This document shows positions 1 to 64,000 of a stretch of 64,000 bases of DNA, piece by piece. The number at the start of each line of letters is the position of its first letter. Within the stretch, counting starts at the first letter, position 1. Origin of the DNA: Bacteroidota bacterium (GTDB taxonomy: Bacteria; Bacteroidota; Bacteroidia; Chitinophagales; JADIYW01); NCBI GenBank assembly GCA_963169645.1, contig CAUJCO010000004.1, forward strand, positions 62,001 through 126,000, written 5' to 3'. A model generated the notes under the pieces. That model made no database searches. It saw nothing but the letters and a program-made list of their open reading frames with translations, and was not told the DNA's origin. The translations under genes and the position numbers were made by a program.

Positions 1-413
1 ATAGTACGATAACCGACAGAAAGGCTGTTTATGCATTTCATCAAATCTTCCATTTCTAAACTTATATCTTCCGTAGTTTCCGGAACATCCTCTTTAATAT
101 CATCTGTACTCACTACCGGGAACATTTTGGTTGATTTCCGATAGCTTTCTATGGCTGTATTTACAATTATTCTACGCACCCACCCTTCAAAATGTCCTTC
201 ACCTCGGTATTTATCCAAACTAGTAAAAACCTTTACAAATCCATCTTGTAACAAATCCTCGGCGGCTTCTCTATTTTTGGCATATCGGAGGCAAACAGCA
301 AACATTTTCCCCGACAATAAATTATACAACCTATACTGTGCTTCCCGATCGTTGTTGCTACAACGTTCGATTAGCTGATTATATAGAATTGATTTATCGT
401 CTTTTGGTTGCAT
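1..413 (-). CDS. ECF RNA polymerase sigma factor, partial (C-terminus beyond the window edge)
   Basis: Reading the minus strand from an ATG at 413 gives an open frame to the window edge (about 137 residues). Region 2 is recognisable: an Arg-Tyr-Ala-Lys stretch, then AAEDLLQDGFVKVF and a RGEGHFEGWVRRIIVNTAI segment, the -10-binding and DNA-melting helices of sigma-70 family ECF factors. The last residues visible (INSLSVGYRT) are the start of region 4.2. ECF sigma factors redirect RNA polymerase, usually under an anti-sigma factor that would lie past the edge. The gene follows rdgB on the same strand after 49 bp with no evident terminator, so read-through is possible. The family call is firm; the regulon is unknown. 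Confidence 0.9.
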   Translation of the reverse strand, partial: MQPKDDKSILYNQLIERCSNNDREAQYRLYNLLSGKMFAVCLRYAKNREAAEDLLQDGFVKVFTSLDKYRGEGHFEGWVRRIIVNTAIESYRKSTKMFPVVSTDDIKEDVPETTEDISLEMEDLMKCINSLSVGYRT

Positions 414-462
414 GTGCAATTAAAAAAGATATATTAAATAATTTTTTAGTGCGTATATAAAA

Positions 463-1041
463 TTACTGAATTTTATTTAAAAATGCTATTAACTGCTGTG
501 TAGCTAATGCTCTGTGGCTTATTTTAGATTTTTCTTCCAGCATCAATTCGGCTAAAGTTCGTCCATCATCTACAATAAAAATTGGGTCATATCCAAAACC
601 GTATAATCCTTTCTTCTCAAAGCCAATTTTACCTTTCAGTATTCCTGTAAATTGATGTTGCTGTCCGTTCAAAATTAATGTAATTACAGTTTTAAATTGT
701 GCATTTCTATTTGTTATTCCATCTAATTCTTTTAAAACTTTATCCATGTTTTTATCAGCATCTCTGTCGCCGGCATAAAATGCACTATCTACGCCGGGTT
801 TTCCATTTAATGCTTCTACCTCCAAACCGGTATCTTCCGAAAAGCAATTCACATTATATTTTTCATAAACATACTGTGCTTTTTCTAAAGAATTAGCCTC
901 AATGGTATGATGTGTTTCCGGCAACTCTTCCTCGCAATGAATATCGGCCAATTTTTTTAACTGGTATTGTGCATTCAATAAAACCTCAATCTCTTTAATT
1001 TTATTACTATTATTGGTCGCAAAAACTAACTCTATTTTCAT
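463..1041 (-). CDS. rdgB: RdgB/HAM1-family XTP/dITP pyrophosphatase
   Basis: 192 residues, the usual length. This family hydrolyses non-canonical purine triphosphates (dITP, XTP) to monophosphates and pyrophosphate, keeping them out of DNA and RNA. Visible signatures are the N-terminal FATNNSNKIKE nucleotide-binding motif, FSEDTGLEVEALNGKPGVDSA in the middle, and the C-terminal GFGYDPIF and SHRALA segments. An upstream GTG at 1080 would add 13 residues, but the ATG at 1041 begins exactly at the conserved MKIELVFAT start and a -7 promoter box at 1053-1060 lies between the two, so 1041 is chosen. The upstream unknown gene ends at 1050, eight bases before this start. Confidence 0.95.
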   Translation of the reverse strand: MKIELVFATNNSNKIKEIEVLLNAQYQLKKLADIHCEEELPETHHTIEANSLEKAQYVYEKYNVNCFSEDTGLEVEALNGKPGVDSAFYAGDRDADKNMDKVLKELDGITNRNAQFKTVITLILNGQQHQFTGILKGKIGFEKKGLYGFGYDPIFIVDDGRTLAELMLEEKSKISHRALATQQLIAFLNKIQ

Positions 1042-1049
1042 ATAATATA

Positions 1050-1475
1050 TTACAAAAATAATTGCTGAATAGGTGTCCACAATTTTGCTTTTAATGCATT
1101 TGATGCATCAATTACTTCGGGAGCATCAGCTTTAATAAATTTCCAATCCGAAAAAGGAACTAATTGATATAAAGGCAACAAAATATGGATGCCTAAATCG
1201 GATTCTTGCACACCATATAACACAACACTCTTGACAGCTGTATGTTGTAAATAATGCAATAATCTGCTTTTGTGTTCATCTACATTTACTATTAAAAAAT
1301 GTTGGATATTTTGTTTTAATCCTTTTTCAATTAAACGTGTAAAAAAATCATCTTGTAATGCTGCTACAGATGCATCTTTACTTCTTTTATAAAAGAAAAC
1401 CACAGAACAACCCACTTTATCAGCTAAATGCGTAGTTGGATGGTTATTCAAAACAAAAAATGTTTCACTTTTCAA
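1050..1475 (-). CDS. conserved-looking hypothetical protein, probable TTG start
   Basis: I do not recognise the family. The frame is open back to an ATG at 1664, but that would run inside ilvE on the other strand. A minus-strand -7 box at 1494-1501 puts the transcript start near 1488, so the first usable codon is the TTG at 1475, giving about 141 residues beginning (M)KSETFFVLNNHPTT. The protein looks soluble and alpha/beta, with hydrophobic strands (CSVVFFYK, FLIVNVDE, KSVVLYGVQ) and a C-terminal LWTPIQQLF helix. No catalytic motif is evident. It ends 8 bp before rdgB and is probably co-transcribed with it. Alternatively a longer protein starts further upstream. Confidence 0.6.
   Translation of the reverse strand: MKSETFFVLNNHPTTHLADKVGCSVVFFYKRSKDASVAALQDDFFTRLIEKGLKQNIQHFLIVNVDEHKSRLLHYLQHTAVKSVVLYGVQESDLGIHILLPLYQLVPFSDWKFIKADAPEVIDASNALKAKLWTPIQQLFL
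1053..1060 (-). promoter_or_regulatory. -7 promoter box of rdgB
   Basis: TATTTTTG on the minus strand matches the Bacteroidota TAnnTTTG box, with 11 nt to the ATG at 1041. It excludes the GTG at 1080 as the start for this transcript. Confidence 0.55.
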
Positions 1476-1493
1476 TTTTAAATTAAATTTTCC

Positions 1494-1501
1494 CAAAAAT
1501 A
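1494..1501 (-). promoter_or_regulatory. -7 promoter box of the unknown gene before rdgB
   Basis: TATTTTTG on the minus strand, 18 nt before the TTG at 1475. It is divergent to the ilvE box at 1516-1523. Confidence 0.5.
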
Positions 1502-1515
1502 AGTACCTTTTTCCG

Positions 1516-1523
1516 TAACTTTG
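1516..1523 (+). promoter_or_regulatory. -7 promoter box of ilvE
   Basis: TAACTTTG matches TAnnTTTG and lies 31 nt before the ATG at 1555. The TTG at 1537 would also fall downstream, but ATG is preferred. Confidence 0.55.
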
Positions 1524-1554
1524 AATAAATTTTTTTTTGATAAAGATTAAGTGT

Positions 1555-2628
1555 ATGGAAGCGAGTGCATTACCCACAATTACAGTAGAGCAAACAACAG
1601 TAAGTAAATTACCGAGCATTGATTTCAACAATTTAGCATTTGGTAAAACATTCTCAGACCACATGTTTATTTGTGAATACTATGATGGAAAATGGCAAAC
1701 AGCAAAAATTCAACCGTATCAAAATTTATCTTTATCACCGGCTTGTAATGTGTTTCATTATGGTCAAGCTATTTTTGAAGGCATGAAAGCATACTACAAA
1801 GAAGACGGAAGTGGTGTGGTATTATTTAGACCGGAAAAAAATGCCGAACGTTTAAATATATCTGCTAAGCGCATGTCAATGCCACAAGTTCCTATTGAGT
1901 TGTTTTTGGTTGGCTTACAACAATTAATAAAATTGGATAAAGATTTTATTCCTAAAACTGCCGGAGGTTCTTTATACATTCGTCCATTTTTAATAGGTAC
2001 AGAGCCATTTATTGGCGTGCGTACATCTGACAGATATTTATTTTGTATTATCACCGGACCAACCGGCTCTTATTATGGCGATGCTATTTCTGTTTTAGTT
2101 TATGATTCTTTTATTCGCTCTACCAAAGGTGGCTACGGAAGTGCTAAGGCAGCCGGAAATTATGCAGGCACCTTGTATCCGGTAGAATTAGCAAAACAAA
2201 AAGGATATAAAGATGTATTGTGGTTGGATGGTGAACACAAAAAATACGTAAGTGAAGTAGGCACTATGAATATATTTTTCGCGATAGATGGAAAATTAAT
2301 TACACCACTTTCCGATGGAACTATATTAGAAGGCATCACACGTGATAGCGTTATAACTATTGCAAAAGATTTAGGTTACGAAGTAGAACAAAGAGATATT
2401 TCCATAGATGAAATAATTGAGGCTTTGGAACAAAATCGTTTAACGGAAATGTTTGGTACCGGAACAGCAGCAGTTGTAAATCCGATTAATAGAATTGGTT
2501 ATCATGACAAGGATTACTTGTTAGATGAAAAGACATTTGTCATCTCCCAAAAAATAAAAGAACGCTTAGTAGGTATTCAAAAAGGCACATTGGAAGACAA
2601 ATTCAATTGGGTGAAACAAGTCATTTAA
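1555..2628 (+). CDS. ilvE: branched-chain amino-acid aminotransferase
   Basis: 357 residues. A PLP fold-type IV aminotransferase that interconverts branched-chain 2-oxo acids and valine, leucine or isoleucine with glutamate. Signatures: SLSPACNVFHYGQAIFEGMKAY near the N-terminus, the FRPEKNAERLN arginine motif, KAAGNYAG carrying the likely PLP lysine, WLDGEHKKYVSEVGTMNIFF, and the GTGTAAVV phosphate-binding loop. Its length and the EVGTMN segment fit the BCAT class rather than D-amino-acid transaminase. It is a single-gene unit far from the ilv block at 53-59 kb, whose final products it would transaminate. Confidence 0.95.
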   Translation: MEASALPTITVEQTTVSKLPSIDFNNLAFGKTFSDHMFICEYYDGKWQTAKIQPYQNLSLSPACNVFHYGQAIFEGMKAYYKEDGSGVVLFRPEKNAERLNISAKRMSMPQVPIELFLVGLQQLIKLDKDFIPKTAGGSLYIRPFLIGTEPFIGVRTSDRYLFCIITGPTGSYYGDAISVLVYDSFIRSTKGGYGSAKAAGNYAGTLYPVELAKQKGYKDVLWLDGEHKKYVSEVGTMNIFFAIDGKLITPLSDGTILEGITRDSVITIAKDLGYEVEQRDISIDEIIEALEQNRLTEMFGTGTAAVVNPINRIGYHDKDYLLDEKTFVISQKIKERLVGIQKGTLEDKFNWVKQVI

Positions 2629-2660
2629 TTTTATTAAATTTATTGTAGAAACCATCTACA

Positions 2661-3917
2661 ATGAATTACATCTGTTCAATAATACTCTTTTATTGTTTTT
2701 TGCTTTTTTCATTTTATCATTTGCAAGCTGAAAATAATGCTTGTGCTAATGAGCAATTTCAAACCATTCAACTTCAAAATTTTGAGTTCAGACAGCAGGT
2801 TGAATCTATTATAAACAGCAACCAATCAACACATAAAATAAATGAAGATATTCTTGAAATACCAATTGCTGTTCATGTGTTGCATTTGGGAGAAGATAGC
2901 AGTGTTGGTAGCAATATTTCAGACCTTCAAATTCAAGAAGCCATTGAAAAAGCCAATAGTTTATGGAGAAATTCATTTGTAACTGAAAACAGTTTGAGTA
3001 ATGATATAAAAGTAGAATTTTGTTTGGCACAATACGACCCACAAGGCAATCCAAGCACAGGAATAGTACGAGTAAATGCTAGTTCCTTACCTCAATATAC
3101 AGAAACCGGCATTGGTTATATTGAAGCCGTTTTACAAGGAATTTTTGGATCTGATGAAACACAGACCAAAGGATTAAGTGATTGGAATCATAGTTATGTG
3201 CTCAATATTTGGGTAGTGCATAAAATTGCCGGTGGTTGGGGCGGTTATGCCTTCTTTCCATTCGGAAATAATTATCCAACAGATGGTGTTGTTATCACAT
3301 CGAATAGTATGAATAAAAACTCTACAACATTAGCACATGAATTAGGCCATGCTATGGGTTTATTTCATACCTTTCAAGGTGCTGAGAATGGTTGTCCGGC
3401 AAATGATTTATGTTTTATTCAAGGAGATTGGATTTGCGACACACCACCACACAAAAGGTCTGATTGTAATAATAGTGCTTGCAATAATAGTGCAGATAGT
3501 ATTTTATCTTTTAAAAATATAATGAGCTATTGTAGTAACAGATATATTTTCACAAAAGAACAAAAAGATAGAATTCGGAATACCATTTTTAATTCAAGCA
3601 GAAGAGCATTATTACAATCTACAGCATGCAGCGGAATTATTAATGCAATTCCAACAACGAAACAAGAAAAAGGACTTATTTCAATTTATCCCAATCCAGC
3701 ACAACAGGAATTTATGGTGGAATATCCTATCAAAAATAATGAAGCAATACAAGTACATCTACTTAATATAATGGGTGAAGTTGTCTTTTCTACTTACTTA
3801 AATTCTGGATTAACACATCCAATTCATCTCAACCATAAACTACCTATCGGCATTTACAATTTGCAGTTAAAAAACAAGGAAGCTGTTATTGAGTCAACCA
3901 AAATTATCATACAATAA
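2661..3917 (+). CDS. secreted M43-family (pappalysin-like) zinc metalloprotease with T9SS sorting domain
   Basis: 418 residues. An N-terminal hydrophobic segment ending LQAEN is a signal peptide. HELGHAMGLFH (residues 226-236) is the HExxHxxGxxH zinc site of metzincins. It is followed by the Cys-rich stretch characteristic of M43 (ENGCPANDLC, WICDTPPH) and the Met-turn region IMSYCS. After about residue 335 comes a sorting domain beginning ISIYPNPAQQEF and ending in a short strand with ESTKIIIQ, so the enzyme should cross the outer membrane by T9SS and be anchored or released outside. It begins 32 bp after ilvE but is functionally unrelated. The substrate is unknown. Confidence 0.93.
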   Translation: MNYICSIILFYCFLLFSFYHLQAENNACANEQFQTIQLQNFEFRQQVESIINSNQSTHKINEDILEIPIAVHVLHLGEDSSVGSNISDLQIQEAIEKANSLWRNSFVTENSLSNDIKVEFCLAQYDPQGNPSTGIVRVNASSLPQYTETGIGYIEAVLQGIFGSDETQTKGLSDWNHSYVLNIWVVHKIAGGWGGYAFFPFGNNYPTDGVVITSNSMNKNSTTLAHELGHAMGLFHTFQGAENGCPANDLCFIQGDWICDTPPHKRSDCNNSACNNSADSILSFKNIMSYCSNRYIFTKEQKDRIRNTIFNSSRRALLQSTACSGIINAIPTTKQEKGLISIYPNPAQQEFMVEYPIKNNEAIQVHLLNIMGEVVFSTYLNSGLTHPIHLNHKLPIGIYNLQLKNKEAVIESTKIIIQ

Positions 3918-3927
3918 AAATAAAATC

Positions 3928-4971
3928 ATGTTACCAACAAAAGCATACGCCACACACGGACCTAATGATAAATTAGTACCTTGGAATTTTGATAGAAGAA
4001 CACTGCAAACGACAGATATTCTAATTGATATTTACTATTGCGGTGTATGTCATTCCGACATCCACCAAGCAAGAAGTGAATGGAGCAAAGGAATTTATCC
4101 TATGGTTCCGGGACATGAAATTGTAGGAAAAGTAGCAGCTATTGGTAAGGATGTATCAAAATTTAAAATAGGCGATTTAGTGGGTGTTGGTTGCATGATT
4201 GATTCATGTGGTAATTGCCCAACTTGCCAAAATGGATACGAGCAATTTTGTAAATCAGGTGCTGTATATACGTATAATGCCATTGAACGAGATGGCATTT
4301 CACCAACGTACGGTGGTTATTCTAACAAGATAGTAGTTCGTGAAGCTTTTGTATTACATATTTCCGAAAAACTCGACTTGGCTGGTGTAGCACCTTTGCT
4401 ATGTGCCGGAATTACCACCTACTCACCTATCAGAAAATGGAAAATTGGGAAAGGACACAAAGTTGGTGTTTTAGGGTTAGGTGGCTTAGGACACATGGCA
4501 GTAAAATTTGCAGTTTCATTTGGTGCTGAAGTAACCGTTATTAGTACATCTATGAATAAAAAGGAAGATGCAGAAAAATTAGGTGCTCATCAATTTTGCT
4601 ATACAAAAGACGAAACACAAGTCAAACAATTTTCTGGCTATTTCGATTTTATTATTGATACAGTTTCTGCAGAACATAATTATGATATGTATCTAAAAAT
4701 GCTGAATGTTTACGGTGTTCAAATTTTAGTTGGTATTCCGGATAAACCAATTGCATTAAACCCGTTTTCATTATTATCAAATGGAAGAACCATAACGGCT
4801 TCATCTATTGGAGGCATTCCGGAAACACAAGAAATGCTGGATTATTGTGCAGCTCACAATATAACATCAGATGTAGAAATTATTCCAATAAGCTATATAA
4901 ATGAAGCATATGAAAGAATGATTAAAAGTGATGTAAAATACCGATTTGTAATAGATTTAAGTACGCTTTAG
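3928..4971 (+). CDS. zinc-dependent alcohol dehydrogenase, YahK/cinnamyl-alcohol dehydrogenase type
   Basis: 347 residues. A medium-chain NAD(P)-dependent dehydrogenase reducing aldehydes to alcohols. The catalytic zinc site is visible: Cys41 in CGVCHSD and His63-Glu64 in PGHEIVG. A structural zinc loop with four cysteines follows (DSCGNCPTCQNGYEQFC). The Rossmann loop is VLGLGGLGHMAVK. The YGGYSNKIVV segment and the DxxHxxAE-like region place it with YahK/CAD proteins, which usually prefer NADPH. The frame extends upstream to 3889 inside the protease gene; the ATG at 3928 matches the family start. It is flanked by secreted proteins but has no signal peptide, so it is cytoplasmic. Confidence 0.93.
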   Translation: MLPTKAYATHGPNDKLVPWNFDRRTLQTTDILIDIYYCGVCHSDIHQARSEWSKGIYPMVPGHEIVGKVAAIGKDVSKFKIGDLVGVGCMIDSCGNCPTCQNGYEQFCKSGAVYTYNAIERDGISPTYGGYSNKIVVREAFVLHISEKLDLAGVAPLLCAGITTYSPIRKWKIGKGHKVGVLGLGGLGHMAVKFAVSFGAEVTVISTSMNKKEDAEKLGAHQFCYTKDETQVKQFSGYFDFIIDTVSAEHNYDMYLKMLNVYGVQILVGIPDKPIALNPFSLLSNGRTITASSIGGIPETQEMLDYCAAHNITSDVEIIPISYINEAYERMIKSDVKYRFVIDLSTL

Positions 4972-4976
4972 TATGC

Positions 4977-6191
4977 TTATTCTTTTATAAATCGCAATGT
5001 ATTTCGTTCTTGATTATATAGAATAGAAATTAGATAAATGCCTTTTGGTAAATCATTTACATCTAACAAAAGTGAGGTACTTGGCGATTTATAATTTTGA
5101 GATTGTACAATGTTACCAAGCATATCAACTATATCTACTTGAAAAGGAGCAGAAATAATACGCTCAAAATTTATATACAAAGCATCGCCATTCACCGGGT
5201 TAGGATATAATGAAAAATTTATCGTCTTAAAATTAGAAATGGCCGTATTAACACATGCAGTAGCATTACCATCTACACCAAATACTTTTTCAACCCAACC
5301 AGGAAAATCGATATACGGATTTCGATTACCTTGAATTGCTTGCACCGAATCATTTCTTTTTCTTTCAAAACTGCTCGGTGGATCTTGCTTATGCCATTTT
5401 ACACATAATTTTAAAATCCAAGGTTCTAATCCGGTATATGATGTGTTACTAATGACATCATAAGCAATCGAGTCGTTATTTTTCCAAGATGAAATTTGAT
5501 TGCCATATCGTGTAGCTACATATAAATACGCTCTTGCAAAATCACCTTTAAATTCATCTATTGGCTCAAAAACAAAATTGTATGTTTTATTAATATTGTT
5601 ATCAAGGGTATCTCTTGCACCAAAATAACCATAATTCAGTGCAGCATTAGAACGGCCTATTTTTGTTCCATTATAGGAAACAGAAGAAGGAACATCTCTT
5701 ACATAACCCAACGGAAAATTACTTTTTAATGAGTTTGTTTTTCCATCTGCCGGCCAAACAAAATGCATGTCGCTTCTAATATATTGATCACCATTGAACC
5801 ATGAAGATGGAAATGTATGTTCTTTTGCGTAACAGCCACAATAATTAGCAGGTGTACCTCCAAAAAAACAAAAGCTATGAACGCCGGGTGTAATAGAATC
5901 GTTGTATCTATAATTGCATGAATCAAATGCATTAGGGATATCCGAACAATATCTATCTACAATTACCATTCCGGTTAACGGTGCTTCGGCTGGTTTTAAA
6001 TCTGTTCTGTTATAACTCTCATCCACTTTGCCATAAGGCAGATGAGCATCAATAGAAATTAAATTTGTTAAAGCTGTTTTGAAGTTACTACAACTTAAAT
6101 TGCTATCAATTCCATTATAATACGTTCCAATTCCGGCAAAACTATAAATTGATGTAGTCAAACTAAATAATAATGTGTAAAAATATTTCAT
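4977..6191 (-). CDS. secreted endonuclease I-family nuclease with T9SS sorting domain
   Basis: 404 residues from the ATG at 6191, which starts a clean signal peptide ending YSFAG (the longer frame to 6236 lacks one). The middle holds the endonuclease I (EndA/Vvn-like, His-Me finger) landmarks: YIRSDMHFVWPADGKTNSLK around the catalytic His and metal site, then GDFARAYLYVATRYG and a RNDSVQAIQGNRNPYIDFP segment with the conserved Arg-Asn-Pro. From about residue 325 a sorting domain follows (FSLYPNPVNGDALYINF). The predicted role is extracellular non-specific DNA/RNA degradation for nutrients or biofilm DNA. It converges with the alcohol dehydrogenase with a 5-bp gap. A terminator hairpin (6207-6253) lies directly in its leader. 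Confidence 0.92.
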   Translation of the reverse strand: MKYFYTLLFSLTTSIYSFAGIGTYYNGIDSNLSCSNFKTALTNLISIDAHLPYGKVDESYNRTDLKPAEAPLTGMVIVDRYCSDIPNAFDSCNYRYNDSITPGVHSFCFFGGTPANYCGCYAKEHTFPSSWFNGDQYIRSDMHFVWPADGKTNSLKSNFPLGYVRDVPSSVSYNGTKIGRSNAALNYGYFGARDTLDNNINKTYNFVFEPIDEFKGDFARAYLYVATRYGNQISSWKNNDSIAYDVISNTSYTGLEPWILKLCVKWHKQDPPSSFERKRNDSVQAIQGNRNPYIDFPGWVEKVFGVDGNATACVNTAISNFKTINFSLYPNPVNGDALYINFERIISAPFQVDIVDMLGNIVQSQNYKSPSTSLLLDVNDLPKGIYLISILYNQERNTLRFIKE

Positions 6192-6206
6192 ACTACTATA
6201 AATAAA

Positions 6207-6253
6207 AAACTCGTCTTTGAAAATTGCGGGATGCAAGTTACAAAGACGAGTTT
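6207..6253 (-). terminator. strong hairpin between the FnIII protein gene and the endonuclease gene
   Basis: A perfect 13-bp stem (6207-6219 with 6241-6253) and 21-nt loop. On the minus strand a T-rich run follows, as in an intrinsic terminator for the upstream gene ending at 6271. Only 15 bp separate it from the endonuclease start codon. Confidence 0.7.
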
Positions 6254-6270
6254 AGAAAAACGTATTTTAT

Positions 6271-8349
6271 TTATTGTATAATAAATGTGCTAACATGATT
6301 AACACCTTTATACACGATATTCATTAAATAAGTTCCTTTAGCAATATCATTTACATCTAATGTTTGTAAATCTGTACCTGGTTTTATAGTTTGAGTAGTT
6401 AATTTTCTACCTATGATATCTATAATTTCTACAGTAGCTTCTTCTTGAATTGCTTTTTTAAATTTCACATTTAAGAATCCATTCGATGCCGGATTTGGAT
6501 ACAAAGCATATTCAGTTTCAGATTGTTTATTTTTGATACCTGAAACAACACCTGTTTTCACCGTTTTAGTTGCTAAACCGGAATAATTTGGTCCGTTTAA
6601 ACAGTTTTTATTATTAATAGTAGCTACGAATAATTTGTAAACTGTATTTGCTGTTAAACCGGTAATGGTAACAGAATCGTCCACACCTCTATAATATACG
6701 GTTGCCGGTGTTGCTGAAGAAGAAGCAATTGTGCTACCAACAGCATAGAACACAGAATCTCTGATGGTTAAAAATCCTACTGAAATTGGTGCAGCTAAAA
6801 CCATTACGCTATCTGCATTGGCAGGCATAGTAAATTTAATAGTGATTGTTGATGCTGTTGAATCTAAAACCATTGTTGTAGTAGAAACACCTGTCGGTTG
6901 AATACAATCTGTTAAAGGTGGTGTGCCTGTTGTTGTAGTGTCGTCTTTACTTACACCATTTGTTGTTGTGCGTTTGTAATTTGGAAAAGCACCACACATA
7001 TTATATCCAATTACAGCAACATAATATTTTGTTCCACTTTCTAAACCAGCTATAGAGAAAGAAGTATCTGTTGAAGAAGTTGAAATATCTGCTACTTTTG
7101 ATTTAAAGCTTGAGTATTTAATAGAATCACCTACATTGTAAGAAACGCTATCTAATGGATAGGCGATATTAGAGCTTGTGCTGTACACAACTACATAACC
7201 ATCTGCCGGCGGAATTGAATGATTGAATTTACCGGTGATAGCATGATCACCTACTGTTTCAAAAACTAAGTTTGTTGGTGTTTGTGTTGGCTCTGGGCAA
7301 CCATCTAATAATGTGATAGCTGTATCATTTCCCGGAGTTGTTGTTAAATACATTGGGCCACCTGTACATCCTGAATTATTATATGGAAAAACATGAACTT
7401 TGTAAATTGTATTTGACACCAATCCATTTTTGAAGAATGATGTGCTTGTTCCATTTCCAATTACAGTTGCGGTACCAATTGCATCGCCAACGTTATACGT
7501 TGTTCCGTTTATTAATGCAGGTGCTGTAGCATTGCTGTCAATTACAACTAAGTACGCATCAGCGGTAACACCGGTAAATGAACCGGAAACGGTTGTTGTA
7601 TTAACACCATTTGCTGTTACTACAGAAACCGGAGTACTTGGTGCTGTACACGCAGGAACAGAGCCACCTGTAAAACTTACTGTCAAATCATCGACTGCTA
7701 AACCATCATCCGTACCTGTAACATTAAATTCTGTCCAACGGATCCAAAATGTATCATTAGGTGCAATTACCAAACCGGAAATTGTATGATTAATTGCCAC
7801 TTGATTTAGTGCTAAATTACCATTTAATGCACCTGCTGCGGCAGCAGAAGTATCCGGTGTTTTTATATTTAATTCATTTACATTAACCCAACCGGAACTA
7901 GCCTCTAAAATACCGGCTCCTACATTATATGAAAAAAGAGTAGAGTCTAATCTTTTAGCTGGTTTTTGGCCTAATCTCCAATTTTCAGCGGTATAGCTAA
8001 CAGTAATAGCTGTAATATGTCCTCCCGTGTTGTTGATAAATTTCATACCATAGCTTGGTGTTGCAGAACCAGAACCCAATGAACCTAAAGCTCTATCCGT
8101 ATCTAATGTACTTCCATAGCTATAAAGTGCACCGGAATTAGAAGCACCGGAATCTGCTCTATAAGTAGAAGCTGTGGAATACCATGCATTCGGTAAAGTA
8201 GATACAGGATTGGATGCACCTGTATTTGCTAACGAATTAAAGTCTTGTGTATAGACTTGAGAAACGTTTGTTACGGATATATGTTGCGCTTTCAACATTG
8301 TCACCATAGACAAACAAATCGTAAAAAAGAGTGTAATTTTCTTATTCAT
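6271..8349 (-). CDS. secreted multidomain protein with fibronectin-III-like repeats and T9SS sorting domain
   Basis: 692 residues. A signal peptide (residues 1-21, ending KAQ) is followed by a beta-rich N-terminal domain (about 22-225) with YTQDFNSL and GTDDGLAVDDLTVSF, a pattern seen in jelly-roll or nuclease-associated domains of exported Bacteroidota proteins. Then come three Ser/Thr-rich repeats of roughly 110 residues (about 235-345, 350-470, 480-595), each with a D/GYVVVYS- or AYLVVIDS-like strand and a T-x-YKVHVFPYN-like FnIII strand. A C-terminal sorting domain starts YALYPNPASNGFLNVKF. No catalytic motif is clear; an adhesin or matrix role is an inference. It shares the strand with the endonuclease and SGNH genes. 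Confidence 0.85.
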   Translation of the reverse strand: MNKKITLFFTICLSMVTMLKAQHISVTNVSQVYTQDFNSLANTGASNPVSTLPNAWYSTASTYRADSGASNSGALYSYGSTLDTDRALGSLGSGSATPSYGMKFINNTGGHITAITVSYTAENWRLGQKPAKRLDSTLFSYNVGAGILEASSGWVNVNELNIKTPDTSAAAAGALNGNLALNQVAINHTISGLVIAPNDTFWIRWTEFNVTGTDDGLAVDDLTVSFTGGSVPACTAPSTPVSVVTANGVNTTTVSGSFTGVTADAYLVVIDSNATAPALINGTTYNVGDAIGTATVIGNGTSTSFFKNGLVSNTIYKVHVFPYNNSGCTGGPMYLTTTPGNDTAITLLDGCPEPTQTPTNLVFETVGDHAITGKFNHSIPPADGYVVVYSTSSNIAYPLDSVSYNVGDSIKYSSFKSKVADISTSSTDTSFSIAGLESGTKYYVAVIGYNMCGAFPNYKRTTTNGVSKDDTTTTGTPPLTDCIQPTGVSTTTMVLDSTASTITIKFTMPANADSVMVLAAPISVGFLTIRDSVFYAVGSTIASSSATPATVYYRGVDDSVTITGLTANTVYKLFVATINNKNCLNGPNYSGLATKTVKTGVVSGIKNKQSETEYALYPNPASNGFLNVKFKKAIQEEATVEIIDIIGRKLTTQTIKPGTDLQTLDVNDIAKGTYLMNIVYKGVNHVSTFIIQ

Positions 8350-8382
8350 CGTTATTGTTTTAATTTAACAGTATTTTATGTA

Positions 8383-8390
8383 CAAAAATA
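8383..8390 (-). promoter_or_regulatory. -7 promoter box of the FnIII protein gene
   Basis: TATTTTTG on the minus strand, 33 nt before the ATG at 8349. Confidence 0.5.
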
Positions 8391-8457
8391 CAATATAATT
8401 TTCTAAAAAAGGAATAAATAAATCATTACTAAGTTAAACAAAATAAATGCATATAAT

Positions 8458-10161
8458 TTAATTTTTAACAAACGTACCGACATACGTTTCTTCCTTATTT
8501 TCTAGCTGTATAAAATATCCACCGAGCGGCAACATCGATACATCAATTTTTATTCTATCTGCCATTTGTTTGGGTAAATCTTGATGTAATACTTGTTTAC
8601 CTTCTGTATTATATATCCATAATTTGGATGCATGTTTTGTCAACATATTTGTTGAAGTGAGCGTGATAAAATCCACCGTTGGGTTAGGAAATATATCCAA
8701 CTTATTTGTATTGGATTTTGAATTTATTATTCCAGTGGTGATGGAAGTTGTATCGTAATAAATATCTAAATACGGACCTTCAAACTCTAATGTATCGCCA
8801 TTAAAGAAAGTAATTAAATTATCATCCTCTACGGACAATCGAAATTGTGTAATGCCGTTTTTGTTTATATACTGCAATGCATTTGCATGTAAATCAGCAC
8901 GTAATGCATAATCTACACCTCTTAATTTGCCGGCAAAACAAGCTACATCATGCATAGAAGCAGGTTCGTTGTAATCGCTTGCTTCAATGGACTCATTTCC
9001 GAAAGTACCTTGCTTAATATCTAATTGGAAAGTTTGAGGAAATGCATTTCCGAGCGGATACAACGTTTTAATGTCTTTACATTTAAAAAAAACGGATGCA
9101 CGTTTAATTATTTTATTATCAGGAATAGACGCCGTATTAAAACTGAAAATTCCATTTGTCTTTTGATTGTTTCTTTTCCCAACGAACACATCTCCGGTAC
9201 CCAAAACACCATTTTCCGAAACCCAACCGTCTATGTTTTGTCCGCTAGAATAATAGGTTGTATCTCTATCTCTTCTAAAATAATTACTGATAAACTTACG
9301 CATATAAGCTTCTGCCAAATAAGTATAACTTTGTGGCCCTAAATGATAGGTATCATTTTGCCATAGTCCCATTGCCGGCAATGGTGAAGGATAATCTATT
9401 TTACCATAAGGCAAAGGAACAGTTCGTGGTGGATAGGTTCCATAAGGCGGGAAACGCAAAGGTGTTGTTTGTCCATAATACCATTGCATTAATCCTAAGC
9501 AATTATAAAAGTGCATATAATTTTTACCGGCATTTCTGTAACCTTGTACTACCGTATCTTGATAATCGGTCATGTACGCCATAAAACGATTTATTTCATA
9601 CGGAGATGGATAACCACGTCCTTCCCATAAATCACAATATGGATTCCATGGAATATTTAAACAAGGGTCATTAAAATTAGGATAATCATAGCTTTGCCAA
9701 ATGATTTGTCCATTTGGATACGTTTGGTGAATGTAATCAAAAATGCTATCCATAAACAATTTTGCTGTATGCAAACTATTATCGAGTACATTTAATGAAT
9801 CGCCTTTCCGGATTTTAAATGCAACATCATTTCCACCCAACGATACCATAATTATATCGATAGGTCGTGTTGCGTCAGTGGCTAAAGATGTTTCTAAAGC
9901 AAAACGAGCCAATGGAAATTGCCACCATGTTTCGGCTGTCATGCTTATTAATACACTGCCGTCAGAAACGGTAAAATAATCCGCAAAACCATATTTTGCT
10001 AATGCAGAATCATATGCTGCATATAATGCCGGAAAGTGTGCCCAACTATCTCCTATTAAGCGGATTTTAGCACTTTGTTTTTGTGAACAAGCATTTTGTG
10101 CTTGGCTATTAAATCCACTTATAATTAGGAAAAGGACTAAAATTGTACTGATATTTCTCAT
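8458..10161 (-). CDS. secreted SGNH/GDSL-type hydrolase with T9SS sorting domain
   Basis: 567 residues. The signal peptide ends SQAQ. Block I is IGDSW (Ser39 the predicted nucleophile), block III is VSLGGNDVAF near residue 110, and block V is NDTYHLGPQSY near residue 270 with the Asp/His pair, so the catalytic triad appears complete. A beta-rich region (about 300-475) resembling a carbohydrate-binding or jelly-roll module follows, then a sorting domain (KLDIFPNPTVDFITL). The expected activity is extracellular esterase, such as deacetylation of polysaccharide or lipid esters; the substrate is not readable. About 108 bp separate it from the FnIII gene downstream. Confidence 0.88.
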   Translation of the reverse strand: MRNISTILVLFLIISGFNSQAQNACSQKQSAKIRLIGDSWAHFPALYAAYDSALAKYGFADYFTVSDGSVLISMTAETWWQFPLARFALETSLATDATRPIDIIMVSLGGNDVAFKIRKGDSLNVLDNSLHTAKLFMDSIFDYIHQTYPNGQIIWQSYDYPNFNDPCLNIPWNPYCDLWEGRGYPSPYEINRFMAYMTDYQDTVVQGYRNAGKNYMHFYNCLGLMQWYYGQTTPLRFPPYGTYPPRTVPLPYGKIDYPSPLPAMGLWQNDTYHLGPQSYTYLAEAYMRKFISNYFRRDRDTTYYSSGQNIDGWVSENGVLGTGDVFVGKRNNQKTNGIFSFNTASIPDNKIIKRASVFFKCKDIKTLYPLGNAFPQTFQLDIKQGTFGNESIEASDYNEPASMHDVACFAGKLRGVDYALRADLHANALQYINKNGITQFRLSVEDDNLITFFNGDTLEFEGPYLDIYYDTTSITTGIINSKSNTNKLDIFPNPTVDFITLTSTNMLTKHASKLWIYNTEGKQVLHQDLPKQMADRIKIDVSMLPLGGYFIQLENKEETYVGTFVKN

Positions 10162-10246
10162 AGTTCTTTAACTAAACTACAAAAAAATGTTTATAAATAA
10201 TATACTAAAAGTTAAATTTATACGTTGCAACATAAATACCAACTAT

Positions 10247-11140
10247 ATGAAAACTATCCTTAAATGCGCATTTTTTATAAACCTATTCGTTTCATTTTCT
10301 GTATTAAATGCAGCTACTATTCCCTTAGCAGATGCGTTACAGCAGAAAAAAATTACTTGTAATTTTAAAGGTAATGAAAAGAGTACACACTACTTAGAGC
10401 CTATTTTAATGGAATTCACGAATCTTGGAAATGCACCTATTTCACTTCAAATTAAAAGTGGTGATATGTTTATTCCTACAGATGCTACATATCAAAATAT
10501 AGTTACCACAGAAAATAAGTTAATTGCATTAAAAGCAAATAGCAAACTTACGGTTCCTTTAAAAGGAATGTGCACAGAATCTTCTAACTCAAGTGGTAAT
10601 GGAAAAACCACATACACTTATCAACCCAATACCAATGAAAAGTTAATAAAATTAGCCTCATTTATTGCAGAGCATAAATACCAAACAGCTACAGCACAAC
10701 ATGCAGTTTGGGCATTGATGAACAATGAAGATGTCAATAATATTTATGGTGCAGATAGTACGGAAGAAAGACAACTCAGAAAATGCGTAGCAACTATTAC
10801 AGGGAAAACTTTTGAAGTAATTTCAAAAGATTATAAAACAAATTACTATGCACCACCCAAACAAAAAGTTGGTGGAAAATTTGAATACAATATTGTAGTT
10901 CCCAAAGATGTGCAAATTGCTATGTTCAACACCAATGGAATATTAGTACGAGAATTATTTAATCAAAAAAATGTAGCAGCCGGCAACCACCAATTCAGTT
11001 TTGAGTACGATGCTTCTGTATATACTGAAGATGTATATTATTTTAAGTTGATAGCAGCAAATAATGTGGTTGTAAGTACGAAATGGGATGCTAAATCAAT
11101 GCGCGATAAATTCAAACAAAAAATTCAGAATAGAAATTAA
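10247..11140 (+). CDS. secreted protein of unknown function with FlgD-Ig-like C-terminus
   Basis: 297 residues from the ATG at 10247, which opens a signal peptide (ending VLNAAT); 20 in-frame codons upstream are rejected. The N-terminal half is a beta-sandwich-like domain (FTNLGNAPISLQIKSG, LKANSKLTVPLKGMCTE). The middle, AQHAVWALMNNEDVNNIYG, is helical. Residues about 230-275 resemble FlgD/FnIII-like strands (IAMFNTNGILVRELFNQ, AAGNHQFSFEYD). No YPNP sorting motif is present, so periplasmic or T2-like export is as likely as surface display. It is divergent from the SGNH hydrolase (85 bp between starts). I do not recognise the family. Confidence 0.75.
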   Translation: MKTILKCAFFINLFVSFSVLNAATIPLADALQQKKITCNFKGNEKSTHYLEPILMEFTNLGNAPISLQIKSGDMFIPTDATYQNIVTTENKLIALKANSKLTVPLKGMCTESSNSSGNGKTTYTYQPNTNEKLIKLASFIAEHKYQTATAQHAVWALMNNEDVNNIYGADSTEERQLRKCVATITGKTFEVISKDYKTNYYAPPKQKVGGKFEYNIVVPKDVQIAMFNTNGILVRELFNQKNVAAGNHQFSFEYDASVYTEDVYYFKLIAANNVVVSTKWDAKSMRDKFKQKIQNRN

Positions 11141-11188
11141 GTTTGATTTCAATTACATTGTGCTTATTTTTACAAAAAAAACGTAGGC

Positions 11189-11593
11189 ATGAAATATTGG
11201 CTCATGAAATCGGAACCGGATGTTTTTTCCTTCGATGATTTAATAATAAAAAAACAAGAAGCGTGGGATGGCGTTCGAAACTATACGGCTCGAAATAATA
11301 TGCGTGCTATGAAGAAAGGAGATATTGCACTTTTTTATCATAGTAATATTGACAAAGCGGTGGTAGGCATTATGGAAATTGTAAAAGAAGCCTATCAAGA
11401 CCCAACCACAGATAACGAAGCTTGGGTTTGTGTAGATGTTGCTCCAATTGAAAAATTAAAAAATTCGGTTACTTTAGCTGCAATAAAAGCAAATTCTAAA
11501 TTAGCGGAAATAAAATTAATTAAGCAAAGCCGATTATCGGTATGCGATATCAACAAAGCAGAATACAACGAAATAATAAAGATGAGTAAATAG
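11189..11593 (+). CDS. EVE-domain protein
   Basis: 134 residues, entirely an EVE domain (the bacterial relative of eukaryotic THYN1 and YTH readers). Diagnostic segments are YWLMKSEPDVFSFDDL at the N-terminus and WDGVRNYTARNNMRAMKKGD, which form the nucleobase pocket, then ALFYHSN and GIMEIVKEAYQD. EVE proteins are thought to bind modified bases in DNA or RNA; the ligand here is not predictable. There is no restriction or methylase neighbour, so it is a stand-alone housekeeping-type EVE protein. It converges with the following oxidoreductase with a 1-bp gap. Confidence 0.92.
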   Translation: MKYWLMKSEPDVFSFDDLIIKKQEAWDGVRNYTARNNMRAMKKGDIALFYHSNIDKAVVGIMEIVKEAYQDPTTDNEAWVCVDVAPIEKLKNSVTLAAIKANSKLAEIKLIKQSRLSVCDINKAEYNEIIKMSK

Positions 11594-11594
11594 C

Positions 11595-12878
11595 TTATTG
11601 AAACGAATAATCTGTTTGCTTGTAATTGCCTTTCATTAATTGAACAGCTATTAAATCTGCGGTTTCTCTACCGGAACGCAATGCGGATTCCATACTACCA
11701 ACAGATAAGCTATCACCACAAACATAAATGGTATCATTTATTTTTTTGGTAAAACGAACTTCATCTAAAATTGGTTTAAATGGCATAGCATATTTGATGT
11801 GGTAGGTTTTTAAATGTTGCCAATCCATCACTTTTAAACCAAACCAACCCGTTAATTCCGATAAGCATTTTTCCATTAATTCATCATCGTCAAGGTCGTG
11901 TTCTTTAACGATATTAACCGCTACTAAATGCTTGTTTTCCGGTGCATATTCCGGATGCAATAATGATGGTACAAAAACATGGTTGACGAGTGTCGTTCCA
12001 TTATCGCCATTCAACATTACCACAGGTTTGCTCACAGGAGCTTTATCCGTAGAAAAATAGATAGTAGAAACATGAGAGCATTCCGCATCTATACTTTTGC
12101 TATTAGTAATCTCATTTGCATTGATGGCATTGGTTGCTATAATAACAAATTTCGATTCTAAAAACTCACCGTTCACTAATTCAACGCCATCATCTTCTAC
12201 CCTTTTCACTTTTGTTTTATATAAAACAGTATTGGGTTTAAGTTTCTTTTCTATTTCAGCAGCAATACTACCAATACCATTTTTAGGAAGTGCAACATGG
12301 TCTTGAAACAACGACTTTAAGTACACTTTGGAAAGTCGAGAAGACGATTGTAAATTATAATCAAAAATGCTGGCAGCTATCATTGGTCTAAAAAAGGAAT
12401 CAATCAACTTTTTGCTAAATCCATTTTTTGAAAGATACTCGAACGTAGATGATTCGGTTTCTTTTACCAATTTATTATAAGATGTTGTTTTAAGTTTTGC
12501 ATACAATCCAAATAAACGAATCTTATCTGTGAACGTTGCATTTTTTGCTAATGCAGTAGAAATAGTATCGACAGTTTGGTATAAAGGATTGGTAAATAAA
12601 TTGAAGGTATCCTCGTATTTCAACAAATAACCCGGATAGGTATTTTTCAATTCTAAGTTGCGAAGATTAATTATTTTGGATAACTCCGTTGTTGAATGAT
12701 GATAAAAATGAACACCTCTGTCTAATGTAAAACCATTCATTTTATCTGAACGCGCACGACCGCCTACTTGTGAGGCTGCTTCTACAACTTTAACCGAAAT
12801 TCCTTTTTGCTGCAGATAATAAGCTGCAGACAAACCTGAAAAACCGGCTCCTATTACAATTACGTCTGTGGGTTTCAT
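11595..12878 (-). CDS. FAD-dependent amine oxidase/phytoene-desaturase-like oxidoreductase
   Basis: 427 residues. The N-terminal dinucleotide-binding fold VIVIGAGFSGLSAAYYLQQKG and the following VVEAASQVGGRARS motif are the flavin-containing amine oxidase signature. FTLDRGVHFYH continues the FAD site and YVCGDSLSVGSMESALRSGRETA is the C-terminal FAD motif. The family includes protoporphyrinogen oxidases, phytoene desaturases and amine oxidases; no carotenoid or haem gene adjoins, so the substrate is open. It has its own promoter box at 12895-12902. Cytoplasmic or peripheral membrane. Confidence 0.85.
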   Translation of the reverse strand: MKPTDVIVIGAGFSGLSAAYYLQQKGISVKVVEAASQVGGRARSDKMNGFTLDRGVHFYHHSTTELSKIINLRNLELKNTYPGYLLKYEDTFNLFTNPLYQTVDTISTALAKNATFTDKIRLFGLYAKLKTTSYNKLVKETESSTFEYLSKNGFSKKLIDSFFRPMIAASIFDYNLQSSSRLSKVYLKSLFQDHVALPKNGIGSIAAEIEKKLKPNTVLYKTKVKRVEDDGVELVNGEFLESKFVIIATNAINANEITNSKSIDAECSHVSTIYFSTDKAPVSKPVVMLNGDNGTTLVNHVFVPSLLHPEYAPENKHLVAVNIVKEHDLDDDELMEKCLSELTGWFGLKVMDWQHLKTYHIKYAMPFKPILDEVRFTKKINDTIYVCGDSLSVGSMESALRSGRETADLIAVQLMKGNYKQTDYSFQ

Positions 12879-12894
12879 TCTTCACAAAATTACC

Positions 12895-12902
12895 GCAAAT
12901 AG
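12895..12902 (-). promoter_or_regulatory. -7 promoter box of the FAD oxidoreductase
   Basis: TAATTTTG on the minus strand, 16 nt before the ATG at 12878. Confidence 0.5.
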
Positions 12903-12985
12903 TATGCGAAAAGCATTCCCAACAGATTAAGTATGTTTTAAGAGAAGTTTATGATATTGAGCATTTAATGACAATACATTAATTA

Positions 12986-13474
12986 TCAAATCTTTACAAC
13001 AATCGGAGGTGTGGTAATCACATTACTTATATTATTAGCTCTATCTGTAATATATATTTCGTACGTAAATGTATCAATTGAAATTCCTTTGTAAATAAAA
13101 TATGTTTCATAACTATTAAACAAGGCATCATTTAGTTTTATTTCAATTTTTCCACTTATAGCGTTGGTGGTGCCTTTTTTAGGAATTATCGGAATGACAT
13201 AATTTCGCACACCAAAAAATGCGGTATCACGCAAATTGCGATACACTACAAACGAAGAAGAATCGGCATTATTTAACTTTCCTAAATCGCCGTCTCCATC
13301 CGTAAAACTTAAAATCAAATTTCCACCTTCACCCGCATTTAACGTATAAACTTCATTCGGTTTATCAAAAGATTCAAATTTTACAGAAGGCACATCCGGA
13401 TATTCGGGTGTTTTATAACAAGCAGATATTGTGATTATGCTAAAAATAAAGATTATAACCGATTTAATTTTCAT
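12986..13474 (-). CDS. predicted lipoprotein of unknown function
   Basis: 162 residues from the ATG at 13474 (a TTG two codons upstream is ignored). The N-terminus is a lipoprotein signal with lipobox ITISAC; the mature protein would start at that Cys. A low-complexity linker (YKTPEYPDVPSV) leads into a beta-rich domain with FTDGDGDLGKLNNAD, a calcium-binding-like Asp-rich turn. The rest alternates strands with no catalytic motif. It is divergent from the LuxE-like gene with only 19 bp between start codons, so the two promoters overlap each other's leaders. Envelope location is confident, role unknown. Confidence 0.78.
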   Translation of the reverse strand: MKIKSVIIFIFSIITISACYKTPEYPDVPSVKFESFDKPNEVYTLNAGEGGNLILSFTDGDGDLGKLNNADSSSFVVYRNLRDTAFFGVRNYVIPIIPKKGTTNAISGKIEIKLNDALFNSYETYFIYKGISIDTFTYEIYITDRANNISNVITTPPIVVKI

Positions 13475-13481
13475 TTTCAAT

Positions 13482-13489
13482 TACCTTTG
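13482..13489 (+). promoter_or_regulatory. -7 promoter box of the LuxE-like gene
   Basis: TACCTTTG, 4 nt before the GTG at 13494. The spacing implies transcription starts at or beside the start codon and decides the start against ATG 13437. Confidence 0.55.
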
Positions 13490-13493
13490 CAAC

Positions 13494-14498
13494 GTGAATC
13501 AATTTACTTCAAAAATACAAGAAAATTTATTTTTAGAAGACAATTTTAATTTTAACGAATTTGCGTTGAAATTATTTGACTATCAATATGAACATAACAA
13601 CGTATATCGTCAATTTGTTGATTTATTAAAAATAGATAAGTCAAGTATCGATTCCTATTTAAAAATCCCATTTTTGCCTATCTCATTTTATAAAACACAC
13701 AAGGTTATTTCCGGTAATTTGAATGAACAAAAAATTTTTGAAAGCAGTGGCACTACAGGACAAATAAACAGTAAACATTTTGTGGCTGATTTATCATTAT
13801 ACGAACAAAGTTTTTTAAAGGCGTTTCAGCAATTTTATGGAAATATAGAAGATTGGATTGTATTAGCATTGTTGCCATCCTATTTAGAACGAGATACATC
13901 GTCGTTAGTATATATGGCAGATGTTTTAATCCAAAAAACAAAAAGCGAACATTCCGGATTTTATCTATATAACTATGACACTTTAAAAGATAAACTGGAT
14001 GAACTGCAAACAAAAAAATATTCCAATAAAAAAATACTTTTAATTGGTGTAACATTTGCATTATTAGATTTTGCAGAGCAATATCCGATGGATTTATCAA
14101 ATGTAATTATTATGGAAACAGGTGGCATGAAAGGCAAACGACCGGAAATGCTTCGTGAAGAAATTCACGCCATATTAAATAAGGCATTTCATACTACAAA
14201 CATACATTCTGAATATGGCATGACGGAATTATTATCGCAAGCATACTCTTTTGGAAATGGGATTTTTCAAGCACCGAAATGGATGAAAATAGTAAAACGA
14301 GATATTTATAATCCGATGTTGGTTACAGAAAATACAGGTCGCGGCGGTTTGAATGTTATTGATTTGGCAAATATACATTCGTGTGCATTTATTGCAACAG
14401 AAGATATTGTACAAATACATTCCGATAACACGTTTGAAGTAGTTGGCAGAATTGACAATGCCGCAATAAGAGGTTGTAATTTGATGGTTTCTATGTAA
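13494..14498 (+). CDS. LuxE-like acyl-protein synthetase/adenylate-forming enzyme, GTG start
   Basis: 334 residues from the GTG at 13494. LuxE-family proteins activate fatty acids as acyl-AMP and transfer them to a protein thiol. Visible motifs: the FESSGTTGQ phosphate-binding loop near residue 80, IMETGGMKGKRPEMLREE, and EYGMTELLSQAY, the adenylate-binding core. In-frame ATGs upstream (13437) lie inside the divergent lipoprotein gene and upstream of the promoter box, so they are rejected. No luxCD partners are nearby; in Bacteroidota such solitary LuxE relatives occur next to lipid or surface polysaccharide genes. Its last codons overlap the convergent maf gene by 8 bp. Confidence 0.82.
   Translation: MNQFTSKIQENLFLEDNFNFNEFALKLFDYQYEHNNVYRQFVDLLKIDKSSIDSYLKIPFLPISFYKTHKVISGNLNEQKIFESSGTTGQINSKHFVADLSLYEQSFLKAFQQFYGNIEDWIVLALLPSYLERDTSSLVYMADVLIQKTKSEHSGFYLYNYDTLKDKLDELQTKKYSNKKILLIGVTFALLDFAEQYPMDLSNVIIMETGGMKGKRPEMLREEIHAILNKAFHTTNIHSEYGMTELLSQAYSFGNGIFQAPKWMKIVKRDIYNPMLVTENTGRGGLNVIDLANIHSCAFIATEDIVQIHSDNTFEVVGRIDNAAIRGCNLMVSM
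13510..13517 (-). promoter_or_regulatory. -7 promoter box of the lipoprotein gene, inside luxE-like coding sequence
   Basis: TATTTTTG on the minus strand, 35 nt before the ATG at 13474. It lies within the first codons of the divergent LuxE-like gene. Confidence 0.45.
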
Positions 14499-15054
14499 GT
14501 GAATTCCAAACAGACATTTCGTGCAATACGCGTTGAATTGGTAAGCCCATTATATTTTCAAATTCACCTTCAAACATATCGATACCATTATATTCCTGAA
14601 TATTGTACGCTCCTGCTTTATCTAACGTATTATAATGTTGAATATAATGCCAAATTTCAGCATCTGAAAGTTGTTTAAAATGTACGATTGCTCGCTCAGA
14701 AAAGGAAATGCTTTTTTGTTGCTTACGCATGCAAACACCGGTAATCACTTCGTGTTTTTTACCGTTCATCCTTTTTAAATACGCAAAAGCTTGTTGCTCA
14801 TCTGTTGGTTTGCCTAATAATTGTTGCTCAAATAATACGATTGTATCTGCACAAATAATAAAGCGATTATCTTGTTTTATTAAACTAGATATTGCATCTA
14901 ATTTTTGTGTGGCAATAAATTCCGGTGCTTGATATATGGATAAATTAGATGGAAATTGTTCATTTGTTTTGGGAACAATGACTTCTACCTCAAAGCCGGC
15001 TTTCTGTAAAATTTCTAATCTTCTCGGTGATTGCGAACCTAAAATAATTTGCAT
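14491..15054 (-). CDS. maf: Maf-family nucleotide pyrophosphatase
   Basis: 187 residues. Maf/YhdE proteins hydrolyse dTTP, UTP or modified nucleotides to monophosphates. The N-terminal LGSQSPRRLEILQKAGF, the CADTIVLFEQQLLGKPTD block and DKAGAYNIQE with the conserved GAYxIQ are all present, followed by ENIMGLPI. It is the last gene of a tight three-gene operon, starting 3 bp after the prenyltransferase stop, and overlaps the end of the convergent LuxE-like gene. Confidence 0.94.
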   Translation of the reverse strand: MQIILGSQSPRRLEILQKAGFEVEVIVPKTNEQFPSNLSIYQAPEFIATQKLDAISSLIKQDNRFIICADTIVLFEQQLLGKPTDEQQAFAYLKRMNGKKHEVITGVCMRKQQKSISFSERAIVHFKQLSDAEIWHYIQHYNTLDKAGAYNIQEYNGIDMFEGEFENIMGLPIQRVLHEMSVWNSLT

Positions 15055-15057
15055 GAA

Positions 15058-16038
15058 TTACACTAATTTCTTTAAGAAATTGACATATTGCACAAACACA
15101 TACGGGCCATTGCCACTATAAAAATAAAGCAAGGTGAGCGTGCCTAACAACATAAAAATTTTAATAGCATTGCTAATGAAATGAAAATGCTCGTTCGTCG
15201 TTGCTTTAACAATCAAAATAAGCATTACAAGTAATGGCAATACGAATCCAATTGCAATTCCATATGATGCCATTTTCATGTTTAAAGTAGGAAAAAACCA
15301 AGCAAATGAACCCAACATCACTAATAAAAACAAGATTAATACAATCGATACTATTTTAGCAATCTTTGTTCCAAATACAATTGGAATTGTTTTACAATTA
15401 TATTGCTCATCGCCTTCTATATCTTCTATATCTTTAATTATCTCACGAAGAAAAGTGGTAAGGAAAGCAAATAATCCATAAACAATTGCTGCAATGGTAA
15501 TGCCACTTTTTATATAGAGTGAGTTGGCTGAATTAGCTGTATTTCCACCACTTTCATACAATGCCATTAATATAAAAACAAAAGCAGCACATAGTGAAAT
15601 CATAAAATTACCGACAATCAATTGCTTTTTAAATGTATGCGCATAAAAATTCAATACTAACATAATTAAAATAGGAATCATGGAAAGTCGATAGTTTTTA
15701 GTAAACAACGCCAACAGCAGTGTGCTTGCAATGCCTAAAAAACAAAGTATTTTATACATGCGATAGGCTTCCTCTTCCGAAACAGTATTTCCAATAATTT
15801 GTGTATTGTTTTTATTTACTGCATCTATATCTACATCAAAAATATCATTAATAACATAACCGCCGGCAGCAGTAAATAGAGTTGCCATTAGCAACAATAC
15901 AAATTGTGCATTGGTTAGCACCGGCTCTACATAAAACAACCGATAGGGCGAAGCTGCCACCATACAAAATCTAAACAAGCATAGCATCAGTAATAACATC
16001 GCCAGATTAATCGGACGCAGCAATTTTATCTTATTCAT
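15058..16038 (-). CDS. UbiA-family prenyltransferase (annotated in Bacteroidota as geranylgeranylglycerol-phosphate geranylgeranyltransferase-like)
   Basis: 326 residues, about eight membrane segments. The first Asp-rich motif is NDIFDVDIDAVNK and the second is DIEDIEGDEQYNCKTIPI, matching the prenyl-diphosphate magnesium sites of UbiA enzymes. These enzymes attach a polyprenyl chain to an aromatic or glycerol-phosphate acceptor. The acceptor is not predictable from sequence, though the genomic partnership with Maf and a KdsC-type phosphatase is recurrent in this phylum as I recall it. It begins 4 bp after the phosphatase stop. Confidence 0.85.
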   Translation of the reverse strand: MNKIKLLRPINLAMLLLMLCLFRFCMVAASPYRLFYVEPVLTNAQFVLLLMATLFTAAGGYVINDIFDVDIDAVNKNNTQIIGNTVSEEEAYRMYKILCFLGIASTLLLALFTKNYRLSMIPILIMLVLNFYAHTFKKQLIVGNFMISLCAAFVFILMALYESGGNTANSANSLYIKSGITIAAIVYGLFAFLTTFLREIIKDIEDIEGDEQYNCKTIPIVFGTKIAKIVSIVLILFLLVMLGSFAWFFPTLNMKMASYGIAIGFVLPLLVMLILIVKATTNEHFHFISNAIKIFMLLGTLTLLYFYSGNGPYVFVQYVNFLKKLV

Positions 16039-16042
16039 TATC

Positions 16043-16555
16043 TTAAAATTTAAACCATTTATCTTGAACTTTCAACACCATTTCTATCACTTCTCGTACA
16101 CATGCATCACCGCCATTTCTGTTGCAAATATAATCAGCTAACGATTGAATTTCTGGAACAGCATCGTGTGGGCTACATTTTAAACCACAAGCGTTCATGG
16201 CTTCATAATCCGGAATATCATCACCCATATATAACACTTGGTTGGCATCTATATTTTCATGTGCTAAAAACGCTCGCAACACCTTTAGTTTGTTAGTTAC
16301 TTTGTAATAGTTATGTTTAACACCTAATAATTCAAATCGTTTATATACATTTAAAGATGTTCCACCGGTGATGATACATACCAAATAACCTTTCTCTAAA
16401 GCTGTTTTTACAGCAAAACCATCTTTCGCATTAAAAATACGTTGCAACTCACCTTGATCTGTAGAAATTAATTGATTATTCGTAAAAACACCATCCACAT
16501 CAAACACAAACGCTTTAATATATTGTAGTTTTTGGAGAAAATGTTGGTTTTCCAT
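16043..16555 (-). CDS. KdsC-like HAD phosphatase (KDO-8-phosphate phosphatase family)
   Basis: 170 residues, a small capless HAD hydrolase. Motif I is FDVDGVFTN, motif II the Thr in CIITGGTS, motif III a Lys in VTNKLKVLRAF, motif IV YMGDDIPDYEAM; the family removes phosphate from KDO-8-phosphate in lipopolysaccharide synthesis. There are two ATGs, 16570 and 16555. The -7 box at 16560-16567 lies between them, so only 16555 is transcribed from that promoter. No kdsA/kdsB is nearby, and some relatives act on other sugar phosphates. First gene of the three-gene operon with the prenyltransferase and maf. Confidence 0.85.
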   Translation of the reverse strand: MENQHFLQKLQYIKAFVFDVDGVFTNNQLISTDQGELQRIFNAKDGFAVKTALEKGYLVCIITGGTSLNVYKRFELLGVKHNYYKVTNKLKVLRAFLAHENIDANQVLYMGDDIPDYEAMNACGLKCSPHDAVPEIQSLADYICNRNGGDACVREVIEMVLKVQDKWFKF

Positions 16556-16559
16556 GCCG

Positions 16560-16567
16560 CAAATATA
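16560..16567 (-). promoter_or_regulatory. -7 promoter box of the kdsC-like operon
   Basis: TATATTTG on the minus strand, 4 nt before the ATG at 16555. It rules out the in-frame ATG at 16570. Confidence 0.6.
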
Positions 16568-16632
16568 CATTTACATTCATATTTGAGCAAGAATACCACG
16601 CAATGGGTAGATACAATCTTCAAAATTGGTAT

Positions 16633-16640
16633 TATATTTG
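16633..16640 (+). promoter_or_regulatory. -7 promoter box of the secreted protein gene at 16662
   Basis: TATATTTG, 21 nt before the ATG. Confidence 0.55.
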
Positions 16641-16661
16641 ATTAATTAGAAATAAAAAATT

Positions 16662-17471
16662 ATGAAAAACATTAGCTTACTGATTATTGCACTCATTACG
16701 ATGAGTATAAATGCAATTGCTCAAAACGGAAAAGTAGAACTTTGTGAAAAGTACGATAAGTTGACCGGAGCCACTTCCGGTATCTATCAAAAATGGGACA
16801 TCAATAAAAAAGATGGCGGTTTCATTTATATTGTATATAGCCAAGATAGAGCCATTAAAGAAAAATTAATGCTGTATGTAGATAAACTGAATGACAAGGG
16901 CGAATATGTTGCTTATGATACACAAAATTTTGAAAATGATGTGAACAATGGTAAAAAATGGGCAATGTATGATTTTAAATTTACAGAAGAAGGCTTTTAC
17001 AAAATTATGGTAATGGGTAAAAGCGATAATCCACTTGCTACTGTAACAACTAATATAGCTTATATAAAAGACGATAAAACAACAAGTAGTAGTGATGATA
17101 ATGATAATGTGGATGATGAAGATGCAAAAGATACTTACTATTACGAAAACTCCATTATTAAATTTGGTACAGATGCAAAAGATGGTGATATTGTTGGTGA
17201 AACAGAAACGTTTAAACTTAAAAATGGCAAAGTAGATATTGTTTCATTATTAACACAAGATGATGCATTAAAATCTAAATCATTGACAGTAACTATCTAT
17301 GGCGGAACTGATTATACTGATAAAATTGATGAGATAGAATTCAGCTTGTCTGACTTAAGTTGGAATTGGGTAAAATTACCATTCACCATTAAAACAAAAG
17401 GAAAATTTGTTGTAGATATATACAATGAACACGACACCTTTATCAATTCCGGATATTTTACCGTAGAATAA
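16662..17471 (+). CDS. exported protein of unknown function, two beta domains with acidic linker
   Basis: 269 residues. The signal peptide ends AIAQ. Two beta-rich halves of about 115 residues are joined by a Ser/Asp/Glu linker (residues about 143-160, with a run SSSDDNDN). Both halves repeat a pattern in which a strand pair precedes a GFYKIMVMG or GKFVVDIYN strand, suggesting an internally duplicated Ig-like domain. No sorting domain, lipobox or catalytic motif is seen. The gene has its own promoter box and a strong downstream terminator, so it is monocistronic. Role unknown. Confidence 0.75.
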   Translation: MKNISLLIIALITMSINAIAQNGKVELCEKYDKLTGATSGIYQKWDINKKDGGFIYIVYSQDRAIKEKLMLYVDKLNDKGEYVAYDTQNFENDVNNGKKWAMYDFKFTEEGFYKIMVMGKSDNPLATVTTNIAYIKDDKTTSSSDDNDNVDDEDAKDTYYYENSIIKFGTDAKDGDIVGETETFKLKNGKVDIVSLLTQDDALKSKSLTVTIYGGTDYTDKIDEIEFSLSDLSWNWVKLPFTIKTKGKFVVDIYNEHDTFINSGYFTVE

Positions 17472-17488
17472 GCATTTAATTTGATAAC

Positions 17489-17524
17489 AAAAGGCTGTCT
17501 TGCTTGGAGCAAGACAGCCTTTTA
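17489..17524. terminator. bidirectional intrinsic terminator
   Basis: A 16-bp near-perfect stem around AGGCTGTCTTGCT with a 3-4 nt loop, A-tract before and T-tract after. It serves the exported protein gene and the convergent thioredoxin gene. Confidence 0.9.
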
Positions 17525-17549
17525 TATTTTTAGCTACTTATAATTTTAA

Positions 17550-18689
17550 TTACTTTGGTGCTTCAGCTTTAAATAGCTCTGCTAATTTAGCTTCTAATTG
17601 ACTGCCGCGTAAATTTTTTGCGATTACTTTTCCGGTTTTATCTAATAAAAAAGTTGCCGGAATAGATTGCACTTGATACACTTGTGCAGGTGCCGAATTC
17701 CATCCTTGTAAATCACTACCATGGTTTTTCCAAGATAATTTATCTTTGGCAATCGCTTCTATCCATTTTTCTTTATTTTTATCTAAAGAAACAGAAAATA
17801 TCTCAAATCCTTTTGCATGATATTGGTTATATAATTTCACCACATTTGGATTCTCATTTCTGCATGGTCCACACCATGATGCCCAAAAATCTACCAAAAC
17901 ATAATTACCTTGCAGATTTTTCAATTGTACAGTATCGCCATTCGGTGACTCCAAAATAATGTTTGGTGCTTGTGTATTCAACGCCACGCCGCCTTCATTT
18001 TGTTTTTCAATTTCTTGCTGATATTTCTGCGTTTCGGCATACCAAAGATTAATCATTTTAGAATTTGGAGAGGATGTATGTAAACGCTCAACCATATCAA
18101 TGATATACGTAATCTCATCACCTTTAAAATCACCAAAATAATTCAAGGCAAAACATGCCACATCATTGTTAGGTTCTTTTTCTATAAAATTTTTTAAAAA
18201 TGTGATATAGGTATCTTTTGTTTTATTAAAAATTTGAATGAGTGAATCGCGTTGATTTTCCGGCACACGATTAATTTTAGACACGATAGAATCCATTCGC
18301 ACGAAATGTTTTTGTGCATCTATTTCTAATTTTTTTATGGAGGCTGAACCTTTGCTACCATCCACTGTATATGCTTCTAATTTATCCAAATCAGCCGTGA
18401 TGGAAATATTGTCTTTCTTTTGAATATATAAAAAGATAGACTTCGCCATATCTTCACCCAATCTCAATCTATAAATTCCATCAGATGAATAATTTTTTAT
18501 TTGAAACGAGCCATTCTTTACGGTTGTAGTATCAATTATTACGGCATTGATATCTGAAATATCTTCTAGATAAACTTTCACACCTTCTGCATGTTTAATA
18601 GTTCCTTTAATTGTATAACTATTCACATATTTGCATCCGGAAAAAATAAAAACACTAAGGATAAATAATAAAAAAGATGTTTTTTTCAT
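17550..18689 (-). CDS. TlpA/ResA-type thioredoxin lipoprotein with N-terminal DUF4369-like domain
   Basis: 379 residues from the ATG at 18689. It has a lipoprotein signal (lipobox FIFSGC), a beta-rich N-terminal domain (YTIKGTIKHAEGVKVYLED) typical of DUF4369, a helical middle, and a C-terminal thioredoxin fold with the redox motif WCGPC near residue 270 and the cis-Pro segment SIPATFLLD. It probably reduces or repairs disulfides in envelope proteins. The upstream in-frame start (18728) falls inside the -7 box at 18726-18733 and is rejected. Well supported as a family; its protein substrate is unknown. Confidence 0.92.
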   Translation of the reverse strand: MKKTSFLLFILSVFIFSGCKYVNSYTIKGTIKHAEGVKVYLEDISDINAVIIDTTTVKNGSFQIKNYSSDGIYRLRLGEDMAKSIFLYIQKKDNISITADLDKLEAYTVDGSKGSASIKKLEIDAQKHFVRMDSIVSKINRVPENQRDSLIQIFNKTKDTYITFLKNFIEKEPNNDVACFALNYFGDFKGDEITYIIDMVERLHTSSPNSKMINLWYAETQKYQQEIEKQNEGGVALNTQAPNIILESPNGDTVQLKNLQGNYVLVDFWASWCGPCRNENPNVVKLYNQYHAKGFEIFSVSLDKNKEKWIEAIAKDKLSWKNHGSDLQGWNSAPAQVYQVQSIPATFLLDKTGKVIAKNLRGSQLEAKLAELFKAEAPK

Positions 18690-18725
18690 GATAAATAAAA
18701 TTTTCGTCAACAAAATAATAGAGAG

Positions 18726-18733
18726 CAAAGATA
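18726..18733 (-). promoter_or_regulatory. -7 promoter box of the TlpA-type gene
   Basis: TATCTTTG on the minus strand, 36 nt before the ATG at 18689. Confidence 0.5.
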
Positions 18734-18785
18734 CGTGTATCTAATTCTATAAAATGGAAATATTGGATATTTTACATTATTTAAT

Positions 18786-18812
18786 AAAAAAAGTTTCCTT
18801 GCGGAAACCTTT
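18786..18812 (-). terminator. ndk terminator
   Basis: On the minus strand a GTTTCC/GGAAAC stem with a GCAA loop is followed by a run of seven T. Confidence 0.75.
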
Positions 18813-18837
18813 AACATACATTATTTCTATATTTATT

Positions 18838-19257
18838 TTAGAATCTTTCTAATTGACTGAAGAAGAAATTACCTTCAATTTCTGCATTTTCATCAGAGTC
18901 AGAACCGTGAACTGCATTTTCTCCAATTGATTTGGCAAAACGTTTACGAATAGTTCCTTCTTCTGCTTGAGCCGGATTCGTAGCACCAATTAATTTACGG
19001 AATGCTTCAACAGCATTTTCTTTTTCCAAAATTGCAGCAACAATTGGACCTCTGCTCATAAACTCAACTAATTCACCATAAAATGGACGTTCCTTGTGTA
19101 CTTCGTAAAATTTTCCGGCTTGTGCTTCAGATAGTTTCGTGTATTTTAAAGCCACTACTTTAAAACCGGCTTCTGTAATCATTGCTAAAATAGAACCGAT
19201 GTTATTTGCTTCTACTGCATCGGGTTTAATCATTGTAAATGTTCTGTTTGTTGCCAT
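18838..19257 (-). CDS. ndk: nucleoside diphosphate kinase
   Basis: 139 residues, standard bacterial length. It transfers gamma-phosphate between nucleoside tri- and diphosphates through a phosphohistidine. The start [16 protein letters not shown], the [26 protein letters not shown] block and [12 protein letters not shown] with the catalytic His are all intact. It has its own promoter box (19 nt upstream) and hairpin terminator. The repeat-rich 1-kb region begins directly upstream of its promoter. Confidence 0.97.
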
Positions 19258-19276
19258 TTTTCTGTATAATTTGGTG

Positions 19277-19284
19277 CAAAATTA
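19277..19284 (-). promoter_or_regulatory. -7 promoter box of ndk
   Basis: TAATTTTG on the minus strand, 19 nt before the ATG at 19257. Confidence 0.55.
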
Positions 19285-19365
19285 GGCATTAGTTATTAGT
19301 TATCGTATTGATTACTAAAAGATTTACCATTAATTAACGTTCTTTCAGCAGGTTGAGAAATAGTT

Positions 19366-19433
19366 TAATGAAATAGTGAAATAATGTAGTAATGAAATAA
19401 TGAAATAATGTAGTAATGTAGTAATGTAGTAAT
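19366..19433. repeat. octanucleotide tandem array
   Basis: About eight units alternating between AAATAATG and TAGTAATG types. The array ends exactly where the first GTCATTCCC palindromic element begins. Confidence 0.85.
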
Positions 19434-19586
19434 GTCATTCCCTTGAAAAAGGGAATCTCATTTATTAAGCGCAAAGCACTCAATGGTTTTACACAAAGTG
19501 CTCAAAGATTTTTTAATTAATTGTCATTCCCTTGAAAAAGGGAATCACATTTAAGTTCGTTGAGATTCCCACTTTCGTGGGAATGG
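19434..19586. repeat. palindromic repeat cluster 1
   Basis: Order: hairpin A (ATTCCCTT/AAGGGAAT, from 19434), element C (CGCAAAGCACT ... AAGTGCT, about 19470-19520), then a full A-B element (19523-19586) in which A is followed by hairpin B (ATTCCCAC tttc GTGGGAAT). The A-B outer ends, GTCATTCCC and GGGAATGGC, form terminal inverted repeats. Confidence 0.85.
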
Positions 19587-19610
19587 CTCTCTACTCACTA
19601 CTCACTACTC
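19587..19610. repeat. short heptanucleotide tandem array
   Basis: About three units of the ACTACTC type directly after the palindromic element. Confidence 0.7.
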
Positions 19611-19792
19611 AAAAAGTGCCGACCGCAGAAGATTTCGTTTTTTTGAAATACACAGCAATAGCTTTAAAATCAACGAAGCAAAGCCATCAGCATTTGCGTT
19701 GATTTTAGAAGCGGTTGATGTTAAGGAACGAAACATCAAATTGCCTTGTAGTTCAAAAAAAGCTTTTGTTACTTTTGGCTTCAAAAGTAAGA
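19611..19792. other. gene-free structured stretch with three successive hairpins
   Basis: No plausible gene. Three inverted repeats occur in a row: AAAATCAACG/CGTTGATTTT (19666-19675 with 19697-19706, extended by GCTT/AAGC), GATGTT/AACATC (about 19718-19737), and TTACTTTTG/CAAAAGTAA (about 19769-19790). It lies between two palindromic repeat clusters. It could be a decayed mobile element or a structured RNA; no promoter box was seen. Confidence 0.5.
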
Positions 19793-19820
19793 TAATGAAC
19801 TAATGAAATAATGAAATAAT
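19793..19820. repeat. octanucleotide tandem array
   Basis: About three units of the AAATAATG type, again ending exactly at a GTCATTCCC element. Confidence 0.7.
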
Positions 19821-20110
19821 GTCATTCCCTTGAAAAAGGGAATCTCATTTATTAACCGCAAAGCACTCAAAGTTTTCACACAAAGTGCTCAAAGATTTTT
19901 GATTAATTGTCATTCCCTTGTAAAACGGAATCTTATTTAAATTCGTTGAGATTCCCACTTTCGTGGGAATGACACACGCATCAAAATATAAACCGCAAAG
20001 CACTCAAAGTTTTTACACAAAGTGCTCAAAGATTTTTGATTAATTGTCATTCCCTTGTAAAACGGAATCTTATTTAAATTTGTTGAGATTCCCACTTTCG
20101 TGGGAATGAC
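19821..20110. repeat. palindromic repeat cluster 2
   Basis: Order A (19821), C, A-B (19909-19973), C, A-B (20046-20110). Two A hairpins have the same base change (AAAACGGAAT), which weakens their stem and shows they were copied from each other. The C elements contain AGCACT/AGTGCT pairs. Confidence 0.85.
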
Positions 20111-20203
20111 TCTCTACTCACTACTCAATACTCCCTACTCAATACTCAATACTCAATACTCAATACTCAATACTCAATACTCAATACTCAATACTCAATA
20201 CTC
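20111..20203. repeat. heptanucleotide tandem array upstream of nrnA
   Basis: Imperfect ACTC-rich units, then nine perfect AATACTC units (20141-20203). An open frame runs through it, creating a fake repetitive N-terminal extension of the next gene. Confidence 0.9.
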
Positions 20204-20250
20204 TACACTAACAAACAATAAAGAAAATACAAACGACATACATTCCATTT

Positions 20251-20266
20251 TACATTTGTATCTTTG
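20251..20266 (+). promoter_or_regulatory. two adjacent -7 promoter boxes of the nrnA-like gene
   Basis: TACATTTG (20251-20258) and TATCTTTG (20259-20266) abut. The second lies 4 nt before the ATG at 20271. They fix the start downstream of the repeat array. Confidence 0.6.
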
Positions 20267-20270
20267 CAAA

Positions 20271-21272
20271 ATGGAAAACATACATGCTTTACAAGCTTTT
20301 TTAAGTTCGCAAAAAAATATTGTTATCACCACACATCAAAAACCGGATGGTGATGCAATGGGCTCTTCCTTGGCTTTGTATAATTATTTAGTTCCATTTG
20401 GACACACTGTTCGTGTTATTTCACCAACAGAGTATCCAACGTATTTTTCCTATTTGCCCGGTTATGATGAAGTTTGGAATTACTTAGAAAATCCACAATT
20501 AAGTCAAATTGCTATAGAAGCAGCCGACATTATTTTTTGTTTAGATTTCAATGATTTAAAAAGAATTGAACCATTAGATGAATTGATACAAAAAAATACG
20601 AACAAGAAAATTGTATTATTAGATCATCATTTATATCCGAAAATAGATGCAGACTGGATATTACACGATGTGAAAGCATCGTCAACATGCGAGTTGGTTT
20701 TTCGATTCTTAGAAATATACGATCCGAAATTTAAGATTACACATGAAATTGCTGAATGCATTTACACCGGAATTCTTACCGATACAGCAAGTTTCTCAAA
20801 TGGTGCCACCAACAAAAAATCATTAGAGATTGCTGCTCATCTATTGGATTGTGGCTTAAATATCATTTATGTTCAAGAGCAATTAAACCAAAATGGTCGA
20901 GAGGAAAAATTGCGTTTTTTAGGTAATGCTTTGTTCCGAAACATGATTATCCGTGAAGATATTGGCATTGGTATTATTGTAGTTGATAAAAAAGATGCTT
21001 ATCGTTTTAATTTACAAACAGGTGATACGGAAGGTTTGGTCAATTACCCTTTAACAATAAAAAATGTGAAGGTGGCTATTCTAATTAAACAAGAACCAAA
21101 AATCATCAAACTATCATTTAGAAGTAAAGGCGATTATTCCGTAGAAAAAATATGTCGTGAGCACTTTGAAGGTGGTGGTCATCGCAATGCTTCCGGTGGT
21201 CGTTCTTTCCTTACTGTTCAAGAAACAATTGACAAGATTATTGCCATTTTTGAAAAAGAAAAGTTGGTTTAA
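20271..21272 (+). CDS. nrnA: DHH-family phosphoesterase, NrnA-like oligoribonuclease/PAP phosphatase
   Basis: 333 residues from the ATG at 20271. NrnA-type enzymes degrade nano-RNAs and 3'-phosphoadenosine 5'-phosphate. The DHH domain carries HQKPDGDAMGSSLAL (residues 22-36), CLDFNDLKRIEPL, LLDHHLYP with the name-giving DHH, and GILTDTASFSNGAT. The C-terminal DHHA1 domain carries GGGHRNASGGRS. The frame runs 57 codons further upstream, but that part is translated heptanucleotide repeat lying upstream of two promoter boxes and is rejected. The gene is an island between two repeat clusters. Confidence 0.92.
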   Translation: MENIHALQAFLSSQKNIVITTHQKPDGDAMGSSLALYNYLVPFGHTVRVISPTEYPTYFSYLPGYDEVWNYLENPQLSQIAIEAADIIFCLDFNDLKRIEPLDELIQKNTNKKIVLLDHHLYPKIDADWILHDVKASSTCELVFRFLEIYDPKFKITHEIAECIYTGILTDTASFSNGATNKKSLEIAAHLLDCGLNIIYVQEQLNQNGREEKLRFLGNALFRNMIIREDIGIGIIVVDKKDAYRFNLQTGDTEGLVNYPLTIKNVKVAILIKQEPKIIKLSFRSKGDYSVEKICREHFEGGGHRNASGGRSFLTVQETIDKIIAIFEKEKLV

Positions 21273-21332
21273 TTTTAAGATTTCGCTTGTTGGATACTGG
21301 AAGTTAATCAACTATCAATACGTAATAGATTT

Positions 21333-21648
21333 GTCATTCCCTTGTAAAAGGGAATCGCATTTAAGTTCATTAAGATTCCCACTTTCGTGGGAATGGCACG
21401 CTCATCAAAATATGAACCGCAAAGTGCACAAAGTTTTTCATTAACTGTCATTCCCTTGAATAAGGGAATCGCATTTAAGTACATTGAGATTCCCACTTTC
21501 GTGGGAATGACACGATCATCAAAATATGAACCGCAAAGCTCACAAAGTATTTACACAAAGTGCTCAAAGATTTTTTGATTAATTATCATTCCCTTGTAAA
21601 AGGGAATCCCATTTAAGTGCGTTGAGATTCCCACTTTCGTGGGAATGA
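21333..21648. repeat. palindromic repeat cluster 3
   Basis: Three full A-B elements of about 65 bp (21333-21397, 21447-21511, 21585-21648), separated by C-type spacers (ACCGCAAAG...). Between nrnA (21272) and pdxJ (21750) there is no gene; short in-frame stretches here are only translated repeat. Confidence 0.85.
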
Positions 21649-21683
21649 CTCTATACTCTATACTCTATACTCTATACTCTATA
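21649..21683. repeat. heptanucleotide tandem array
   Basis: Five units of the ACTCTAT type directly after the last A-B element. Confidence 0.85.
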
Positions 21684-21729
21684 ATTACTTCTCTTTCATC
21701 ACCAACATACAAACAATATTTAATTTATG

Positions 21730-21737
21730 TAATTTTG
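21730..21737 (+). promoter_or_regulatory. -7 promoter box of pdxJ
   Basis: TAATTTTG, 12 nt before the ATG at 21750. Confidence 0.55.
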
Positions 21738-21749
21738 TAAAAATAAGCA

Positions 21750-22463
21750 ATGACAAGATTATCCGTAAACCTTAATAAAATAGCCTTAATCCGCAATTCA
21801 CGCGGCAATAATTATCCTGATTTAATACAAGTAGCAATAGATTGTGAGCGGTTCGGAGCACAAGGAATTACCGTGCATCCACGGCCGGATGAACGGCATT
21901 GTAAATTTTCAGATTTACCTTTATTAAAAGAAAACTGCACGACCGAATTTAATATAGAAGGATATCCAAGTCAACATTTTTTAAATGAAGTAATTCGAGT
22001 AAAACCACATCAATGTACTTTAGTGCCGGATGATCCAAATCAAATTACATCTGATCACGGTTGGGATACCATCAAGCATCAATCATTTTTAAAAGAAATC
22101 ATTCAAGAATTAAAAGCACACCAAATTCGTGTTTCTTTATTTATTGATGCAGATGCAAAATTAATTGAAAGTGCTTCTAAAATTGGTGCTGACAGAATTG
22201 AATATTACACAGGTCCGTATGCCAAAAATTATTTAAGCAATCCGGAAAATGCCATTAAGGAAATAAAAGAAACCTGCTATATTGCTATTCAAAACGGATT
22301 AGGTATTAATGCCGGACATGATTTGAATTTAGACAATTTAAAGTACCTGAAAGATAATTTACCACAATTAGATGAAGTGTCTATTGGTCATGCTTTAATT
22401 TGCGACGCTATTTATCTGGGTTTAGAAAACACGATACGATTGTATCTCAATAAACTAACATAA
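21750..22463 (+). CDS. pdxJ: pyridoxine 5'-phosphate synthase
   Basis: 237 residues. PdxJ condenses 3-amino-2-oxopropyl phosphate with 1-deoxyxylulose 5-phosphate to make pyridoxine 5'-phosphate, the last ring-forming step of the DXP-dependent B6 route. Signatures include LSVNLNKIALIRNSRGNNYPD, ITVHPRPDERH, FNIEGYPS, LVPDDPNQITSDHGWD, SLFIDAD, EYYTGPYA and the phosphate loop NAGHDLN with SIGHALI. All key residues look intact. It converges with the E1 gene with a 4-bp gap and no visible terminator. Confidence 0.97.
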   Translation: MTRLSVNLNKIALIRNSRGNNYPDLIQVAIDCERFGAQGITVHPRPDERHCKFSDLPLLKENCTTEFNIEGYPSQHFLNEVIRVKPHQCTLVPDDPNQITSDHGWDTIKHQSFLKEIIQELKAHQIRVSLFIDADAKLIESASKIGADRIEYYTGPYAKNYLSNPENAIKEIKETCYIAIQNGLGINAGHDLNLDNLKYLKDNLPQLDEVSIGHALICDAIYLGLENTIRLYLNKLT

Positions 22464-22467
22464 ATTA

Positions 22468-24906
22468 CTACCAAACCATCGGATATTTTTTTGGGTTGGC
22501 TTCATGCATAATTTTATTGATTGCATATAAAATATCTTCTGCATTTGGTTTGCAAAAATAATCACCATCACTACCAAAAGCACCTCTGTGTTCTTTCGCA
22601 GAAAGTGAAATCGGTTCACAATCTAAATAACGAAATACATGTTGGTGTTCCATTACTTGTTGCATCATATATGCAGTTCCACCACCCGGATAATCTTCAT
22701 CTAAAAACACCACTCGGTTGGTTTTTCGAATGGAATTACCAATAACACCATAAATATCAAAAGGTAATAAAGTTTGCACATCTATGAGCTCAACTGAAAT
22801 TCCCATTCTTGTCAAATTGGGAAGTGCTTCTTGAGCAATTCGCACACAAGAACCATAGGTTACTAACGTTATATCATTTCCTTCTTGCAAGATATCAGGA
22901 ACACCTAATGGAACCGTAAATTCACCAACATTAGATGGCATTTTTTCTTTTAGGCGATAACCATTTAAACATTCTATTACCAATGCGGGCTCATCTCCTT
23001 TTAATAATAAATTATAAAAGCCTGCAGCTTGTGTCATGTTTCTTGGAACACAAACATGCATACCTCGCAACGCACCTAAAATCATTTGTATAGGCGAACC
23101 GGTGTGCCAAATTCCTTCTAATCGATGTCCACGAGTTCGCACAATAAGTGGTGCTTTTTGTCCACCTTTTGTTCTATACGACAAACATACTAAATCATCC
23201 GACAATGGTTGCAATCCGTACAATAAATAATCTAAATATTGTATTTCGGCAATTGGACGCATGCCACGCATAGCCAATCCAATGCCTTCTCCCATGATGC
23301 TTGCTTCGCGAATACCGGTATCATAAATTCGTTCTACACCATATTTTTCTTGCAAACCGGCAAATGCTTGGTTGACATCACCGATTTTACCAACATCTTC
23401 ACCAAATGCAACAATTTTAGCATCTCGAGCAAAATTGGCATCAAAGCAAGCATTTAATACTTTAAAACCACTTACATACGAAACTTGTCCTTCGTATTGT
23501 GCCGGAATTATAGGAATTCGTAGCGGTGAGTAAATAGAATTCGTATGTTGATAAGAAGAATAGCGTTCATCATTAACTTGTGTTTGTAGCGAACGCCATT
23601 TTTTTAATGTATCAATTGCATTATTTTTTTCATTACGAACTAACACCAACACATCCGATATCGATTTAAAAACATCTTTCCGCATCGGATCAATAGAATA
23701 TCGCAATCCTTTTTCTATATCTTCTAATTGTTCTTTATACTGTGATAGTTCAGCTATGTTTTTTATTATCGTGCTTGCTTCTTGTAATTCCTCTTTAATA
23801 GGTTCGTGAAATTTATTCCAAGCTATCTTTTTTTGTTCGGCTACATATAATTTAGCATCGTTTTCAATCTCATTTAATTCTTCTTCTGATGCCATTTTAT
23901 TTTGTAAAATCCACGCTCTATATTTTAAGTTGCAATCGTGGTCTTTTTCCCATTGCAATCTTTCCGCAGACTTATATCGCTCATGCGAGCCGGAAGTAGA
24001 ATGTCCTTGCGGTTGAGTCAATTCCTCAACATGAATAATGGCCGGAATATGTGTTTTTCTAGTTTTATCTGTTGCCATTTTATACGTGGCAATTAGTTGC
24101 GGGTAATTCCAACCTTTTACAACATAAATATCATAACCATTGCTCTCATTAGTGCGTTGAAATCCTTTTAAAACTTGCGAAATACTTTCTTTGGTCGTTT
24201 GATATTTTTTGGGAACAGAAATACCATACCCATCATCCCAAACAGAAACCACTAATGGCACCTGTAAAACACCTGCTGCATTGATTACTTCCCAAAAAAT
24301 ACCTTCCGAGGTAGATGCATCTCCAATAGTAGCAAAACAGATTTCATTACCATTATTACTAAAACTATTTTCACCAATTTGTGCATTTAGTTCTCTATAT
24401 TTTTTCGATGCCATTGCTAAACCTAAAGCACGTATCATTTGTGATGCGGTAGGTGAATTATCGGCGGCTGAATTTTTCTGATTTTTTATTGATTTCCATG
24501 TTCCGTCCGGATGCAAATTGCGGGTGGCAAAATGGTTGTTCATTTGTCTGCCACCGGAATGTGGATCTTCTTCCAAAGATGGATTAGCATATAATTGACC
24601 AAAGAGTTGCTCCACATTTACTATTCCGGATGCCAATGCAAAAGTTTGGTCGCGGTAATAACCCGCTCGAAAATCTCCATTTTCAAAAACTTTCGCTAAG
24701 GCTATTTGTGGTAATTCTTTCCCATCGCCAAAAATTCCAAATTTTGCTTTACCTGTCAAAACCTCTTTTCTTCCCGTTAGGCTGGTTTCGCGACTAATAC
24801 AAGCCAATTTATAATCGGATAATACTTCTATTTTAAATTCATCAAAAGTAACTTCTTGACTCACTCCTTTTGTAACTAATATATTATTAGAAGTAATTAA
24901 GGTCAT
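22468..24906 (-). CDS. thiamine-diphosphate dehydrogenase E1 component, alpha and beta subunits fused
   Basis: 812 residues. The N-terminal half (about 60-400) is E1 alpha: GRQMNNHF, the TPP/Mg motif GDASTSEGIFWEVINAAG with DDGYGISVP, and the phosphorylation-loop-like GHSTSGSHERYK. The C-terminal half (about 480-812) is E1 beta: VVAFGEDVGKIGDVNQAF, IREASIMGEGIGLAMRG, EIQYLDY, TRGHRLEGIWHTGSP and GSDGDYFCKPNAEDI. The fusion is common in Bacteroidota and acts on branched-chain 2-oxo acids (or pyruvate). E2/E3 partners are not in the window. Substrate class is inferred. Confidence 0.92.
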   Translation of the reverse strand: MTLITSNNILVTKGVSQEVTFDEFKIEVLSDYKLACISRETSLTGRKEVLTGKAKFGIFGDGKELPQIALAKVFENGDFRAGYYRDQTFALASGIVNVEQLFGQLYANPSLEEDPHSGGRQMNNHFATRNLHPDGTWKSIKNQKNSAADNSPTASQMIRALGLAMASKKYRELNAQIGENSFSNNGNEICFATIGDASTSEGIFWEVINAAGVLQVPLVVSVWDDGYGISVPKKYQTTKESISQVLKGFQRTNESNGYDIYVVKGWNYPQLIATYKMATDKTRKTHIPAIIHVEELTQPQGHSTSGSHERYKSAERLQWEKDHDCNLKYRAWILQNKMASEEELNEIENDAKLYVAEQKKIAWNKFHEPIKEELQEASTIIKNIAELSQYKEQLEDIEKGLRYSIDPMRKDVFKSISDVLVLVRNEKNNAIDTLKKWRSLQTQVNDERYSSYQHTNSIYSPLRIPIIPAQYEGQVSYVSGFKVLNACFDANFARDAKIVAFGEDVGKIGDVNQAFAGLQEKYGVERIYDTGIREASIMGEGIGLAMRGMRPIAEIQYLDYLLYGLQPLSDDLVCLSYRTKGGQKAPLIVRTRGHRLEGIWHTGSPIQMILGALRGMHVCVPRNMTQAAGFYNLLLKGDEPALVIECLNGYRLKEKMPSNVGEFTVPLGVPDILQEGNDITLVTYGSCVRIAQEALPNLTRMGISVELIDVQTLLPFDIYGVIGNSIRKTNRVVFLDEDYPGGGTAYMMQQVMEHQHVFRYLDCEPISLSAKEHRGAFGSDGDYFCKPNAEDILYAINKIMHEANPKKYPMVW

Positions 24907-24922
24907 GCGTTGAATTTGAGAA

Positions 24923-24930
24923 CAAAATTA
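24923..24930 (-). promoter_or_regulatory. -7 promoter box of the E1 gene
   Basis: TAATTTTG on the minus strand, 16 nt before the ATG at 24906. Confidence 0.55.
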
Positions 24931-25084
24931 CATCTTTAAATTTTAAAAATTGTGAGATTATTAACATTTGCATAAAGTTGTTAATCTTCAAAAGAAAAAT
25001 GGAGAAAATATAATACTTGGTATATTTTTTGATAATAAAATTAGAAATTTGGATTTATTCTTCAATTATTTTAATAACCAACTT

Positions 25085-25504
25085 ATGAAAAATTTAATTT
25101 TACTTACAATTCTATCATTTTTAAGTATTTCCATCTTACATGCTGAACCGCCTACTACTTCCAAAATAAAATTTAATAAATTAGAACATGATTTTGGAAA
25201 TCAACCACAAAATAAACCAGTAACCTATGAATTTGAGTTTTCGAATACAGGAACTGAACCTATTATTTTAGAAAATGTGAAAGCATCTTGTGGTTGTACC
25301 ACTCCTACCTGGACAAAAGAACCGGTGATGCCCGGAAAAAAAGGAAGCATTAAAGCACAATACAACATGGCACGTGAAGGTGCATTTAGAAAATCTATTA
25401 CCGTTACAACAAAAGATGGCGAAAATATCATTTTATATATTTCCGGAAATGCTGTTCCACAAAAACAAGGTGTTGATGAAGCAGAAGAAAATATCCTGAA
25501 ATAA
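25085..25504 (+). CDS. DUF1573-family exported protein
   Basis: 139 residues from the ATG at 25085, which opens a signal peptide (ending SILHAE). The mature part is one Ig-like DUF1573 domain: KLEHDFGNQ, FEFSNTGTEPIILENVKASCGCTTPTW and GKKGSIKAQYN. The SCGCT pair is the family hallmark. Such small proteins are abundant in Bacteroidota envelopes, but their role is undefined. About 39 in-frame codons upstream are non-coding. A hairpin follows at 25539-25569. Confidence 0.9.
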   Translation: MKNLILLTILSFLSISILHAEPPTTSKIKFNKLEHDFGNQPQNKPVTYEFEFSNTGTEPIILENVKASCGCTTPTWTKEPVMPGKKGSIKAQYNMAREGAFRKSITVTTKDGENIILYISGNAVPQKQGVDEAEENILK

Positions 25505-25538
25505 TCTATGAAATAAAATATTAACTTTAATAAAAGCA

Positions 25539-25569
25539 ATAAACTCCGTACTATTTGTATGGAGTTTTA
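25539..25569 (+). terminator. hairpin after the DUF1573 gene
   Basis: AAACTCC/GGAGTTT stem with flanking A/T pairs and a 13-nt loop. It immediately precedes the -7 box of the aminotransferase. Confidence 0.65.
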
Positions 25570-25577
25570 TATTTTTG
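25570..25577 (+). promoter_or_regulatory. -7 promoter box of the aminotransferase
   Basis: TATTTTTG, 10 nt before the ATG at 25588. It rejects the upstream in-frame TTG at 25555. Confidence 0.55.
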
Positions 25578-25587
25578 TCGAGATATT

Positions 25588-26790
25588 ATGCCAACCATTT
25601 CCCAAAAAGGCAGATTAATGCCATCGTCCCCAATTCGTAAGTTAGCGCCTTATGCTGAGCGTGCTAAAAAAAACGGTATTCATGTTTATCATCTCAACAT
25701 TGGGCAACCCGATATTGAAACACCACATCAATTTTGGGATGCCATCAAAAATATAGATAGAAAAGTATTAGAATATTCGCCATCTGATGGATTTGAAGAA
25801 ATTAAAAAAAGATATGCCCGTTTTTTTCAAACAAGATATGGCTTAACCAATTTGCTTCCGGAAGATTTATTAGTAACAACCGGTGGTTCTGAAGCATTAA
25901 TGTTTACCTTGTTTTCTATTTTAGACAGCGATGACGAAATTATTATTCCGGAACCATTGTATGCAAATTATATTGGATTTTCAAAAAGTGGAAATATAAA
26001 CGTTCGACCAATACCTACGCAATTTGAAAATGGATTTGCATTGCCTTCTATAGATGAATTTGAAAAAGTAATCAACGAAAAAACAAAAGCAATCTTAATT
26101 TGTAATCCAAATAATCCAACCGGTTACGCATATAGTGATAGTGAGTTGCACCGATTAAAAGAAATTGTACTAAAACACAATTTATTTTTAATTAGTGACG
26201 AAGTATATCGCGATTTTATATATGCAGATAACAATGAATATACTTCTATATTTAGCTTTCCCGAAATTGAACAAAATGCTATCATTGTTGACTCACTTTC
26301 CAAACGTTTCAGTGCATGTGGCGCCAGAATTGGAATGGTAGCAACTAAAAATAAAGAAGTATTACAAACCGTTTTAAAATTTGCACAGCAACGCTTGAGT
26401 CCGCCAACGGTAGAGCAATTAGGTGCCATAGCAATGTTTGATGTAGAAGAAAATTATTTTACAAAAGTAAACATTGAATATAGAAAACGAAGAGACACGT
26501 TGGTAGAAGGCATGAACGCTATTGAAGGTGTAAAATGCCATGTGCCCGGTGGTGCATTTTATTGTATTGTTCAATTGCCGGTAAAAGATACAGATGCCTT
26601 TTGCCAATGGATGTTAAGTGATTTTAATTATGAAAATGAAACGGTGATGATGGCTCCAGCAAGCGGATTTTATACATCCGAAGAAAAAGGTAAAAATGAA
26701 GTTCGTGTTGCGTATGTATTAAATTGCAACGATTTGAAAAAAGCAATAAAATGCTTAGAAGAAGGATTGAAGGTGTATAATAGTTTATAA
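25588..26790 (+). CDS. class I/II PLP aminotransferase (aspartate-aminotransferase-like)
   Basis: 400 residues. A fold-type I aminotransferase: HLNIGQPDIETP, the glycine loop TTGGSEALMFTLF, CNPNNPTGYAYSD, ISDEVYRDFIY, and SLSKRFSACGARIGM with the PLP lysine; NEVRVAYVLN carries the substrate-binding arginine. The sequence resembles PLP transaminases acting on aspartate or aromatic/branched substrates; substrate cannot be fixed. It is monocistronic, with a promoter box and a weak hairpin downstream, and precedes the tmRNA gene. Confidence 0.92.
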   Translation: MPTISQKGRLMPSSPIRKLAPYAERAKKNGIHVYHLNIGQPDIETPHQFWDAIKNIDRKVLEYSPSDGFEEIKKRYARFFQTRYGLTNLLPEDLLVTTGGSEALMFTLFSILDSDDEIIIPEPLYANYIGFSKSGNINVRPIPTQFENGFALPSIDEFEKVINEKTKAILICNPNNPTGYAYSDSELHRLKEIVLKHNLFLISDEVYRDFIYADNNEYTSIFSFPEIEQNAIIVDSLSKRFSACGARIGMVATKNKEVLQTVLKFAQQRLSPPTVEQLGAIAMFDVEENYFTKVNIEYRKRRDTLVEGMNAIEGVKCHVPGGAFYCIVQLPVKDTDAFCQWMLSDFNYENETVMMAPASGFYTSEEKGKNEVRVAYVLNCNDLKKAIKCLEEGLKVYNSL

Positions 26791-26805
26791 TTTGTATTTT
26801 TGTGG

Positions 26806-26829
26806 AACTTAAATTTCACCATTTAAGTT
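26806..26829 (+). terminator. weak hairpin after the aminotransferase
   Basis: AACTTAAAT/ATTTAAGTT stem with a TTCACC loop. AT-rich and without a strong T-run, so only moderately convincing. Confidence 0.4.
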
Positions 26830-26929
26830 ATATACATAGTTCTTTTAAAAATGCTGTCTATTTGTGTTTGATTCATTCGTTAAATCATCTTTTGAAATTA
26901 CAATATCAAGAGAATAGATATTTATAATT

Positions 26930-27297
26930 GGGGTTGACAGGAATTGACGGCAGGATAGTTGGTAAGTAAGCATGCCGAGCATTGTGCAATTTGGCTCGTA
27001 AAACTTAACGCATGAAACTTTTTTATATGGCGAGAATAATTTCGCGTTGGCTGCTTAATACAGGTTATTAAGCTTGGCCTTTGCTCCTCGAATCGGTTTT
27101 TCCGATGCCATTCGACTGAGCATCATCCAATCGGAATAGTTGCTTAAAGGTTTCGATTAAGTAATGAAATAAAGAAAATAAGATTTTAATCGGTTAGCAA
27201 AAACGCCTGTTAGAATACGAAAAACAAGTTTGGGCTAAGCATGTAGAAAGCTTATGAACGTTTTGTCCGGACGCGAGTTCAAATCTCGCCAGCTCCA
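26930..27297 (+). ncRNA. ssrA: transfer-messenger RNA
   Basis: The 5' end GGGGTTGAC pairs with GTCAGCTCC-like 3' sequence (CAGCTCC ending at 27297), forming the alanine-tRNA-like acceptor stem. GGACGCGAGTTCAAATCTCG is the T-arm. The tag frame at 27029-27058 reads GENNFALAA then TAA, the Bacteroidota-type proteolysis tag. The G-U pair at acceptor position 3 is the AlaRS identity element. The CCA end is not encoded (the genome reads ACTA). It works with SmpB to rescue stalled ribosomes; alaS, which charges it, is also in this window. Pseudoknots lie between tag and 3' end, and a hairpin terminator follows. Confidence 0.97.
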
Positions 27298-27300
27298 CTA

Positions 27301-27335
27301 AAAAAATGCCATTTAATACAACAAATGGCATTTTT
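27301..27335 (+). terminator. tmRNA terminator
   Basis: AAAAAATGCCATTT/AAATGGCATTTTTT stem, 14 bp, with an 8-nt loop. It begins right after the tmRNA 3' end. Confidence 0.9.
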
Positions 27336-27539
27336 TATTTTACCCATATTGATTTAATTTTCATTAAAAATCAATATTTATGCTATCATCGTAAAAGCAG
27401 AGCCACGAGATAACATATAAAAAGAACAACATAATAAATTCTTGCACTTCCATGTTTTATAGTTTTCATCAAAACTAATATGAAATTCAATAGCAATTTA
27501 TTAGAATGTGTGAGTGGTCAATCTACTGCGTAAACGGAC

Positions 27540-28367
27540 TTATTTTTTCTTTTTGATGTCTCTAATCACACTTTTTACCATATTTTCTGAGGTAAAATTA
27601 CCGGCAGTTAATACTTTATAATAATAGTTTTCTTTTAAATGCATCAGTGCAAAAATCTCTTTCGATTTTTTTCCTTCATGATATAACCGGGTAACTTTTC
27701 CGGCAAAATCTTCGAAAAATTGTAGTTTATTTTGCAAACGTTTTTTACCACCTTCCACTTTGGGATTATGCGAACAAAACAAGGCATCAAAATCCAACGC
27801 CAACATTTTTTTTAATGATTCAATTTGCGTTAATAAACTTTCATCACTTCCAAAGTATTTAATTTTATCTGCCACAAATAAATCGCCGGAAAATAAATAA
27901 CCGTTGTTTTTTTCATAGTAACAATAATGTCCTTCACAATGTCCGGGTGTATAAATTGGTTGTAAACAATAGTTTTTTGTCGTAATTGTGTCTGTTTCTA
28001 AAATAGGATGCATAGATGCATCCTCTACTTTACCACTTATCATTTTTGATAAAGGAGACATCTTATAACCACGTTTTAAAATTTTAACGGTATATGGATG
28101 TGCGTATGCTTCTGCAGGTAAAGCTTGCATCAAAAAGCCAACATTTCCGGTGTGATCTTCATGATAATGCGTAATTAAAATTTTTTGAATCTGATGCTCT
28201 TGTGCAACTTTCCAAATATTGTCGCGATTGAAACGTTGAGCTGTATCTATTAATAAATCATCTAAAACAAATGTATAGACGGTTTGGATATTATTACCTA
28301 AGCTGTAAATACTAAAGCGATAATAATGTACACCATTAAACTCATAATTAAACCGCCGAACTGCCAT
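27540..28367 (-). CDS. MBL-fold metallo-hydrolase
   Basis: 275 residues. The metallo-beta-lactamase metal site is present: HYHEDHTGN (HxHxDH), a later His in TPGHCEGHYC, GYLFSGDLFV with the bridging Asp, and LFCSHNPKV. The C-terminal helices (SKEIFALMHL) resemble the winged-helix-like tail of LACTB2/glyoxalase II-type relatives, which hydrolyse thioesters or RNA. The specific substrate is not predictable. The -7 box lies 4 nt upstream of the start, implying a leaderless mRNA. Confidence 0.88.
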   Translation of the reverse strand: MAVRRFNYEFNGVHYYRFSIYSLGNNIQTVYTFVLDDLLIDTAQRFNRDNIWKVAQEHQIQKILITHYHEDHTGNVGFLMQALPAEAYAHPYTVKILKRGYKMSPLSKMISGKVEDASMHPILETDTITTKNYCLQPIYTPGHCEGHYCYYEKNNGYLFSGDLFVADKIKYFGSDESLLTQIESLKKMLALDFDALFCSHNPKVEGGKKRLQNKLQFFEDFAGKVTRLYHEGKKSKEIFALMHLKENYYYKVLTAGNFTSENMVKSVIRDIKKKK

Positions 28368-28371
28368 TGCA

Positions 28372-28379
28372 CAAAAATA
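28372..28379 (-). promoter_or_regulatory. -7 promoter box of the MBL gene
   Basis: TATTTTTG on the minus strand, 4 nt before the ATG at 28367. Confidence 0.55.
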
Positions 28380-28463
28380 TTATGCCCAAAATTAAAATTA
28401 CTTTACTAAAGAAAACAATTTTGTAAGAAATGATTTTTATATTAGTTATACTAAAATCTAAAT

Positions 28464-29339
28464 ATGAAGAAATTTTTAATCGGAGGAATTTTATTAGTAG
28501 CACTTGTTGCAGGCATCATTTTTTTTATGACTAAAACGATGATGCAAATGCAAATAGACAAAGCTGTTCAAATTCATATTAACGACAAAGTACCGTTAGA
28601 GGCTAATATTGACAGCACTATATTAATTTCCTTGATGAATGATTTACAAACAAAAATTAATGTCAATGACGAATTAAAAATTAAGTTAGATGAAACATTT
28701 GATGTGCCATTAAAAATGAATTTAAAAGTACCCTTAAATACGGAAGTTTTTATGGATCAAGAGTTAGATTTAAAATTTGATTTACCGGTTGACATCAATT
28801 TAGATCAAACAGAAATGCCATTAAAAGATTTAGTAATTCCATTTAATAAAAAATTGAGAATTGAAGATTCATTGGCGGTTGATTTTTCGATTCCATTAGA
28901 CACAAAAATCAGAACAAATTTCAAACATTTCTTCAATATCTCTTTACCCGTAAAAGCTACTATTCCGGTGCAAGTAAAAATTCCGATTAATCAACCTTTA
29001 CAAGTTGTTGATACGCTTACATTAAGCATGCAAGATTATCATATTCCATTGCGAACCATTATTCCTGTTGAAGCAAAAGTACCGATTAAACAAATGGTGA
29101 AAATACAAGGTGAATTAATGGTCCCTGTTGATCAAAAAATACAAATCCCCCTTTCAAAAGTAATTTCCACACCGGTATTAGAGCCATTTACAGCGAATGT
29201 AAAAACTAACAACGATATTATTACAAGTTTTAAATCGGCATTGAAAGCCAATGCAAGTTTTAGTCAGCCATTACGCGTTGTTCAAATGGATTCTTTACGC
29301 ATTGAACCGGATAAAATAAAAGTAAGTATAAAAAAATAA
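28464..29339 (+). CDS. membrane-anchored repetitive beta-strand protein of unknown function
   Basis: 291 residues. One N-terminal transmembrane helix (residues 4-22) and then about 260 residues built from short alternating strands punctuated by V/I-P-L/V/I: VPLEANI, VPLKMNLKVPLNTEV, IPLDTKI, LPVKATIPVQVKIPI, VPVDQKIQIPL and so on, roughly every 10-14 residues. Charged and hydrophobic residues alternate, as in an elongated beta structure. No Cys and no catalytic motif. It would project into the periplasm from the inner membrane. I do not recognise the family. It is followed by a strong bidirectional terminator. Confidence 0.75.
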   Translation: MKKFLIGGILLVALVAGIIFFMTKTMMQMQIDKAVQIHINDKVPLEANIDSTILISLMNDLQTKINVNDELKIKLDETFDVPLKMNLKVPLNTEVFMDQELDLKFDLPVDINLDQTEMPLKDLVIPFNKKLRIEDSLAVDFSIPLDTKIRTNFKHFFNISLPVKATIPVQVKIPINQPLQVVDTLTLSMQDYHIPLRTIIPVEAKVPIKQMVKIQGELMVPVDQKIQIPLSKVISTPVLEPFTANVKTNNDIITSFKSALKANASFSQPLRVVQMDSLRIEPDKIKVSIKK

Positions 29340-29357
29340 GCAAGTTTCACATAAAAT

Positions 29358-29390
29358 AAAAAAGCAGCGTATTTACTAGGCTGCTTTTTT
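29358..29390. terminator. bidirectional terminator
   Basis: AAAAAAGCAGC/GCTGCTTTTTT stem with an 11-nt loop. It separates the repetitive protein gene from the convergent SDR gene. Confidence 0.9.
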
Positions 29391-29419
29391 ATATCATCAA
29401 ATTATAAATTACTTATAAA

Positions 29420-30238
29420 CTATACGAAGAAATCCGGTGTCAGTTCAACACCAGGTTTTACAGCATATTGGTCTAAATCTGCAATGCCTTCACTTTGCAA
29501 CACTTCATCATCTATAAAGAAATTTCCGGTGCATGTTTTAGCATCTCTTTTCAATATATAATACGCTGCATCTGCAATAATTTCGGGCTTTCTAGATGAA
29601 TTTGCTACCGATTCGCCACCTAATAAATTTAACACGGCTGCCGTAGCAATGGTTGTTCTAGGCCATAATGCATTAACGCCAACTTTTCCTTTGTACTCAC
29701 CACTTAAACCTAATACTACTAAGCTCATTCCAAATTTTGCAATGGAATATCCGGTATGTCCGGCAAACCATTTTTCTTGAATAGAAGTTAACGGTGGCGA
29801 CAACATTAAAATATGCGGATTTTCTGCTTTTAATAAATGTGGCATACAATATTTAGAACAAATAAATGTACCGCGTGTATTAATGTCTTGCATTAAATCG
29901 TATCGCTTCATATCCAATTGTTCTAACGGCGAAAGATTAATAGCGGATGCGTTATTTACTAAAATATCAATTCCACCAAATGTTGCTACTGTTTGTTCTA
30001 CTGCTGCAATCACTTCTTCATCATTGCGTATATCGCATTTGATAGCCAAGCCTTTTCCACCTGCCTTATTCATGTCTTCAGCTGCTGAATAAATTGTTCC
30101 ACCTAGTTTTGGGTGTACTTCTATACTTTTAGCAGCTATCACAATGTTTGCACCTTCTGATGCTAATTTCATTCCTATAGCGTGTCCAATTCCGCGTGTT
30201 CCACCGGAAATAAATACTGTTTTGTTTTTAAATGACAT
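29420..30238 (-). CDS. short-chain dehydrogenase/reductase, HSDL2-like
   Basis: 272 residues. Cofactor loop ISGGTRGIGHAIG, CDIRNDEEV, the LVNNAS strand and the YSIAK catalytic Tyr-Lys give a classical SDR. Distinctive segments PPLTSIQEKWFAGHTGYSIAKFG and VNALWPRTTIATAAVLNLLGG match the hydroxysteroid-dehydrogenase-like protein 2 group; in that group the NADP-type fold is often linked to lipid metabolism and an SCP2 domain. Here no SCP2 domain is attached, but a free-standing SCP2 protein lies at 59.7 kb. It follows the SIMPL gene by 20 bp on the same strand, next to the beta-oxidation genes. Confidence 0.9.
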   Translation of the reverse strand: MSFKNKTVFISGGTRGIGHAIGMKLASEGANIVIAAKSIEVHPKLGGTIYSAAEDMNKAGGKGLAIKCDIRNDEEVIAAVEQTVATFGGIDILVNNASAINLSPLEQLDMKRYDLMQDINTRGTFICSKYCMPHLLKAENPHILMLSPPLTSIQEKWFAGHTGYSIAKFGMSLVVLGLSGEYKGKVGVNALWPRTTIATAAVLNLLGGESVANSSRKPEIIADAAYYILKRDAKTCTGNFFIDDEVLQSEGIADLDQYAVKPGVELTPDFFV

Positions 30239-30258
30239 ATAAACTTTATTTAGGTTAA

Positions 30259-30996
30259 TTATTTAAGTTGATATTCTGATTTAACGGTAATAGATGCCGT
30301 TTTTATTTTACTCGATGTATTAAAAGAACCACCATAGGTGTAGTCTTCATTTGAATTTTTACCGGTAATTTGAAAAATGCCCATCGAAGATTTTACCAAA
30401 CCTTTTAACGCAGCATCTGAGTTTTTAGCAATCGTTTCTGCACGCAACATAGCATCAGCGGAAGCATTCGCCAACAACTCAATTTTAATATCTTTTAATT
30501 TAGAATAGTAATATCTTGGAGCGGAAGAATTTAATTCGATATTTTGGTCGATAAGTTGAGCAATATCTTTATAAATACTTTCTACTTTAGCAATTTCTTT
30601 CGATTCAATTGATACATTCTGAGATAATATATAACCATTGAAACGTTGAAAATATCCACCATTTCCGTTGTTCTCATTTATAAAATCTTTATTAATAGAT
30701 ACAGCTGTAAATACAATTTCTTTTTCTGCAATACCTTTTGCCAACAAAAAATTTCGAATCTTACTTTCATCTTGTTTCAATTCTGCATACGCCGATTTCA
30801 TATCCATAGATTGCCTACTATAATTACCATCCCATACAATTAAGTCGCTCACAAAATCTTTTTCTGCCAAACCTGTAACCGTTACGCTTTGTTGTTTTTT
30901 GAATTTATATTTATAGGCATTTGCCAATAAATAAGCACTTATAATGCATGCTAAACTTATTAGAATAGCAAATATTGTTTTAGAATTGTTTTCCAT
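30259..30996 (-). CDS. SIMPL-domain protein, membrane-anchored
   Basis: 245 residues from the ATG at 30996; a -7 box 6 nt upstream rejects the 40-codon extension to 31116. An N-terminal TM helix (about residues 6-25) is followed by a SIMPL (DUF541) domain: VTVTGLAEKDFVSDLIVWDGNY at the start, the helical AYAELKQDESKIRNFLLAKG region and KIELLANASADAMLRAETIAKNSDAALKGL. The family is envelope-associated with unclear function; some members assemble into oligomeric rings. The first gene of a SIMPL-SDR pair, divergent from thiolase. Confidence 0.9.
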   Translation of the reverse strand: MENNSKTIFAILISLACIISAYLLANAYKYKFKKQQSVTVTGLAEKDFVSDLIVWDGNYSRQSMDMKSAYAELKQDESKIRNFLLAKGIAEKEIVFTAVSINKDFINENNGNGGYFQRFNGYILSQNVSIESKEIAKVESIYKDIAQLIDQNIELNSSAPRYYYSKLKDIKIELLANASADAMLRAETIAKNSDAALKGLVKSSMGIFQITGKNSNEDYTYGGSFNTSSKIKTASITVKSEYQLK

Positions 30997-31002
30997 AGTT
31001 AT

Positions 31003-31010
31003 CAAATGTA
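31003..31010 (-). promoter_or_regulatory. -7 promoter box of the SIMPL-SDR operon
   Basis: TACATTTG on the minus strand, 6 nt before the ATG at 30996. It decides the start. Confidence 0.55.
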
Positions 31011-31058
31011 AATAATTTTTTTGAAAACTACTTCCAAACAATAACTTAACTTTCAATT

Positions 31059-31076
31059 TACAATGCATGCATTGTA
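31059..31076. promoter_or_regulatory. 18-bp perfect palindrome, candidate operator
   Basis: TACAATGCATGCATTGTA is identical on both strands. It sits in the divergent SIMPL/thiolase intergenic region, 38 bp before the thiolase ATG and about 50 bp upstream of the SIMPL -7 box. A dimeric regulator could control both operons. No regulator gene adjoins. Confidence 0.5.
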
Positions 31077-31114
31077 TTTGTGTATATTTACTTTCAAAAT
31101 AAATTAAATTCAAC

Positions 31115-32389
31115 ATGAAAAAAGTAGTATTTATCGATGGTGTTCGTACGCCATTCTTGAAATCAGGTACAGATTATATGGACTTAATGTCTTATCAATT
31201 AGGTCAATTTGCTATCAAAGGTTTAGTTGACAAAACAGGAATAGATGTAAATGAGGTAGATAGAGTAATATATGGTAACGTAATTTCTAACGTGCGTACA
31301 GAAAATGTAGCACGTGAAGCTGCCGTAACTGCAGGTATTCCGGTAAAAGCAACATGTAATACGGTAAAACAAGCTTGTATTTCTGCGAACCAAGCAATTG
31401 CCAATGCTGTTGATTCTATTCAAGTTGGAAGATCGGAAGTAATTATTTCAGGTGGAACAGAATGTACTTCTGATACACCAATTGGTTATACCAAAGAAAT
31501 GCGTAAAAAATTATTTGCCGCACAAAAATTAAGCACACCAATGGAATATGCAAAATTTGCAACCACATTGCGTCCTGCTGATTTCTTGCCGGACAGACCA
31601 TCCATCACAGAGTTTATTACTGGAAGAACAATGGGACAAGATTGTGAAATTTTAGCACAAAAATTTGGTGTTACTCGTGAAGAGCAAGATAATTTTGCAG
31701 CTGCATCGCATCAAAATGCCGGAAAAGCACAAGAAGCCGGATTATTAGATGATGTTATCGACGTACAATTACCACCTAACTTCACTCCTATTTCAAAAGA
31801 TAATGGTGTGCGTGGTGATACTACCGTAGAAAAAATTTCTAAATTAAAACCAGCTTTTGATAAATATGTAGGAACTATTACAGCTGCGAATGCTTCTTTC
31901 TTAACAGATGGTGCAACTGCTGTTTTATTAACATCAGAAGATAAAGCAAAAGAATTAGGTTTAAAACCAAAAGCAGAAATCGTTGACTATGCTTTCACGG
32001 GCGGCGACTTATACGAAGAATTATTATTAGGACCGGCTTATTCCATTGCTGCCGTATTAAAATCAACCGGTTTAACGATTGACGATATTGATGTATTTGA
32101 AATTCACGAAGCATTTGCAGGACAAGTTTTAGCCAATATAAACGCATTAAAATCTGCAGAATGGTGCAAAAAACAATTAGGCTTAGATAAACCAATTGGA
32201 CAAATTCCATTAAACAAAGTAAATGCTTGGGGTGGCTCATTATCCATTGGTCATCCATTTGGTGCTACAGGTGGTCGTTTGCTTACAATGGCAGCAAATC
32301 GTTTACAAAAAGACGGTGGAAAATATGCATTATTGGCTGCTTGTGCTGCCGGTGCACACGGTCATGCAATGATTATCAAAAAATATTAA
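31115..32389 (+). CDS. fadI: acetyl-CoA C-acyltransferase (3-ketoacyl-CoA thiolase), FadI-like
   Basis: 424 residues. Cleaves 3-ketoacyl-CoA with CoA to acetyl-CoA and a shortened acyl-CoA. The nucleophile is Cys88 in VKQACISANQA; the remaining active-site blocks are IHEAFAGQ, GHPFGATGGR and CAAGAHGHAM with the second Cys and His. Length and the RTENVAREAA segment resemble FadI rather than the shorter AtoB thiolases. It is followed 83 bp later by the FadJ-like gene, the usual beta-oxidation pair, with a 12-bp-stem hairpin between them. Confidence 0.93.
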   Translation: MKKVVFIDGVRTPFLKSGTDYMDLMSYQLGQFAIKGLVDKTGIDVNEVDRVIYGNVISNVRTENVAREAAVTAGIPVKATCNTVKQACISANQAIANAVDSIQVGRSEVIISGGTECTSDTPIGYTKEMRKKLFAAQKLSTPMEYAKFATTLRPADFLPDRPSITEFITGRTMGQDCEILAQKFGVTREEQDNFAAASHQNAGKAQEAGLLDDVIDVQLPPNFTPISKDNGVRGDTTVEKISKLKPAFDKYVGTITAANASFLTDGATAVLLTSEDKAKELGLKPKAEIVDYAFTGGDLYEELLLGPAYSIAAVLKSTGLTIDDIDVFEIHEAFAGQVLANINALKSAEWCKKQLGLDKPIGQIPLNKVNAWGGSLSIGHPFGATGGRLLTMAANRLQKDGGKYALLAACAAGAHGHAMIIKKY

Positions 32390-32404
32390 TAAAGTATTGT
32401 GTGC

Positions 32405-32441
32405 ATAGTGATGAGTAAATAGAAATATGACTCATCACTAT
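32405..32441 (+). other. 12-bp intergenic hairpin between thiolase and fadJ
   Basis: ATAGTGATGAGT pairs perfectly with ACTCATCACTAT across a 13-nt loop. No T-run follows; instead a 6-bp TCACTA-type repeat continues to about 32460. It is a candidate RNA-processing or differential-expression element. Confidence 0.55.
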
Positions 32442-32472
32442 CACTATAATTATCACTATAACCACAATTTAT

Positions 32473-34668
32473 ATGGCAACTCTAAAAAGAGAAGATTTTT
32501 TATCAATTGAAAAAAATCCGAATGGTGTTTGTACGATTTGGATGGACCAAAAAAATGAGAAAATAAATAAAATTGGACCTGATTTAGTGGAACTTTTTAA
32601 TGAAGTTTTTTCTGAATTAGATCAAGATGATTCCATTAAAGCATTTGTATTAAGCAGCAAGAAAAAAGATTTTATTGCTGGTGCAGATATCGACGCATTT
32701 AAAAAAGTACAAAAGCCGGGCGATTGGAAACCCATTTCAATAAAAGGACATGCTAGCTTAAATCGAATTGAAAAATCTAAAAAGCCGATTGTTGCTGCTA
32801 TTCACGGCAATGCATTAGGCGCAGGTTTAGAAATTGCATTGGCTTGTCATGCACGTATTTTATCTAATGACAAATCTACAAAACTTGCTTTGCCTGAAGT
32901 AAAATTAGGTTTGTTACCAGGCGGCGGTGGTACGCAGCGTTTACCTCGTTTAGTAGGTTTGCAAGCTGCATTAGATATGATGCTTACCGGTAAAAATGTG
33001 TTTGCAATGCCGGCTTTAAAAATGGGATTAGCCGACAAAGTAGTACATGTAACGGCCTTGCAAAAAGCAGCACAAAAATTTGCATTGGAATTAGTAGAAA
33101 AACCAATTGTACGGGAAAGAAACGAAATAAATTTAGATACTTTAAAAGCTGGTTTTCCCTCTTTACAAAAAGCGGTTACCAACTTGGTGTTAGAAGCACC
33201 TTTGGTAAATAAAATTGTGTTTGACCAAGCAAGAAAAATGGTAGACAAACAAGCACATGGCAATTATCCTGCACTTTACAAAATTTTGGAATGTGTGGAA
33301 ATTGGTTGGAACCAAGGTTTAGAAAAAGGCTATGCTGCTGAAGTAGAAAAATTTGAGGAGTTAATTTTATCTCCTGTTTCTCGTCAGTTAATCAATATTT
33401 TCTTTGCTATGACGGATAAAAAGAAAAATCCTTACGACGAAAAATTGATTAAGAAAGTACATCGCGTAGGTATGATTGGTGCCGGATTTATGGGTGCCGG
33501 CATTGCCGAAGTTTCTATGAATGATGATATGCATGTTTTGTTGAAAGACATCAACCAAGACATGATTTCATCTGCATACAAAACCATCTACAACAACTAC
33601 AATAAACGTGTTTCTAAAAAAGCAATGACCAAAATTGAATTGGAAGAAAGAATGGCGTTGCTTTCCGGAAGTTTAAATTACGAAGACTTAGACAACCAAG
33701 AAATTATAATTGAAGCGGTTTTTGAAGATTTGAAATTAAAACAAAACATCTTAAAAGATGTAGAAAACAATGCCAAACCAAACACCATTTTTGCAAGTAA
33801 TACTTCTGCATTACCATTGCGATTTATTGCAGAAAAAGCAAAAAATCCGGAATTGGTAATTGGTATGCACTACTTCTCTCCTGTTCCGAAAATGCCATTA
33901 TTGGAAATTGTAAAAACAGATAAAACGGCAGATTGGGTTATTGCTACTTGCTATGATGTAGGTGTGCGTCAAGGAAAAACAGTAATTGTGGTAAAAGATG
34001 GACCTGGTTTTTATACCACACGTATTTTAGCACCATTAATGAATGAAGCTCAATTATTGTTAGATGAAGGTGGCGACATCTTACAAATCGATAAAGAGAT
34101 GAATTTATTCGGGTTCCCTGTTGGTCCGATTACCTTAGCAGATGAAGTTGGTATTGATGTCGGTGCACACATTATGAGTGGTGAATTGATGGAAGAATTA
34201 TTGTCTTCTCGTCCGAAATTTAAAGTAAGCAAAACTCTTTTAGAAATTTCAAAAGCCGGTTATAAAGGCAGAAAAAATAAAAAAGGTTTTTACAAATACG
34301 ATGAAAAAGGTAAAAAAGTTTCCGGTCAAGTAGATGCTGAAATTTACAACTATTACGGTGGTAACAAACGCACTAAAATGGATGCCAATGACATACATAT
34401 GCGTTGTGCTTTTGCAATGGTAAACGAAGCCGCATTGTGCTTGCAAGAAGGTATCATCGAAAGTCCGTTAGATGGTGATATAGGTGCTGTATTTGGTTTA
34501 GGATTTCCACCATTCCGTGGTGGTCCGTTCCGTTATATTGACGAAATTGGAGCTCAAAAAGCAGTAGATATTTTGAACGATTTAACTGCTCGTTTTGGAG
34601 AGCGTTTTGAACCGGCTCAAATATTAATTGATTACGCAAAAAGTGGTAAGAAATTTTACAATAAGTAA
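32473..34668 (+). CDS. fadJ: bifunctional enoyl-CoA hydratase/3-hydroxyacyl-CoA dehydrogenase, FadJ-like
   Basis: 731 residues. N-terminal crotonase domain (about 10-200): FIAGADIDAF oxyanion loop, HGNALGAGLEIALACH, PEVKLGLLPGGGGTQRLPR with the catalytic Glu. NAD-binding 3-hydroxyacyl-CoA dehydrogenase domain (about 330-510): VGMIGAGFMGAGIAEV, IEAVFEDLKLKQ, SNTSALP, GMHYFSPVPKMPLLEIV with catalytic His. C-terminal dehydrogenase domains follow, ending GLGFPPFRGGPFRYID. It catalyses the hydration and oxidation steps of beta-oxidation and partners the thiolase upstream. An octanucleotide array starts immediately after the stop. Confidence 0.95.
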   Translation: MATLKREDFLSIEKNPNGVCTIWMDQKNEKINKIGPDLVELFNEVFSELDQDDSIKAFVLSSKKKDFIAGADIDAFKKVQKPGDWKPISIKGHASLNRIEKSKKPIVAAIHGNALGAGLEIALACHARILSNDKSTKLALPEVKLGLLPGGGGTQRLPRLVGLQAALDMMLTGKNVFAMPALKMGLADKVVHVTALQKAAQKFALELVEKPIVRERNEINLDTLKAGFPSLQKAVTNLVLEAPLVNKIVFDQARKMVDKQAHGNYPALYKILECVEIGWNQGLEKGYAAEVEKFEELILSPVSRQLINIFFAMTDKKKNPYDEKLIKKVHRVGMIGAGFMGAGIAEVSMNDDMHVLLKDINQDMISSAYKTIYNNYNKRVSKKAMTKIELEERMALLSGSLNYEDLDNQEIIIEAVFEDLKLKQNILKDVENNAKPNTIFASNTSALPLRFIAEKAKNPELVIGMHYFSPVPKMPLLEIVKTDKTADWVIATCYDVGVRQGKTVIVVKDGPGFYTTRILAPLMNEAQLLLDEGGDILQIDKEMNLFGFPVGPITLADEVGIDVGAHIMSGELMEELLSSRPKFKVSKTLLEISKAGYKGRKNKKGFYKYDEKGKKVSGQVDAEIYNYYGGNKRTKMDANDIHMRCAFAMVNEAALCLQEGIIESPLDGDIGAVFGLGFPPFRGGPFRYIDEIGAQKAVDILNDLTARFGERFEPAQILIDYAKSGKKFYNK

Positions 34669-34700
34669 AATAATGAAGTAATGTAGTAATGAAATAATAT
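34669..34700. repeat. octanucleotide tandem array abutting the fadJ stop
   Basis: About four units of AATAATGA/AGTAATG type beginning at the base after the stop codon. Confidence 0.7.
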
Positions 34701-34754
34701 GTAGATGGCCGATTGAAAAATCTTACTACGTAACTTTACTACTTTATACCATAA

Positions 34755-34800
34755 AAAAATGCGCATTTGTTTTCATTTTTGATTACTTATGCGCATTTTT
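34755..34800 (+). terminator. fadJ terminator
   Basis: A 12-bp stem AAAAATGCGCAT/ATGCGCATTTTT with a 22-nt loop, T-rich after the stem. Confidence 0.8.
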
Positions 34801-34892
34801 ATTTTATAGATTCAAAATATTAGTAATTATTGATGTTTTTAGAATGCAAAAAATCTCATTTTATTTTTCCTGTTCGCATTTGTTTTCATTTT
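34762..34892. repeat. 18-bp direct repeat in the fadJ downstream region
   Basis: CGCATTTGTTTTCATTTT occurs at 34762-34779 and again at 34875-34892. The first copy is the terminator loop region. The rest of 34669-34966 holds no gene. Confidence 0.7.
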
Positions 34893-34966
34893 AAAATTTA
34901 CCACTAAGTGCTAAAGTCATTCTAATAGAAATGGGAATTATTTTTAGTTGTAAAAAATCTTACTAC

Positions 34967-36334
34967 TTACATCTTAAAAAATGCGACGGCATTTTCTACA
35001 AACCAGTCGTACTCCGCAATTTGTTTTAAATCTTTTAATTCATTAAGAAATTCATCTAAAGTGAGCTTATCGTTGTTTAATAATTTAATAGAGAATTTTA
35101 AAAAGTTTTTATTATTTAACAAGTAGTGTTCATTAATTTCTTTGTTGGTATAAATGAATTTTTTAAACGCATTCAACGAGCTATCTAGAATATCAAAATA
35201 ACTGGCATCATTTAGATACAACATCAAATACGTTTTGATTAATAATCTACGAGAACTAAGCTTGTAAAACACATCTCTAAATCGCACACTACTCAATAAG
35301 CGCAATACTTCATCGTAATTATTTTTATAAAAAAGTACATGTGCATAGTTGTACTGAAAGACGTCGTTTTGTACTGATTTTAAAAGTTTTTTCTTATACT
35401 CTACAATAAAATTTTCTACATAATCTAACGCACCTAAACGCAATCCAACAGTACATAAATTTTTATAGGTTGCCACAGAAATCTCGCCATTCTCTTCTAA
35501 AATTAAATTGTTTTCAATCAGGAATTTATATAAATTAAAAAGGTTGGCAACAAAAGGCTTAGATTTATTATTAATTTTATGAATACAATAATTGATGAGT
35601 ATAACCGTACATATTTTTAATTCAGCAGCAGCAATGACTGATTTATTAGCAGAAACTAAATCAAAACAAACATAAAATAATGCTTCGTCGTTTGTTTTAA
35701 ATAATTCCGATATCTGAAGATGTATTTTGTATAATAAATTATTGGGTTCGTTATATACAATTTCACTTTTTAAATCCGTAACGCTTAAGTTATTTATTCG
35801 CTGCAAATTGGTATTATAAAAATTGTTCAAGTTGTCGTACAAAACTTGATAATTACCAAACCTACTATTGTCTAACAATCTCCTTTCAATATGTAATTCT
35901 TCGAGTAAAAATTTTTTAAAATACGTTTGGCTGTCTTCATTTACTAATATTGATTCTGAAATTGATTTCCATTCTGTGTCAAAATGTTTGGTTAGATTAT
36001 TATGTAAATAAAAATTGGCGATTGCAAAACGCTGAAAAAATTTATCGGATTCGCAATGTTCATTTATGATGGCTTTTTCTAAGTATTTGAGTAATTCCGA
36101 CATCCATTTCAGCATTTTTTTTTCATCATAATTTTCTGCAGAAATAACAGTAAATGCAAGCTCTTTTGTTAGTGCTGTATTGTGTAAATTATTTGGATAA
36201 TAAGACAAGATATAATTAAATAACTTTCCAATCGGATGCGATTCTTTATTATCGAAGACTAAATTTTTATTTATGAATTGAATATGTGCTTTATTCAAAT
36301 TACTAAACAAATCAACTAATTTGGATTGTTGCAT
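34967..36334 (-). CDS. hypothetical protein, all-helical repeat-like
   Basis: 455 residues, unrecognised. No signal peptide, no TM helix. The composition is rich in Leu, Asn, Tyr and Lys, and the sequence is a succession of helices of 15-25 residues (NLFNLYKFLIENNLILEENG, YNYAHVLFYKNNYDEVLRLLSS, LLIKTYLMLYLNDASYFDILDSS) like TPR/solenoid scaffolds, which usually mediate protein interactions. No catalytic motif. It stands alone between terminators, with 289 bp of AT-rich non-coding DNA (36335-36623) upstream in which I see no gene. The coding call rests on length and composition. Confidence 0.75.
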   Translation of the reverse strand: MQQSKLVDLFSNLNKAHIQFINKNLVFDNKESHPIGKLFNYILSYYPNNLHNTALTKELAFTVISAENYDEKKMLKWMSELLKYLEKAIINEHCESDKFFQRFAIANFYLHNNLTKHFDTEWKSISESILVNEDSQTYFKKFLLEELHIERRLLDNSRFGNYQVLYDNLNNFYNTNLQRINNLSVTDLKSEIVYNEPNNLLYKIHLQISELFKTNDEALFYVCFDLVSANKSVIAAAELKICTVILINYCIHKINNKSKPFVANLFNLYKFLIENNLILEENGEISVATYKNLCTVGLRLGALDYVENFIVEYKKKLLKSVQNDVFQYNYAHVLFYKNNYDEVLRLLSSVRFRDVFYKLSSRRLLIKTYLMLYLNDASYFDILDSSLNAFKKFIYTNKEINEHYLLNNKNFLKFSIKLLNNDKLTLDEFLNELKDLKQIAEYDWFVENAVAFFKM

Positions 36335-36623
36335 AGCATAAAACTAAAAAAATAATGGGATAAAATATACATAATTAAAAAAAACAACCGGAATAAACCG
36401 CAAAAAAGGTAACAAGCTCAATATATTAATAATCAATATTTTAGATTGCAAAAAATAGCCTATTCAACAATACGATGTTCAAATTTAGGGGTAGAAAAGT
36501 AGATAAATGTAATTGGAAACATCTTCTTTATTCTACAATTTTACATCATAAAAAAAAGAAAATGGATAGTTGGGCAACCATAAAGGAAAATCCATATATT
36601 ACAAACTAAACAAAATTTGAATT

Positions 36624-36989
36624 ATGAAACAGTTTTTATTAATTATCACTTGTGCATTATTATTTTCTTGTTCAAAAGAAGATAAATTACCAGATAATAA
36701 ATTTAGTTTTGAGTCGGTAAAAGGTGGCATTAATCCGGTTACTACAAAAGGATTTCTTAGTATTATTTGGAAAGATAATTCTAATACAAATTGGAAACTA
36801 TTTGTAAAATCAACGGCCGGCGATATCATTAAAAATGAAACGGTAGATATTAATGAAACAGTAATTACCGGACTTGATTTAGATGTTACATATATTATAT
36901 CGGTAAAAGGCGAACAAGATAGCACACAATCCGGAACCTTTAATGCACGAATTGCATCTCAAGGAGATGTTGAAGTAGGTCCATTTTAA
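36624..36989 (+). CDS. small predicted lipoprotein with one Ig/FnIII-like domain
   Basis: 121 residues. Lipoprotein signal with lipobox LLFSC. The mature part (about 100 residues) is a single beta-sandwich: TTKGFLSIIWKDNSNTNWKLFVKS, then ETVITGLDLDVTYIISVKGEQD with the Tyr-corner pattern of FnIII domains. No enzyme motif. It is followed by another, unrelated lipoprotein gene 118 bp downstream. Function unknown. Confidence 0.7.
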   Translation: MKQFLLIITCALLFSCSKEDKLPDNKFSFESVKGGINPVTTKGFLSIIWKDNSNTNWKLFVKSTAGDIIKNETVDINETVITGLDLDVTYIISVKGEQDSTQSGTFNARIASQGDVEVGPF

Positions 36990-37107
36990 AAAACAGCCTT
37001 ACTTCTTCGGTAACAACATCCTGTAAATTCATTTATTAACAAAAAAAAATGTATAACGAATATACACTGGACATTTATTTCTTTAATCAAAAATAAAATC
37101 ACATAAA

Positions 37108-37737
37108 ATGAAGACTTTAATTAAATCTCCGATTATGAAAATTCAATTGATACTACTATCAATGCTATTTTCAACCTTTACATTAATGAATTCCGGATGT
37201 ACGCCAACAACACCGTCACCCGGAACACCTTGCGATACAACGAATTCTAAGTTTAAACACCTCTTTGATTCGCTGGCACTTTTACCGCCTTATTTAGTTG
37301 ATACAACATACGATTCAGAAATACATGAATACTCATTTACGGTTTCAAGTACTCAAACGTTATGTAAAATAGGCTATGAAAGTCAGGCAGGCTTAACCGG
37401 TCCAACAATTATGGAACTAAGAGATAGTACTACAAATACTACATTATTTAGCATGTCTTGTACTTTTAGTACAACTACAACAAGTTATGTATCTGTTACA
37501 TCAATGCCTACTTTAACACCCGGAAAAATATATACCATTAAAAGAATTATTCCTAACACCAGCTACTCTTTATTTAATCAGATAATCGGAAGAATGCTAA
37601 AATCTTCGACAGGGTCTGGTGGTATTACTTTTCCGTTTTCATATAACGGTCTCACCATTGTAGGTTCTAAGTTTTATCAAAATGCAGGCTATCAACAAGA
37701 TTTTGGAATACCATATATCGACATTGTTTTCCAATAA
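37108..37737 (+). CDS. predicted lipoprotein, Thr/Ser-rich
   Basis: 209 residues. The signal region has a second Met (residue 10) and ends LMNSGC, a lipobox. After a Pro/Thr linker (TPTTPSPGTPC) comes a beta-rich domain with YDSEIHEYSFTVSS, TLCKIGYESQ and MELRDSTTNTTLFS, a pattern seen in small surface lipoproteins with a DUF4082-like or bubble-like fold. Function unknown. A 9-bp hairpin terminator follows. Confidence 0.7.
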   Translation: MKTLIKSPIMKIQLILLSMLFSTFTLMNSGCTPTTPSPGTPCDTTNSKFKHLFDSLALLPPYLVDTTYDSEIHEYSFTVSSTQTLCKIGYESQAGLTGPTIMELRDSTTNTTLFSMSCTFSTTTTSYVSVTSMPTLTPGKIYTIKRIIPNTSYSLFNQIIGRMLKSSTGSGGITFPFSYNGLTIVGSKFYQNAGYQQDFGIPYIDIVFQ

Positions 37738-37764
37738 ACTGTTTTCATAACTCCATGAATCGAG

Positions 37765-37786
37765 AGGCAACTTCTTTAAGTTGCCT
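37765..37786 (+). terminator. intrinsic terminator
   Basis: AGGCAACTT/AAGTTGCCT stem with a 4-nt loop, then a T-rich run. Confidence 0.85.
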
Positions 37787-37856
37787 TATTTATTTTAATA
37801 GATAGAACTGAAAATCATAGTATTGTTCTATATTTTGAAAAGTATTAGATTAATAG

Positions 37857-37864
37857 TATTTTTG
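37857..37864 (+). promoter_or_regulatory. -7 promoter box of the M23 peptidase gene
   Basis: TATTTTTG, 13 nt before the ATG at 37878. Confidence 0.55.
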
Positions 37865-37877
37865 AGTACTTGATTGT

Positions 37878-38849
37878 ATGAAACGAGACAAATATTTTTA
37901 CAATCCAAATACGCTGAAATACGAAAAATACAAGCTCAGTATAGGGCAACGTATTTTACGGGTTACGGGCTTTTTTACATCTGCATTCTTTTTTGGTTTT
38001 TTGGCGATGATTTTTGGCTATAGTGCTTTCGATAATCCGGAAGAACAAAGTCAGAAAAATGAAATCCGTAAGATGGAAGAAAAATATGACATCTTAGATA
38101 AACGATTAGATGAACTATCAAAAGTGTTACAAGAGTTAAGCGACAAAGACGACAATATTTATCGCGTTATTTTTGAATCTGAACCTATACCGGAAGAACT
38201 ACGAAATGGTGGCATCAACAAATCAAAAATTTATGCCGAACTTAAAAATTTACCGGAAGCAAAAATCATCAGTTCCACGTTAGCTAAATTAGAATCTTTA
38301 GAAAAAAAAGCTTTTGTACAATCCAAATCGTACGATCAATTAGTAAAATTGATAAAAAGTAAAGAATTGATGTTGGCAAGCATTCCTGCCATACAACCAA
38401 TTTCCAATAAAGACTTAAAACGCATTGCCTCCGGATTTGGATATCGCATTGACCCTGTTTATAAAACACCACGCATGCATGCCGGTTTAGATTTCTCTGC
38501 AGAAACCGGAACACCAGTATATGCAACCGGCGATGGTATCGTTGAAATTGCAGGTGCACAAGGTGATGGCTACGGAAATAAAGTTGTTATCAATCATGGT
38601 TATGGTTACGAAACTTTATACGGACACAACAGCCGTGTTTTAGTGCATGCAGGTGAGAAAGTGAAGCGTGGACAAACCATTGCGTTAGTAGGCAGCACCG
38701 GAAAATCAACCGGACCGCATTGTCATTACGAAGTATGGAAAAATGGAATTAAAATAGATCCGGTTAATTATTTCTTTAATGATTTAACACCACAACAATA
38801 CGATCAATTATTGAAAATTGCCGAGCAAAGTAACCAAGCGTTTGATTAG
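37878..38849 (+). CDS. M23-family peptidoglycan endopeptidase, membrane-anchored
   Basis: 323 residues. A TM helix (about 27-47) precedes a coiled-coil (about 60-100, EIRKMEEKYDILDKRLDELSK), then the LytM domain from about 200: GYRIDPVYKTPRMHAGLDFSA with the zinc His and Asp, GYETLYGHNSR, and HCHYEVW with the HxH zinc ligand. The order is that of elongation-related cell-wall hydrolases such as MepM/YebA. It shares its 3' boundary with a heptanucleotide array and a MerR gene in the same direction. In many Bacteroidota M23, MerR and alaS are neighbours; here alaS is 5 kb away. Confidence 0.93.
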   Translation: MKRDKYFYNPNTLKYEKYKLSIGQRILRVTGFFTSAFFFGFLAMIFGYSAFDNPEEQSQKNEIRKMEEKYDILDKRLDELSKVLQELSDKDDNIYRVIFESEPIPEELRNGGINKSKIYAELKNLPEAKIISSTLAKLESLEKKAFVQSKSYDQLVKLIKSKELMLASIPAIQPISNKDLKRIASGFGYRIDPVYKTPRMHAGLDFSAETGTPVYATGDGIVEIAGAQGDGYGNKVVINHGYGYETLYGHNSRVLVHAGEKVKRGQTIALVGSTGKSTGPHCHYEVWKNGIKIDPVNYFFNDLTPQQYDQLLKIAEQSNQAFD

Positions 38850-38905
38850 AGTAGTGAGTAGTGAGTATTAAGTATAAAGTATAATCATAAATCTGAAATC
38901 ATAAA
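38850..38905. repeat. heptanucleotide array with drifting units, abutting the M23 stop
   Basis: Eight consecutive 7-mers begin at the base after the TAG: AGTAGTG twice, AGTATTA, AGTATAA twice, TCATAAA, TCTGAAA, TCATAAA. Unit sequence changes while period 7 is kept. Confidence 0.8.
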
Positions 38906-38916
38906 TTAAAACAACA

Positions 38917-39255
38917 ATGCCGTACAAAGACAAAGAAATAGAGAAAATGTATTTTAGCATTAGTGAAGTAGCTAAACAATTTAATGTGGCTGCATCCTTA
39001 ATTCGATTTTGGGAATCTGAGTTTGATATTTTAAAACCTAGAAAAACTCAAAAAGGCAATCGACTTTATTCTAAAAAAGATATTGAGAATTTTAGACTTA
39101 TTTATCATTTAGTAAAAGAAAAAGGATATACCTTAGATGGTGCGAAAAAGAAACTAAAAGAAGGTATAGGCGAAAACACCAACAATCATGCAGAAATAAT
39201 TAGTAAGCTAAAAAATATTCGTCAGTTTTTACAAACCATGTACAACGAGTTATAA
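38917..39255 (+). CDS. MerR-family transcriptional regulator
   Basis: 112 residues. The winged-helix DNA-binding domain is at the N-terminus (YFSISEVAKQFNVAASLIRFWESEFDILKPRKTQKGNRLYSKKDI), followed by a dimerisation helix (LVKEKGYTLDGAKKKL). There is no C-terminal effector domain, so it belongs to the short MerR group common in Bacteroidota. The start could also be the in-frame ATG at 38947. It follows the M23 gene by 67 bp that consist largely of heptamer array. Confidence 0.9.
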   Translation: MPYKDKEIEKMYFSISEVAKQFNVAASLIRFWESEFDILKPRKTQKGNRLYSKKDIENFRLIYHLVKEKGYTLDGAKKKLKEGIGENTNNHAEIISKLKNIRQFLQTMYNEL

Positions 39256-39321
39256 ATAAATTGCATCTTATAAATAAACAAACAGCATACGATTTTTATC
39301 ATCATAATTAATACAACACCA

Positions 39322-39888
39322 ATGAAATACAATAAAAGATGGCTTCCTTATTTTATTTTTAGCATCTTGCTTGTTTCAATATTTGCGTGTAAAAACAACT
39401 CAAATGGCGAAAATCAAAATGCCACTTCGCCCTATTTTAAAGAATTCATTCATCCAAATAATGATGCTGTATTTCGTGCTGTATCTTTTAATTTAGATGC
39501 TGATGCAGTAAAAAAGTTAGAAACGGCAAAACTATATGAAACTACTTCCGATCATTTGTTTTATGAATTATCGTTTCCGAAAGACACTTCATTGTTTGTA
39601 GAATATGCCAATTTACAATATTTCTTTAATGCCAATAATCAATTAGATATAATAACTGCCGATGTTTTCTTGAATGATGCTGTACAAGAAGAAAAATTAA
39701 TTCAAGCATTAAAATCTTATTTTGATGACAATTATAAATCTATCAAAAATGAGAATGGAAATTTCCCGATGTGGAAAGCAACTGCTTATGATAAAAAAGC
39801 AGATAAAGAATTGGATTACACGATTGCATTAAAAGATAATCCGGATGATTTTGGCGTTAGCTTAGAATTTTTATTGAGTGAAGAATAA
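39322..39888 (+). CDS. predicted lipoprotein of unknown function
   Basis: 188 residues. Lipobox VSIFAC after a hydrophobic segment, then a Ser/Asn-rich linker (KNNSNGENQNATS) and one alpha/beta domain of about 150 residues with YFKEFIHP, FRAVSFNLDADAVKKLE, HLFYELSFPKDTSLFVEY and DYTIALKDNPDDFGVSLEF. No known motif. It lies 66 bp after the MerR gene on the same strand and converges with the topoisomerase gene with a 3-bp gap, no terminator visible. Confidence 0.72.
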   Translation: MKYNKRWLPYFIFSILLVSIFACKNNSNGENQNATSPYFKEFIHPNNDAVFRAVSFNLDADAVKKLETAKLYETTSDHLFYELSFPKDTSLFVEYANLQYFFNANNQLDIITADVFLNDAVQEEKLIQALKSYFDDNYKSIKNENGNFPMWKATAYDKKADKELDYTIALKDNPDDFGVSLEFLLSEE

Positions 39889-39891
39889 TGC

Positions 39892-41757
39892 TTAAGCTTC
39901 TACCAATTCTTCTTCCTTAATTTCATCCTTTTCTATTTTCAAATTTTCAATAATAAAACTTTGTCTATCCGGTGTATTTTTTCCCATATAATACTCCAAT
40001 AATTGCTCAATACTTTGATTGTTCTTTAATACAACCGGCTCCAACCGTATATTTTCACCAATAAATTGTCCAAATTCGTTGGGAGAAATTTCACCCAATC
40101 CTTTAAATCGTGTAATTTCCGGCTTGCCTTTTAATTTATCAATGGCTTGTAATTTTTCTTGTTCCGAATAGCAATATATCGTTTCTTTTTTATCCCGTAC
40201 ACGGAACAATGGTGTTATCAAAACATACAAGTGACCTTTCTTCACTAAATCAGGAAAAAATTGCAAGAAAAATGTCATCAACAATAATCGAATATGCATA
40301 CCATCCACATCCGCATCGGTTGCAATCACTACATTGTTGTATCGTAAATTATCTACGTCTTCTTCAATGTCTAATGCGTGTTGCAATAAATTAAATTCTT
40401 CGTTTTGATATACAATTTTCTTTGTCAAACCATAACAATTCAATGGTTTACCACGTAAAGAAAACACGGCTTGTGTCAACGGGTTTCTGGCTTTTGTGAT
40501 AGAACCGGAAGCAGAATCACCTTCGGTGATAAACAAAGTAGTGGCGGCGTGTAATTCATTTTTTTCATCGGTGTAATGCACTCTACAATCGCGTAATTTT
40601 TTGTTGTGTAAGTTGGCTGATTTTGCTCTTTCGTTTGCCAACTTACGTATGCCGGATAAATCTTTTCTTTCTCTTTCAGATTGTTGAATTCGTTTCAATA
40701 ATGCTTCGGCGACTGTGGCATTTTTATGCAAAAACGAATCTAATTTATCTTTGATAAAATCATTCACAAACGATTTCAAACTGGGTCCATTTTCCCACAT
40801 ATTTTGTGAGCCCAATTTTGTTTTGGTTTGCGATTCAAAAACAGGCTCTTGTACACGCACTGCAATAGCACCAACAATTGCTTGTCGGATGTCAGCTGCA
40901 TCAAATTGTTTTTTATAAAATTCACGGATAGTTTTTACGATAGCTTCTTTAAACGCTGCTAAGTGCGTTCCACCTTGAGTTGTATATTGTCCATTCACAA
41001 ATGAATAATATTCTTCGCCGTATTGACTGTTATGTGTCAATGCAATTTCGATATCATTATCTTTTAAGTGAATAATAGGATAACGGAGTTCTGCTTCATT
41101 AGTTTTCTTGGTTAATAAATCTTTCAACCCATCTTTAGAAACAAATTTTTCACCATTAAAATGTATGGTTAAACCGGAATTTAAATAGGCATAATTCCAT
41201 AATTGTTCTTCAATAAATTCGGCAACAAAATGGAAATTTTTGAAAATAGAATTATCTGCTTGAAATTGAAATTTAGTACCGTTGCGTTCTGTTGTTTTAG
41301 CAATTTTATGGTCGTTCACCAATTCGCCTTTATCAAACTCAGCTATTTTTATTTCACCATCACGTACAGACTCTACACGAAAATATGTTGACAAAGCATT
41401 TACCGCTTTAGTACCTACACCATTTAAGCCAACCGACTTTTGAAATGCTCTGGAATCATATTTTCCGCCTGTATTAATTTTGGAAACGCAATCTATTACA
41501 GCACCTAATGGAATACCACGACCATAATCTCGAACGGTAACCATTTTATCTTTTATGTGTATTTCAATATTTTTTCCGTGTCCCATCACAAATTCATCGA
41601 TGGAATTATCCACTATTTCTTTTAACAACACATAAATTCCATCGTCCGGTGCAGAGCCATCTCCTAATTTTCCTATGTACATTCCGGGACGCAAGCGAAT
41701 ATGCTCTTTCCAATCCAATGAGCGGATATTGTCTTCGGTGTATTGTATTTCAGCCAT
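39892..41757 (-). CDS. parE: type IIA DNA topoisomerase B subunit (ParE-type)
   Basis: 621 residues. The GHKL ATPase region holds [24 protein letters not shown] and [11 protein letters not shown]; the TOPRIM region holds [21 protein letters not shown] and the [10 protein letters not shown] magnesium motif. The C-terminal [16 protein letters not shown] is typical of ParE, whose short length (about 620) also fits better than gyrase B (about 640-800). With ParC it decatenates daughter chromosomes. ParC is not in the window. Confidence 0.92.
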
Positions 41758-41791
41758 AATCTTCTAAACTTAAGTGTAACAATTATTACAG

Positions 41792-41799
41792 CAAATGTA
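41792..41799 (-). promoter_or_regulatory. -7 promoter box of parE
   Basis: TACATTTG on the minus strand, 34 nt before the ATG at 41757. Confidence 0.5.
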
Positions 41800-41844
41800 T
41801 TATTCTACTTTAGCATTTCAAGTGGATTTTTTCCACAAAAAGCT

Positions 41845-41948
41845 GAATAATGAAATAATGAAATAATGAAGTAATGAAATAATGAAATAATGAAGTAATG
41901 AAGTAATGAAGTAATGAAGTAATGAAGTAATGAAATAATGAAGTAATT
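41845..41948. repeat. octanucleotide tandem array between parE and gatB
   Basis: Thirteen 8-bp units mixing AAATAATG and AAGTAATG. Confidence 0.9.
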
Positions 41949-41961
41949 AGATATAATCTTA

Positions 41962-42024
41962 ACTATTGTCTATCGTCTATTGTCTATCGTCTATTGTCTA
42001 TTATCTATCATCTAACAACTATCA
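41962..42024. repeat. heptanucleotide tandem array overlapping the gatB stop
   Basis: Nine 7-bp units of TCTATTG/TCTATCG/TCTATTA/TCTATCA/ACTATCA type. The final unit contains the gatB stop codon (complement of 42022-42024). Confidence 0.9.
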
Positions 42025-43473
42025 ACTTTTTTCTTGTAATTTCTCTTGTAAGAGTGCGGTTAACTTTTTTGGGTCTGAGCTACCACGAGATAATTTCATC
42101 ACTTCACCAATAAACAAATTCAAATTTCCTTTTTTCCCGTTCTGATATTCTTTTACTTTATCCGGATATTTTTGCAAGGCTTGTTCTATCCAATTGGATA
42201 ATTCATCTGCATTGTTTGTTTGCACCAATTGTAATGCAGTAGCAATTTCTTTAGCAGTATGCTGATTACCTTCTGCCATCGACTTAAAAATTAATTTAGC
42301 ACCGGACGAACTCACGGTGTTATCATCTACTAATTGAATGATTTGTGCTATTTGATTAGGTTTCACTGCAAAATCAACAAAAGAAATGTCTATATCTTTT
42401 AAATACGATTTTATTTCATTATTTAACCAATTTGCTGCCGCTTTATAATTTGTAGTGTGTTGGATAATTTGTAAATAATAATTGCTTATCTCTTTATCAT
42501 CTGTTATTAATTGTGCATCATAAGCCGATAATTGATATGCCGACATAAATTGTTGTTTCAATACATTCGGCAATGCGGGCATGGATGCTTTGATGGCTTC
42601 TAATTTTTCTTGCAAGATAACTACCGGTGGCAAATCTGGTTCGGGAAAATAACGATAATCGTGTGCGTTTTCTTTCGTACGTAAACTAAAGCTTGTACCG
42701 TCTGCTTGATTAAAACTACGCGTTTCTTGTTCTACCACTTCACCAGCTTCATATAAATCAATTTGGCGTTTCACTTCTACATCAATCGCACGTTTTACAT
42801 TACGAATAGAATTCATATTTTTCACTTCTACCCTATTTCGATAGTTAGTTTCACCTTTTAAACGAACGGAAACATTGGCATCACAACGCATGGAACCTTC
42901 TTCCATATTGCCATCACAAATATCTAAATATCGCACTAATTTTCGCAATTCAGTTACATAAGCATACGCTTCATCACTGCTACGAATATCCGGTTCGGAA
43001 ACTATCTCTAATAATGGAATACCCGCACGATTTAAATCTATTAAAGAAAAATCCGGATCTAACTCGTGGTTATTTTTTCCGGCATCTTCTTCCATGTGAA
43101 TACGTGTAAGTGCAATTTTTTTCACTTCATCATGAACTGTAATTTCCACAAAACCACCTACACAAATGGGCAATGCATCTTGTGAAATTTGATAACCTTT
43201 GGGTAAATCTGCGTAAAAATAATTTTTGCGAGCAAAATGGTTTTCTTTATTGATGGTACAATTTAAGGCGATGCCTAACTTAATGGCCTTTTCTAATACA
43301 TCGTTATTTAATTTAGGAAGCACACCAGGCAAACCTAACGTTATTGGACTAATGTGAGAATTCGGTTCAGCTCCAAAGTCTGTTTCATCAGCAGCAAAAA
43401 TCTTGGTTTTTGTGTTTAATTGCGTATGCACTTCTAAACCAATAACAATCTCATATTTATCGTAATTACTCAT
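42022..43473 (-). CDS. gatB: aspartyl/glutamyl-tRNA amidotransferase subunit B
   Basis: 483 residues. GatB activates Glu-tRNA(Gln) or Asp-tRNA(Asn) by phosphorylation and amidates it with ammonia from GatA. Signatures: YEIVIGLEVHTQLNTKTKIF, LPKGYQISQ, IHMEEDAGK, DLNRAGIPLLEIVSEPDIRS, EGSMRCDANVSVR, RYFPEPDLPP, and the C-terminal Yqey/tail domain. Length and motifs are complete. gatA/gatC are not adjacent, as in many Bacteroidota. Confidence 0.97.
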   Translation of the reverse strand: MSNYDKYEIVIGLEVHTQLNTKTKIFAADETDFGAEPNSHISPITLGLPGVLPKLNNDVLEKAIKLGIALNCTINKENHFARKNYFYADLPKGYQISQDALPICVGGFVEITVHDEVKKIALTRIHMEEDAGKNNHELDPDFSLIDLNRAGIPLLEIVSEPDIRSSDEAYAYVTELRKLVRYLDICDGNMEEGSMRCDANVSVRLKGETNYRNRVEVKNMNSIRNVKRAIDVEVKRQIDLYEAGEVVEQETRSFNQADGTSFSLRTKENAHDYRYFPEPDLPPVVILQEKLEAIKASMPALPNVLKQQFMSAYQLSAYDAQLITDDKEISNYYLQIIQHTTNYKAAANWLNNEIKSYLKDIDISFVDFAVKPNQIAQIIQLVDDNTVSSSGAKLIFKSMAEGNQHTAKEIATALQLVQTNNADELSNWIEQALQKYPDKVKEYQNGKKGNLNLFIGEVMKLSRGSSDPKKLTALLQEKLQEKS

Positions 43474-43691
43474 AAAATAGCTTGATAAAGATACGTTTTT
43501 GTGCTGGAATGATAAGATATAAATGTTAAATTATCAAGAAATTATTTACACAAATGCATGATTATCAATATGTTCCAAAATCACAACTTATTAATTAATT
43601 GAGTAACAATAAGATATGAAAGCAGATATGTAATTTATTATATAATTTTGAAATAGGGATTTTTATTTGTTACTACTTATAGTGGGTTTTT

Positions 43692-44471
43692 ATGTTTCAA
43701 AGAAAACTGTTTATTCTTATAGGATTGGTGTCTTTTGTATGCTTTAGTTGTACAAAAGAAAATCAAATTAATAGAGAAACCTCACCGCTCTTAGAAGTTT
43801 TAGTAAAAACAAAAACGACACCACTTAACACCGTTGAGACATATTACTACGATGCTCAAAAGAGAGTATCTAAAATTGAATTCGTGGAAGAAGATGGGAC
43901 GAGTTATTATTATTCGTACACGTATACTGCAAATGAAGTTTCTGAATATAAAAGCAATCAACCCATCCGTGCATTAGAAGAAACCTTACCTAACGGAACA
44001 ATTCGAATGAATTGTACATCTAATCCAAGAACTTATAAATTAAATGCTGAAGGTTATTACGTTGGATATACCACCAATTGCGAATCCTTATCCATTAAAT
44101 ATGATAAAAATGGTTTTATAGTGTCCGAATCTCATTTTATGATAGATTTTTCAGGAAATCAATACTTCAAAAATGATGGTAAAAACATTATTGATATTGC
44201 CAATTCCGGTACATCATACGGTGGTGGAGAATTTACAAACAAAGATGTTTATTCATATTTTCTTGATAAAGTAAACACTATCGGAAATCAGAATTTTGGA
44301 AAAACATTTTTAGGTAAAAGTTCTGAGAATTTAGTAAAAACAATTGCCGCGACGGCAGAAAATAATTTTGAATACACGTATGAATTTGATGAAGAAGGAC
44401 GTGTTACAGCAAGTACCGTAAAAAATTTAAAATTGAATGAACAGGCAAAAACCTACTATTCATATTATTAA
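43692..44471 (+). CDS. predicted lipoprotein with RHS/YD-like strands
   Basis: 259 residues. Lipobox VCFSC, then repeated short strands with YYYDAQKRVSKIEFVEEDG, YYYSYTYTANEVSEY, YDKNGFIVSESHF and FEYTYEFDEEGRVTAST, the YD-repeat-like pattern seen in Bacteroidota DUF4595-type lipoproteins. No catalytic motif. Surface location is likely, role unknown. It is followed by the strongest terminator in the window. Confidence 0.75.
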   Translation: MFQRKLFILIGLVSFVCFSCTKENQINRETSPLLEVLVKTKTTPLNTVETYYYDAQKRVSKIEFVEEDGTSYYYSYTYTANEVSEYKSNQPIRALEETLPNGTIRMNCTSNPRTYKLNAEGYYVGYTTNCESLSIKYDKNGFIVSESHFMIDFSGNQYFKNDGKNIIDIANSGTSYGGGEFTNKDVYSYFLDKVNTIGNQNFGKTFLGKSSENLVKTIAATAENNFEYTYEFDEEGRVTASTVKNLKLNEQAKTYYSYY

Positions 44472-44495
44472 TTTATTTGGTAACATAACATTCAT

Positions 44496-44518
44496 GCGGG
44501 CTGCCGAAGGCAGCCCGC
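44496..44518. terminator. strong GC-rich terminator
   Basis: GCGGGCTGCC/GGCAGCCCGC stem with a GAA loop between the convergent lipoprotein and alaS genes. Confidence 0.88.
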
Positions 44519-44533
44519 TATTCTTTTAAATAG

Positions 44534-47170
44534 TTATGCATTTGTTTGTACTAAAAACAATTCTTCGGCTTGTTTTAGTACGGTTTCTATGCCACTCGCA
44601 TCAGTACCACCTGCAGTCGCATAAAATGGCTGACCGCCACCGCCACCTTTAATTGCTTTCGATAATTCTTTTATTAAATTTCCGGCATGCAATTTTGTAT
44701 CTTTCACCACATTATCCGAAATAATAATGGAAATAATAGGCTTTTCATTTACGATAGATGCTACCACAAAAAATAAATTTTCGAATTCATTTTTTATATC
44801 GAATTGAATTTTTTTCAATCCATCTGCATTAACACCATCCACTTTTTCAAATAATACGTTGATATTATTTCGGTTCGTAATTTTGGTTCGTAATTGTTGT
44901 TTTAGCAATTCCACTTTTTCATTTTGGAATTTTTCTATTTCATTTTTCAATGTAGAAGTTTCCTCTTGCAAAGCATGGATGGATTTGATAATATCCTTTG
45001 GATTTTTCAACACCTCTTTTACTGCATTATATTGTTTAATGATTTCATTCGTATAGTGCAATGCCATTTCACCACAAACTGCCTCTATCCTTCTAACACC
45101 GGCTGCAACCGCACTTTCCGAAGTAATTTTAAACAAGCCGATTTCACCGGTATTTCCAACATGTGTACCACCACAAAGCTCGATAGAATATTTTTCATCC
45201 ATAATTACCACTCGAACAGTATCGCCATATTTCTCACCAAACAATGCCATTGCACCTAATTTCATAGCATCTTCCTTAGGCATTTCTTTTATCACCACCG
45301 GAATATTTAGTCGTATTTTTTCATTGACTAATTGTTCTACTTGTGTAATTTCTTCTTCTGTTAATTTAGCAAAATGAGAGAAATCGAAACGTACGTATTC
45401 ACTATTATTCAATGAGCCTTTTTGGGCAATGTGCGTACCTAAAACACGTTGCAATGCAGCTTGCAATAAATGTGTTGCAGAGTGATGTATCGTTGTTTTT
45501 AAACGGGTGTCCGGATTCACTTTTGCTATTACATCGCCATCAAGTTGTTCCGGAATGGCATCGGTATAATGCACAATTAAATCATTTTCTTTTTTGGTAT
45601 CTGTAATAATAACTTCTGAGTTGTTTATATGCAAGTTTCCGGTATCACCTACTTGTCCACCACTTTCCGCATAAAATGGTGTAGTTTCTAAAACCAATTG
45701 AAATTGTTCTTTTCCTTTGGCTTTTATCTTTCTATATTTTAATATTTTTGTTTTAATCTCTAATGTATCATAGCCTACAAAAACAGATTTCCCATCTTGC
45801 AAGGTTATCCAATCATCCACACTTAATTCGGTAGCAGCTCTACTTCTTTCTTTTTGTTTTTTCAATTCTTCTTCAAAGCCTGCTTCATCAACTATTAAGC
45901 CATTTTCAGCGGCAATTAAATTTGTCAAATCAATTGGAAAACCGTATGTATCCAGCAACTCAAATGCGGCTTTTCCATCTATTTTTTTATCGGAATCTTT
46001 AATGATTGAATCCAATCTTTTCAATCCATTTTCTAATGTTTTTAAGAAAGAATTTTCTTCTTCTAAAATTACTTTAGCTACAAACTCTTCTTGTTTTTTT
46101 AATTCAGGAAAAACATTTTCAAATTGTGTAGCCAATACCGGAACCAATAAGTGCATTAATGGTTCTTTGCGTTCCAGATAAGTAAAATAATAGCGAACAG
46201 CTCTTCTTAAAATACGTCGAATTACATAACCGGCTCCGGTGTTACTTGGCAATTGACCATCTGCAATGGTAAACGCAACAGCTCGAATATGGTCGGCTAA
46301 CACACGAAATGAAATCGCTTCTTTGCTATCGCTTCTATCGTATTTTTTATGCACTAAATTTTCTGTTGCTGCAATTGTTCCGGAAAAAACATCGGTATCA
46401 TAATTAGATGTTTTACCTTGCAACACTCGCACCAATCGTTCGAATCCCATTCCGGTATCGACATGTTTTGCAGGCAACAACTCGAGGTTTCCATCTTTTT
46501 TGCGATTGAATTGAATAAATACATTATTCCAAATTTCAATTACTTGAGGATGATCCGCATTAACTAATGTTGCACCATCTACTGCACGGCGTTCTTCATC
46601 GGTACGGCAATCTACATGTATTTCCGTACAAGGGCCGCACGGTCCGGTATCACCCATTTCCCAAAAATTATCTTTTTTATTTCCGAGTAAAATTCTGTCT
46701 TCAGCTATTACTTTCTTCCATTCGTCATACGCTTCTGTATCTTTCGGAATATTTTCTGCTTCATTTCCTTCAAAGATGGTAACATACAATCTATCTTTAT
46801 CTAATTTCAAGACTTCTGTCAGTAATTCCCAACTCCAAGCAATAGCTTCTTTTTTAAAATAATCGCCAAAGCTCCAATTTCCAAGCATCTCAAACATAGT
46901 ATGATGATACGTATCTACACCTACTTCTTCTAAATCGTTGTGTTTACCGGAAACACGCAAACATTTTTGTGTGTCGGCAATACGTGGATTACTAGGCTTA
47001 CCAATTCCTAAGAAAAAATCTTTGAAAGGCGCCATTCCTGAATTGATAAACAATAAAGTGGGATCATTTTTTACAACCATTGGAGCTGATGGTACAATTT
47101 GATGTCCTTTACTCTTAAAAAAATCTAAAAATGCTTGTCGGATTTCTTTTGCAGATAAGTTATTTTCCAT
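44534..47170 (-). CDS. alaS: alanyl-tRNA synthetase
   Basis: 878 residues, full length. Class II catalytic core at the N-terminus (SGMAPFKDFFLGI, FEMLGNWSFGDYFKKEAI, MGDTGPCGPCTEIH, EIWNNVFIQFNR, GMGFERLVRVLQG), the editing domain with zinc motifs HHSATHLLQAAL and CGGTHVGNTGEIG, and the C-Ala domain ending GGGGQPFYATAGG. It charges tRNA(Ala) and the tmRNA in this window. The mRNA is probably leaderless: the -7 box ends 4 nt before the ATG. Confidence 0.97.
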   Translation of the reverse strand: MENNLSAKEIRQAFLDFFKSKGHQIVPSAPMVVKNDPTLLFINSGMAPFKDFFLGIGKPSNPRIADTQKCLRVSGKHNDLEEVGVDTYHHTMFEMLGNWSFGDYFKKEAIAWSWELLTEVLKLDKDRLYVTIFEGNEAENIPKDTEAYDEWKKVIAEDRILLGNKKDNFWEMGDTGPCGPCTEIHVDCRTDEERRAVDGATLVNADHPQVIEIWNNVFIQFNRKKDGNLELLPAKHVDTGMGFERLVRVLQGKTSNYDTDVFSGTIAATENLVHKKYDRSDSKEAISFRVLADHIRAVAFTIADGQLPSNTGAGYVIRRILRRAVRYYFTYLERKEPLMHLLVPVLATQFENVFPELKKQEEFVAKVILEEENSFLKTLENGLKRLDSIIKDSDKKIDGKAAFELLDTYGFPIDLTNLIAAENGLIVDEAGFEEELKKQKERSRAATELSVDDWITLQDGKSVFVGYDTLEIKTKILKYRKIKAKGKEQFQLVLETTPFYAESGGQVGDTGNLHINNSEVIITDTKKENDLIVHYTDAIPEQLDGDVIAKVNPDTRLKTTIHHSATHLLQAALQRVLGTHIAQKGSLNNSEYVRFDFSHFAKLTEEEITQVEQLVNEKIRLNIPVVIKEMPKEDAMKLGAMALFGEKYGDTVRVVIMDEKYSIELCGGTHVGNTGEIGLFKITSESAVAAGVRRIEAVCGEMALHYTNEIIKQYNAVKEVLKNPKDIIKSIHALQEETSTLKNEIEKFQNEKVELLKQQLRTKITNRNNINVLFEKVDGVNADGLKKIQFDIKNEFENLFFVVASIVNEKPIISIIISDNVVKDTKLHAGNLIKELSKAIKGGGGGQPFYATAGGTDASGIETVLKQAEELFLVQTNA

Positions 47171-47174
47171 ACTG

Positions 47175-47182
47175 CAAAAATA
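47175..47182 (-). promoter_or_regulatory. -7 promoter box of alaS
   Basis: TATTTTTG on the minus strand, 4 nt before the ATG at 47170. Confidence 0.55.
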
Positions 47183-47271
47183 CAGAATTGTAGGTCAATT
47201 TTTATACCATCGAATTTTAAGGAAAAATGGTATTTTTCCAACATTCACAAATAAAATAAAAATAGTGTGCC

Positions 47272-47505
47272 TTACTTTCTATCTCTCCAATAGTTATTCG
47301 CCGCTGCAATTGTTTGGAAGTTGATAGCAATTACTTGACTTGCTGCTGTTAAAGCATCGGGATCGTTGGCGTATTGCGGTCGTAGTTTATGCAAAACTTC
47401 TGCATCCGGTTGTGTATATTTTACGCCGCGACGGCTGAGCGTTATTGCCAATTCAAATCCTTGTTGAGGTGTATCTGTAATTAATGACGTTAACCAAGTA
47501 TCCAT
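47272..47505 (-). CDS. hexameric tyrosine-coordinated haem protein (HTHP) family
   Basis: 77 residues. The sequence matches the small HTHP family by its conserved blocks: WLTSLITDTPQQGFELAITLSRRGVK, TQPDAEVLHKLRPQYANDPDAL and the C-terminal INFQTIAAANNYWR. In this family six subunits form a ring and each binds haem b through a tyrosine; Tyr45 in LRPQY occupies the expected position. Members show peroxidase/catalase activity in vitro. No signal peptide. It lies upstream of alaS on the same strand (101 bp) without visible terminator but is functionally unrelated. Recognised from memory of the family. Confidence 0.85.
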   Translation of the reverse strand: MDTWLTSLITDTPQQGFELAITLSRRGVKYTQPDAEVLHKLRPQYANDPDALTAASQVIAINFQTIAAANNYWRDRK

Positions 47506-47592
47506 AAAACTATTTTAAACAACTTAAATTTATCTAAAATAACCATATTTTCAAATATTGAAACAATAACCATTTCAAAAATGAGATTTTTG

Positions 47593-47600
47593 TACTTTTG
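47593..47600 (+). promoter_or_regulatory. -7 promoter box of the BaiN-like gene
   Basis: TACTTTTG, 10 nt before the ATG at 47611. Confidence 0.55.
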
Positions 47601-47610
47601 ATAACTTCTA

Positions 47611-48822
47611 ATGAAATCAAAAAAACGATTAATTATTGTGGGCGGTGGTGCTGCCGGAATATTTGCTGCTATTGAAGTGGCAAAAAACCAACCTCAGTTG
47701 GAAATTATAGTTTTAGAACAAGGTAACGAAGTATTGGAAAAAGTAAAAATTTCGGGCGGTGGTAGATGCAATGTTACAAATGCATGTTTTGAACCGAAAG
47801 AATTAATTAAATATTATCCGCGAGGAAGCAAAGAATTACTTTCACCTTTTTTTGTTTTTAATTGTGAGCATACAGTTGAATGGTTTACGCAAAAAGGTGT
47901 AACATTAAAAACAGAAGAAGATGGTCGAATATTTCCCATAAGCAATCGCTCACAAACCATCATAGATTGTTTATTGGAACAAGCACGTTTACATCATGTT
48001 CAAATAATAAAACAAACAAAAGTAACGCATCTCTCCTATTCTACTCATTTTATTATTAACACAACCACAACACAGTTTACTGCAGATTATCTATTAATAA
48101 CAAGTGGAAATAATGCCACGATTTGGAAACTGTTAAAACAACTTGGGCACCACATTATTGCTGGTGTTCCGTCTTTATTTACATTCAACATTAAAAGTGA
48201 ATTACTAAAAAATTTAGAAGGAATTTCCTTTCCAAATGCAACATGCTCTTTACTTAATTCCAAAATAAATACAAATGGTGCAATATTAATTACACATGTA
48301 GGATTGAGCGGACCGGCGATACTCAAACTATCTGCATTTGCAGCAAGAGATTTAAATGAGAGAAATTATCAATTTGACATACAAATAAATTGGTTGAATG
48401 AGAAAATAGATGCAGTAATACATCAACTGAAAGAAGAAAAAAATAAGCAAGCAAAAAAACAACTACAGAATTTCTTTTTCAAAGAAATACCACATCGCTT
48501 TTGGCTAAAAGTTTTAGACATAAATGGAATAGCACCCATAAAATTAGTAGCTGATTTAAGCAAGAATGACATGCAAAATATTGCACAGACTTTAACCCAA
48601 TCTACATTTCAAGTAACATCTAAAAACAGTAATAAAGATGAGTTTGTTACTGCCGGTGGCGTTGATTTGCGAGAAGTAGATTTTAAAACGATGCAAAGTA
48701 AAATAATACCAAGTTTGTATTTTGCAGGTGAAGTTTTAAATATGGATGCTGTTACCGGTGGATTTAATTTTCAAGCGGCATGGACTACTGCGTATATTGC
48801 AGGAAATAATATTGGAAAATGA
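47611..48822 (+). CDS. BaiN/HI0933-like flavoprotein
   Basis: 403 residues. FAD-binding fold IIVGGGAAGIFAAIEVAK, then KVKISGGGRCNVTNA, the hallmark of this family, EEDGRIFPISNRSQTI, ITHVGLSGPAILKLS and the C-terminal FAD motif LYFAGEVLNMDAVTGGFNFQAAWTTAYIAG. Characterised relatives reduce steroid intermediates or other substrates; many members have unknown substrates, so the reaction is open. Divergent from the haem protein gene. Confidence 0.93.
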   Translation: MKSKKRLIIVGGGAAGIFAAIEVAKNQPQLEIIVLEQGNEVLEKVKISGGGRCNVTNACFEPKELIKYYPRGSKELLSPFFVFNCEHTVEWFTQKGVTLKTEEDGRIFPISNRSQTIIDCLLEQARLHHVQIIKQTKVTHLSYSTHFIINTTTTQFTADYLLITSGNNATIWKLLKQLGHHIIAGVPSLFTFNIKSELLKNLEGISFPNATCSLLNSKINTNGAILITHVGLSGPAILKLSAFAARDLNERNYQFDIQINWLNEKIDAVIHQLKEEKNKQAKKQLQNFFFKEIPHRFWLKVLDINGIAPIKLVADLSKNDMQNIAQTLTQSTFQVTSKNSNKDEFVTAGGVDLREVDFKTMQSKIIPSLYFAGEVLNMDAVTGGFNFQAAWTTAYIAGNNIGK

Positions 48823-48837
48823 AGTACAAAAAATGAT

Positions 48838-48845
48838 TAATTTTG
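48838..48845 (+). promoter_or_regulatory. -7 promoter box of the DUF4199 gene
   Basis: TAATTTTG, 15 nt before the ATG at 48861. Confidence 0.5.
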
Positions 48846-48860
48846 ATAAAAAAATAAAGT

Positions 48861-49379
48861 ATGAGTGAAGTAGAAAAAACAACAATAGATGTACAACCTG
48901 TTGCCATACGTTTTGGAATTATTGCAGCATTTGTATCTGTTTTATCATCTGTTATTTTATTTATTTTAAATATAGAATTCAATAGCATCTCAAAGTGGAT
49001 TCCAACCTTAGCAATGATATCCATTATTTTGGCTGCTCAAAAACAAATTGTAAAAATAAATGCACCACATTTATTTTCGCTTGGAAAATTATTTAAAGTA
49101 GGTTTTATTATTACGTTGATTGCTTCTATTGCAATGCTTGTATATTTCTTTTTATATTCCAATTATATTGCACCTGATTTCATGGATAAAGTGTTAGAAA
49201 TTAGTCGTGCGGAAATGGTGGAAAAAGGGTTAAGTGAAGAACAGATAGAAACAGGTATTGAGATGACAAAAAAATTCATGTCGCCTATTTCCATGATGGT
49301 GATTAGTTTCATCGTAAGTGTAATATTAGGCTCACTCACCTCACTAATTGGTGCAGCTATTTTCAGAAACGAGCAATAA
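48861..49379 (+). CDS. DUF4199-family membrane protein
   Basis: 172 residues with four predicted TM helices (about 15-35, 42-60, 75-97 and 140-162), the last preceded by the amphipathic stretch LEISRAEMVEKGLSEEQIETGIEMTKKF. Length, topology and that central helix fit the Bacteroidota DUF4199 family, whose function is unknown. It has its own promoter box, 38 bp after the flavoprotein gene. Confidence 0.85.
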   Translation: MSEVEKTTIDVQPVAIRFGIIAAFVSVLSSVILFILNIEFNSISKWIPTLAMISIILAAQKQIVKINAPHLFSLGKLFKVGFIITLIASIAMLVYFFLYSNYIAPDFMDKVLEISRAEMVEKGLSEEQIETGIEMTKKFMSPISMMVISFIVSVILGSLTSLIGAAIFRNEQ

Positions 49380-49382
49380 CAA

Positions 49383-49538
49383 CTATTTTGTTTCTACGAT
49401 AACAGATGTACTCGGATTAGAGATATCTCCATTGGAATAAAAAACCTTGACATAATATTCGTACGTTTTATTTTCTTGTATCGATGTATCTGTAAACGAT
49501 AAATATTTAGGAATACACATTAAATAAATCGGTTGCAT
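49383..49538 (-). pseudogene. C-terminal fragment of an FnIII-type protein
   Basis: On the minus strand a 51-residue frame ends at the TAG (49383-49385). It contains YLSFTDTSIQENKTYEYYVKV then FYSNGDISNPSTSVIVETK, the last three strands of an FnIII domain. Nothing FnIII-like continues upstream: a stop (49545-49547) and the methyltransferase gene intervene. The simplest reading is the tail of a deleted exported protein. A tiny real gene is less likely. Confidence 0.6.
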
Positions 49539-49589
49539 TATCTTCTATTTAAGCATTCGGGAAGATTGATTGAGTATTCGATAAAAAAA

Positions 49590-50504
49590 ATGAAAAAATC
49601 ACTAATATTGTGTATGCATTCCATTCACACCATTTATCCGTCAAATTTTAGCGCTTACGAACTAATTGATTCCGGAGATTTTCAAAAATTAGAACGGTTC
49701 GGACAGTACATTACCATACGACCGGAGCCACAAGCTATTTGGAATAAGAAATTATCAGATGCTGATTGGAAAAAGCAAGCACACGTTCAGTTTGAAAGCA
49801 TTACCTCATCGAATGGAAAATGGAATTTTTTAAAAAAGATGCCGGACAATTGGACCATAGATTACCATCATAGCCAATTACAAATTTCATTTAATTTGGC
49901 ATTAACCAAATTTAAACATGTTGGAATATTTCCGGAGCAAAGTGTGAATTGGGATTTTATTTTTCAAAAAACCAACGCCATTAAACAAAAAATTAGTGAT
50001 GTAAAGGTATTGAATTTATTTGCTTACACCGGCGGAGCCAGTTTAGCGGCAAATGCTGCAGGTGCAGAAACATATCATGTTGACTCTATCAAACAAGTGG
50101 TAAGTTGGGCGAACAGAAATATGGAATTATCCAAACAAAAAGATATACGTTGGGTAGTGGAAGATGCGGTAAAATTTGTAAAGAGAGAACGAAAAAGAGG
50201 CAAAATTTATCAAGGAATTATATTAGATCCACCGGCGTATGGACATGGAACAGATGGTGAAAAATGGAAATTAGAAGATCAGATTAATGAGATGATTTTT
50301 GATACGCTTTCTTTATTAGATAAAGAGCATTCGTTTTATCTGCTCAATACGTATTCACTCGGGTTTTCGTCGCTAATAATTGAAAATTTAATAGCAGATA
50401 ATCTTCAAAAAACAGGATTAAATGTAACGCCGGAATTTGGTGAATTATATATTCCATCTGCAACCCAACAAAAATTACCATTAGGTGTATATTGTCGCTT
50501 TTAA
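49590..50504 (+). CDS. class I SAM-dependent methyltransferase, RlmI-like
   Basis: 304 residues from the ATG at 49590; the ATG at 49614 (eight codons later) is equally possible and the extension to 49533 overlaps the FnIII remnant. Motif I is VLNLFAYTGGASLAANAAGA, motif IV ILDPPAYGHGTDGEKW. These are the RlmI/RlmL-type 23S rRNA cytosine or guanine methyltransferase signatures; the missing PUA domain of true RlmI suggests a different RNA substrate. The N-terminal YELIDSGDFQKLERFGQY is conserved among relatives. It overlaps the convergent argE by 4 bp. Confidence 0.88.
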   Translation: MKKSLILCMHSIHTIYPSNFSAYELIDSGDFQKLERFGQYITIRPEPQAIWNKKLSDADWKKQAHVQFESITSSNGKWNFLKKMPDNWTIDYHHSQLQISFNLALTKFKHVGIFPEQSVNWDFIFQKTNAIKQKISDVKVLNLFAYTGGASLAANAAGAETYHVDSIKQVVSWANRNMELSKQKDIRWVVEDAVKFVKRERKRGKIYQGIILDPPAYGHGTDGEKWKLEDQINEMIFDTLSLLDKEHSFYLLNTYSLGFSSLIIENLIADNLQKTGLNVTPEFGELYIPSATQQKLPLGVYCRF

Positions 50505-51568
50505 ACAATATGTTCTAAGAGTTTTTTATACAATTCATATCCATCTTCTATTTCTTTTATATAGATAAATTCATCTGCTGTATGAGATCGTTCGGATTTT
50601 CCGGGTCCCATTTTAATGCTAGGAATTTTCAACAAGGCTTGGTCAGAAAGTGTAGAAGAACCAAAAGTTTCTATACCTAATTTTTCAGCGGTCTTAACTA
50701 CTAAATGGTCTTTATCTATTTGAGATGGTTGTAAGCGTGTGGAACGAGCTTTAATGCTTGCTTTCACATTATCGCTTATAATTTCTAAGAGCTGATCGCT
50801 GTTGTATTCCGGAATGGTACGAACATCAATTGTATATTTGCAAATATCGGGAACAACATTGTGTTGTGTTCCGGCATGTATCATACTTACAGTCATTTTC
50901 ACCGGACCTAAAACCGGATTAATTTTTTTGAATTGATAATTTTGAAACCATTGAACATCAACCATAGCCAAATAAATAGCATTTAAACCTTCGTTTCTAG
51001 CGGCATGTCCGGCTTTCCCTTTCACTTCAGCATCAATTACAATTAATCCTTTTTCGGCAATGGCCATTTTCATTTCAGTTGGCTCGCCTACTATCGCAAA
51101 TTCACAGCCGGAAGTGATGTCTTCTAAAATTTCAATTCCATTTTTTCCTGAAATTTCTTCTTCTGCTGTAGCAGCAAATAGGAAATTATATTTTAAATCT
51201 TCTTGCTCGTAAAAATGTAAAAAGGTAGCTAATAATGTTATTAAAGCAGCACCGGCATCATTGCTACCTAATCCAAATAATTTTCCATCTTCCACTTCTG
51301 CATTAAACGGATTTTTATTCCAACCATTTACAGGTTTCACCGTATCAATATGAGAATTTAATAAGATGGTAGGTTTTAAAAAATTAAAGTGCTTATTCTT
51401 AATCCATGTGTTGTTTAATTTCGATTCAAATGGAATTTTGTGTGCTTTAAGAAATTTGCGAATGACTTCAGCCGCTTTTTCTTCTTCTTTACTAAACGAA
51501 GTAGTTTCGATGAGTTTTTTCAATAACTCGATGCATTCAATCAGTGGATTTTCAATTTTCTTCGACAT
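50501..51568 (-). CDS. argE: M20-family acetyl-/succinyl-ornithine deacylase, ArgE-like
   Basis: 355 residues. Metal-binding landmarks: LLNSHIDTVKP, GLGSNDAGAAL, TAEEEISGKNG, IVGEPTEMK, and the C-terminal HTADEF. The lid domain carries KGKAGHAARNEG. It removes the acyl group from N-acylornithine to give ornithine. In Bacteroidota some arginine pathways use succinylated intermediates, so the acyl group is uncertain. It follows argB by one base, a two-gene arginine unit. Confidence 0.9.
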   Translation of the reverse strand: MSKKIENPLIECIELLKKLIETTSFSKEEEKAAEVIRKFLKAHKIPFESKLNNTWIKNKHFNFLKPTILLNSHIDTVKPVNGWNKNPFNAEVEDGKLFGLGSNDAGAALITLLATFLHFYEQEDLKYNFLFAATAEEEISGKNGIEILEDITSGCEFAIVGEPTEMKMAIAEKGLIVIDAEVKGKAGHAARNEGLNAIYLAMVDVQWFQNYQFKKINPVLGPVKMTVSMIHAGTQHNVVPDICKYTIDVRTIPEYNSDQLLEIISDNVKASIKARSTRLQPSQIDKDHLVVKTAEKLGIETFGSSTLSDQALLKIPSIKMGPGKSERSHTADEFIYIKEIEDGYELYKKLLEHIV

Positions 51569-51569
51569 C

Positions 51570-52361
51570 TTAGTTTATGGTAAATGTAGTTCCAAAATTA
51601 GCATTTTCATTCACATTTTTCAATACGTCTTTAGCGTGACAAAGAATAACTTTATGCACACCTTTTTGTAATGCATTAGCAATATTATCTACTTTAGGAA
51701 TCATGCCATCTGTAATAATTTTATCTGCTTTTAGTATATCAATTTGAGGAACAGAAACATGTTGTATGACACTATCCGCTTTTTCCACATCTTTCAGCAA
51801 ACCATCTTTTTCAAAACAGAAATAAAAAGCTACTTTATATTTTTTTGATAATGCAATAGACATTGCAGCTGCCATTGTATCGGCATTGGTATTAAGCAAT
51901 TGGCCATTTCCATCATGCGTGATTGGTGCAATGATTGGTGTATAATTTTTATCTAACAATTCCGCAAAGAAATCAGCATTTACGGCATCAATATCACCAA
52001 CAAATCCGAAATCAATAGTTGGATGAACACGTTTATGCGACTGAATACAGTTGGCATCTGCACCGGAAAATCCGATAGCATTACATTGCATGGATTGCAA
52101 TTGCGCTACAATTTTTTTATTAATTAATCCGGCATATACCATTGTTACAACATCCAATGTTTTTTCATCTGTTATGCGTCTGCCATCCACTAATGTAGCT
52201 TCAATACCTATTTGTTTGCTTAATTGTGTTGCCAATTTTCCGCCGCCATGAATTAAAACTTTGGGTGCTTGAATCTTGGAAAAATCGATTAAGAACTTTT
52301 TGAGCGCATCAACATCGTCAATAATATTTCCTCCAATTTTTACTACAACTATCGTTTCCAA
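51570..52361 (-). CDS. argB: N-acetylglutamate kinase, TTG start
   Basis: 263 residues. It phosphorylates N-acetyl- (or N-succinyl-) glutamate. Visible: VVKIGGNIIDD, LIHGGGKLATQLSKQIGIE, DGRRITDEKTLDVV, IGFSGADANCI, NADTMAAAMSIALSKKYKVAFYF and the C-terminal GMIPKVDNIANALQKG. There is no in-frame ATG: reading upstream of the TTG at 52361 hits a stop after three codons, so the TTG start is well supported. Thirty-one bases separate it from the divergent lipoprotein start. Confidence 0.95.
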   Translation of the reverse strand: METIVVVKIGGNIIDDVDALKKFLIDFSKIQAPKVLIHGGGKLATQLSKQIGIEATLVDGRRITDEKTLDVVTMVYAGLINKKIVAQLQSMQCNAIGFSGADANCIQSHKRVHPTIDFGFVGDIDAVNADFFAELLDKNYTPIIAPITHDGNGQLLNTNADTMAAAMSIALSKKYKVAFYFCFEKDGLLKDVEKADSVIQHVSVPQIDILKADKIITDGMIPKVDNIANALQKGVHKVILCHAKDVLKNVNENANFGTTFTIN

Positions 52362-52371
52362 TACGTATTTT

Positions 52372-52379
52372 TATTTTTG
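52372..52379 (+). promoter_or_regulatory. -7 promoter box of the paraoxonase-like gene
   Basis: TATTTTTG, 13 nt before the ATG at 52393, inside the argB upstream region. Confidence 0.5.
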
Positions 52380-52392
52380 TAAAGTTATAAGA

Positions 52393-53331
52393 ATGCTCCA
52401 AAAATTACTATTATCCTATATTATACTAAGTTCAATTTTTGCCTGTGAGAAAGCAACAGTACAAAAAACATACGTAAAAATAACAACTGCAGATGGTCCG
52501 GAAGATATTTTACATGATAAAAAAAACAATCGAATTTTAATTTCGTGTGATGAACGAAGAGATGGGAAACTACCCATTGGTATTATACAACAATTAAACA
52601 TTGCAACCGATAGTTGTACAGAATTACCTATTAGTAATATGCCTGCAATTCCATTTCATCCGCATGGTTTTGATTTACAAACTATCCATAATTCAGATTA
52701 CTTATTTGTCATCAATCATTATAAAGATGCAACTCATACCAATTCCATAATCCAATTTAAAATACATGCCGATAAGTTAGAATTTATAAAAGAATATAAA
52801 CATGCATTATTGTTATCTCCAAATGATTTAACGGTTTTACCCAATGGTAGTTTTTATTTTTCTAACGATAAGAATTCATCCAATATCTTAGAACATCTTA
52901 CCAATCCTTATAGTGGTTCGGTGGTTTATTGTGATGGCATGCATACTTGGAAAAAAGTGGATAGTTTGATGAGTTTTCCGAATGGCTTATATAATGAAAA
53001 TGACAAATTATACGTTGCTACTTCAAGAAATTTTGCTTTATATACGTATACAATACAAGCAGATGGAACATTGCAAAATAAAAAGAAATTAAACAGCATT
53101 AATGGCATGGATAACCTAACTGATAATGGAAATGAATTATTAGTTGCTGTTCATCCGGATGAATTGAAATTTGCTGCACTCGCCTATTTTCCGGATATTT
53201 TATCACCATCCAAAACGTTTGCTATTGATAAATCCACGGGAAAATCTACACTTATCTTTTCAGATGATGGTGCACAAATTTCGGGTTCATCAACTGCAGT
53301 AGCTGTTGGTGATAATTTATATTTAGGATAA
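52393..53331 (+). CDS. paraoxonase/arylesterase-like lipoprotein, apparently truncated at the C-terminus
   Basis: 312 residues from the ATG at 52393, with lipobox SSIFAC. The body is a six-bladed beta-propeller of the SMP-30/paraoxonase type: GPEDILHDKKNNRILISCDERR, FHPHGFDLQ, LLSPNDLTVLPNGSFYFSND (calcium ligands Asn-Asp), FPNGLYNENDKLYVATS and GMDNLTDNGNELLVAVHP. Such enzymes hydrolyse lactones or esters. The protein ends NLYLG then TAA (53329-53331), but the same frame continues VFAGYLLKIT before a second stop, matching the last blade of paraoxonases. The upstream extension to 52276 overlaps argB and is rejected. Confidence 0.85.
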   Translation: MLQKLLLSYIILSSIFACEKATVQKTYVKITTADGPEDILHDKKNNRILISCDERRDGKLPIGIIQQLNIATDSCTELPISNMPAIPFHPHGFDLQTIHNSDYLFVINHYKDATHTNSIIQFKIHADKLEFIKEYKHALLLSPNDLTVLPNGSFYFSNDKNSSNILEHLTNPYSGSVVYCDGMHTWKKVDSLMSFPNGLYNENDKLYVATSRNFALYTYTIQADGTLQNKKKLNSINGMDNLTDNGNELLVAVHPDELKFAALAYFPDILSPSKTFAIDKSTGKSTLIFSDDGAQISGSSTAVAVGDNLYLG

Positions 53332-53378
53332 GTATTTGCCGGCTATTTATTGAAAATAACGCATTATAGAGATTAAAA

Positions 53379-53400
53379 AAGCTGTCCAAATGGACAGCTT
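53379..53400. terminator. bidirectional terminator
   Basis: AAGCTGTCCA/TGGACAGCTT 10-bp stem, A-run on the left. It separates the paraoxonase-like gene from convergent ilvC. Confidence 0.85.
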
Positions 53401-53423
53401 AAAATATTAATTTATTTTGAGAA

Positions 53424-54467
53424 TTATTTTCCCGGACGTAAACTACGTACTACTTTTCCTGTTTGCCACATTTCAGAATTTCTGATTACAGCTAATTCAG
53501 CTTCTAATTTTTCTCTATAATCCGGTTGTGAGTTGGTGTCAATAGAGCGTTGTGCTTCTTCACCTGCAGCAACTTTCGCATATAACTCTTTGAATACCGG
53601 TAATACAGCTTCACGGAAAGGTCCTTTCCAATCTAAAGCACCGCGTTGTGCTGTAGTAGAGCAGTTACCATACATCCAATCCATACCATTTTCGGATACT
53701 AATTTGATTAATGATTCTGTCAATTCTTCAACAGTTTCGTTGAATGCTTCTGATGGTGAATGACCGTTTTCACGCAATACGCTGTATTGTGCTTCCATGA
53801 TGCCGGCTAATGCACCCATTAACACGCCACGTTCTCCTGTTAAATCTGAATAAACTTCTTTTTGGAAAGTAGTTTCAAATAAATAACCGGAACCGATACC
53901 GATACCTAAAGCAATCGTTCTATCATGTGCTTTTCCTGTTGCATCTTGAAAGATTGCATAAGAAGAATTCAAGCCTTTACCTTCTAAGAACAAACGACGT
54001 AATGAAGTTCCAGAACCTTTAGGTGCAGTTAAAATAACATCCACATCTGCCGGTGGAATAATTCCAGTTCTATCTTTATACGTAACACCAAAACCATGTG
54101 AAAAATATAATGCTTTTCCTGCAGTTAAATGTTTTTTTACGGTTGGCCACATTTCAATTTGAGCTGCATCAGAAAGCAAGTACATAATGATAGTACCTTT
54201 TTGCAACGCTTCTTCCGGTTCAAATAAAGTTTGACCAGGAACAAAACCATCTTTTTCTGCTTTATCCCAAGATTTAGAAGGTTTTCTTTGACCTACAATT
54301 ACATTAAAACCATTATCGCGTAAGTTTAATGCTTGTCCGGGACCTTGAACACCATAACCAATTACGGCTATCGTTTCGTTTGCTAATACTTCTTTTGCTT
54401 TAGCCAAGGGGAATTCTTCACGTGTTACAACGTTTTCATCGATTCCGCCAAAGTTCATTACTGCCAT
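53424..54467 (-). CDS. ilvC: ketol-acid reductoisomerase, class I
   Basis: 347 residues, the short class I form. NADPH-binding loop IGYGVQGPGQALNLRDNGFNVIVGQRKPSKSW and the C-terminal knotted domain with DLTGERGVLMGALAGIMEAQYSVLRENGHSPSEAFNETVEELTE carry the metal-binding Asp and Glu residues. It isomerises and reduces acetolactate or acetohydroxybutyrate in valine and isoleucine synthesis. Last gene of the ilv block, 35 bp after the ACT subunit. Confidence 0.96.
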   Translation of the reverse strand: MAVMNFGGIDENVVTREEFPLAKAKEVLANETIAVIGYGVQGPGQALNLRDNGFNVIVGQRKPSKSWDKAEKDGFVPGQTLFEPEEALQKGTIIMYLLSDAAQIEMWPTVKKHLTAGKALYFSHGFGVTYKDRTGIIPPADVDVILTAPKGSGTSLRRLFLEGKGLNSSYAIFQDATGKAHDRTIALGIGIGSGYLFETTFQKEVYSDLTGERGVLMGALAGIMEAQYSVLRENGHSPSEAFNETVEELTESLIKLVSENGMDWMYGNCSTTAQRGALDWKGPFREAVLPVFKELYAKVAAGEEAQRSIDTNSQPDYREKLEAELAVIRNSEMWQTGKVVRSLRPGK

Positions 54468-54502
54468 TGTTTGTTGTTTTAAATTAGATATTAAAATTAA
54501 AA

Positions 54503-54736
54503 TTAGTTGATTAAAGTTGCTTCGAAAATATCAATTTGTTTATTGATTTGTTTTAATAAATTTTCGGCAGCCCATTGTTCCGCATTAAACTCGATGGTAA
54601 ATTCACCATCATTTTCGTCAATCTTTCTAAAAGCGAAATTGGTAACATCTACCCTTCTTCTGGAAAAAATAAGCATAAAACGACCAATTAAGATCGGTTG
54701 ATTATATGATATAAATTGTATTTTATGTGCTTTCAT
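54503..54736 (-). CDS. ilvN: ACT-domain small subunit of acetolactate synthase (short form)
   Basis: 77 residues, a single ACT domain: YNQPILIGRFMLIFSRRRVDVTNFAFRKID, then FTIEFNAEQWAAENLLKQINKQIDIFEA. It starts 3 bp after the ilvB stop, as expected for the regulatory subunit that gives valine feedback. Typical IlvN is about 160 residues with two domains, so this is an IlvM-like short form lacking the C-terminal ACT-like domain. Confidence 0.85.
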   Translation of the reverse strand: MKAHKIQFISYNQPILIGRFMLIFSRRRVDVTNFAFRKIDENDGEFTIEFNAEQWAAENLLKQINKQIDIFEATLIN

Positions 54737-54739
54737 GAA

Positions 54740-56449
54740 TTATTGAGGTTCTAAAATTACATCGCTACAAGCTTTTCCGCTTGGAACCATTGGAAATAAA
54801 TTTTCTTCTTTTTCTACCACTACTTCTAAAACGTAGCCTCCATCATGGGCAAACATTTTATCCAAAGCAGCACTTAACTCATCTCTATTTTCTACTTTAG
54901 CTGATTCTAAACGGAACCCTTTAGAGATGGCTACAAAATCCGGATTTTTGAGTTCCACTTGTGAATATCGCTTATCAAAAAATAATTGTTGCCATTGGCG
55001 AACCATTCCAAGATAATTATTATTGAAGATGACAATTTTCACGTTTAAGTTATGTTGCCAAATTGTACCAAGTTCTTGTATGGTCATTTGGAAACAACCA
55101 TCTCCAATAATGGCAACAACTGTTCTGTCCGGTGCTGCCATTTGGGCACCAATTGCTGCCGGTAATGCAAAACCCATAGTACCTAAACCTCCGCTAGAAA
55201 CCCAAGAATTCGGTTTACGATAATTGTAATATCGCATAGCGTACATTTGGTGTTGTCCAACGTCCGGTACTATAATCGCATTTCCATTTGTTTTTTCATC
55301 AATAAGATGCATAATTTCACCCATTCTAATACCTTCCGTTGTAGGATAAATAGCTGATTGAATAACTTTTACATCTTCTTGTTTATCTAATTCTTTAAAT
55401 GAAGTAATCCATTCTGTATGCTTATTTTCTTGCAATAATGGAATTAAAGCTTCCAATGCTTCAGAAGCATCTGCACAAATACCTACTTCCGTTTTAACTA
55501 CTTTATTGATTTCGACCGGATCAATCTCAATATGAATTACACGAGCTTGTTTTGCAAATTTTGTTACATCACCGGTAACGCGATCATCAAAACGCATACC
55601 GATAGCAATCATCACATCACACTCGTTCATTTTAATATTTACCGAATAATTACCGTGCATTCCCGGAATACCAACATAGTTCTCGTGATTGGGACTTACT
55701 GCACCCAAACCTTGCATTGTTGTAGCAACCGGTATGCCTGTTTTAGTTGATAATTGCTCTAACAATTCCTTTGCTTTGGAAATTATAATACCTTGACCAG
55801 CAACAATTAAAGGCTTATTACTTAAATTTATTATTTCAGCAGCTTTTTGTAGACTATCTTGTTGCACAGTATATTTTGGTGTATACCCTCTCACCGATTC
55901 ACAAGCCTGATAGCCAGTCCATTCCATCATTTCAAATTGAGCATTTTTTGTTATGTCAATTAAAACAGGACCTGGTTTACCGGAATTGGCTATATAAAAA
56001 GCTTTCGCTAAAACAGACGGAATCTCAGCTGCTCTGGTGATTTGATAATTCCATTTCGTAATTGGCATAGTGATACCAATTACATCGGTTTCTTGAAATG
56101 CATCGGTTCCTAGCAAATGCATCGGTACTTGACCTGTAATACACACCATCGGAGTGCTATCCATAATAGCATCAGCAATTCCTGTAATTAAATTGGTAGC
56201 ACCCGGACCGGAAGTAGCAAAACAAACGGCTGCTTTTCCTTTCACGCGTGCCCAACCTTCTGCTGCATGCGTTGCACCTTGCTCGTGTCTTGTTAACACA
56301 TGGTTGATTTTATCCATATAATGCCAAAGGGCATCATAAATGGGCATAATTGCACCACCCGGATAACCATAAATAACTTCAATACCTTCTGCTACTAAAC
56401 TTTTTATAACGGCTTCTGCACCTGAAATCTGTATTTTTGCGTCTGACAT
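54740..56449 (-). CDS. ilvB: acetolactate synthase large subunit
   Basis: 569 residues. TPP enzyme condensing pyruvate with pyruvate or 2-oxobutyrate. N-terminal EVIYGYPGGAIMPIYDAL, catalytic Glu in RHEQGATHAAEGWARV, QVPMHLLGTDAFQETD, the middle FAD/dehydrogenase-like domain, and the TPP motif IIGDGCFQMTIQELGTIWQHNLNVKIVIFNNNYLGMVRQWQ. It has its own promoter box (32 nt upstream). Followed by the ACT subunit and ilvC. Confidence 0.97.
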   Translation of the reverse strand: MSDAKIQISGAEAVIKSLVAEGIEVIYGYPGGAIMPIYDALWHYMDKINHVLTRHEQGATHAAEGWARVKGKAAVCFATSGPGATNLITGIADAIMDSTPMVCITGQVPMHLLGTDAFQETDVIGITMPITKWNYQITRAAEIPSVLAKAFYIANSGKPGPVLIDITKNAQFEMMEWTGYQACESVRGYTPKYTVQQDSLQKAAEIINLSNKPLIVAGQGIIISKAKELLEQLSTKTGIPVATTMQGLGAVSPNHENYVGIPGMHGNYSVNIKMNECDVMIAIGMRFDDRVTGDVTKFAKQARVIHIEIDPVEINKVVKTEVGICADASEALEALIPLLQENKHTEWITSFKELDKQEDVKVIQSAIYPTTEGIRMGEIMHLIDEKTNGNAIIVPDVGQHQMYAMRYYNYRKPNSWVSSGGLGTMGFALPAAIGAQMAAPDRTVVAIIGDGCFQMTIQELGTIWQHNLNVKIVIFNNNYLGMVRQWQQLFFDKRYSQVELKNPDFVAISKGFRLESAKVENRDELSAALDKMFAHDGGYVLEVVVEKEENLFPMVPSGKACSDVILEPQ

Positions 56450-56481
56450 TTCTAAAAATATTCTATAAATTATGCTTATTA

Positions 56482-56489
56482 CAAATCTA
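56482..56489 (-). promoter_or_regulatory. -7 promoter box of ilvB
   Basis: TAGATTTG on the minus strand, 32 nt before the ATG at 56449. It implies ilvBNC is transcribed separately from pfkA. Confidence 0.5.
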
Positions 56490-56611
56490 CTAAATATTGA
56501 CTTCTATAAAAAAAATGCAAGTTGATTTTTCAATATATAGTGATTTCTTAACAGTTTAAAAATGAATTGAGCAATAAAATAGAAAAATAATCACAGTTTA
56601 CTTCCATTTAT

Positions 56612-57586
56612 TTAGTTAGATAATAATTGAATTAAGTGATTCCACTCTTTATTTAACGTCAAAAAATGTTTTTGACACAAGTTTAATGGTGTGTAAATAA
56701 TTTCATTATTTTTCAATCCAACCACACAGTTTTTCTTTCCATTCAGCATTGCATCTATCGCAGAAACACCTAAACGCGAGGCTAGAATCCTATCATTTGC
56801 TGTTGGATTTCCACCTCTTAATAAATGACCTAAAATCAATGTTTTTATATCGTATTCCGGATGCATTTGCTTAAATTTTGCAGCAATTTCTAATGCACCT
56901 CCGGCATCATCACCTTCTGCCACAACCACGATAAATGATTCTTTATGTTTACATGCACGTAGCTTGTTTGAAAGTTCATTTAAGTCTGTTTTAATTTCGG
57001 GAATTAAGATATCTTCAGCACCTGCTGCCAATCCGGCAGCTAATGCTATTGACCCAACATCTCTTCCCATTACTTCTACAAAAAATAATCGACCTAATGC
57101 ATTAGCAGTATCTCTTAATTTGTCTATTAATTCAACGGCTGTTTGAACAGCAGAATCATACCCGATAGTATAATCTGTGCCAAACAAATCGTTATCTATA
57201 GTTCCGGGAATCCCAATAATTGTAATATCCGAATATTCATTAGAAAACTCAACAGCACCTTTCATTGTGCCGTCTCCGCCTATCACAATTAATGCAGCAA
57301 TTTCATTCTTAATTAATGATTGATATGCCAACTTTCTACCTTCCAGAGTAGCAAATTGTGGACTTCTGGATGATTTAAGGATAGTTCCGCCTCTATGAAT
57401 AATATTTCCAACAGCCCGTGAATCTAATTTTATAAAATGATGATGAATCAAACCTTCATAACCATTAAGATAACCAAAGACATGCATTTTGTTTTGAATG
57501 GCCGTTCGAGTGATTGCACGAATACATGCATTCATTCCGGGTGCATCTCCTCCTGATGTTAATATTCCAATATTTTTCTGTTGCAT
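56612..57586 (-). CDS. pfkA: ATP-dependent 6-phosphofructokinase
   Basis: 324 residues. It phosphorylates fructose 6-phosphate. Signatures: GILTSGGDAPGMNACIRAITR, YEGLIHHHF, GGTILKSSRS, VIGGDGTMKGAVEF, PGTIDNDLFGTDYTIGYDSA, VEVMGRDVGSIAL and LGHLLRGGNPTANDRILASRLG. The PGTIDND aspartate and ATP Gly-rich loop are intact. It sits between ilvD and ilvB on the same strand, with 136 and 162 bp gaps. A 9-bp hairpin occupies its leader. Confidence 0.96.
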   Translation of the reverse strand: MQQKNIGILTSGGDAPGMNACIRAITRTAIQNKMHVFGYLNGYEGLIHHHFIKLDSRAVGNIIHRGGTILKSSRSPQFATLEGRKLAYQSLIKNEIAALIVIGGDGTMKGAVEFSNEYSDITIIGIPGTIDNDLFGTDYTIGYDSAVQTAVELIDKLRDTANALGRLFFVEVMGRDVGSIALAAGLAAGAEDILIPEIKTDLNELSNKLRACKHKESFIVVVAEGDDAGGALEIAAKFKQMHPEYDIKTLILGHLLRGGNPTANDRILASRLGVSAIDAMLNGKKNCVVGLKNNEIIYTPLNLCQKHFLTLNKEWNHLIQLLSN

Positions 57587-57591
57587 AAAAA

Positions 57592-57616
57592 AAGTAGTAA
57601 TGCTAAATTACTACTT
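57592..57616 (-). other. hairpin in the pfkA leader
   Basis: AAGTAGTAA/TTACTACTT stem with a 7-nt loop, 5 bp before the pfkA ATG. It could be a translational control hairpin or the remains of an ilvD terminator. Confidence 0.5.
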
Positions 57617-57722
57617 AAATTGAATATTAAAGAAATGAGCATTCAAAGTTTAAACTCAAATACTGCTTCATTGTTGAATTATGAATCTAAAAATAGATGA
57701 ATAATTACCTAAATAATGACAA

Positions 57723-59402
57723 TTAGATACCATCTGTAACACAGCCATTGCTGGCAGATGAAACTGAATTGGCATATTTATATAATACTCCTGATGTTGC
57801 TTTTAATGCCGGAGCAGTCCAAGATTGTTTACGCTGTAGTAATTCTTCATCACTAATCATTACATCAATCGTATTATTTACGGCATCAATTACAATTCGA
57901 TCTCCATCTTTTACCAAAGCGATATTTCCACCATTTTGAGCTTCCGGAGTAACGTGTCCAACCACAAAACCATGAGAACCGCCACTAAAACGACCGTCCG
58001 TAATAAGTGCTACCTCTTTACCTAATCCTTCACCCATTAAAACGGAAGTTGGTTTTAACATTTCCGGCATTCCCGGTGCACCTCTTGGTCCGATATATCG
58101 GATAATCACTACATCACCTGCTACAATTTTTTTATCTTTCATTGCATCGATGGCTGCTTGTTCTGTATCAAAACATTTCGCTGTTCCATCAAAACGCTCC
58201 CCTTCTTTTCCAGTAATTTTTGCAACAGCGCCTTCACTGGCAATATTTCCATATAAAATACGGATATGACTCGTTTTCTTAATTGGATTATCAATAGTAT
58301 GTAATAAATCTTGACCATCCGTTAAATCCGGTAAATCTGCTACGTTTTCTGCTAATGTTTTTCCGGTTACTGTTAAACAATCTCCGTGTAACAAACCAAC
58401 TTTTAATAAGTATTTCGTTACAGCAGGAACACCTCCAATTTTATGTAAATCTTCCATTACATATTTTCCACTTGGTCTAAAATCAGCAAGCATCGGTGTT
58501 TCATTTCCTAATCGAACAAAATCATTAATCGTTAAATTAACACCCACTGTTTTTGCCATTGCAATTAAGTGCATAACAGCATTCGTACTTCCACCTAAAA
58601 CGATAACCATTCGAATGGCATTTTCAAATGCTTTGAAGGTCATGATATCGCTTGGTTTAATATCTTTTTCTAACAAATTTTTGATAGCAATAGCTGCTTG
58701 TTTTACTTCATTTCTTTTATCATCCGAAATAGCCGGATTACTTGAAGAGTACGGTAAACTCATTCCTAATGTTTCGATGGCAGAAGCCATAGTATTTGCG
58801 GTGTACATACCACCACATGCACCGGCACCCGGACAAGCATGTTCAATCACTCCTTTATAATCTTCTTCTGAAATTGTTCCTGCAAATTTTTTACCTAATG
58901 CTTCAAATGCAGAAACGACATCTAATTTTTCTTCTTTATATTTTCCGGCAGCTATTGAACCACCATATATCATCAAGGATGGACGATTTAAACGAGCCAT
59001 ACCCATTATTACACCGGGCATATTTTTATCGCAACCTGCAATAGAAATGATTCCATCATAAAATTGAGCACCTGCATTGGTTTCTATTGAGTCTGCAATT
59101 ACTTCACGAGATACCAATGAATAACGCATGCCTGAAGTTCCCATAGAAATACCATCACTCACACCAATCGTATAGAAATTAAGTGCCACTAAATTTTGTT
59201 GGTTGACTAAATTTTTCAAATTAGCCGCTATACCATTTAAATGCATATTACATGGATTACCATCCCAACCTGTTGATACAATTCCAACTTGTGCTTTCTT
59301 AAAATCCTCCTCTTTTAATCCGATTGCATGCAACATCGCTTGTGCTGCAGGTTGTGTTGGATCTTGTGTAATAACTTTACTGTATTTATTTATTTCTGAC
59401 AT
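57723..59402 (-). CDS. ilvD: dihydroxy-acid dehydratase
   Basis: 559 residues from the ATG at 59402 (a further 18 in-frame codons upstream look non-coding). Iron-sulfur enzyme converting dihydroxy acids to 2-oxo acids in valine and isoleucine synthesis. Cluster cysteines lie in [15 protein letters not shown] and [19 protein letters not shown]; the C-terminal [32 protein letters not shown] motif is present. First gene of the ilvD-pfkA-ilvBNC block. Confidence 0.96.
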
Positions 59403-59571
59403 AAAAAAAATTGAATCTCCAAATAAACAAAAGAATTTGTTAATCACATAGAACAAAAGTCAATAATATATGATTGAACATACATAAATAACACAAAATG
59501 AAGATATGTTAATAAGTTACAAAGCGAATGATTGATGTTCGTGTTAAATTCATGTAAATAAACCCAAAAGT

Positions 59572-59676
59572 ATGACTGAGAAGAAAGTAGAAATCGACAT
59601 TCATAAGTATTTCGTAGCAATTTTCTTTATTGTATTATTGACCTTATTTTTGATTGTTACGTTTTCAAAAGCATAA
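59572..59676 (+). CDS. small single-pass membrane protein, 34 residues
   Basis: An ATG at 59572 opens a frame to TAA at 59674-59676. The peptide has a charged N-terminus (MTEKKVEIDIHKYF), an uninterrupted hydrophobic helix (VAIFFIVLLTLFLIVTF) and a short SKA tail. A strong terminator starts directly after the stop, which supports a real transcription unit. Too short for the usual ORF cutoffs. Function unknown. Confidence 0.65.
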   Translation: MTEKKVEIDIHKYFVAIFFIVLLTLFLIVTFSKA

Positions 59677-59705
59677 AAAAAACAGCTCAATGAGCTGTTT
59701 TTTTT
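59677..59705. terminator. terminator after the small membrane protein gene
   Basis: AAAAAACAGCTC/GAGCTGTTTTTT 12-bp stem with a 3-nt loop; usable on both strands, so it also ends the SCP2 transcript. Confidence 0.9.
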
Positions 59706-59725
59706 ATTTTAATCTGATGCAATGA

Positions 59726-60052
59726 TTATGCAGCTTCTAATTCGTTGAACATTCCGATAAATTTCAACATCGCTCCTAAATTACTAATTTTAATTTTTCC
59801 CATCATCACGGCCATTTGTTTATTCACACGACCTTCTTCTGCATCTTCAAAATCACTCGATAAAGCAGAAATAACACAATCTGCTTCTCCTGTTAATCCT
59901 TCTGATACAGTGCAAACACTATTGGCTACATTTACAGTGAATTCACCACCATTTTCGCCTTCTAATTTAAAGTGAAAAGTGCCACTTTGGCCTGCTGCTT
60001 CTTCTGTTTTAAGTCTGCTTGGTAAAGCTAATACAATTTCTCTTGCTGTCAT
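59726..60052 (-). CDS. SCP2 sterol-carrier-type lipid-binding protein
   Basis: 108 residues, a free-standing SCP2 domain: TAREIVLALPSRLKTEEAAG, the FKLEGENGGEFTVNVANSVCTVSEGLTGEADCVI strands, and the lipid-tunnel helix KQMAVMMGKIKISNLGAMLKFIGMF. SCP2 proteins bind acyl-CoA or other lipids. It is divergent from acyl-CoA carboxylase across a region with two TetR-like operators, so a shared fatty-acid or branched-chain acyl-CoA regulon is plausible. Confidence 0.9.
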   Translation of the reverse strand: MTAREIVLALPSRLKTEEAAGQSGTFHFKLEGENGGEFTVNVANSVCTVSEGLTGEADCVISALSSDFEDAEEGRVNKQMAVMMGKIKISNLGAMLKFIGMFNELEAA

Positions 60053-60089
60053 TTTAGATAATTTTTTGTTGTTAAATAAATAGAATAAA

Positions 60090-60097
60090 CAAAAGTA
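60090..60097 (-). promoter_or_regulatory. -7 promoter box of the SCP2 gene
   Basis: TACTTTTG on the minus strand, 37 nt before the ATG at 60052. Operator 1 lies 29 bp upstream, near the -33 region. Confidence 0.5.
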
Positions 60098-60126
60098 AAA
60101 AAGTATTTTAATTTTAGCAAATATTT

Positions 60127-60143
60127 ACCAAACGTTCGTTTGT
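60127..60143. promoter_or_regulatory. TetR-type operator-like palindrome 1
   Basis: ACCAAACGTTCGTTTGT: arms CAAACG and CGTTTG around a 2-bp centre, the layout of acyl-CoA-responsive TetR operators. Confidence 0.6.
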
Positions 60144-60211
60144 TAAATTTACCATCTTATTGAATATCAATAAAATAAACATGTTTAACATAAACTTTAC
60201 ATTGGTAATTT

Positions 60212-60227
60212 ACCAAACGAGCGGTCA
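60212..60227. promoter_or_regulatory. TetR-type operator-like palindrome 2
   Basis: ACCAAACGAGCGGTCA shares ACCAAACGnnCG with site 1, 85 bp away. It lies upstream of the carboxylase gene, about 54 bp before its ATG. Confidence 0.6.
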
Positions 60228-60280
60228 AATTAAAAGAATTCTTTGTATAATTGTTAAATAATCTGTGTAACAAATTTGGT

Positions 60281-61885
60281 ATGGCAACGATAAAAACGAA
60301 GATTAATGTAAACGCTACTTCTTATAAAGAAAATTATGCTTTGATGTTGGCTAAATTGGAAGAATTAAAAAAACATTTAAATCAATCACTTTATCAAGGA
60401 GAAGAAAAACACATCGCTAAAGCAAAAGCTGGTGGAAAATTTTTAGCAAGAGAACGCATCGACTTGTTACTCGACCAAGATTCTCCCTTTTTAGAACTTT
60501 GCCCATTAGCCGGATTAGGCGTAAAAGGCGGTTTTGGTACAGGTGGAACCATGGTTGCCGGCATCGGGTTTGTTTCCGGAAAAATGTGTTTAATTACTGC
60601 CAATGTTGGAACTAATAAAGGTGGTGCCATCGACATAGCATCTTTGAAAAAGGCTTTACGTATTGCAGAAATTGGTGCAGAAAATAATTTGCCCGGCATT
60701 AGTTTAGTGGAAAGTGCCGGAGCCAACTTACCTGACCAAGCACAAGTATTTAATTTGGGTGGTAATAATTTTAAAGAAATTACACGCCGTTCTAAAAAAG
60801 GCGTTCCCACTATTTCTATCGTATTCGGAAATTCAACTGCAGGTGGTGCGTATATTCCGGGCATGAGCGACTATGTTATCATGGTAAAAAATAATGCAAA
60901 AGTATTTTTAGCCGGACCGCCTTTAGTAAAAATGGCGACCAACGAAATAGTTGATGACGAAACCTTAGGTGGTGCAGAGATGCACTCTAAAATTTCCGGC
61001 GTTTCTGATTATTTGGCTCAAGATGAATTAGACGGCATTCGTATTGCAAGAGAAATCATAGACAATCTTCAAATTAAATCTGAAATAAAAAATCAAAAAT
61101 CTGAAATCTATAAAGAGCCAATATATAATATAGACGAACTACTCGGCATTGTTTCTGCCGACACCAAAATTCCATTTGATTGTCGGGAAGTAATTGCCAG
61201 AATTGTTGATGGTTCTGAGTTTCACGAATTCAAAAAAGATTATGGAACTACCTTAGTATGCGGATATGCTAAAATACATGGGTATCCAATAGCAATTATT
61301 GGCAACAATGGCGTTTTATTTAATGATTCTGCTAACAAAGGTGCTCATTTCATTCAGTTATGCAACATGAACCACACACCTATTTTGTTTTTACAAAATA
61401 TAACTGGATTTATGGTGGGCAAAGATTATGAACAAAATGGCATTATTAAAGATGGTGCTAAAATGATAAATGCCGTTTCCAACTCCGAAGTGCCTATGTT
61501 TACAATTATTATGGGTGCATCGTATGGCGCAGGAAATTATGCCATGTGCGGTAGAGCTTACAATCCAAGATTTTTATTTACATATCCAAATTCCATGATT
61601 GCTGTAATGGGTGCCGAGCAATTAGCCGGTGTGATGCAAATGGTGAGCAAAGAAAGTGCATTAAAATCCGGACAACCTTATGACGAAAACCAAGCGGCAC
61701 AAATGAAAGAATTTATGAAAATGGAAATTGAAAAACAAAGTAATGCATTTTTCGCCAGCGGTCAACTTTGGGATGATGGCATCATCGACCCAAGAGAGAC
61801 CAGAAATGTAATGAGTTTAGTATTAGCACTCACCTATCTAAATGAAATTAAAGGAACAAGTAGTTATGGCGTTTATAGAATGTAA
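60281..61885 (+). CDS. acyl-CoA carboxylase, carboxyltransferase (beta) subunit
   Basis: 534 residues from the ATG at 60281. Two crotonase-like halves: N-terminal FLARERIDLLLDQDSPFLELCPLAG, GNSTAGGAYIPGMSDYVIMV and LGGAEMHSKISGVSDYLA; C-terminal DCREVIARIVDGSEFHEFKKDYG, ITGFMVGKDYEQNGIIKDGAKMI, MGASYGAGNYAMCGRAYNPRF and PNSMIAVMGAEQLAGVM. It transfers CO2 from carboxybiotin to an acyl-CoA; the sequence fits methylcrotonyl/geranyl-type rather than propionyl-type, which is an inference. Between the halves, residues 267-278 (KSEIKNQKSEIY region) are translated heptanucleotide repeat. Confidence 0.9.
   Translation: MATIKTKINVNATSYKENYALMLAKLEELKKHLNQSLYQGEEKHIAKAKAGGKFLARERIDLLLDQDSPFLELCPLAGLGVKGGFGTGGTMVAGIGFVSGKMCLITANVGTNKGGAIDIASLKKALRIAEIGAENNLPGISLVESAGANLPDQAQVFNLGGNNFKEITRRSKKGVPTISIVFGNSTAGGAYIPGMSDYVIMVKNNAKVFLAGPPLVKMATNEIVDDETLGGAEMHSKISGVSDYLAQDELDGIRIAREIIDNLQIKSEIKNQKSEIYKEPIYNIDELLGIVSADTKIPFDCREVIARIVDGSEFHEFKKDYGTTLVCGYAKIHGYPIAIIGNNGVLFNDSANKGAHFIQLCNMNHTPILFLQNITGFMVGKDYEQNGIIKDGAKMINAVSNSEVPMFTIIMGASYGAGNYAMCGRAYNPRFLFTYPNSMIAVMGAEQLAGVMQMVSKESALKSGQPYDENQAAQMKEFMKMEIEKQSNAFFASGQLWDDGIIDPRETRNVMSLVLALTYLNEIKGTSSYGVYRM
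61079..61113 (+). repeat. heptanucleotide array inside the carboxylase beta gene
   Basis: Five 7-mers in phase: TCTGAAA, TAAAAAA, TCAAAAA, TCTGAAA, TCTATAA. Units TCTGAAA are also found in the intergenic arrays at 38850 and 62089. Confidence 0.75.
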
Positions 61886-61886
61886 T

Positions 61887-61949
61887 AGATATGAGATATG
61901 AGATATGAGATATGAGATATGAGATATGAGATTTGAGATTTGAGATTGA
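61887..61949. repeat. heptanucleotide tandem array after the carboxylase beta gene
   Basis: Nine units starting one base after the stop codon: six AGATATG, two AGATTTG, one AGATTGA. The rest of 61950-62088 is AT-rich without a gene. Confidence 0.92.
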
Positions 61950-62088
61950 AAATTTGAATTTAAATATGAATTCAATAATTAATACACAAAAATCTTATGA
62001 ATTAATAAATAGCCACTTAATTCCTAAAAATCATTAGAGTTAGAAATATTGAATGGAAAATATTAAATAAATAAATCAAAAAATTAAA

Positions 62089-62145
62089 TCTGAAATCATA
62101 ATTCATAAATCTGAAATAAATATGTCTCCAATCTCCAATCTCAAT
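62089..62145. repeat. heptanucleotide array spanning the start of the carboxylase alpha gene
   Basis: TCTGAAA, TCATAAT, TCATAAA, TCTGAAA, TAAATAT, then inside the gene TCTCCAA, TCTCCAA, TCTCAAT (with a one-base phase shift at the ATG). Confidence 0.75.
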
Positions 62146-64000
62146 ACCAATATAACTAAACTACTCGTTGCCAATCGTGGAGAAATTGCCATTCGCATTT
62201 TTAAAACCTGTCGAGAAATGGGCATCGCTACGGTGGCAGTCTTTTCCGATGCTGATGAGAATGCATTGTTTGTAAAATATGCTGATGAAGCTGTTCGCAT
62301 TGGTGGCAATCAAGCTGTCGAATCTTATCTTGTAATGGATAAAATTATTGCTGCAGCAAAAGCTACCGGAGCTAATGCCATTCATCCGGGTTATGGCTTT
62401 TTAAGTGAACGTGTAGAATTCGCACAACGTGTTATTGACGAAAATATTATTTGGGTAGGCCCTCATCCTAAAGCCATTGAAGTAATGGGCTCAAAAATTG
62501 GTGCAAAAAAAATTATGCAAGCACATCAAGTGCCAACCATTCCGGGCTATCAAGGCGACGACCAAAGCGAAGCCACTATCAAAGCAAAAGCGATTGAAAT
62601 TGGTTTTCCTGTTTTATTAAAAGCAAGTGCAGGCGGCGGCGGAAAAGGCATGCGTATCGTTCGAGAAGAAAAGGAAATAGACAAAGCCATCAGCGAAGCT
62701 AAATCAGAAGCATTAAATGGTTTTGGTGATGATACACTTTTGATTGAAAAATATTTTGATTCTGCACGTCATGTTGAGTTTCAAATTTTTGGCGATAAAC
62801 ACGGCAATGCACTACATTTATTTGAACGCGAATGCAGTATTCAACGACGTTATCAAAAAGTAATTGAAGAAAGTCCTTCACCTTTTATTACCGATGAAAC
62901 ACGTAAAAAAATGGGCGATGCTGCAGTTGCAGTATGTAAAGCTATTCAATACGACAATGCCGGAACCGTAGAGTTTATTGTGGCTCCCGACCAATCCTTT
63001 TATTTTTTGGAAGTCAATACACGCTTGCAAGTGGAACATCCTGTTACAGAAGAAGTAACCGGATTAGATTTAGTGCGTTTGCAAATTGAAGTGGCTGAAG
63101 GCAATCCAATTGCATTTAAACAAACCGACATTACACAAAACGGACATGCAATTGAAGTGCGTGTTTATGCCGAAGATCCGGCTAATAATTTCTTGCCTGT
63201 TACGGGAAAAATATTGGATTGGATTCCAGCTTCAATTTCCGGTTTGCGTTATGATACCGGCATTGAAAGTGGTTCTGAAATTTCTACATTTTACGACCCG
63301 ATGATTGCTAAAATCATTGCCAAAGGAAAAAATAGAAATGAAGCAATTAACAAGTTGACTTTAGCTATGCAAGAATTGGTGTTAACCGGATTTACAACCA
63401 ATAAAAATTTCTTGACAGCCATTTTACAAAATCAAGATTTTAGAAAGGGAGATTTTGACACACATTTCTTAGATAAAAAATTCAAGTACGAAGGTGAGAA
63501 ATATACACAAGAAACCTTGGATTTATTGACGTGTGCGTTGCAACATTATCGCTTTATACAACGAGAAAAAAACAGAACCTTGGCTCAAGGTGTTCCTGCC
63601 GGTTGGCGCAATAATCCATATCAGGCACAGCAAGAAAAATACAGTTACAACGGTTTTGAATTTACGGTTGCATATACGAATGAAAATGGAACTTTACAAA
63701 TCTCCTTTGCTAATAAGAATTTCACTTCTAAATTTATTACGCATCGCCTTGGTTCGTGTCCACACGAAACACATAGCCATGGTTCATTAAGCCATGGTTC
63801 GTGTCTTCACGAACCAATAACGCTTGAAATCAATAATATTCGTCGTCAATTTTTTGTTTCGCAAAATGGCAATCAATATTTTGTGCATGCAGCACAATTA
63901 GGACAAATCGTATTACAAAGTGTCGATAAATTTCCAAGTCCGATAGAAGAAACTGTAAAAGGCGGCTACATTGCACCGATGCCGGGTGAAGTAACCACTG
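62122..64000 (+). CDS. acyl-CoA carboxylase, biotin carboxylase/biotin-carrier (alpha) subunit, partial
   Basis: 626 residues visible, open at the window end. Biotin carboxylase: LLVANRGEIAIRIFKTCREMGI, AIHPGYGFLSERVEFA, the ATP-grasp loop KASAGGGGKGMRIV near residue 170, HVEFQIFGDKHGNALHLFERECSIQRRYQKVIEE and FLEVNTRLQVEHPVTEEVTGLDLV. A BT-type linker domain follows (about 450-600). The frame ends at YIAPMPGEV, the beginning of the biotinyl domain; the biotin Lys lies beyond the edge. It pairs with the beta subunit 236 bp upstream. Residues about 541-565 are a translated palindromic repeat. Confidence 0.93.
   Translation, partial: MSPISNLNTNITKLLVANRGEIAIRIFKTCREMGIATVAVFSDADENALFVKYADEAVRIGGNQAVESYLVMDKIIAAAKATGANAIHPGYGFLSERVEFAQRVIDENIIWVGPHPKAIEVMGSKIGAKKIMQAHQVPTIPGYQGDDQSEATIKAKAIEIGFPVLLKASAGGGGKGMRIVREEKEIDKAISEAKSEALNGFGDDTLLIEKYFDSARHVEFQIFGDKHGNALHLFERECSIQRRYQKVIEESPSPFITDETRKKMGDAAVAVCKAIQYDNAGTVEFIVAPDQSFYFLEVNTRLQVEHPVTEEVTGLDLVRLQIEVAEGNPIAFKQTDITQNGHAIEVRVYAEDPANNFLPVTGKILDWIPASISGLRYDTGIESGSEISTFYDPMIAKIIAKGKNRNEAINKLTLAMQELVLTGFTTNKNFLTAILQNQDFRKGDFDTHFLDKKFKYEGEKYTQETLDLLTCALQHYRFIQREKNRTLAQGVPAGWRNNPYQAQQEKYSYNGFEFTVAYTNENGTLQISFANKNFTSKFITHRLGSCPHETHSHGSLSHGSCLHEPITLEINNIRRQFFVSQNGNQYFVHAAQLGQIVLQSVDKFPSPIEETVKGGYIAPMPGEVTT
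63749..63816 (+). repeat. palindromic element in frame inside the carboxylase alpha gene
   Basis: Hairpin 1 is TTCGTGT cc ACACGAA (63753-63768) and hairpin 2 is TGGTTCGTG tctt CACGAACCA (63795-63816). GCCATGGTTC is directly repeated at 63776 and 63791. The frame stays open through it, encoding a His/Ser/Gly/Cys-rich segment unlike the rest of the protein. Confidence 0.8.

Follow-up and report, generated by a model that had tools for sequence, protein, structure and literature searches.

Short hairpin repeats crowd the intergenic DNA on both sides of a DHH phosphoesterase gene in this Bacteroidota genome (2.70 Mb, 14 contigs). What are they, and how did they come to be there? The window, by which we mean the whole 64,000-nucleotide stretch analysed, had been the subject of an earlier note, which described at 19434-20110 a family of double hairpins, A followed by B, about 65 bp long, bounded by terminal inverted repeats and interspersed with a second palindrome, C. 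Our map of the region, in window coordinates, is as follows.

18838-19257, minus strand: ndk, nucleoside diphosphate kinase, the left neighbour (Pfam NDK, 1.6e-53)
19379-19434, plus strand: 8-mer array (AAATAATG/TAGTAATG), running into REP-A (repeat mapping)
19434-19457, plus strand: solo REP-A, stem dinucleotide TT/AA (unit mapping)
19463-19513, plus strand: C element, imperfect palindrome GCGCAAAGCACT...AGTGCTCAAAG (repeat search)
19523-19587, plus strand: A-B head-head heterodimer 1, with A at 19523-19546 (plus) and B at 19564-19587 (minus) (unit mapping, alignment)
19592-19612, plus strand: 7-mer array (TACTCAC), following B (repeat mapping)
19611-19790, plus strand: E, a 180-bp structured repeat with a long stem, two inner arms and then a 9-bp terminal hairpin (fold z -6.9, compensatory changes, 11 full genome copies)
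19791-19821, plus strand: 8-mer array directly after E (repeat mapping)
19821-19844, plus strand: solo REP-A (unit mapping)
19850-19903, plus strand: C element (repeat search)
19909-19973, plus strand: A-B heterodimer 2 (unit mapping, alignment)
19985-20040, plus strand: C element, the copy used as query (repeat search)
20046-20110, plus strand: A-B heterodimer 3 (unit mapping, alignment)
20115-20205, plus strand: 7-mer array (TACTCAA)n (repeat mapping)
20271-21272, plus strand: DHH/DHHA1 phosphoesterase gene, between the two clusters (Pfam DHH, 6.5e-23)
21333-21397, plus strand: A-B heterodimer 4 (unit mapping, alignment)
21409-21438, plus strand: C element, shortened (repeat mapping)
21447-21511, plus strand: A-B heterodimer 5 (unit mapping, alignment)
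21523-21575, plus strand: C element (repeat mapping)
21585-21649, plus strand: A-B heterodimer 6 (unit mapping, alignment)
21654-21681, plus strand: 7-mer array (TACTCTA)n (repeat mapping)
21750-22463, plus strand: pdxJ, the right neighbour (Pfam PdxJ, 2.3e-89)

The six full A-B units and two solo A units that had been counted were recovered with their coordinates, all six A-B units are exactly 65 bp long, and palindrome C (AGCACT..AGTGCT) does lie between these units. The 180-bp structured repeat at 19611-19790 and the 8-mer and 7-mer arrays, within or beside the same coordinates, had been overlooked. The A and B stems, described as different in sequence and both paired, have the sequences claimed (ATTCCCTT/AAGGGAAT in A, ATTCCCAC/GTGGGAAT in B) and do pair, but they are not unrelated, since reading B from the minus strand gives the 24-nt unit of A. 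A and B are a single 24-nt unit in opposite orientations, GTC-ATTCCC-NN-GAAA-N'N'-GGGAAT-C, present in 14 copies at 19434-20110 and 21333-21649. Similarly, the inverted sequence at the termini is present, but it consists of the 5' halves of two inverted 24-nt units. Each unit has a hairpin with an 8-bp stem, with AT at its first two positions, and a 4-nt loop that is GAAA or GTAA in most units; the inner two stem pairs are TT/AA in A and AC/GT in B. After the stem comes C, and then TCA, CCA, TTA, ACA or GCA (alignment A1 of the dimers). The tag, counted by hand from the flanks at the 52 ends of 26 dimers, is TGTC at 45, AGTC at 5, and CGTC and GGTC at 1 each. Matches to GTCATTCCC with at most one mismatch number 22 in the window versus 7.7 expected, a count reached in none of 100 shuffles.

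Copies are found genome-wide and are conserved in length; the suspicion that they might be confined to this locus and have variable boundaries can be dropped. A single A-B unit used as a BLAST query gave 60 matches on eight contigs of the genome, and at least 88 units (up to 4 substitutions) were mapped in the fetched stretches, a number that undercounts diverged units because the loci were retrieved through their resemblance to a single unit. Exact units number 30 across the genome, versus none for the reversed control pattern. The clusters are intergenic, lying between full-size ORFs; we take the short ORFs that overlap them (82-154 aa) as spurious. The exact unit is also present in 30 of 395 Bacteroidota genomes, and in 8 of 40 relatives when this genome is counted.

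Variation among the copies follows the predicted stem. At the two variable stem pairs of the 88 units, 168 of 176 cells are Watson-Crick, 3 are G-U and 5 are mismatched, versus a mean of 84.3 Watson-Crick cells (sd 6.5, maximum 110) when stem partners were shuffled. This covariation argues that the unit hairpins are real. Which fold a whole dimer adopts is less clear-cut. In the alignment of 26 dimers, 95.2% of cells are paired under the two-hairpin structure, with 29 double-change cells versus 10.6 in shuffles, whereas the long hairpin, A against B, is 82.6% paired and has a single double-change cell, under its shuffles. RNAalifold on the same alignment recovered hairpin B alone. Calculated DNA energies put the two-hairpin form below the long hairpin as drawn in 19 of the 26 dimers, by 1.7 kcal/mol on average; the preference is weak, because folding without constraints yields a bubbled long hairpin as the minimum-energy structure in 18 of the 26. 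By these calculations the two forms are close in energy and neither prevails.

The 26 dimers are tight head-head (+ -) pairs whose units are separated by 15-20 nt, most often 17 (16 of 26). Four tight - + pairs, separated by 29 nt, were also found, and solo units are common. In all 26 dimers of this genome the inner stem dinucleotides of the two partners are unlike, i.e., the dimers are heterotypic. Pairing these units at random would yield 20.8 heterotypic dimers of 26 (P = 0.002); this P value treats related copies as independent events and must be read with caution for that reason. A comparison across Bacteroidota gave, among the dimers listed, at least 15 heterotypic dimers in six genomes (G000, which is this genome, 5; G357, 2; G117, G177 and G111, 1 each; G351, 5) and at least 14 dimers homotypic by their stem pairs in five others (G100, 5; G419, 2; G217 and G049, 1 each; G054, 5). 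For two of these genomes the dimers listed are part of a larger set, 5 of 9 in G000 and 5 of 6 in G054. By hand count, no genome has both types among the dimers listed, and dimer type looks fixed per genome.

The array between ndk and the DHH gene is a lineage-specific insertion. The ndk-DHH gene order is kept in all 7 same-genus genomes examined, and the gap between the genes is 1013 bp here versus 127-189 bp in all 7, none of which has a unit upstream of the DHH gene. The DHH-pdxJ gap is 477 bp here, 3-80 bp in five relatives and 359 bp in a sixth, G003; in the seventh, G006, the region downstream of the DHH gene differs. The G003 gap holds three diverged units, which appear to represent a separate insertion into this site. 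One observation on these units is that they read GTCATTTCC..GGAAATC (locus L063, 2536-2818), a stem change that is compensated.

One 24-nt hairpin unit, dispersed in intergenic copies, with a covarying stem and a near-fixed dimer length, is what the earlier note's "MITE- or REP-like" has to account for. The REP half of that description fits well: the elements are dispersed, length-conserved, intergenic, hairpin-forming and arranged in head-head pairs. They closely resemble the CGTC REPs, described as having a CGTC, often TGTC (also CCTC), tag, as forming mostly head-head dimers and as occurring in Bacteroidetes among other phyla (PMC3733652; Di Nocera, De Gregorio and Rocco 2013). In the parts of that survey relevant here, the CGTC-1 family is given an 8-bp stem beginning with AT, a 4-nt loop and a short unpaired tail, mostly CCA, and includes dRS3 of Neisseria (PMC3733652). 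Our units share with it the unpaired 5' tag, TGTC being a stated variant, the stem starting with AT, the loop, the head-head dimers and the Bacteroidetes host, and in neither case was a flanking transposase found, here among 100 Y1 stretches. They differ in being nearly always TGTC-tagged, in a tail in which CCA is not clearly recognizable, and in being embedded in a fixed order with E, C and the 8-mer and 7-mer arrays. Homodimers are said to predominate in CGTC-1; two named species have heterodimers only, and the same account finds "no obvious explanation" for the preference for unlike partners (PMC3733652). In other respects the repeat is of a known kind, set in a Neisseria-like mosaic; what is new here is that all 26 dimers are heterotypic and stand in a fixed-order mosaic with a structured repeat.

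We therefore regard it as probable that the units are CGTC-1-type REP elements, a TGTC-tag variant like dRS3, present mostly as head-head heterodimers in an intergenic mosaic, moved by an enzyme that is encoded elsewhere or has been lost, and amplified by recombination. Each unit, as a single strand, would fold into a hairpin with an 8-bp stem, a loop of GAAA type and GTC as its 5' tag; that enzyme would have recognised the hairpin, and the element would have moved as a non-autonomous passenger. Once several repeats had gathered, recombination between them may have copied A-C-A-B blocks, along with E, the 8-mer arrays and the 7-mer arrays, inside a cluster or from one cluster to another, and so produced the fixed order; it is from the mosaic order that we infer recombination as the amplifier. 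With unlike A and B stems the dimer would not form a single long palindrome without mismatches; a two-hairpin form could then compete with the long hairpin and thus might reduce the cost at replication forks. Effects at mRNA ends, if any, would be secondary.

The order of the mosaic, with its polarity, is E, 8-mer array (AAATAATG/TAGTAATG), REP-A, C (CCGCAAAGCGCACAAAG...), A-B and 7-mer array (TACTCAC); many clusters have only part of it. Whole-genome searches found 12 matches to E and 21 to C, and every one (12/12 and 21/21) lies inside a unit cluster. The 8-mer array and REP-A follow E in all 11 full-length E copies of this genome. Another palindrome, D (TTGGTCGGATGACTGTAAGTCATCTGACCAA), occurs beside C in several clusters, on contig C7 at 164.6-165.8 kb and on contig C14 at 196.2, 203.6 and 215.9 kb.

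E is a structured intergenic repeat of 160-190 nt with conserved loop motifs. Its fold has a z of -6.9 versus shuffles, and compensatory changes affect 8 of 21 predicted pairs of the inner stem and terminal hairpin among 17 sequences; it was the one repeat for which a model was built. E loci include, besides the window copy (19611-19790), contigs C4, C7, C9, C10, C13 and C14 of this genome and fetched loci L074-L103 and L174-L203. The idea that E might be common across Bacteroidota was not borne out: among 298 genomes of the order it was found in five of the same genus and weakly in two others, and it is present in two further MAGs. No match to E was found in plasmids, phages or IMG/VR. In relatives, namely other species of the genus, E is solitary; elsewhere in the order it forms a diverged multicopy family, with 9 copies in G577. 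Neither a REP nor an 8-mer array was found at any of 29 E loci checked in relatives (some overlap, and so represent fewer than 29 places), and no REP was found at 10 E loci from the search that yielded the two further MAGs. The absence of REPs from the relatives' E loci checked suggests that E is an independent element whose association with the REPs arose in this lineage.

A further possibility is that the whole composite moves, and not the REP dimer. E, a branched-stem DNA or RNA element, would then have captured CGTC REP arrays in this lineage, a single-strand-processing enzyme would act on E, and the passengers would be the REPs, the C elements, the 8-mer arrays and the 7-mer arrays. We hold this reading to be unlikely. 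If it were true, CGTC REPs would gain an indirect means of spread that needs no transposase belonging to them. What deserves follow-up at this locus is the joined E element and the dimer type per genome.

An alternative to our preferred reading is that a cognate RAYT (a Y1 HUH transposase) mobilises the pair as a REPIN, as for GTAG REPs, for which an HUH cleavage model has been described (PMC8266576). The general anatomy is alike: GTAG REPINs or BIMEs are likewise dispersed, non-autonomous, inverted pairs of tagged hairpins. However, the units here have no GTAG tag. The earlier note had proposed looking for a RAYT bearing the same ends, and none was found among 100 Y1 stretches. This genome has two Y1_Tnp genes, and PF01797 was matched in all 13 genomes of the family (33 hits), but the palindromes at both of this genome's own Y1 genes are different ones. 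The first (L031, 1300-2250) is a RAYT-like gene of 182 aa flanked by GCGGTC-AGA-GACCGC, with its 3' end duplicated downstream; the second (L032, 1200-2350), also RAYT-like and of 186 aa, has many GGTTCGTG/CACGAACC palindromes, with its own 3' end partly duplicated downstream. These repeats are palindromic, like the units, and adjoin their Y1 genes, but GCGGTC-AGA-GACCGC and GGTTCGTG...CACGAACC are unrelated to ATTCCC. The claim that the window is free of a transposase stands as far as a contig with no PF01797 match and 10 Pfam-scanned ORFs, none a transposase, can carry it; the scan covers 10 of the 62 window ORFs that reach 100 aa or more.

The search for units beside enzyme genes was a search of the Y1 class. 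It took in 100 Y1 stretches from 42 genomes, comprising 30 of the 33 hits in the 13 family genomes and 70 stretches, some sharing one hit, that cover about 68 of the 135 hits from 29 genomes in which the unit occurs. No unit was found flanking the Y1 gene in any of the 100. Relaxed unit matches occur in four (L134, L163, L108 and L114); in the first three other genes or ORFs separate the unit from the Y1 gene, and the fourth is a 3-substitution match. Candidates set aside include G308, where a perfect unit lies about 755 bp from a Y1 gene that has its own CAGGTC..GACCTG palindromes, with a further gene apparently between; G237 (L163), where a 246-aa ORF intervenes and the Y1 gene has its own GTCAGAC palindromes; and L108, where the unit lies beyond two ORFs. 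Four of the 29 unit-bearing genomes (G357, G317, G351 and G209), in which GTCATTCCC units are present, have no PF01797 match, which argues that a Y1 enzyme is not obligatory for keeping the repeats. The 2013 survey, in the parts cited here, likewise reports no flanking transposase for CGTC REPs (PMC3733652), and we found no later report of a CGTC REP enzyme in the open-access literature. A Y1 subclass of Bacteroidetes, 2.6, is described as having atypical flanking structures (PMC6006769). Taken together, mobilisation by a cognate RAYT appears improbable. To the 2013 description of CGTC REPs without a transposase (PMC3733652) the locus adds unit-bearing genomes with no detectable Y1 transposase, an apparent dimer type per genome among the dimers listed, and a lineage-specific mosaic in which REPs keep a fixed order with a separate structured repeat. 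The four genomes named above are good places to seek another mobilising enzyme.

Somewhat more doubtful still is that the units serve as recombination or integration sites and that the arrays grow by site-specific recombination. dRS3, with the pattern ATTCCC(N8)GGGAAT, is part of the neisserial intergenic mosaic elements (NIMEs), in whose arrays it is the target of the integrase of the filamentous phage Nf1 (PMC3898611, in the sections relevant here). The mosaic here is similarly organised, with ATTCCC(N8)GGGAAT units clustered among other repeats in intergenic DNA, a comparison of organisation and not of the partner-repeat sequences (E, C, D, 8-mer and 7-mer). A unit with the TCA tail was matched, though, on only one IMG/VR contig, as a single unit at the edge of an ORF.

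The location of the units between ORFs and the few G-U pairs in the variable stem (3/176) could suit RNA hairpins at transcript ends whose spread is incidental. This is very unlikely to be their main role, as the array is missing from the orthologous site of all 7 relatives and is therefore not a required terminator at that site. Least credible is the MITE half of the earlier description, a DDE transposase acting on GTCATTCCC as terminal inverted repeats: the 65-bp unit is length-conserved and its ends are near-perfect (alignment A1), but this explanation is not supported, since no target-site duplication was seen by eye in the flanks of the 26 dimers, solo units are common, and the internal hairpins are conserved too and covary.

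At gathering level, a search of the whole window against Rfam gave no match for E; FtrB and other matches obtained at loose thresholds scored far below gathering level and are taken as chance. The tmRNA, at 26930-27298 and encoding the tag GENNFALAA, was the one gathering-level match.

Follow-up and report, generated by a model that had tools for sequence, protein, structure and literature searches.

A probable tandem pair of Bacteroidota RAYT-associated REPs in frame in an acyl-CoA carboxylase alpha subunit

REPs of the GTAG and CGTC types are known from within conserved genes, where they often occur as pairs and contribute 20-30 residues without breaking the frame; otherwise they are intergenic and often located between convergent genes (Di Nocera et al. 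2013, PMC3733652). Two Xanthomonas species carry different REPs at about the same site of recB (PMC3733652). Palindromic elements in frame in proteins are also represented by RPE-1, RPE-4 and RPE-6, and RPE-4 and RPE-6 are of the CGTC type, a type with no known dedicated transposase (PMC3733652). With regard to Bacteroidetes, the part of Quentin et al. (2018, PMC6006769) devoted to RAYT subclass 2.6, which it equates with group 5 of Bertels et al., describes RAYTs flanked by atypical secondary structures without GTRG that are copied elsewhere in the genome. The same study's account of subclass 2.4 includes REPs within their own RAYT genes, i.e., in-frame REPs in a protein loop, as in the case presented here; the host is a transposase there and an unrelated enzyme here (PMC6006769). 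REPs inserted in frame into loops are reported in PMC3733652 as well.

Here, we investigate an in-frame insert in the alpha subunit of an acyl-CoA carboxylase encoded near the end of the window, i.e., of the whole analysed DNA stretch of 64,000 nucleotides. The relevant features are as follows.

60251..61885, plus strand: upstream carboxyltransferase (beta) subunit, 544 aa; ORF, assigned by sequence and gene order
62122..63999, plus strand: acyl-CoA carboxylase alpha subunit (biotin carboxylase, BT linker and BCCP), open at the window end; ORF with Pfam Biotin_carb_N, CPSase_L_D2 and Biotin_carb_C; full 684 aa taken from L063
63475..63999, plus strand: BT domain and beginning of BCCP in an AlphaFold2 model with a mean pLDDT of 83
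63739..63821, minus strand: region differing from the bare turn of orthologue G003 (from comparison with G003); holds two REP units in the same minus-strand orientation (loop n2GA, 3' tag CCATGGCT)
63753..63768, minus strand: REP hairpin 1, TTCGTG-TGGA-CACGAA, followed by CCAAGGC
63776..63785, plus strand: direct repeat GCCATGGTTC, copy 1; corresponds to a second CCATGGCT tag when read on the minus strand
63791..63800, plus strand: direct repeat GCCATGGTTC, copy 2; the tag of hairpin 2
63795..63816, minus strand: REP hairpin 2 with a 9-bp stem, TGGTTCGTG-AAGA-CACGAACCA, followed by TGGCTTA

An earlier note on this DNA had placed two palindromes and a direct repeat in frame at 63749-63816, and both the positions and the frame are borne out: the ORF starting at 62122 shows no break across the insert and runs past the window end to 684 aa. 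Read on the plus strand, palindrome 1 is TTCGTG-TCCA-CACGAA (63753-63768) with a 6-bp stem (7 bp including the loop-closing T-A), and palindrome 2 is TGGTTCGTG-TCTT-CACGAACCA (63795-63816) with a stem of 9 bp. Only one of the insert's three forward frames is open, which is the coding frame. The element-derived part covers residues 543-565 of the alpha subunit, close to the span of 541-565 given before. The window contains two exact matches of TTCGTGN4CACGAA, compared to 0.19 in shuffled windows with one mismatch allowed. By loop and tag, both palindromes share the same orientation, yet they are able to pair with each other. The pair thereby differs from a REPIN, i.e., an inverted REP pair forming one long hairpin. 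Target-site duplication and exact junction are not readable with confidence from the exchange of 22 nt in G003 for 82 nt here. We consider it likely that the insert is a tandem pair of REP units belonging to a Bacteroidota RAYT system, placed in frame in the alpha-subunit gene.

When folded as single-stranded DNA (DNA parameters), the insert is far more stable than shuffled sequences, with z about -5.3 and -5.6. Such strong predicted hairpins could alternatively act within the carboxylase transcript, i.e., on mRNA stability, pausing or termination, and a role on mRNA has been proposed for REPs of other bacteria (PMC3733652). Since the hairpins are located mid-gene instead of at the 3' end and G003 has nothing comparable, we regard an RNA-level role as improbable.

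To put the palindromes into a genomic context, we searched the genome (G000, 2.70 Mb, 14 contigs) for further copies. TTCGTGN4CACGAA is found 32 times exactly and 46 times when one mismatch is allowed, in contrast to 3 matches of the reversed control. For TTYGTGN4CACRAA, which admits the T-A variant at the third pair, 67 matches face a single control match. These counts rule out a chance palindrome. Besides a few isolated chance-like matches, the hits group into 11 regions. According to the ORFs read around each region, the alpha-subunit copy is the sole one within a conserved gene and every other region is intergenic, where gene calls are ORF-based and profile-checked only where a profile match is given. 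Flanking genes are convergent in seven of ten intergenic gaps (RAYT gap excluded), for which we estimate a chance of about 0.4% at a naive 25%; scripted probabilities were computed for 7/9 and 8/10 gaps. Once oriented, the units follow the consensus TTYGTG-n2GA-CACRAA for the hairpin with CCATGGCT thereafter. Other clusters of the genome commonly hold inverted REP pairs 30 bp apart. Among related genomes, the window palindrome is distributed patchily, with no copy in G003, 9 in G005 and 16 in G047. We also observed tandem arrays with units of 176-177 bp on contig C14 of G000 (L072:2172-4057), in which each unit carries one REP hairpin and the motif AGATTCTTCGCTACGCTCAGAATGAC, a second palindromic repeat.

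The dispersed nature of the repeat could raise the suspicion of an assembly artefact, or the gene could be decayed. Both are scarcely credible, since the site lies inside a 157-kb contig, the 684-aa frame is open with all domains and the MKM motif, and the insert is its own combination of hairpins, built from whole REP units with their tags, instead of a copy of another cluster. With frame and domains intact, a pseudogene is ruled out.

The genomic distribution also bears on the type of the element, for which the earlier note had drawn an analogy to Rickettsia palindromic elements. A palindromic element that normally resides inside proteins would agree with an in-frame location in a surface loop of a conserved enzyme, and the likeness to RPE-1, RPE-4 and RPE-6 extends to being palindromic and in frame. 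Copies in many coding genes, as typical for the Rickettsia elements, are not seen; there is one in-gene cluster and all other clusters of the genome are intergenic, which largely refutes this type. Furthermore, the sequence is a different one, the CGTC tag of RPE-4 and RPE-6 is missing, and the element is tied to a RAYT. We thus consider an RPE-like origin hardly tenable. As a cognate REP of a RAYT from the same genome, with its other copies there intergenic, the element is no protein-coding specialist.

The RAYT in question, P0001 (186 aa), is one of two Y1 transposase genes in G000. It is intact, lies within a palindrome cluster with palindromes on both sides, and adjoins radC (named from its sequence). 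Its score of 80.8 bits for NCBIfam REP_Tyr_transpos (NF047646) is just above the cut-off of 80. We find the motifs NHVH at 65, FWQ, YIHNNP at 142 and YSSA at 163, i.e., P0001 fits the motif set of RAYT subclass 2.6 / group 5 (NH[LIV]H, WQ, YIH[QN]NP, SS extension). The HuH-to-Y distance is about 77 residues, compared to a published median of 82. The feature of the subclass that hairpins flank the RAYT gene and recur elsewhere in the genome is present as well, and the aligned units and flanks show no GT[AG]G foot but the conserved 3' tag CCATGGCT in its place. Near the second Y1 transposase (C7:227164), there is no palindrome of the window family. G005 shows the same gene order around its RAYT, which is 78% identical (neighbour 76%), and this shared arrangement suggests that the RAYT was probably inherited vertically. 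Duplicated RAYT ends are found in both genomes, namely fragments of the 3' end beside the intact gene and each next to a palindrome (G000 C13:202839-203015, G005 C68:49741-49845).

We compared the hairpins flanking the RAYT gene in the ten genomes whose RAYTs are most similar (44-100% identity), i.e., G000, G005, G053, G041, G027, G023, G022, G030, G026 and G008. In all ten, the apex is GTG-n2GA-CAC or nearly so, and the lower stem varies between genomes with its pairing kept. Among 13 such hairpins, 99.1% of the cells hold standard pairs. Two-sided changes occur in six of the nine pairs and amount to 22 cells, compared to a shuffle mean of 4.8 (0/500 as high) and to 0-3 cells for slid-partner controls; the hairpins were picked by pairing, which favours this covariation result, but neither the shared unpaired n2GA nor the fixed apex was a selection criterion. 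G001 has a RAYT hairpin variant with a 5-nt loop, and the apex GTG-n2GA-CAC is absent next to more distant or other RAYTs, namely those of G006 (46%), G003 (44%), G056, G020 and G047. Since hairpins with a shared apex and a covarying stem enclose the RAYT in ten genomes, the window element is, judging from sequence comparison, the cognate REP of the P0001 RAYT and not a Rickettsia-type RPE.

In relation to the described systems, the locus thus resembles subclass 2.6 / group 5 as far as portrayed in PMC6006769: both concern Bacteroidota and agree in motifs, in a length of about 180 aa and in flanking hairpins without GTRG foot that are copied elsewhere. The subclass description therein gives no hairpin consensus, in contrast to the apex GTG-n2GA-CAC, the covarying lower stem and the tag CCATGGCT reported here, and it differs further in that one copy here is inside a metabolic gene. 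With the intragenic GTAG/CGTC REPs, the window shares an in-frame REP pair that is otherwise intergenic, but it lacks their GTAG or CGTC tag and its host is a carboxylase alpha subunit. Specifically, the window element has no unpaired GTAG end as in the GTAG super-family, nor the unpaired CGTC, TGTC or CCTC end with a stem starting from AT that characterizes the CGTC super-family. The in-frame copy as such is an intragenic REP pair, i.e., an already-known phenomenon. Concerning the earlier remark that no such description is known from acyl-CoA carboxylases of Bacteroidota, in-gene REPs are already known from other phyla (PMC3733652). What our data add is that in-frame REP insertion extends to a poorly described Bacteroidota RAYT class, and that this class obtains a defined hairpin consensus amenable to in vitro tests.

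Next, we turn to the protein. The alpha subunit carries its MKM biotin-attachment motif in the C-terminal biotin carrier part, and its nearest named relative is from a Chitinophagales MAG (71%). In a Foldseek search with the modelled BT region, MCC and PCC alpha subunits are the best matches. Within the AlphaFold2 model, the insert (model residues 91-110) is a low-confidence loop (pLDDT about 50) that connects strands 81-88 and 115-119 (pLDDT about 90). The insert is thus predicted to be a disordered loop linking two BT-barrel strands, in agreement with the location in a turn between two BT-domain strands that had been claimed beforehand.

We then aligned ten family orthologues with 65-90% identity to the window protein; those of G002 and G004 end before the turn and are uninformative. 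Within about 650 residues, the BT turn is essentially the sole place of an internal length change, the exception being four residues near the N-terminus of G001. The segment is missing in the closest orthologues: in G003, the closest one (90% identity), the turn is 20 residues shorter, and G003, G011, G009 and G012 share a bare turn of exactly equal length that is 60 nt shorter than that of the window. Their equal short length suggests that the bare turn is probably the ancestral state. Both refuting conditions named in the earlier note, i.e., an alignable segment in all orthologues and a lack of the palindrome elsewhere in the genome, thus turned out in favour of its reading as an inserted element.

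In the remaining orthologues, the turn is filled differently. Compared to the bare turn, the two RAYT REPs of the window add 20 aa. One alpha-subunit copy of G006 (G006a, +3 aa) holds a TGTC-tagged REP encoding HPELVSG, of which G006 has ten exact copies; its form TGTC-ATCCTGAA-CTTGT-TTCAGGAT fits the CGTC REP super-family. The second copy (G006b, +6 aa) holds a GTCGACG heptamer array of 3.9 copies. The two are encoded at L210 and L036 (C331, C7) with different repeats in the same turn, and the second may be a paralogue or stem from a mixed assembly. In G010 (+7 aa), a TTCACCG (CGGTGAA) heptamer array of 4.1 copies is found, and G005 (+15 aa) has a single-copy 6-bp palindrome. The turn of G001 (+3 aa) is non-repetitive. 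We had also considered the inserts of G010 and G005 as dispersed repeats and rejected both: TTCACCGTTCACCG occurs once in G010, leaving a local heptamer array only, and G005 has just one occurrence each of the palindrome TCTCGCTTAAGGCGAGA and the 3' part GGCGAGAGAGAAATC. Compared to the recB precedent, a single carboxylase turn here accommodates at least four repeat types, among them heptamer arrays.

The same comparison is informative on a possible function of the insert. It has five His and two Cys with the frame kept, and metal binding had been suggested on this basis; likewise, it could have been selected for partner binding. The turn of relatives lacks the insert or holds unrelated sequence, the loop is disordered in the model, and its residues follow from translating the palindrome in the sole open forward frame. 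With a peptide that is encoded by the palindrome, unconserved and modelled as disordered, metal binding finds no support, and none of our results requires the insert to be functional in the enzyme. Selection for enzyme function is accordingly rated very improbable.

With regard to the origin of the insert, we envisage that the hairpins were recognised by the RAYT, a HuH/Y1 single-strand nuclease, which assisted in their copying into the alpha-subunit gene. The copy would have survived by its length being a multiple of three, by its stop-free coding frame and by a turn that tolerates extra residues. In a disordered loop away from the catalytic domains, in-frame copies could persist, while those at other positions of the gene would disappear. 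The peptide LGSCPHETHSHGSLSHGSCLHEP would then be present in the enzyme, which would contain about 23 disordered residues derived from the element and remain functional. Recurrence at the BT turn would in this case reflect tolerance. Weighing against the RAYT reading are that neither a clean target-site duplication nor an exact junction is readable and that P0001 scores barely above its NCBIfam cut-off.

Another possibility, which we hold to be doubtful but worth considering, is that the REP entered the gene without transposase, i.e., through template switching, ectopic recombination or slippage, at a turn in which nearly any in-frame insert is tolerated. The heptamers of G006b and G010 are types without transposase and fill the same turn in relatives, such that tolerance together with recombination or slippage may suffice, and the turn also holds the TGTC-tagged REP (G006a) and the single-copy palindrome (G005). 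On the other hand, the window copy consists of whole tagged REP units like those at other sites of this genome, which has an intact RAYT, and this argues against entry without transposase. A stronger claim would be that the BT turn is a true capture hot spot, where unrelated dispersed repeats enter repeatedly in sister lineages via target preference or selection for longer disordered loops, and not by mere tolerance, such that the enzyme samples peptide loops from the genome's own repeats. We rate this as rather unlikely. The orthologue family shows the same turn either bare or filled by different repeats, which makes the fate and the cost of element-encoded peptides directly measurable.

Two minor observations concern further repeats. 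In G006, a 696-aa ORF on C317 (L193:170-2260) comprises two NAD-dependent epimerase domains that are joined in frame by a stretch, RHPELVSGS, encoded by one of the ten TGTC-type REP copies; two genes were apparently fused at this REP. Within the window, a tandem array of the heptamer AGATATG (8.6 copies, 61887-61946), which differs in sequence from the turn heptamers of G006b and G010, is located between the carboxyltransferase and alpha-subunit genes.
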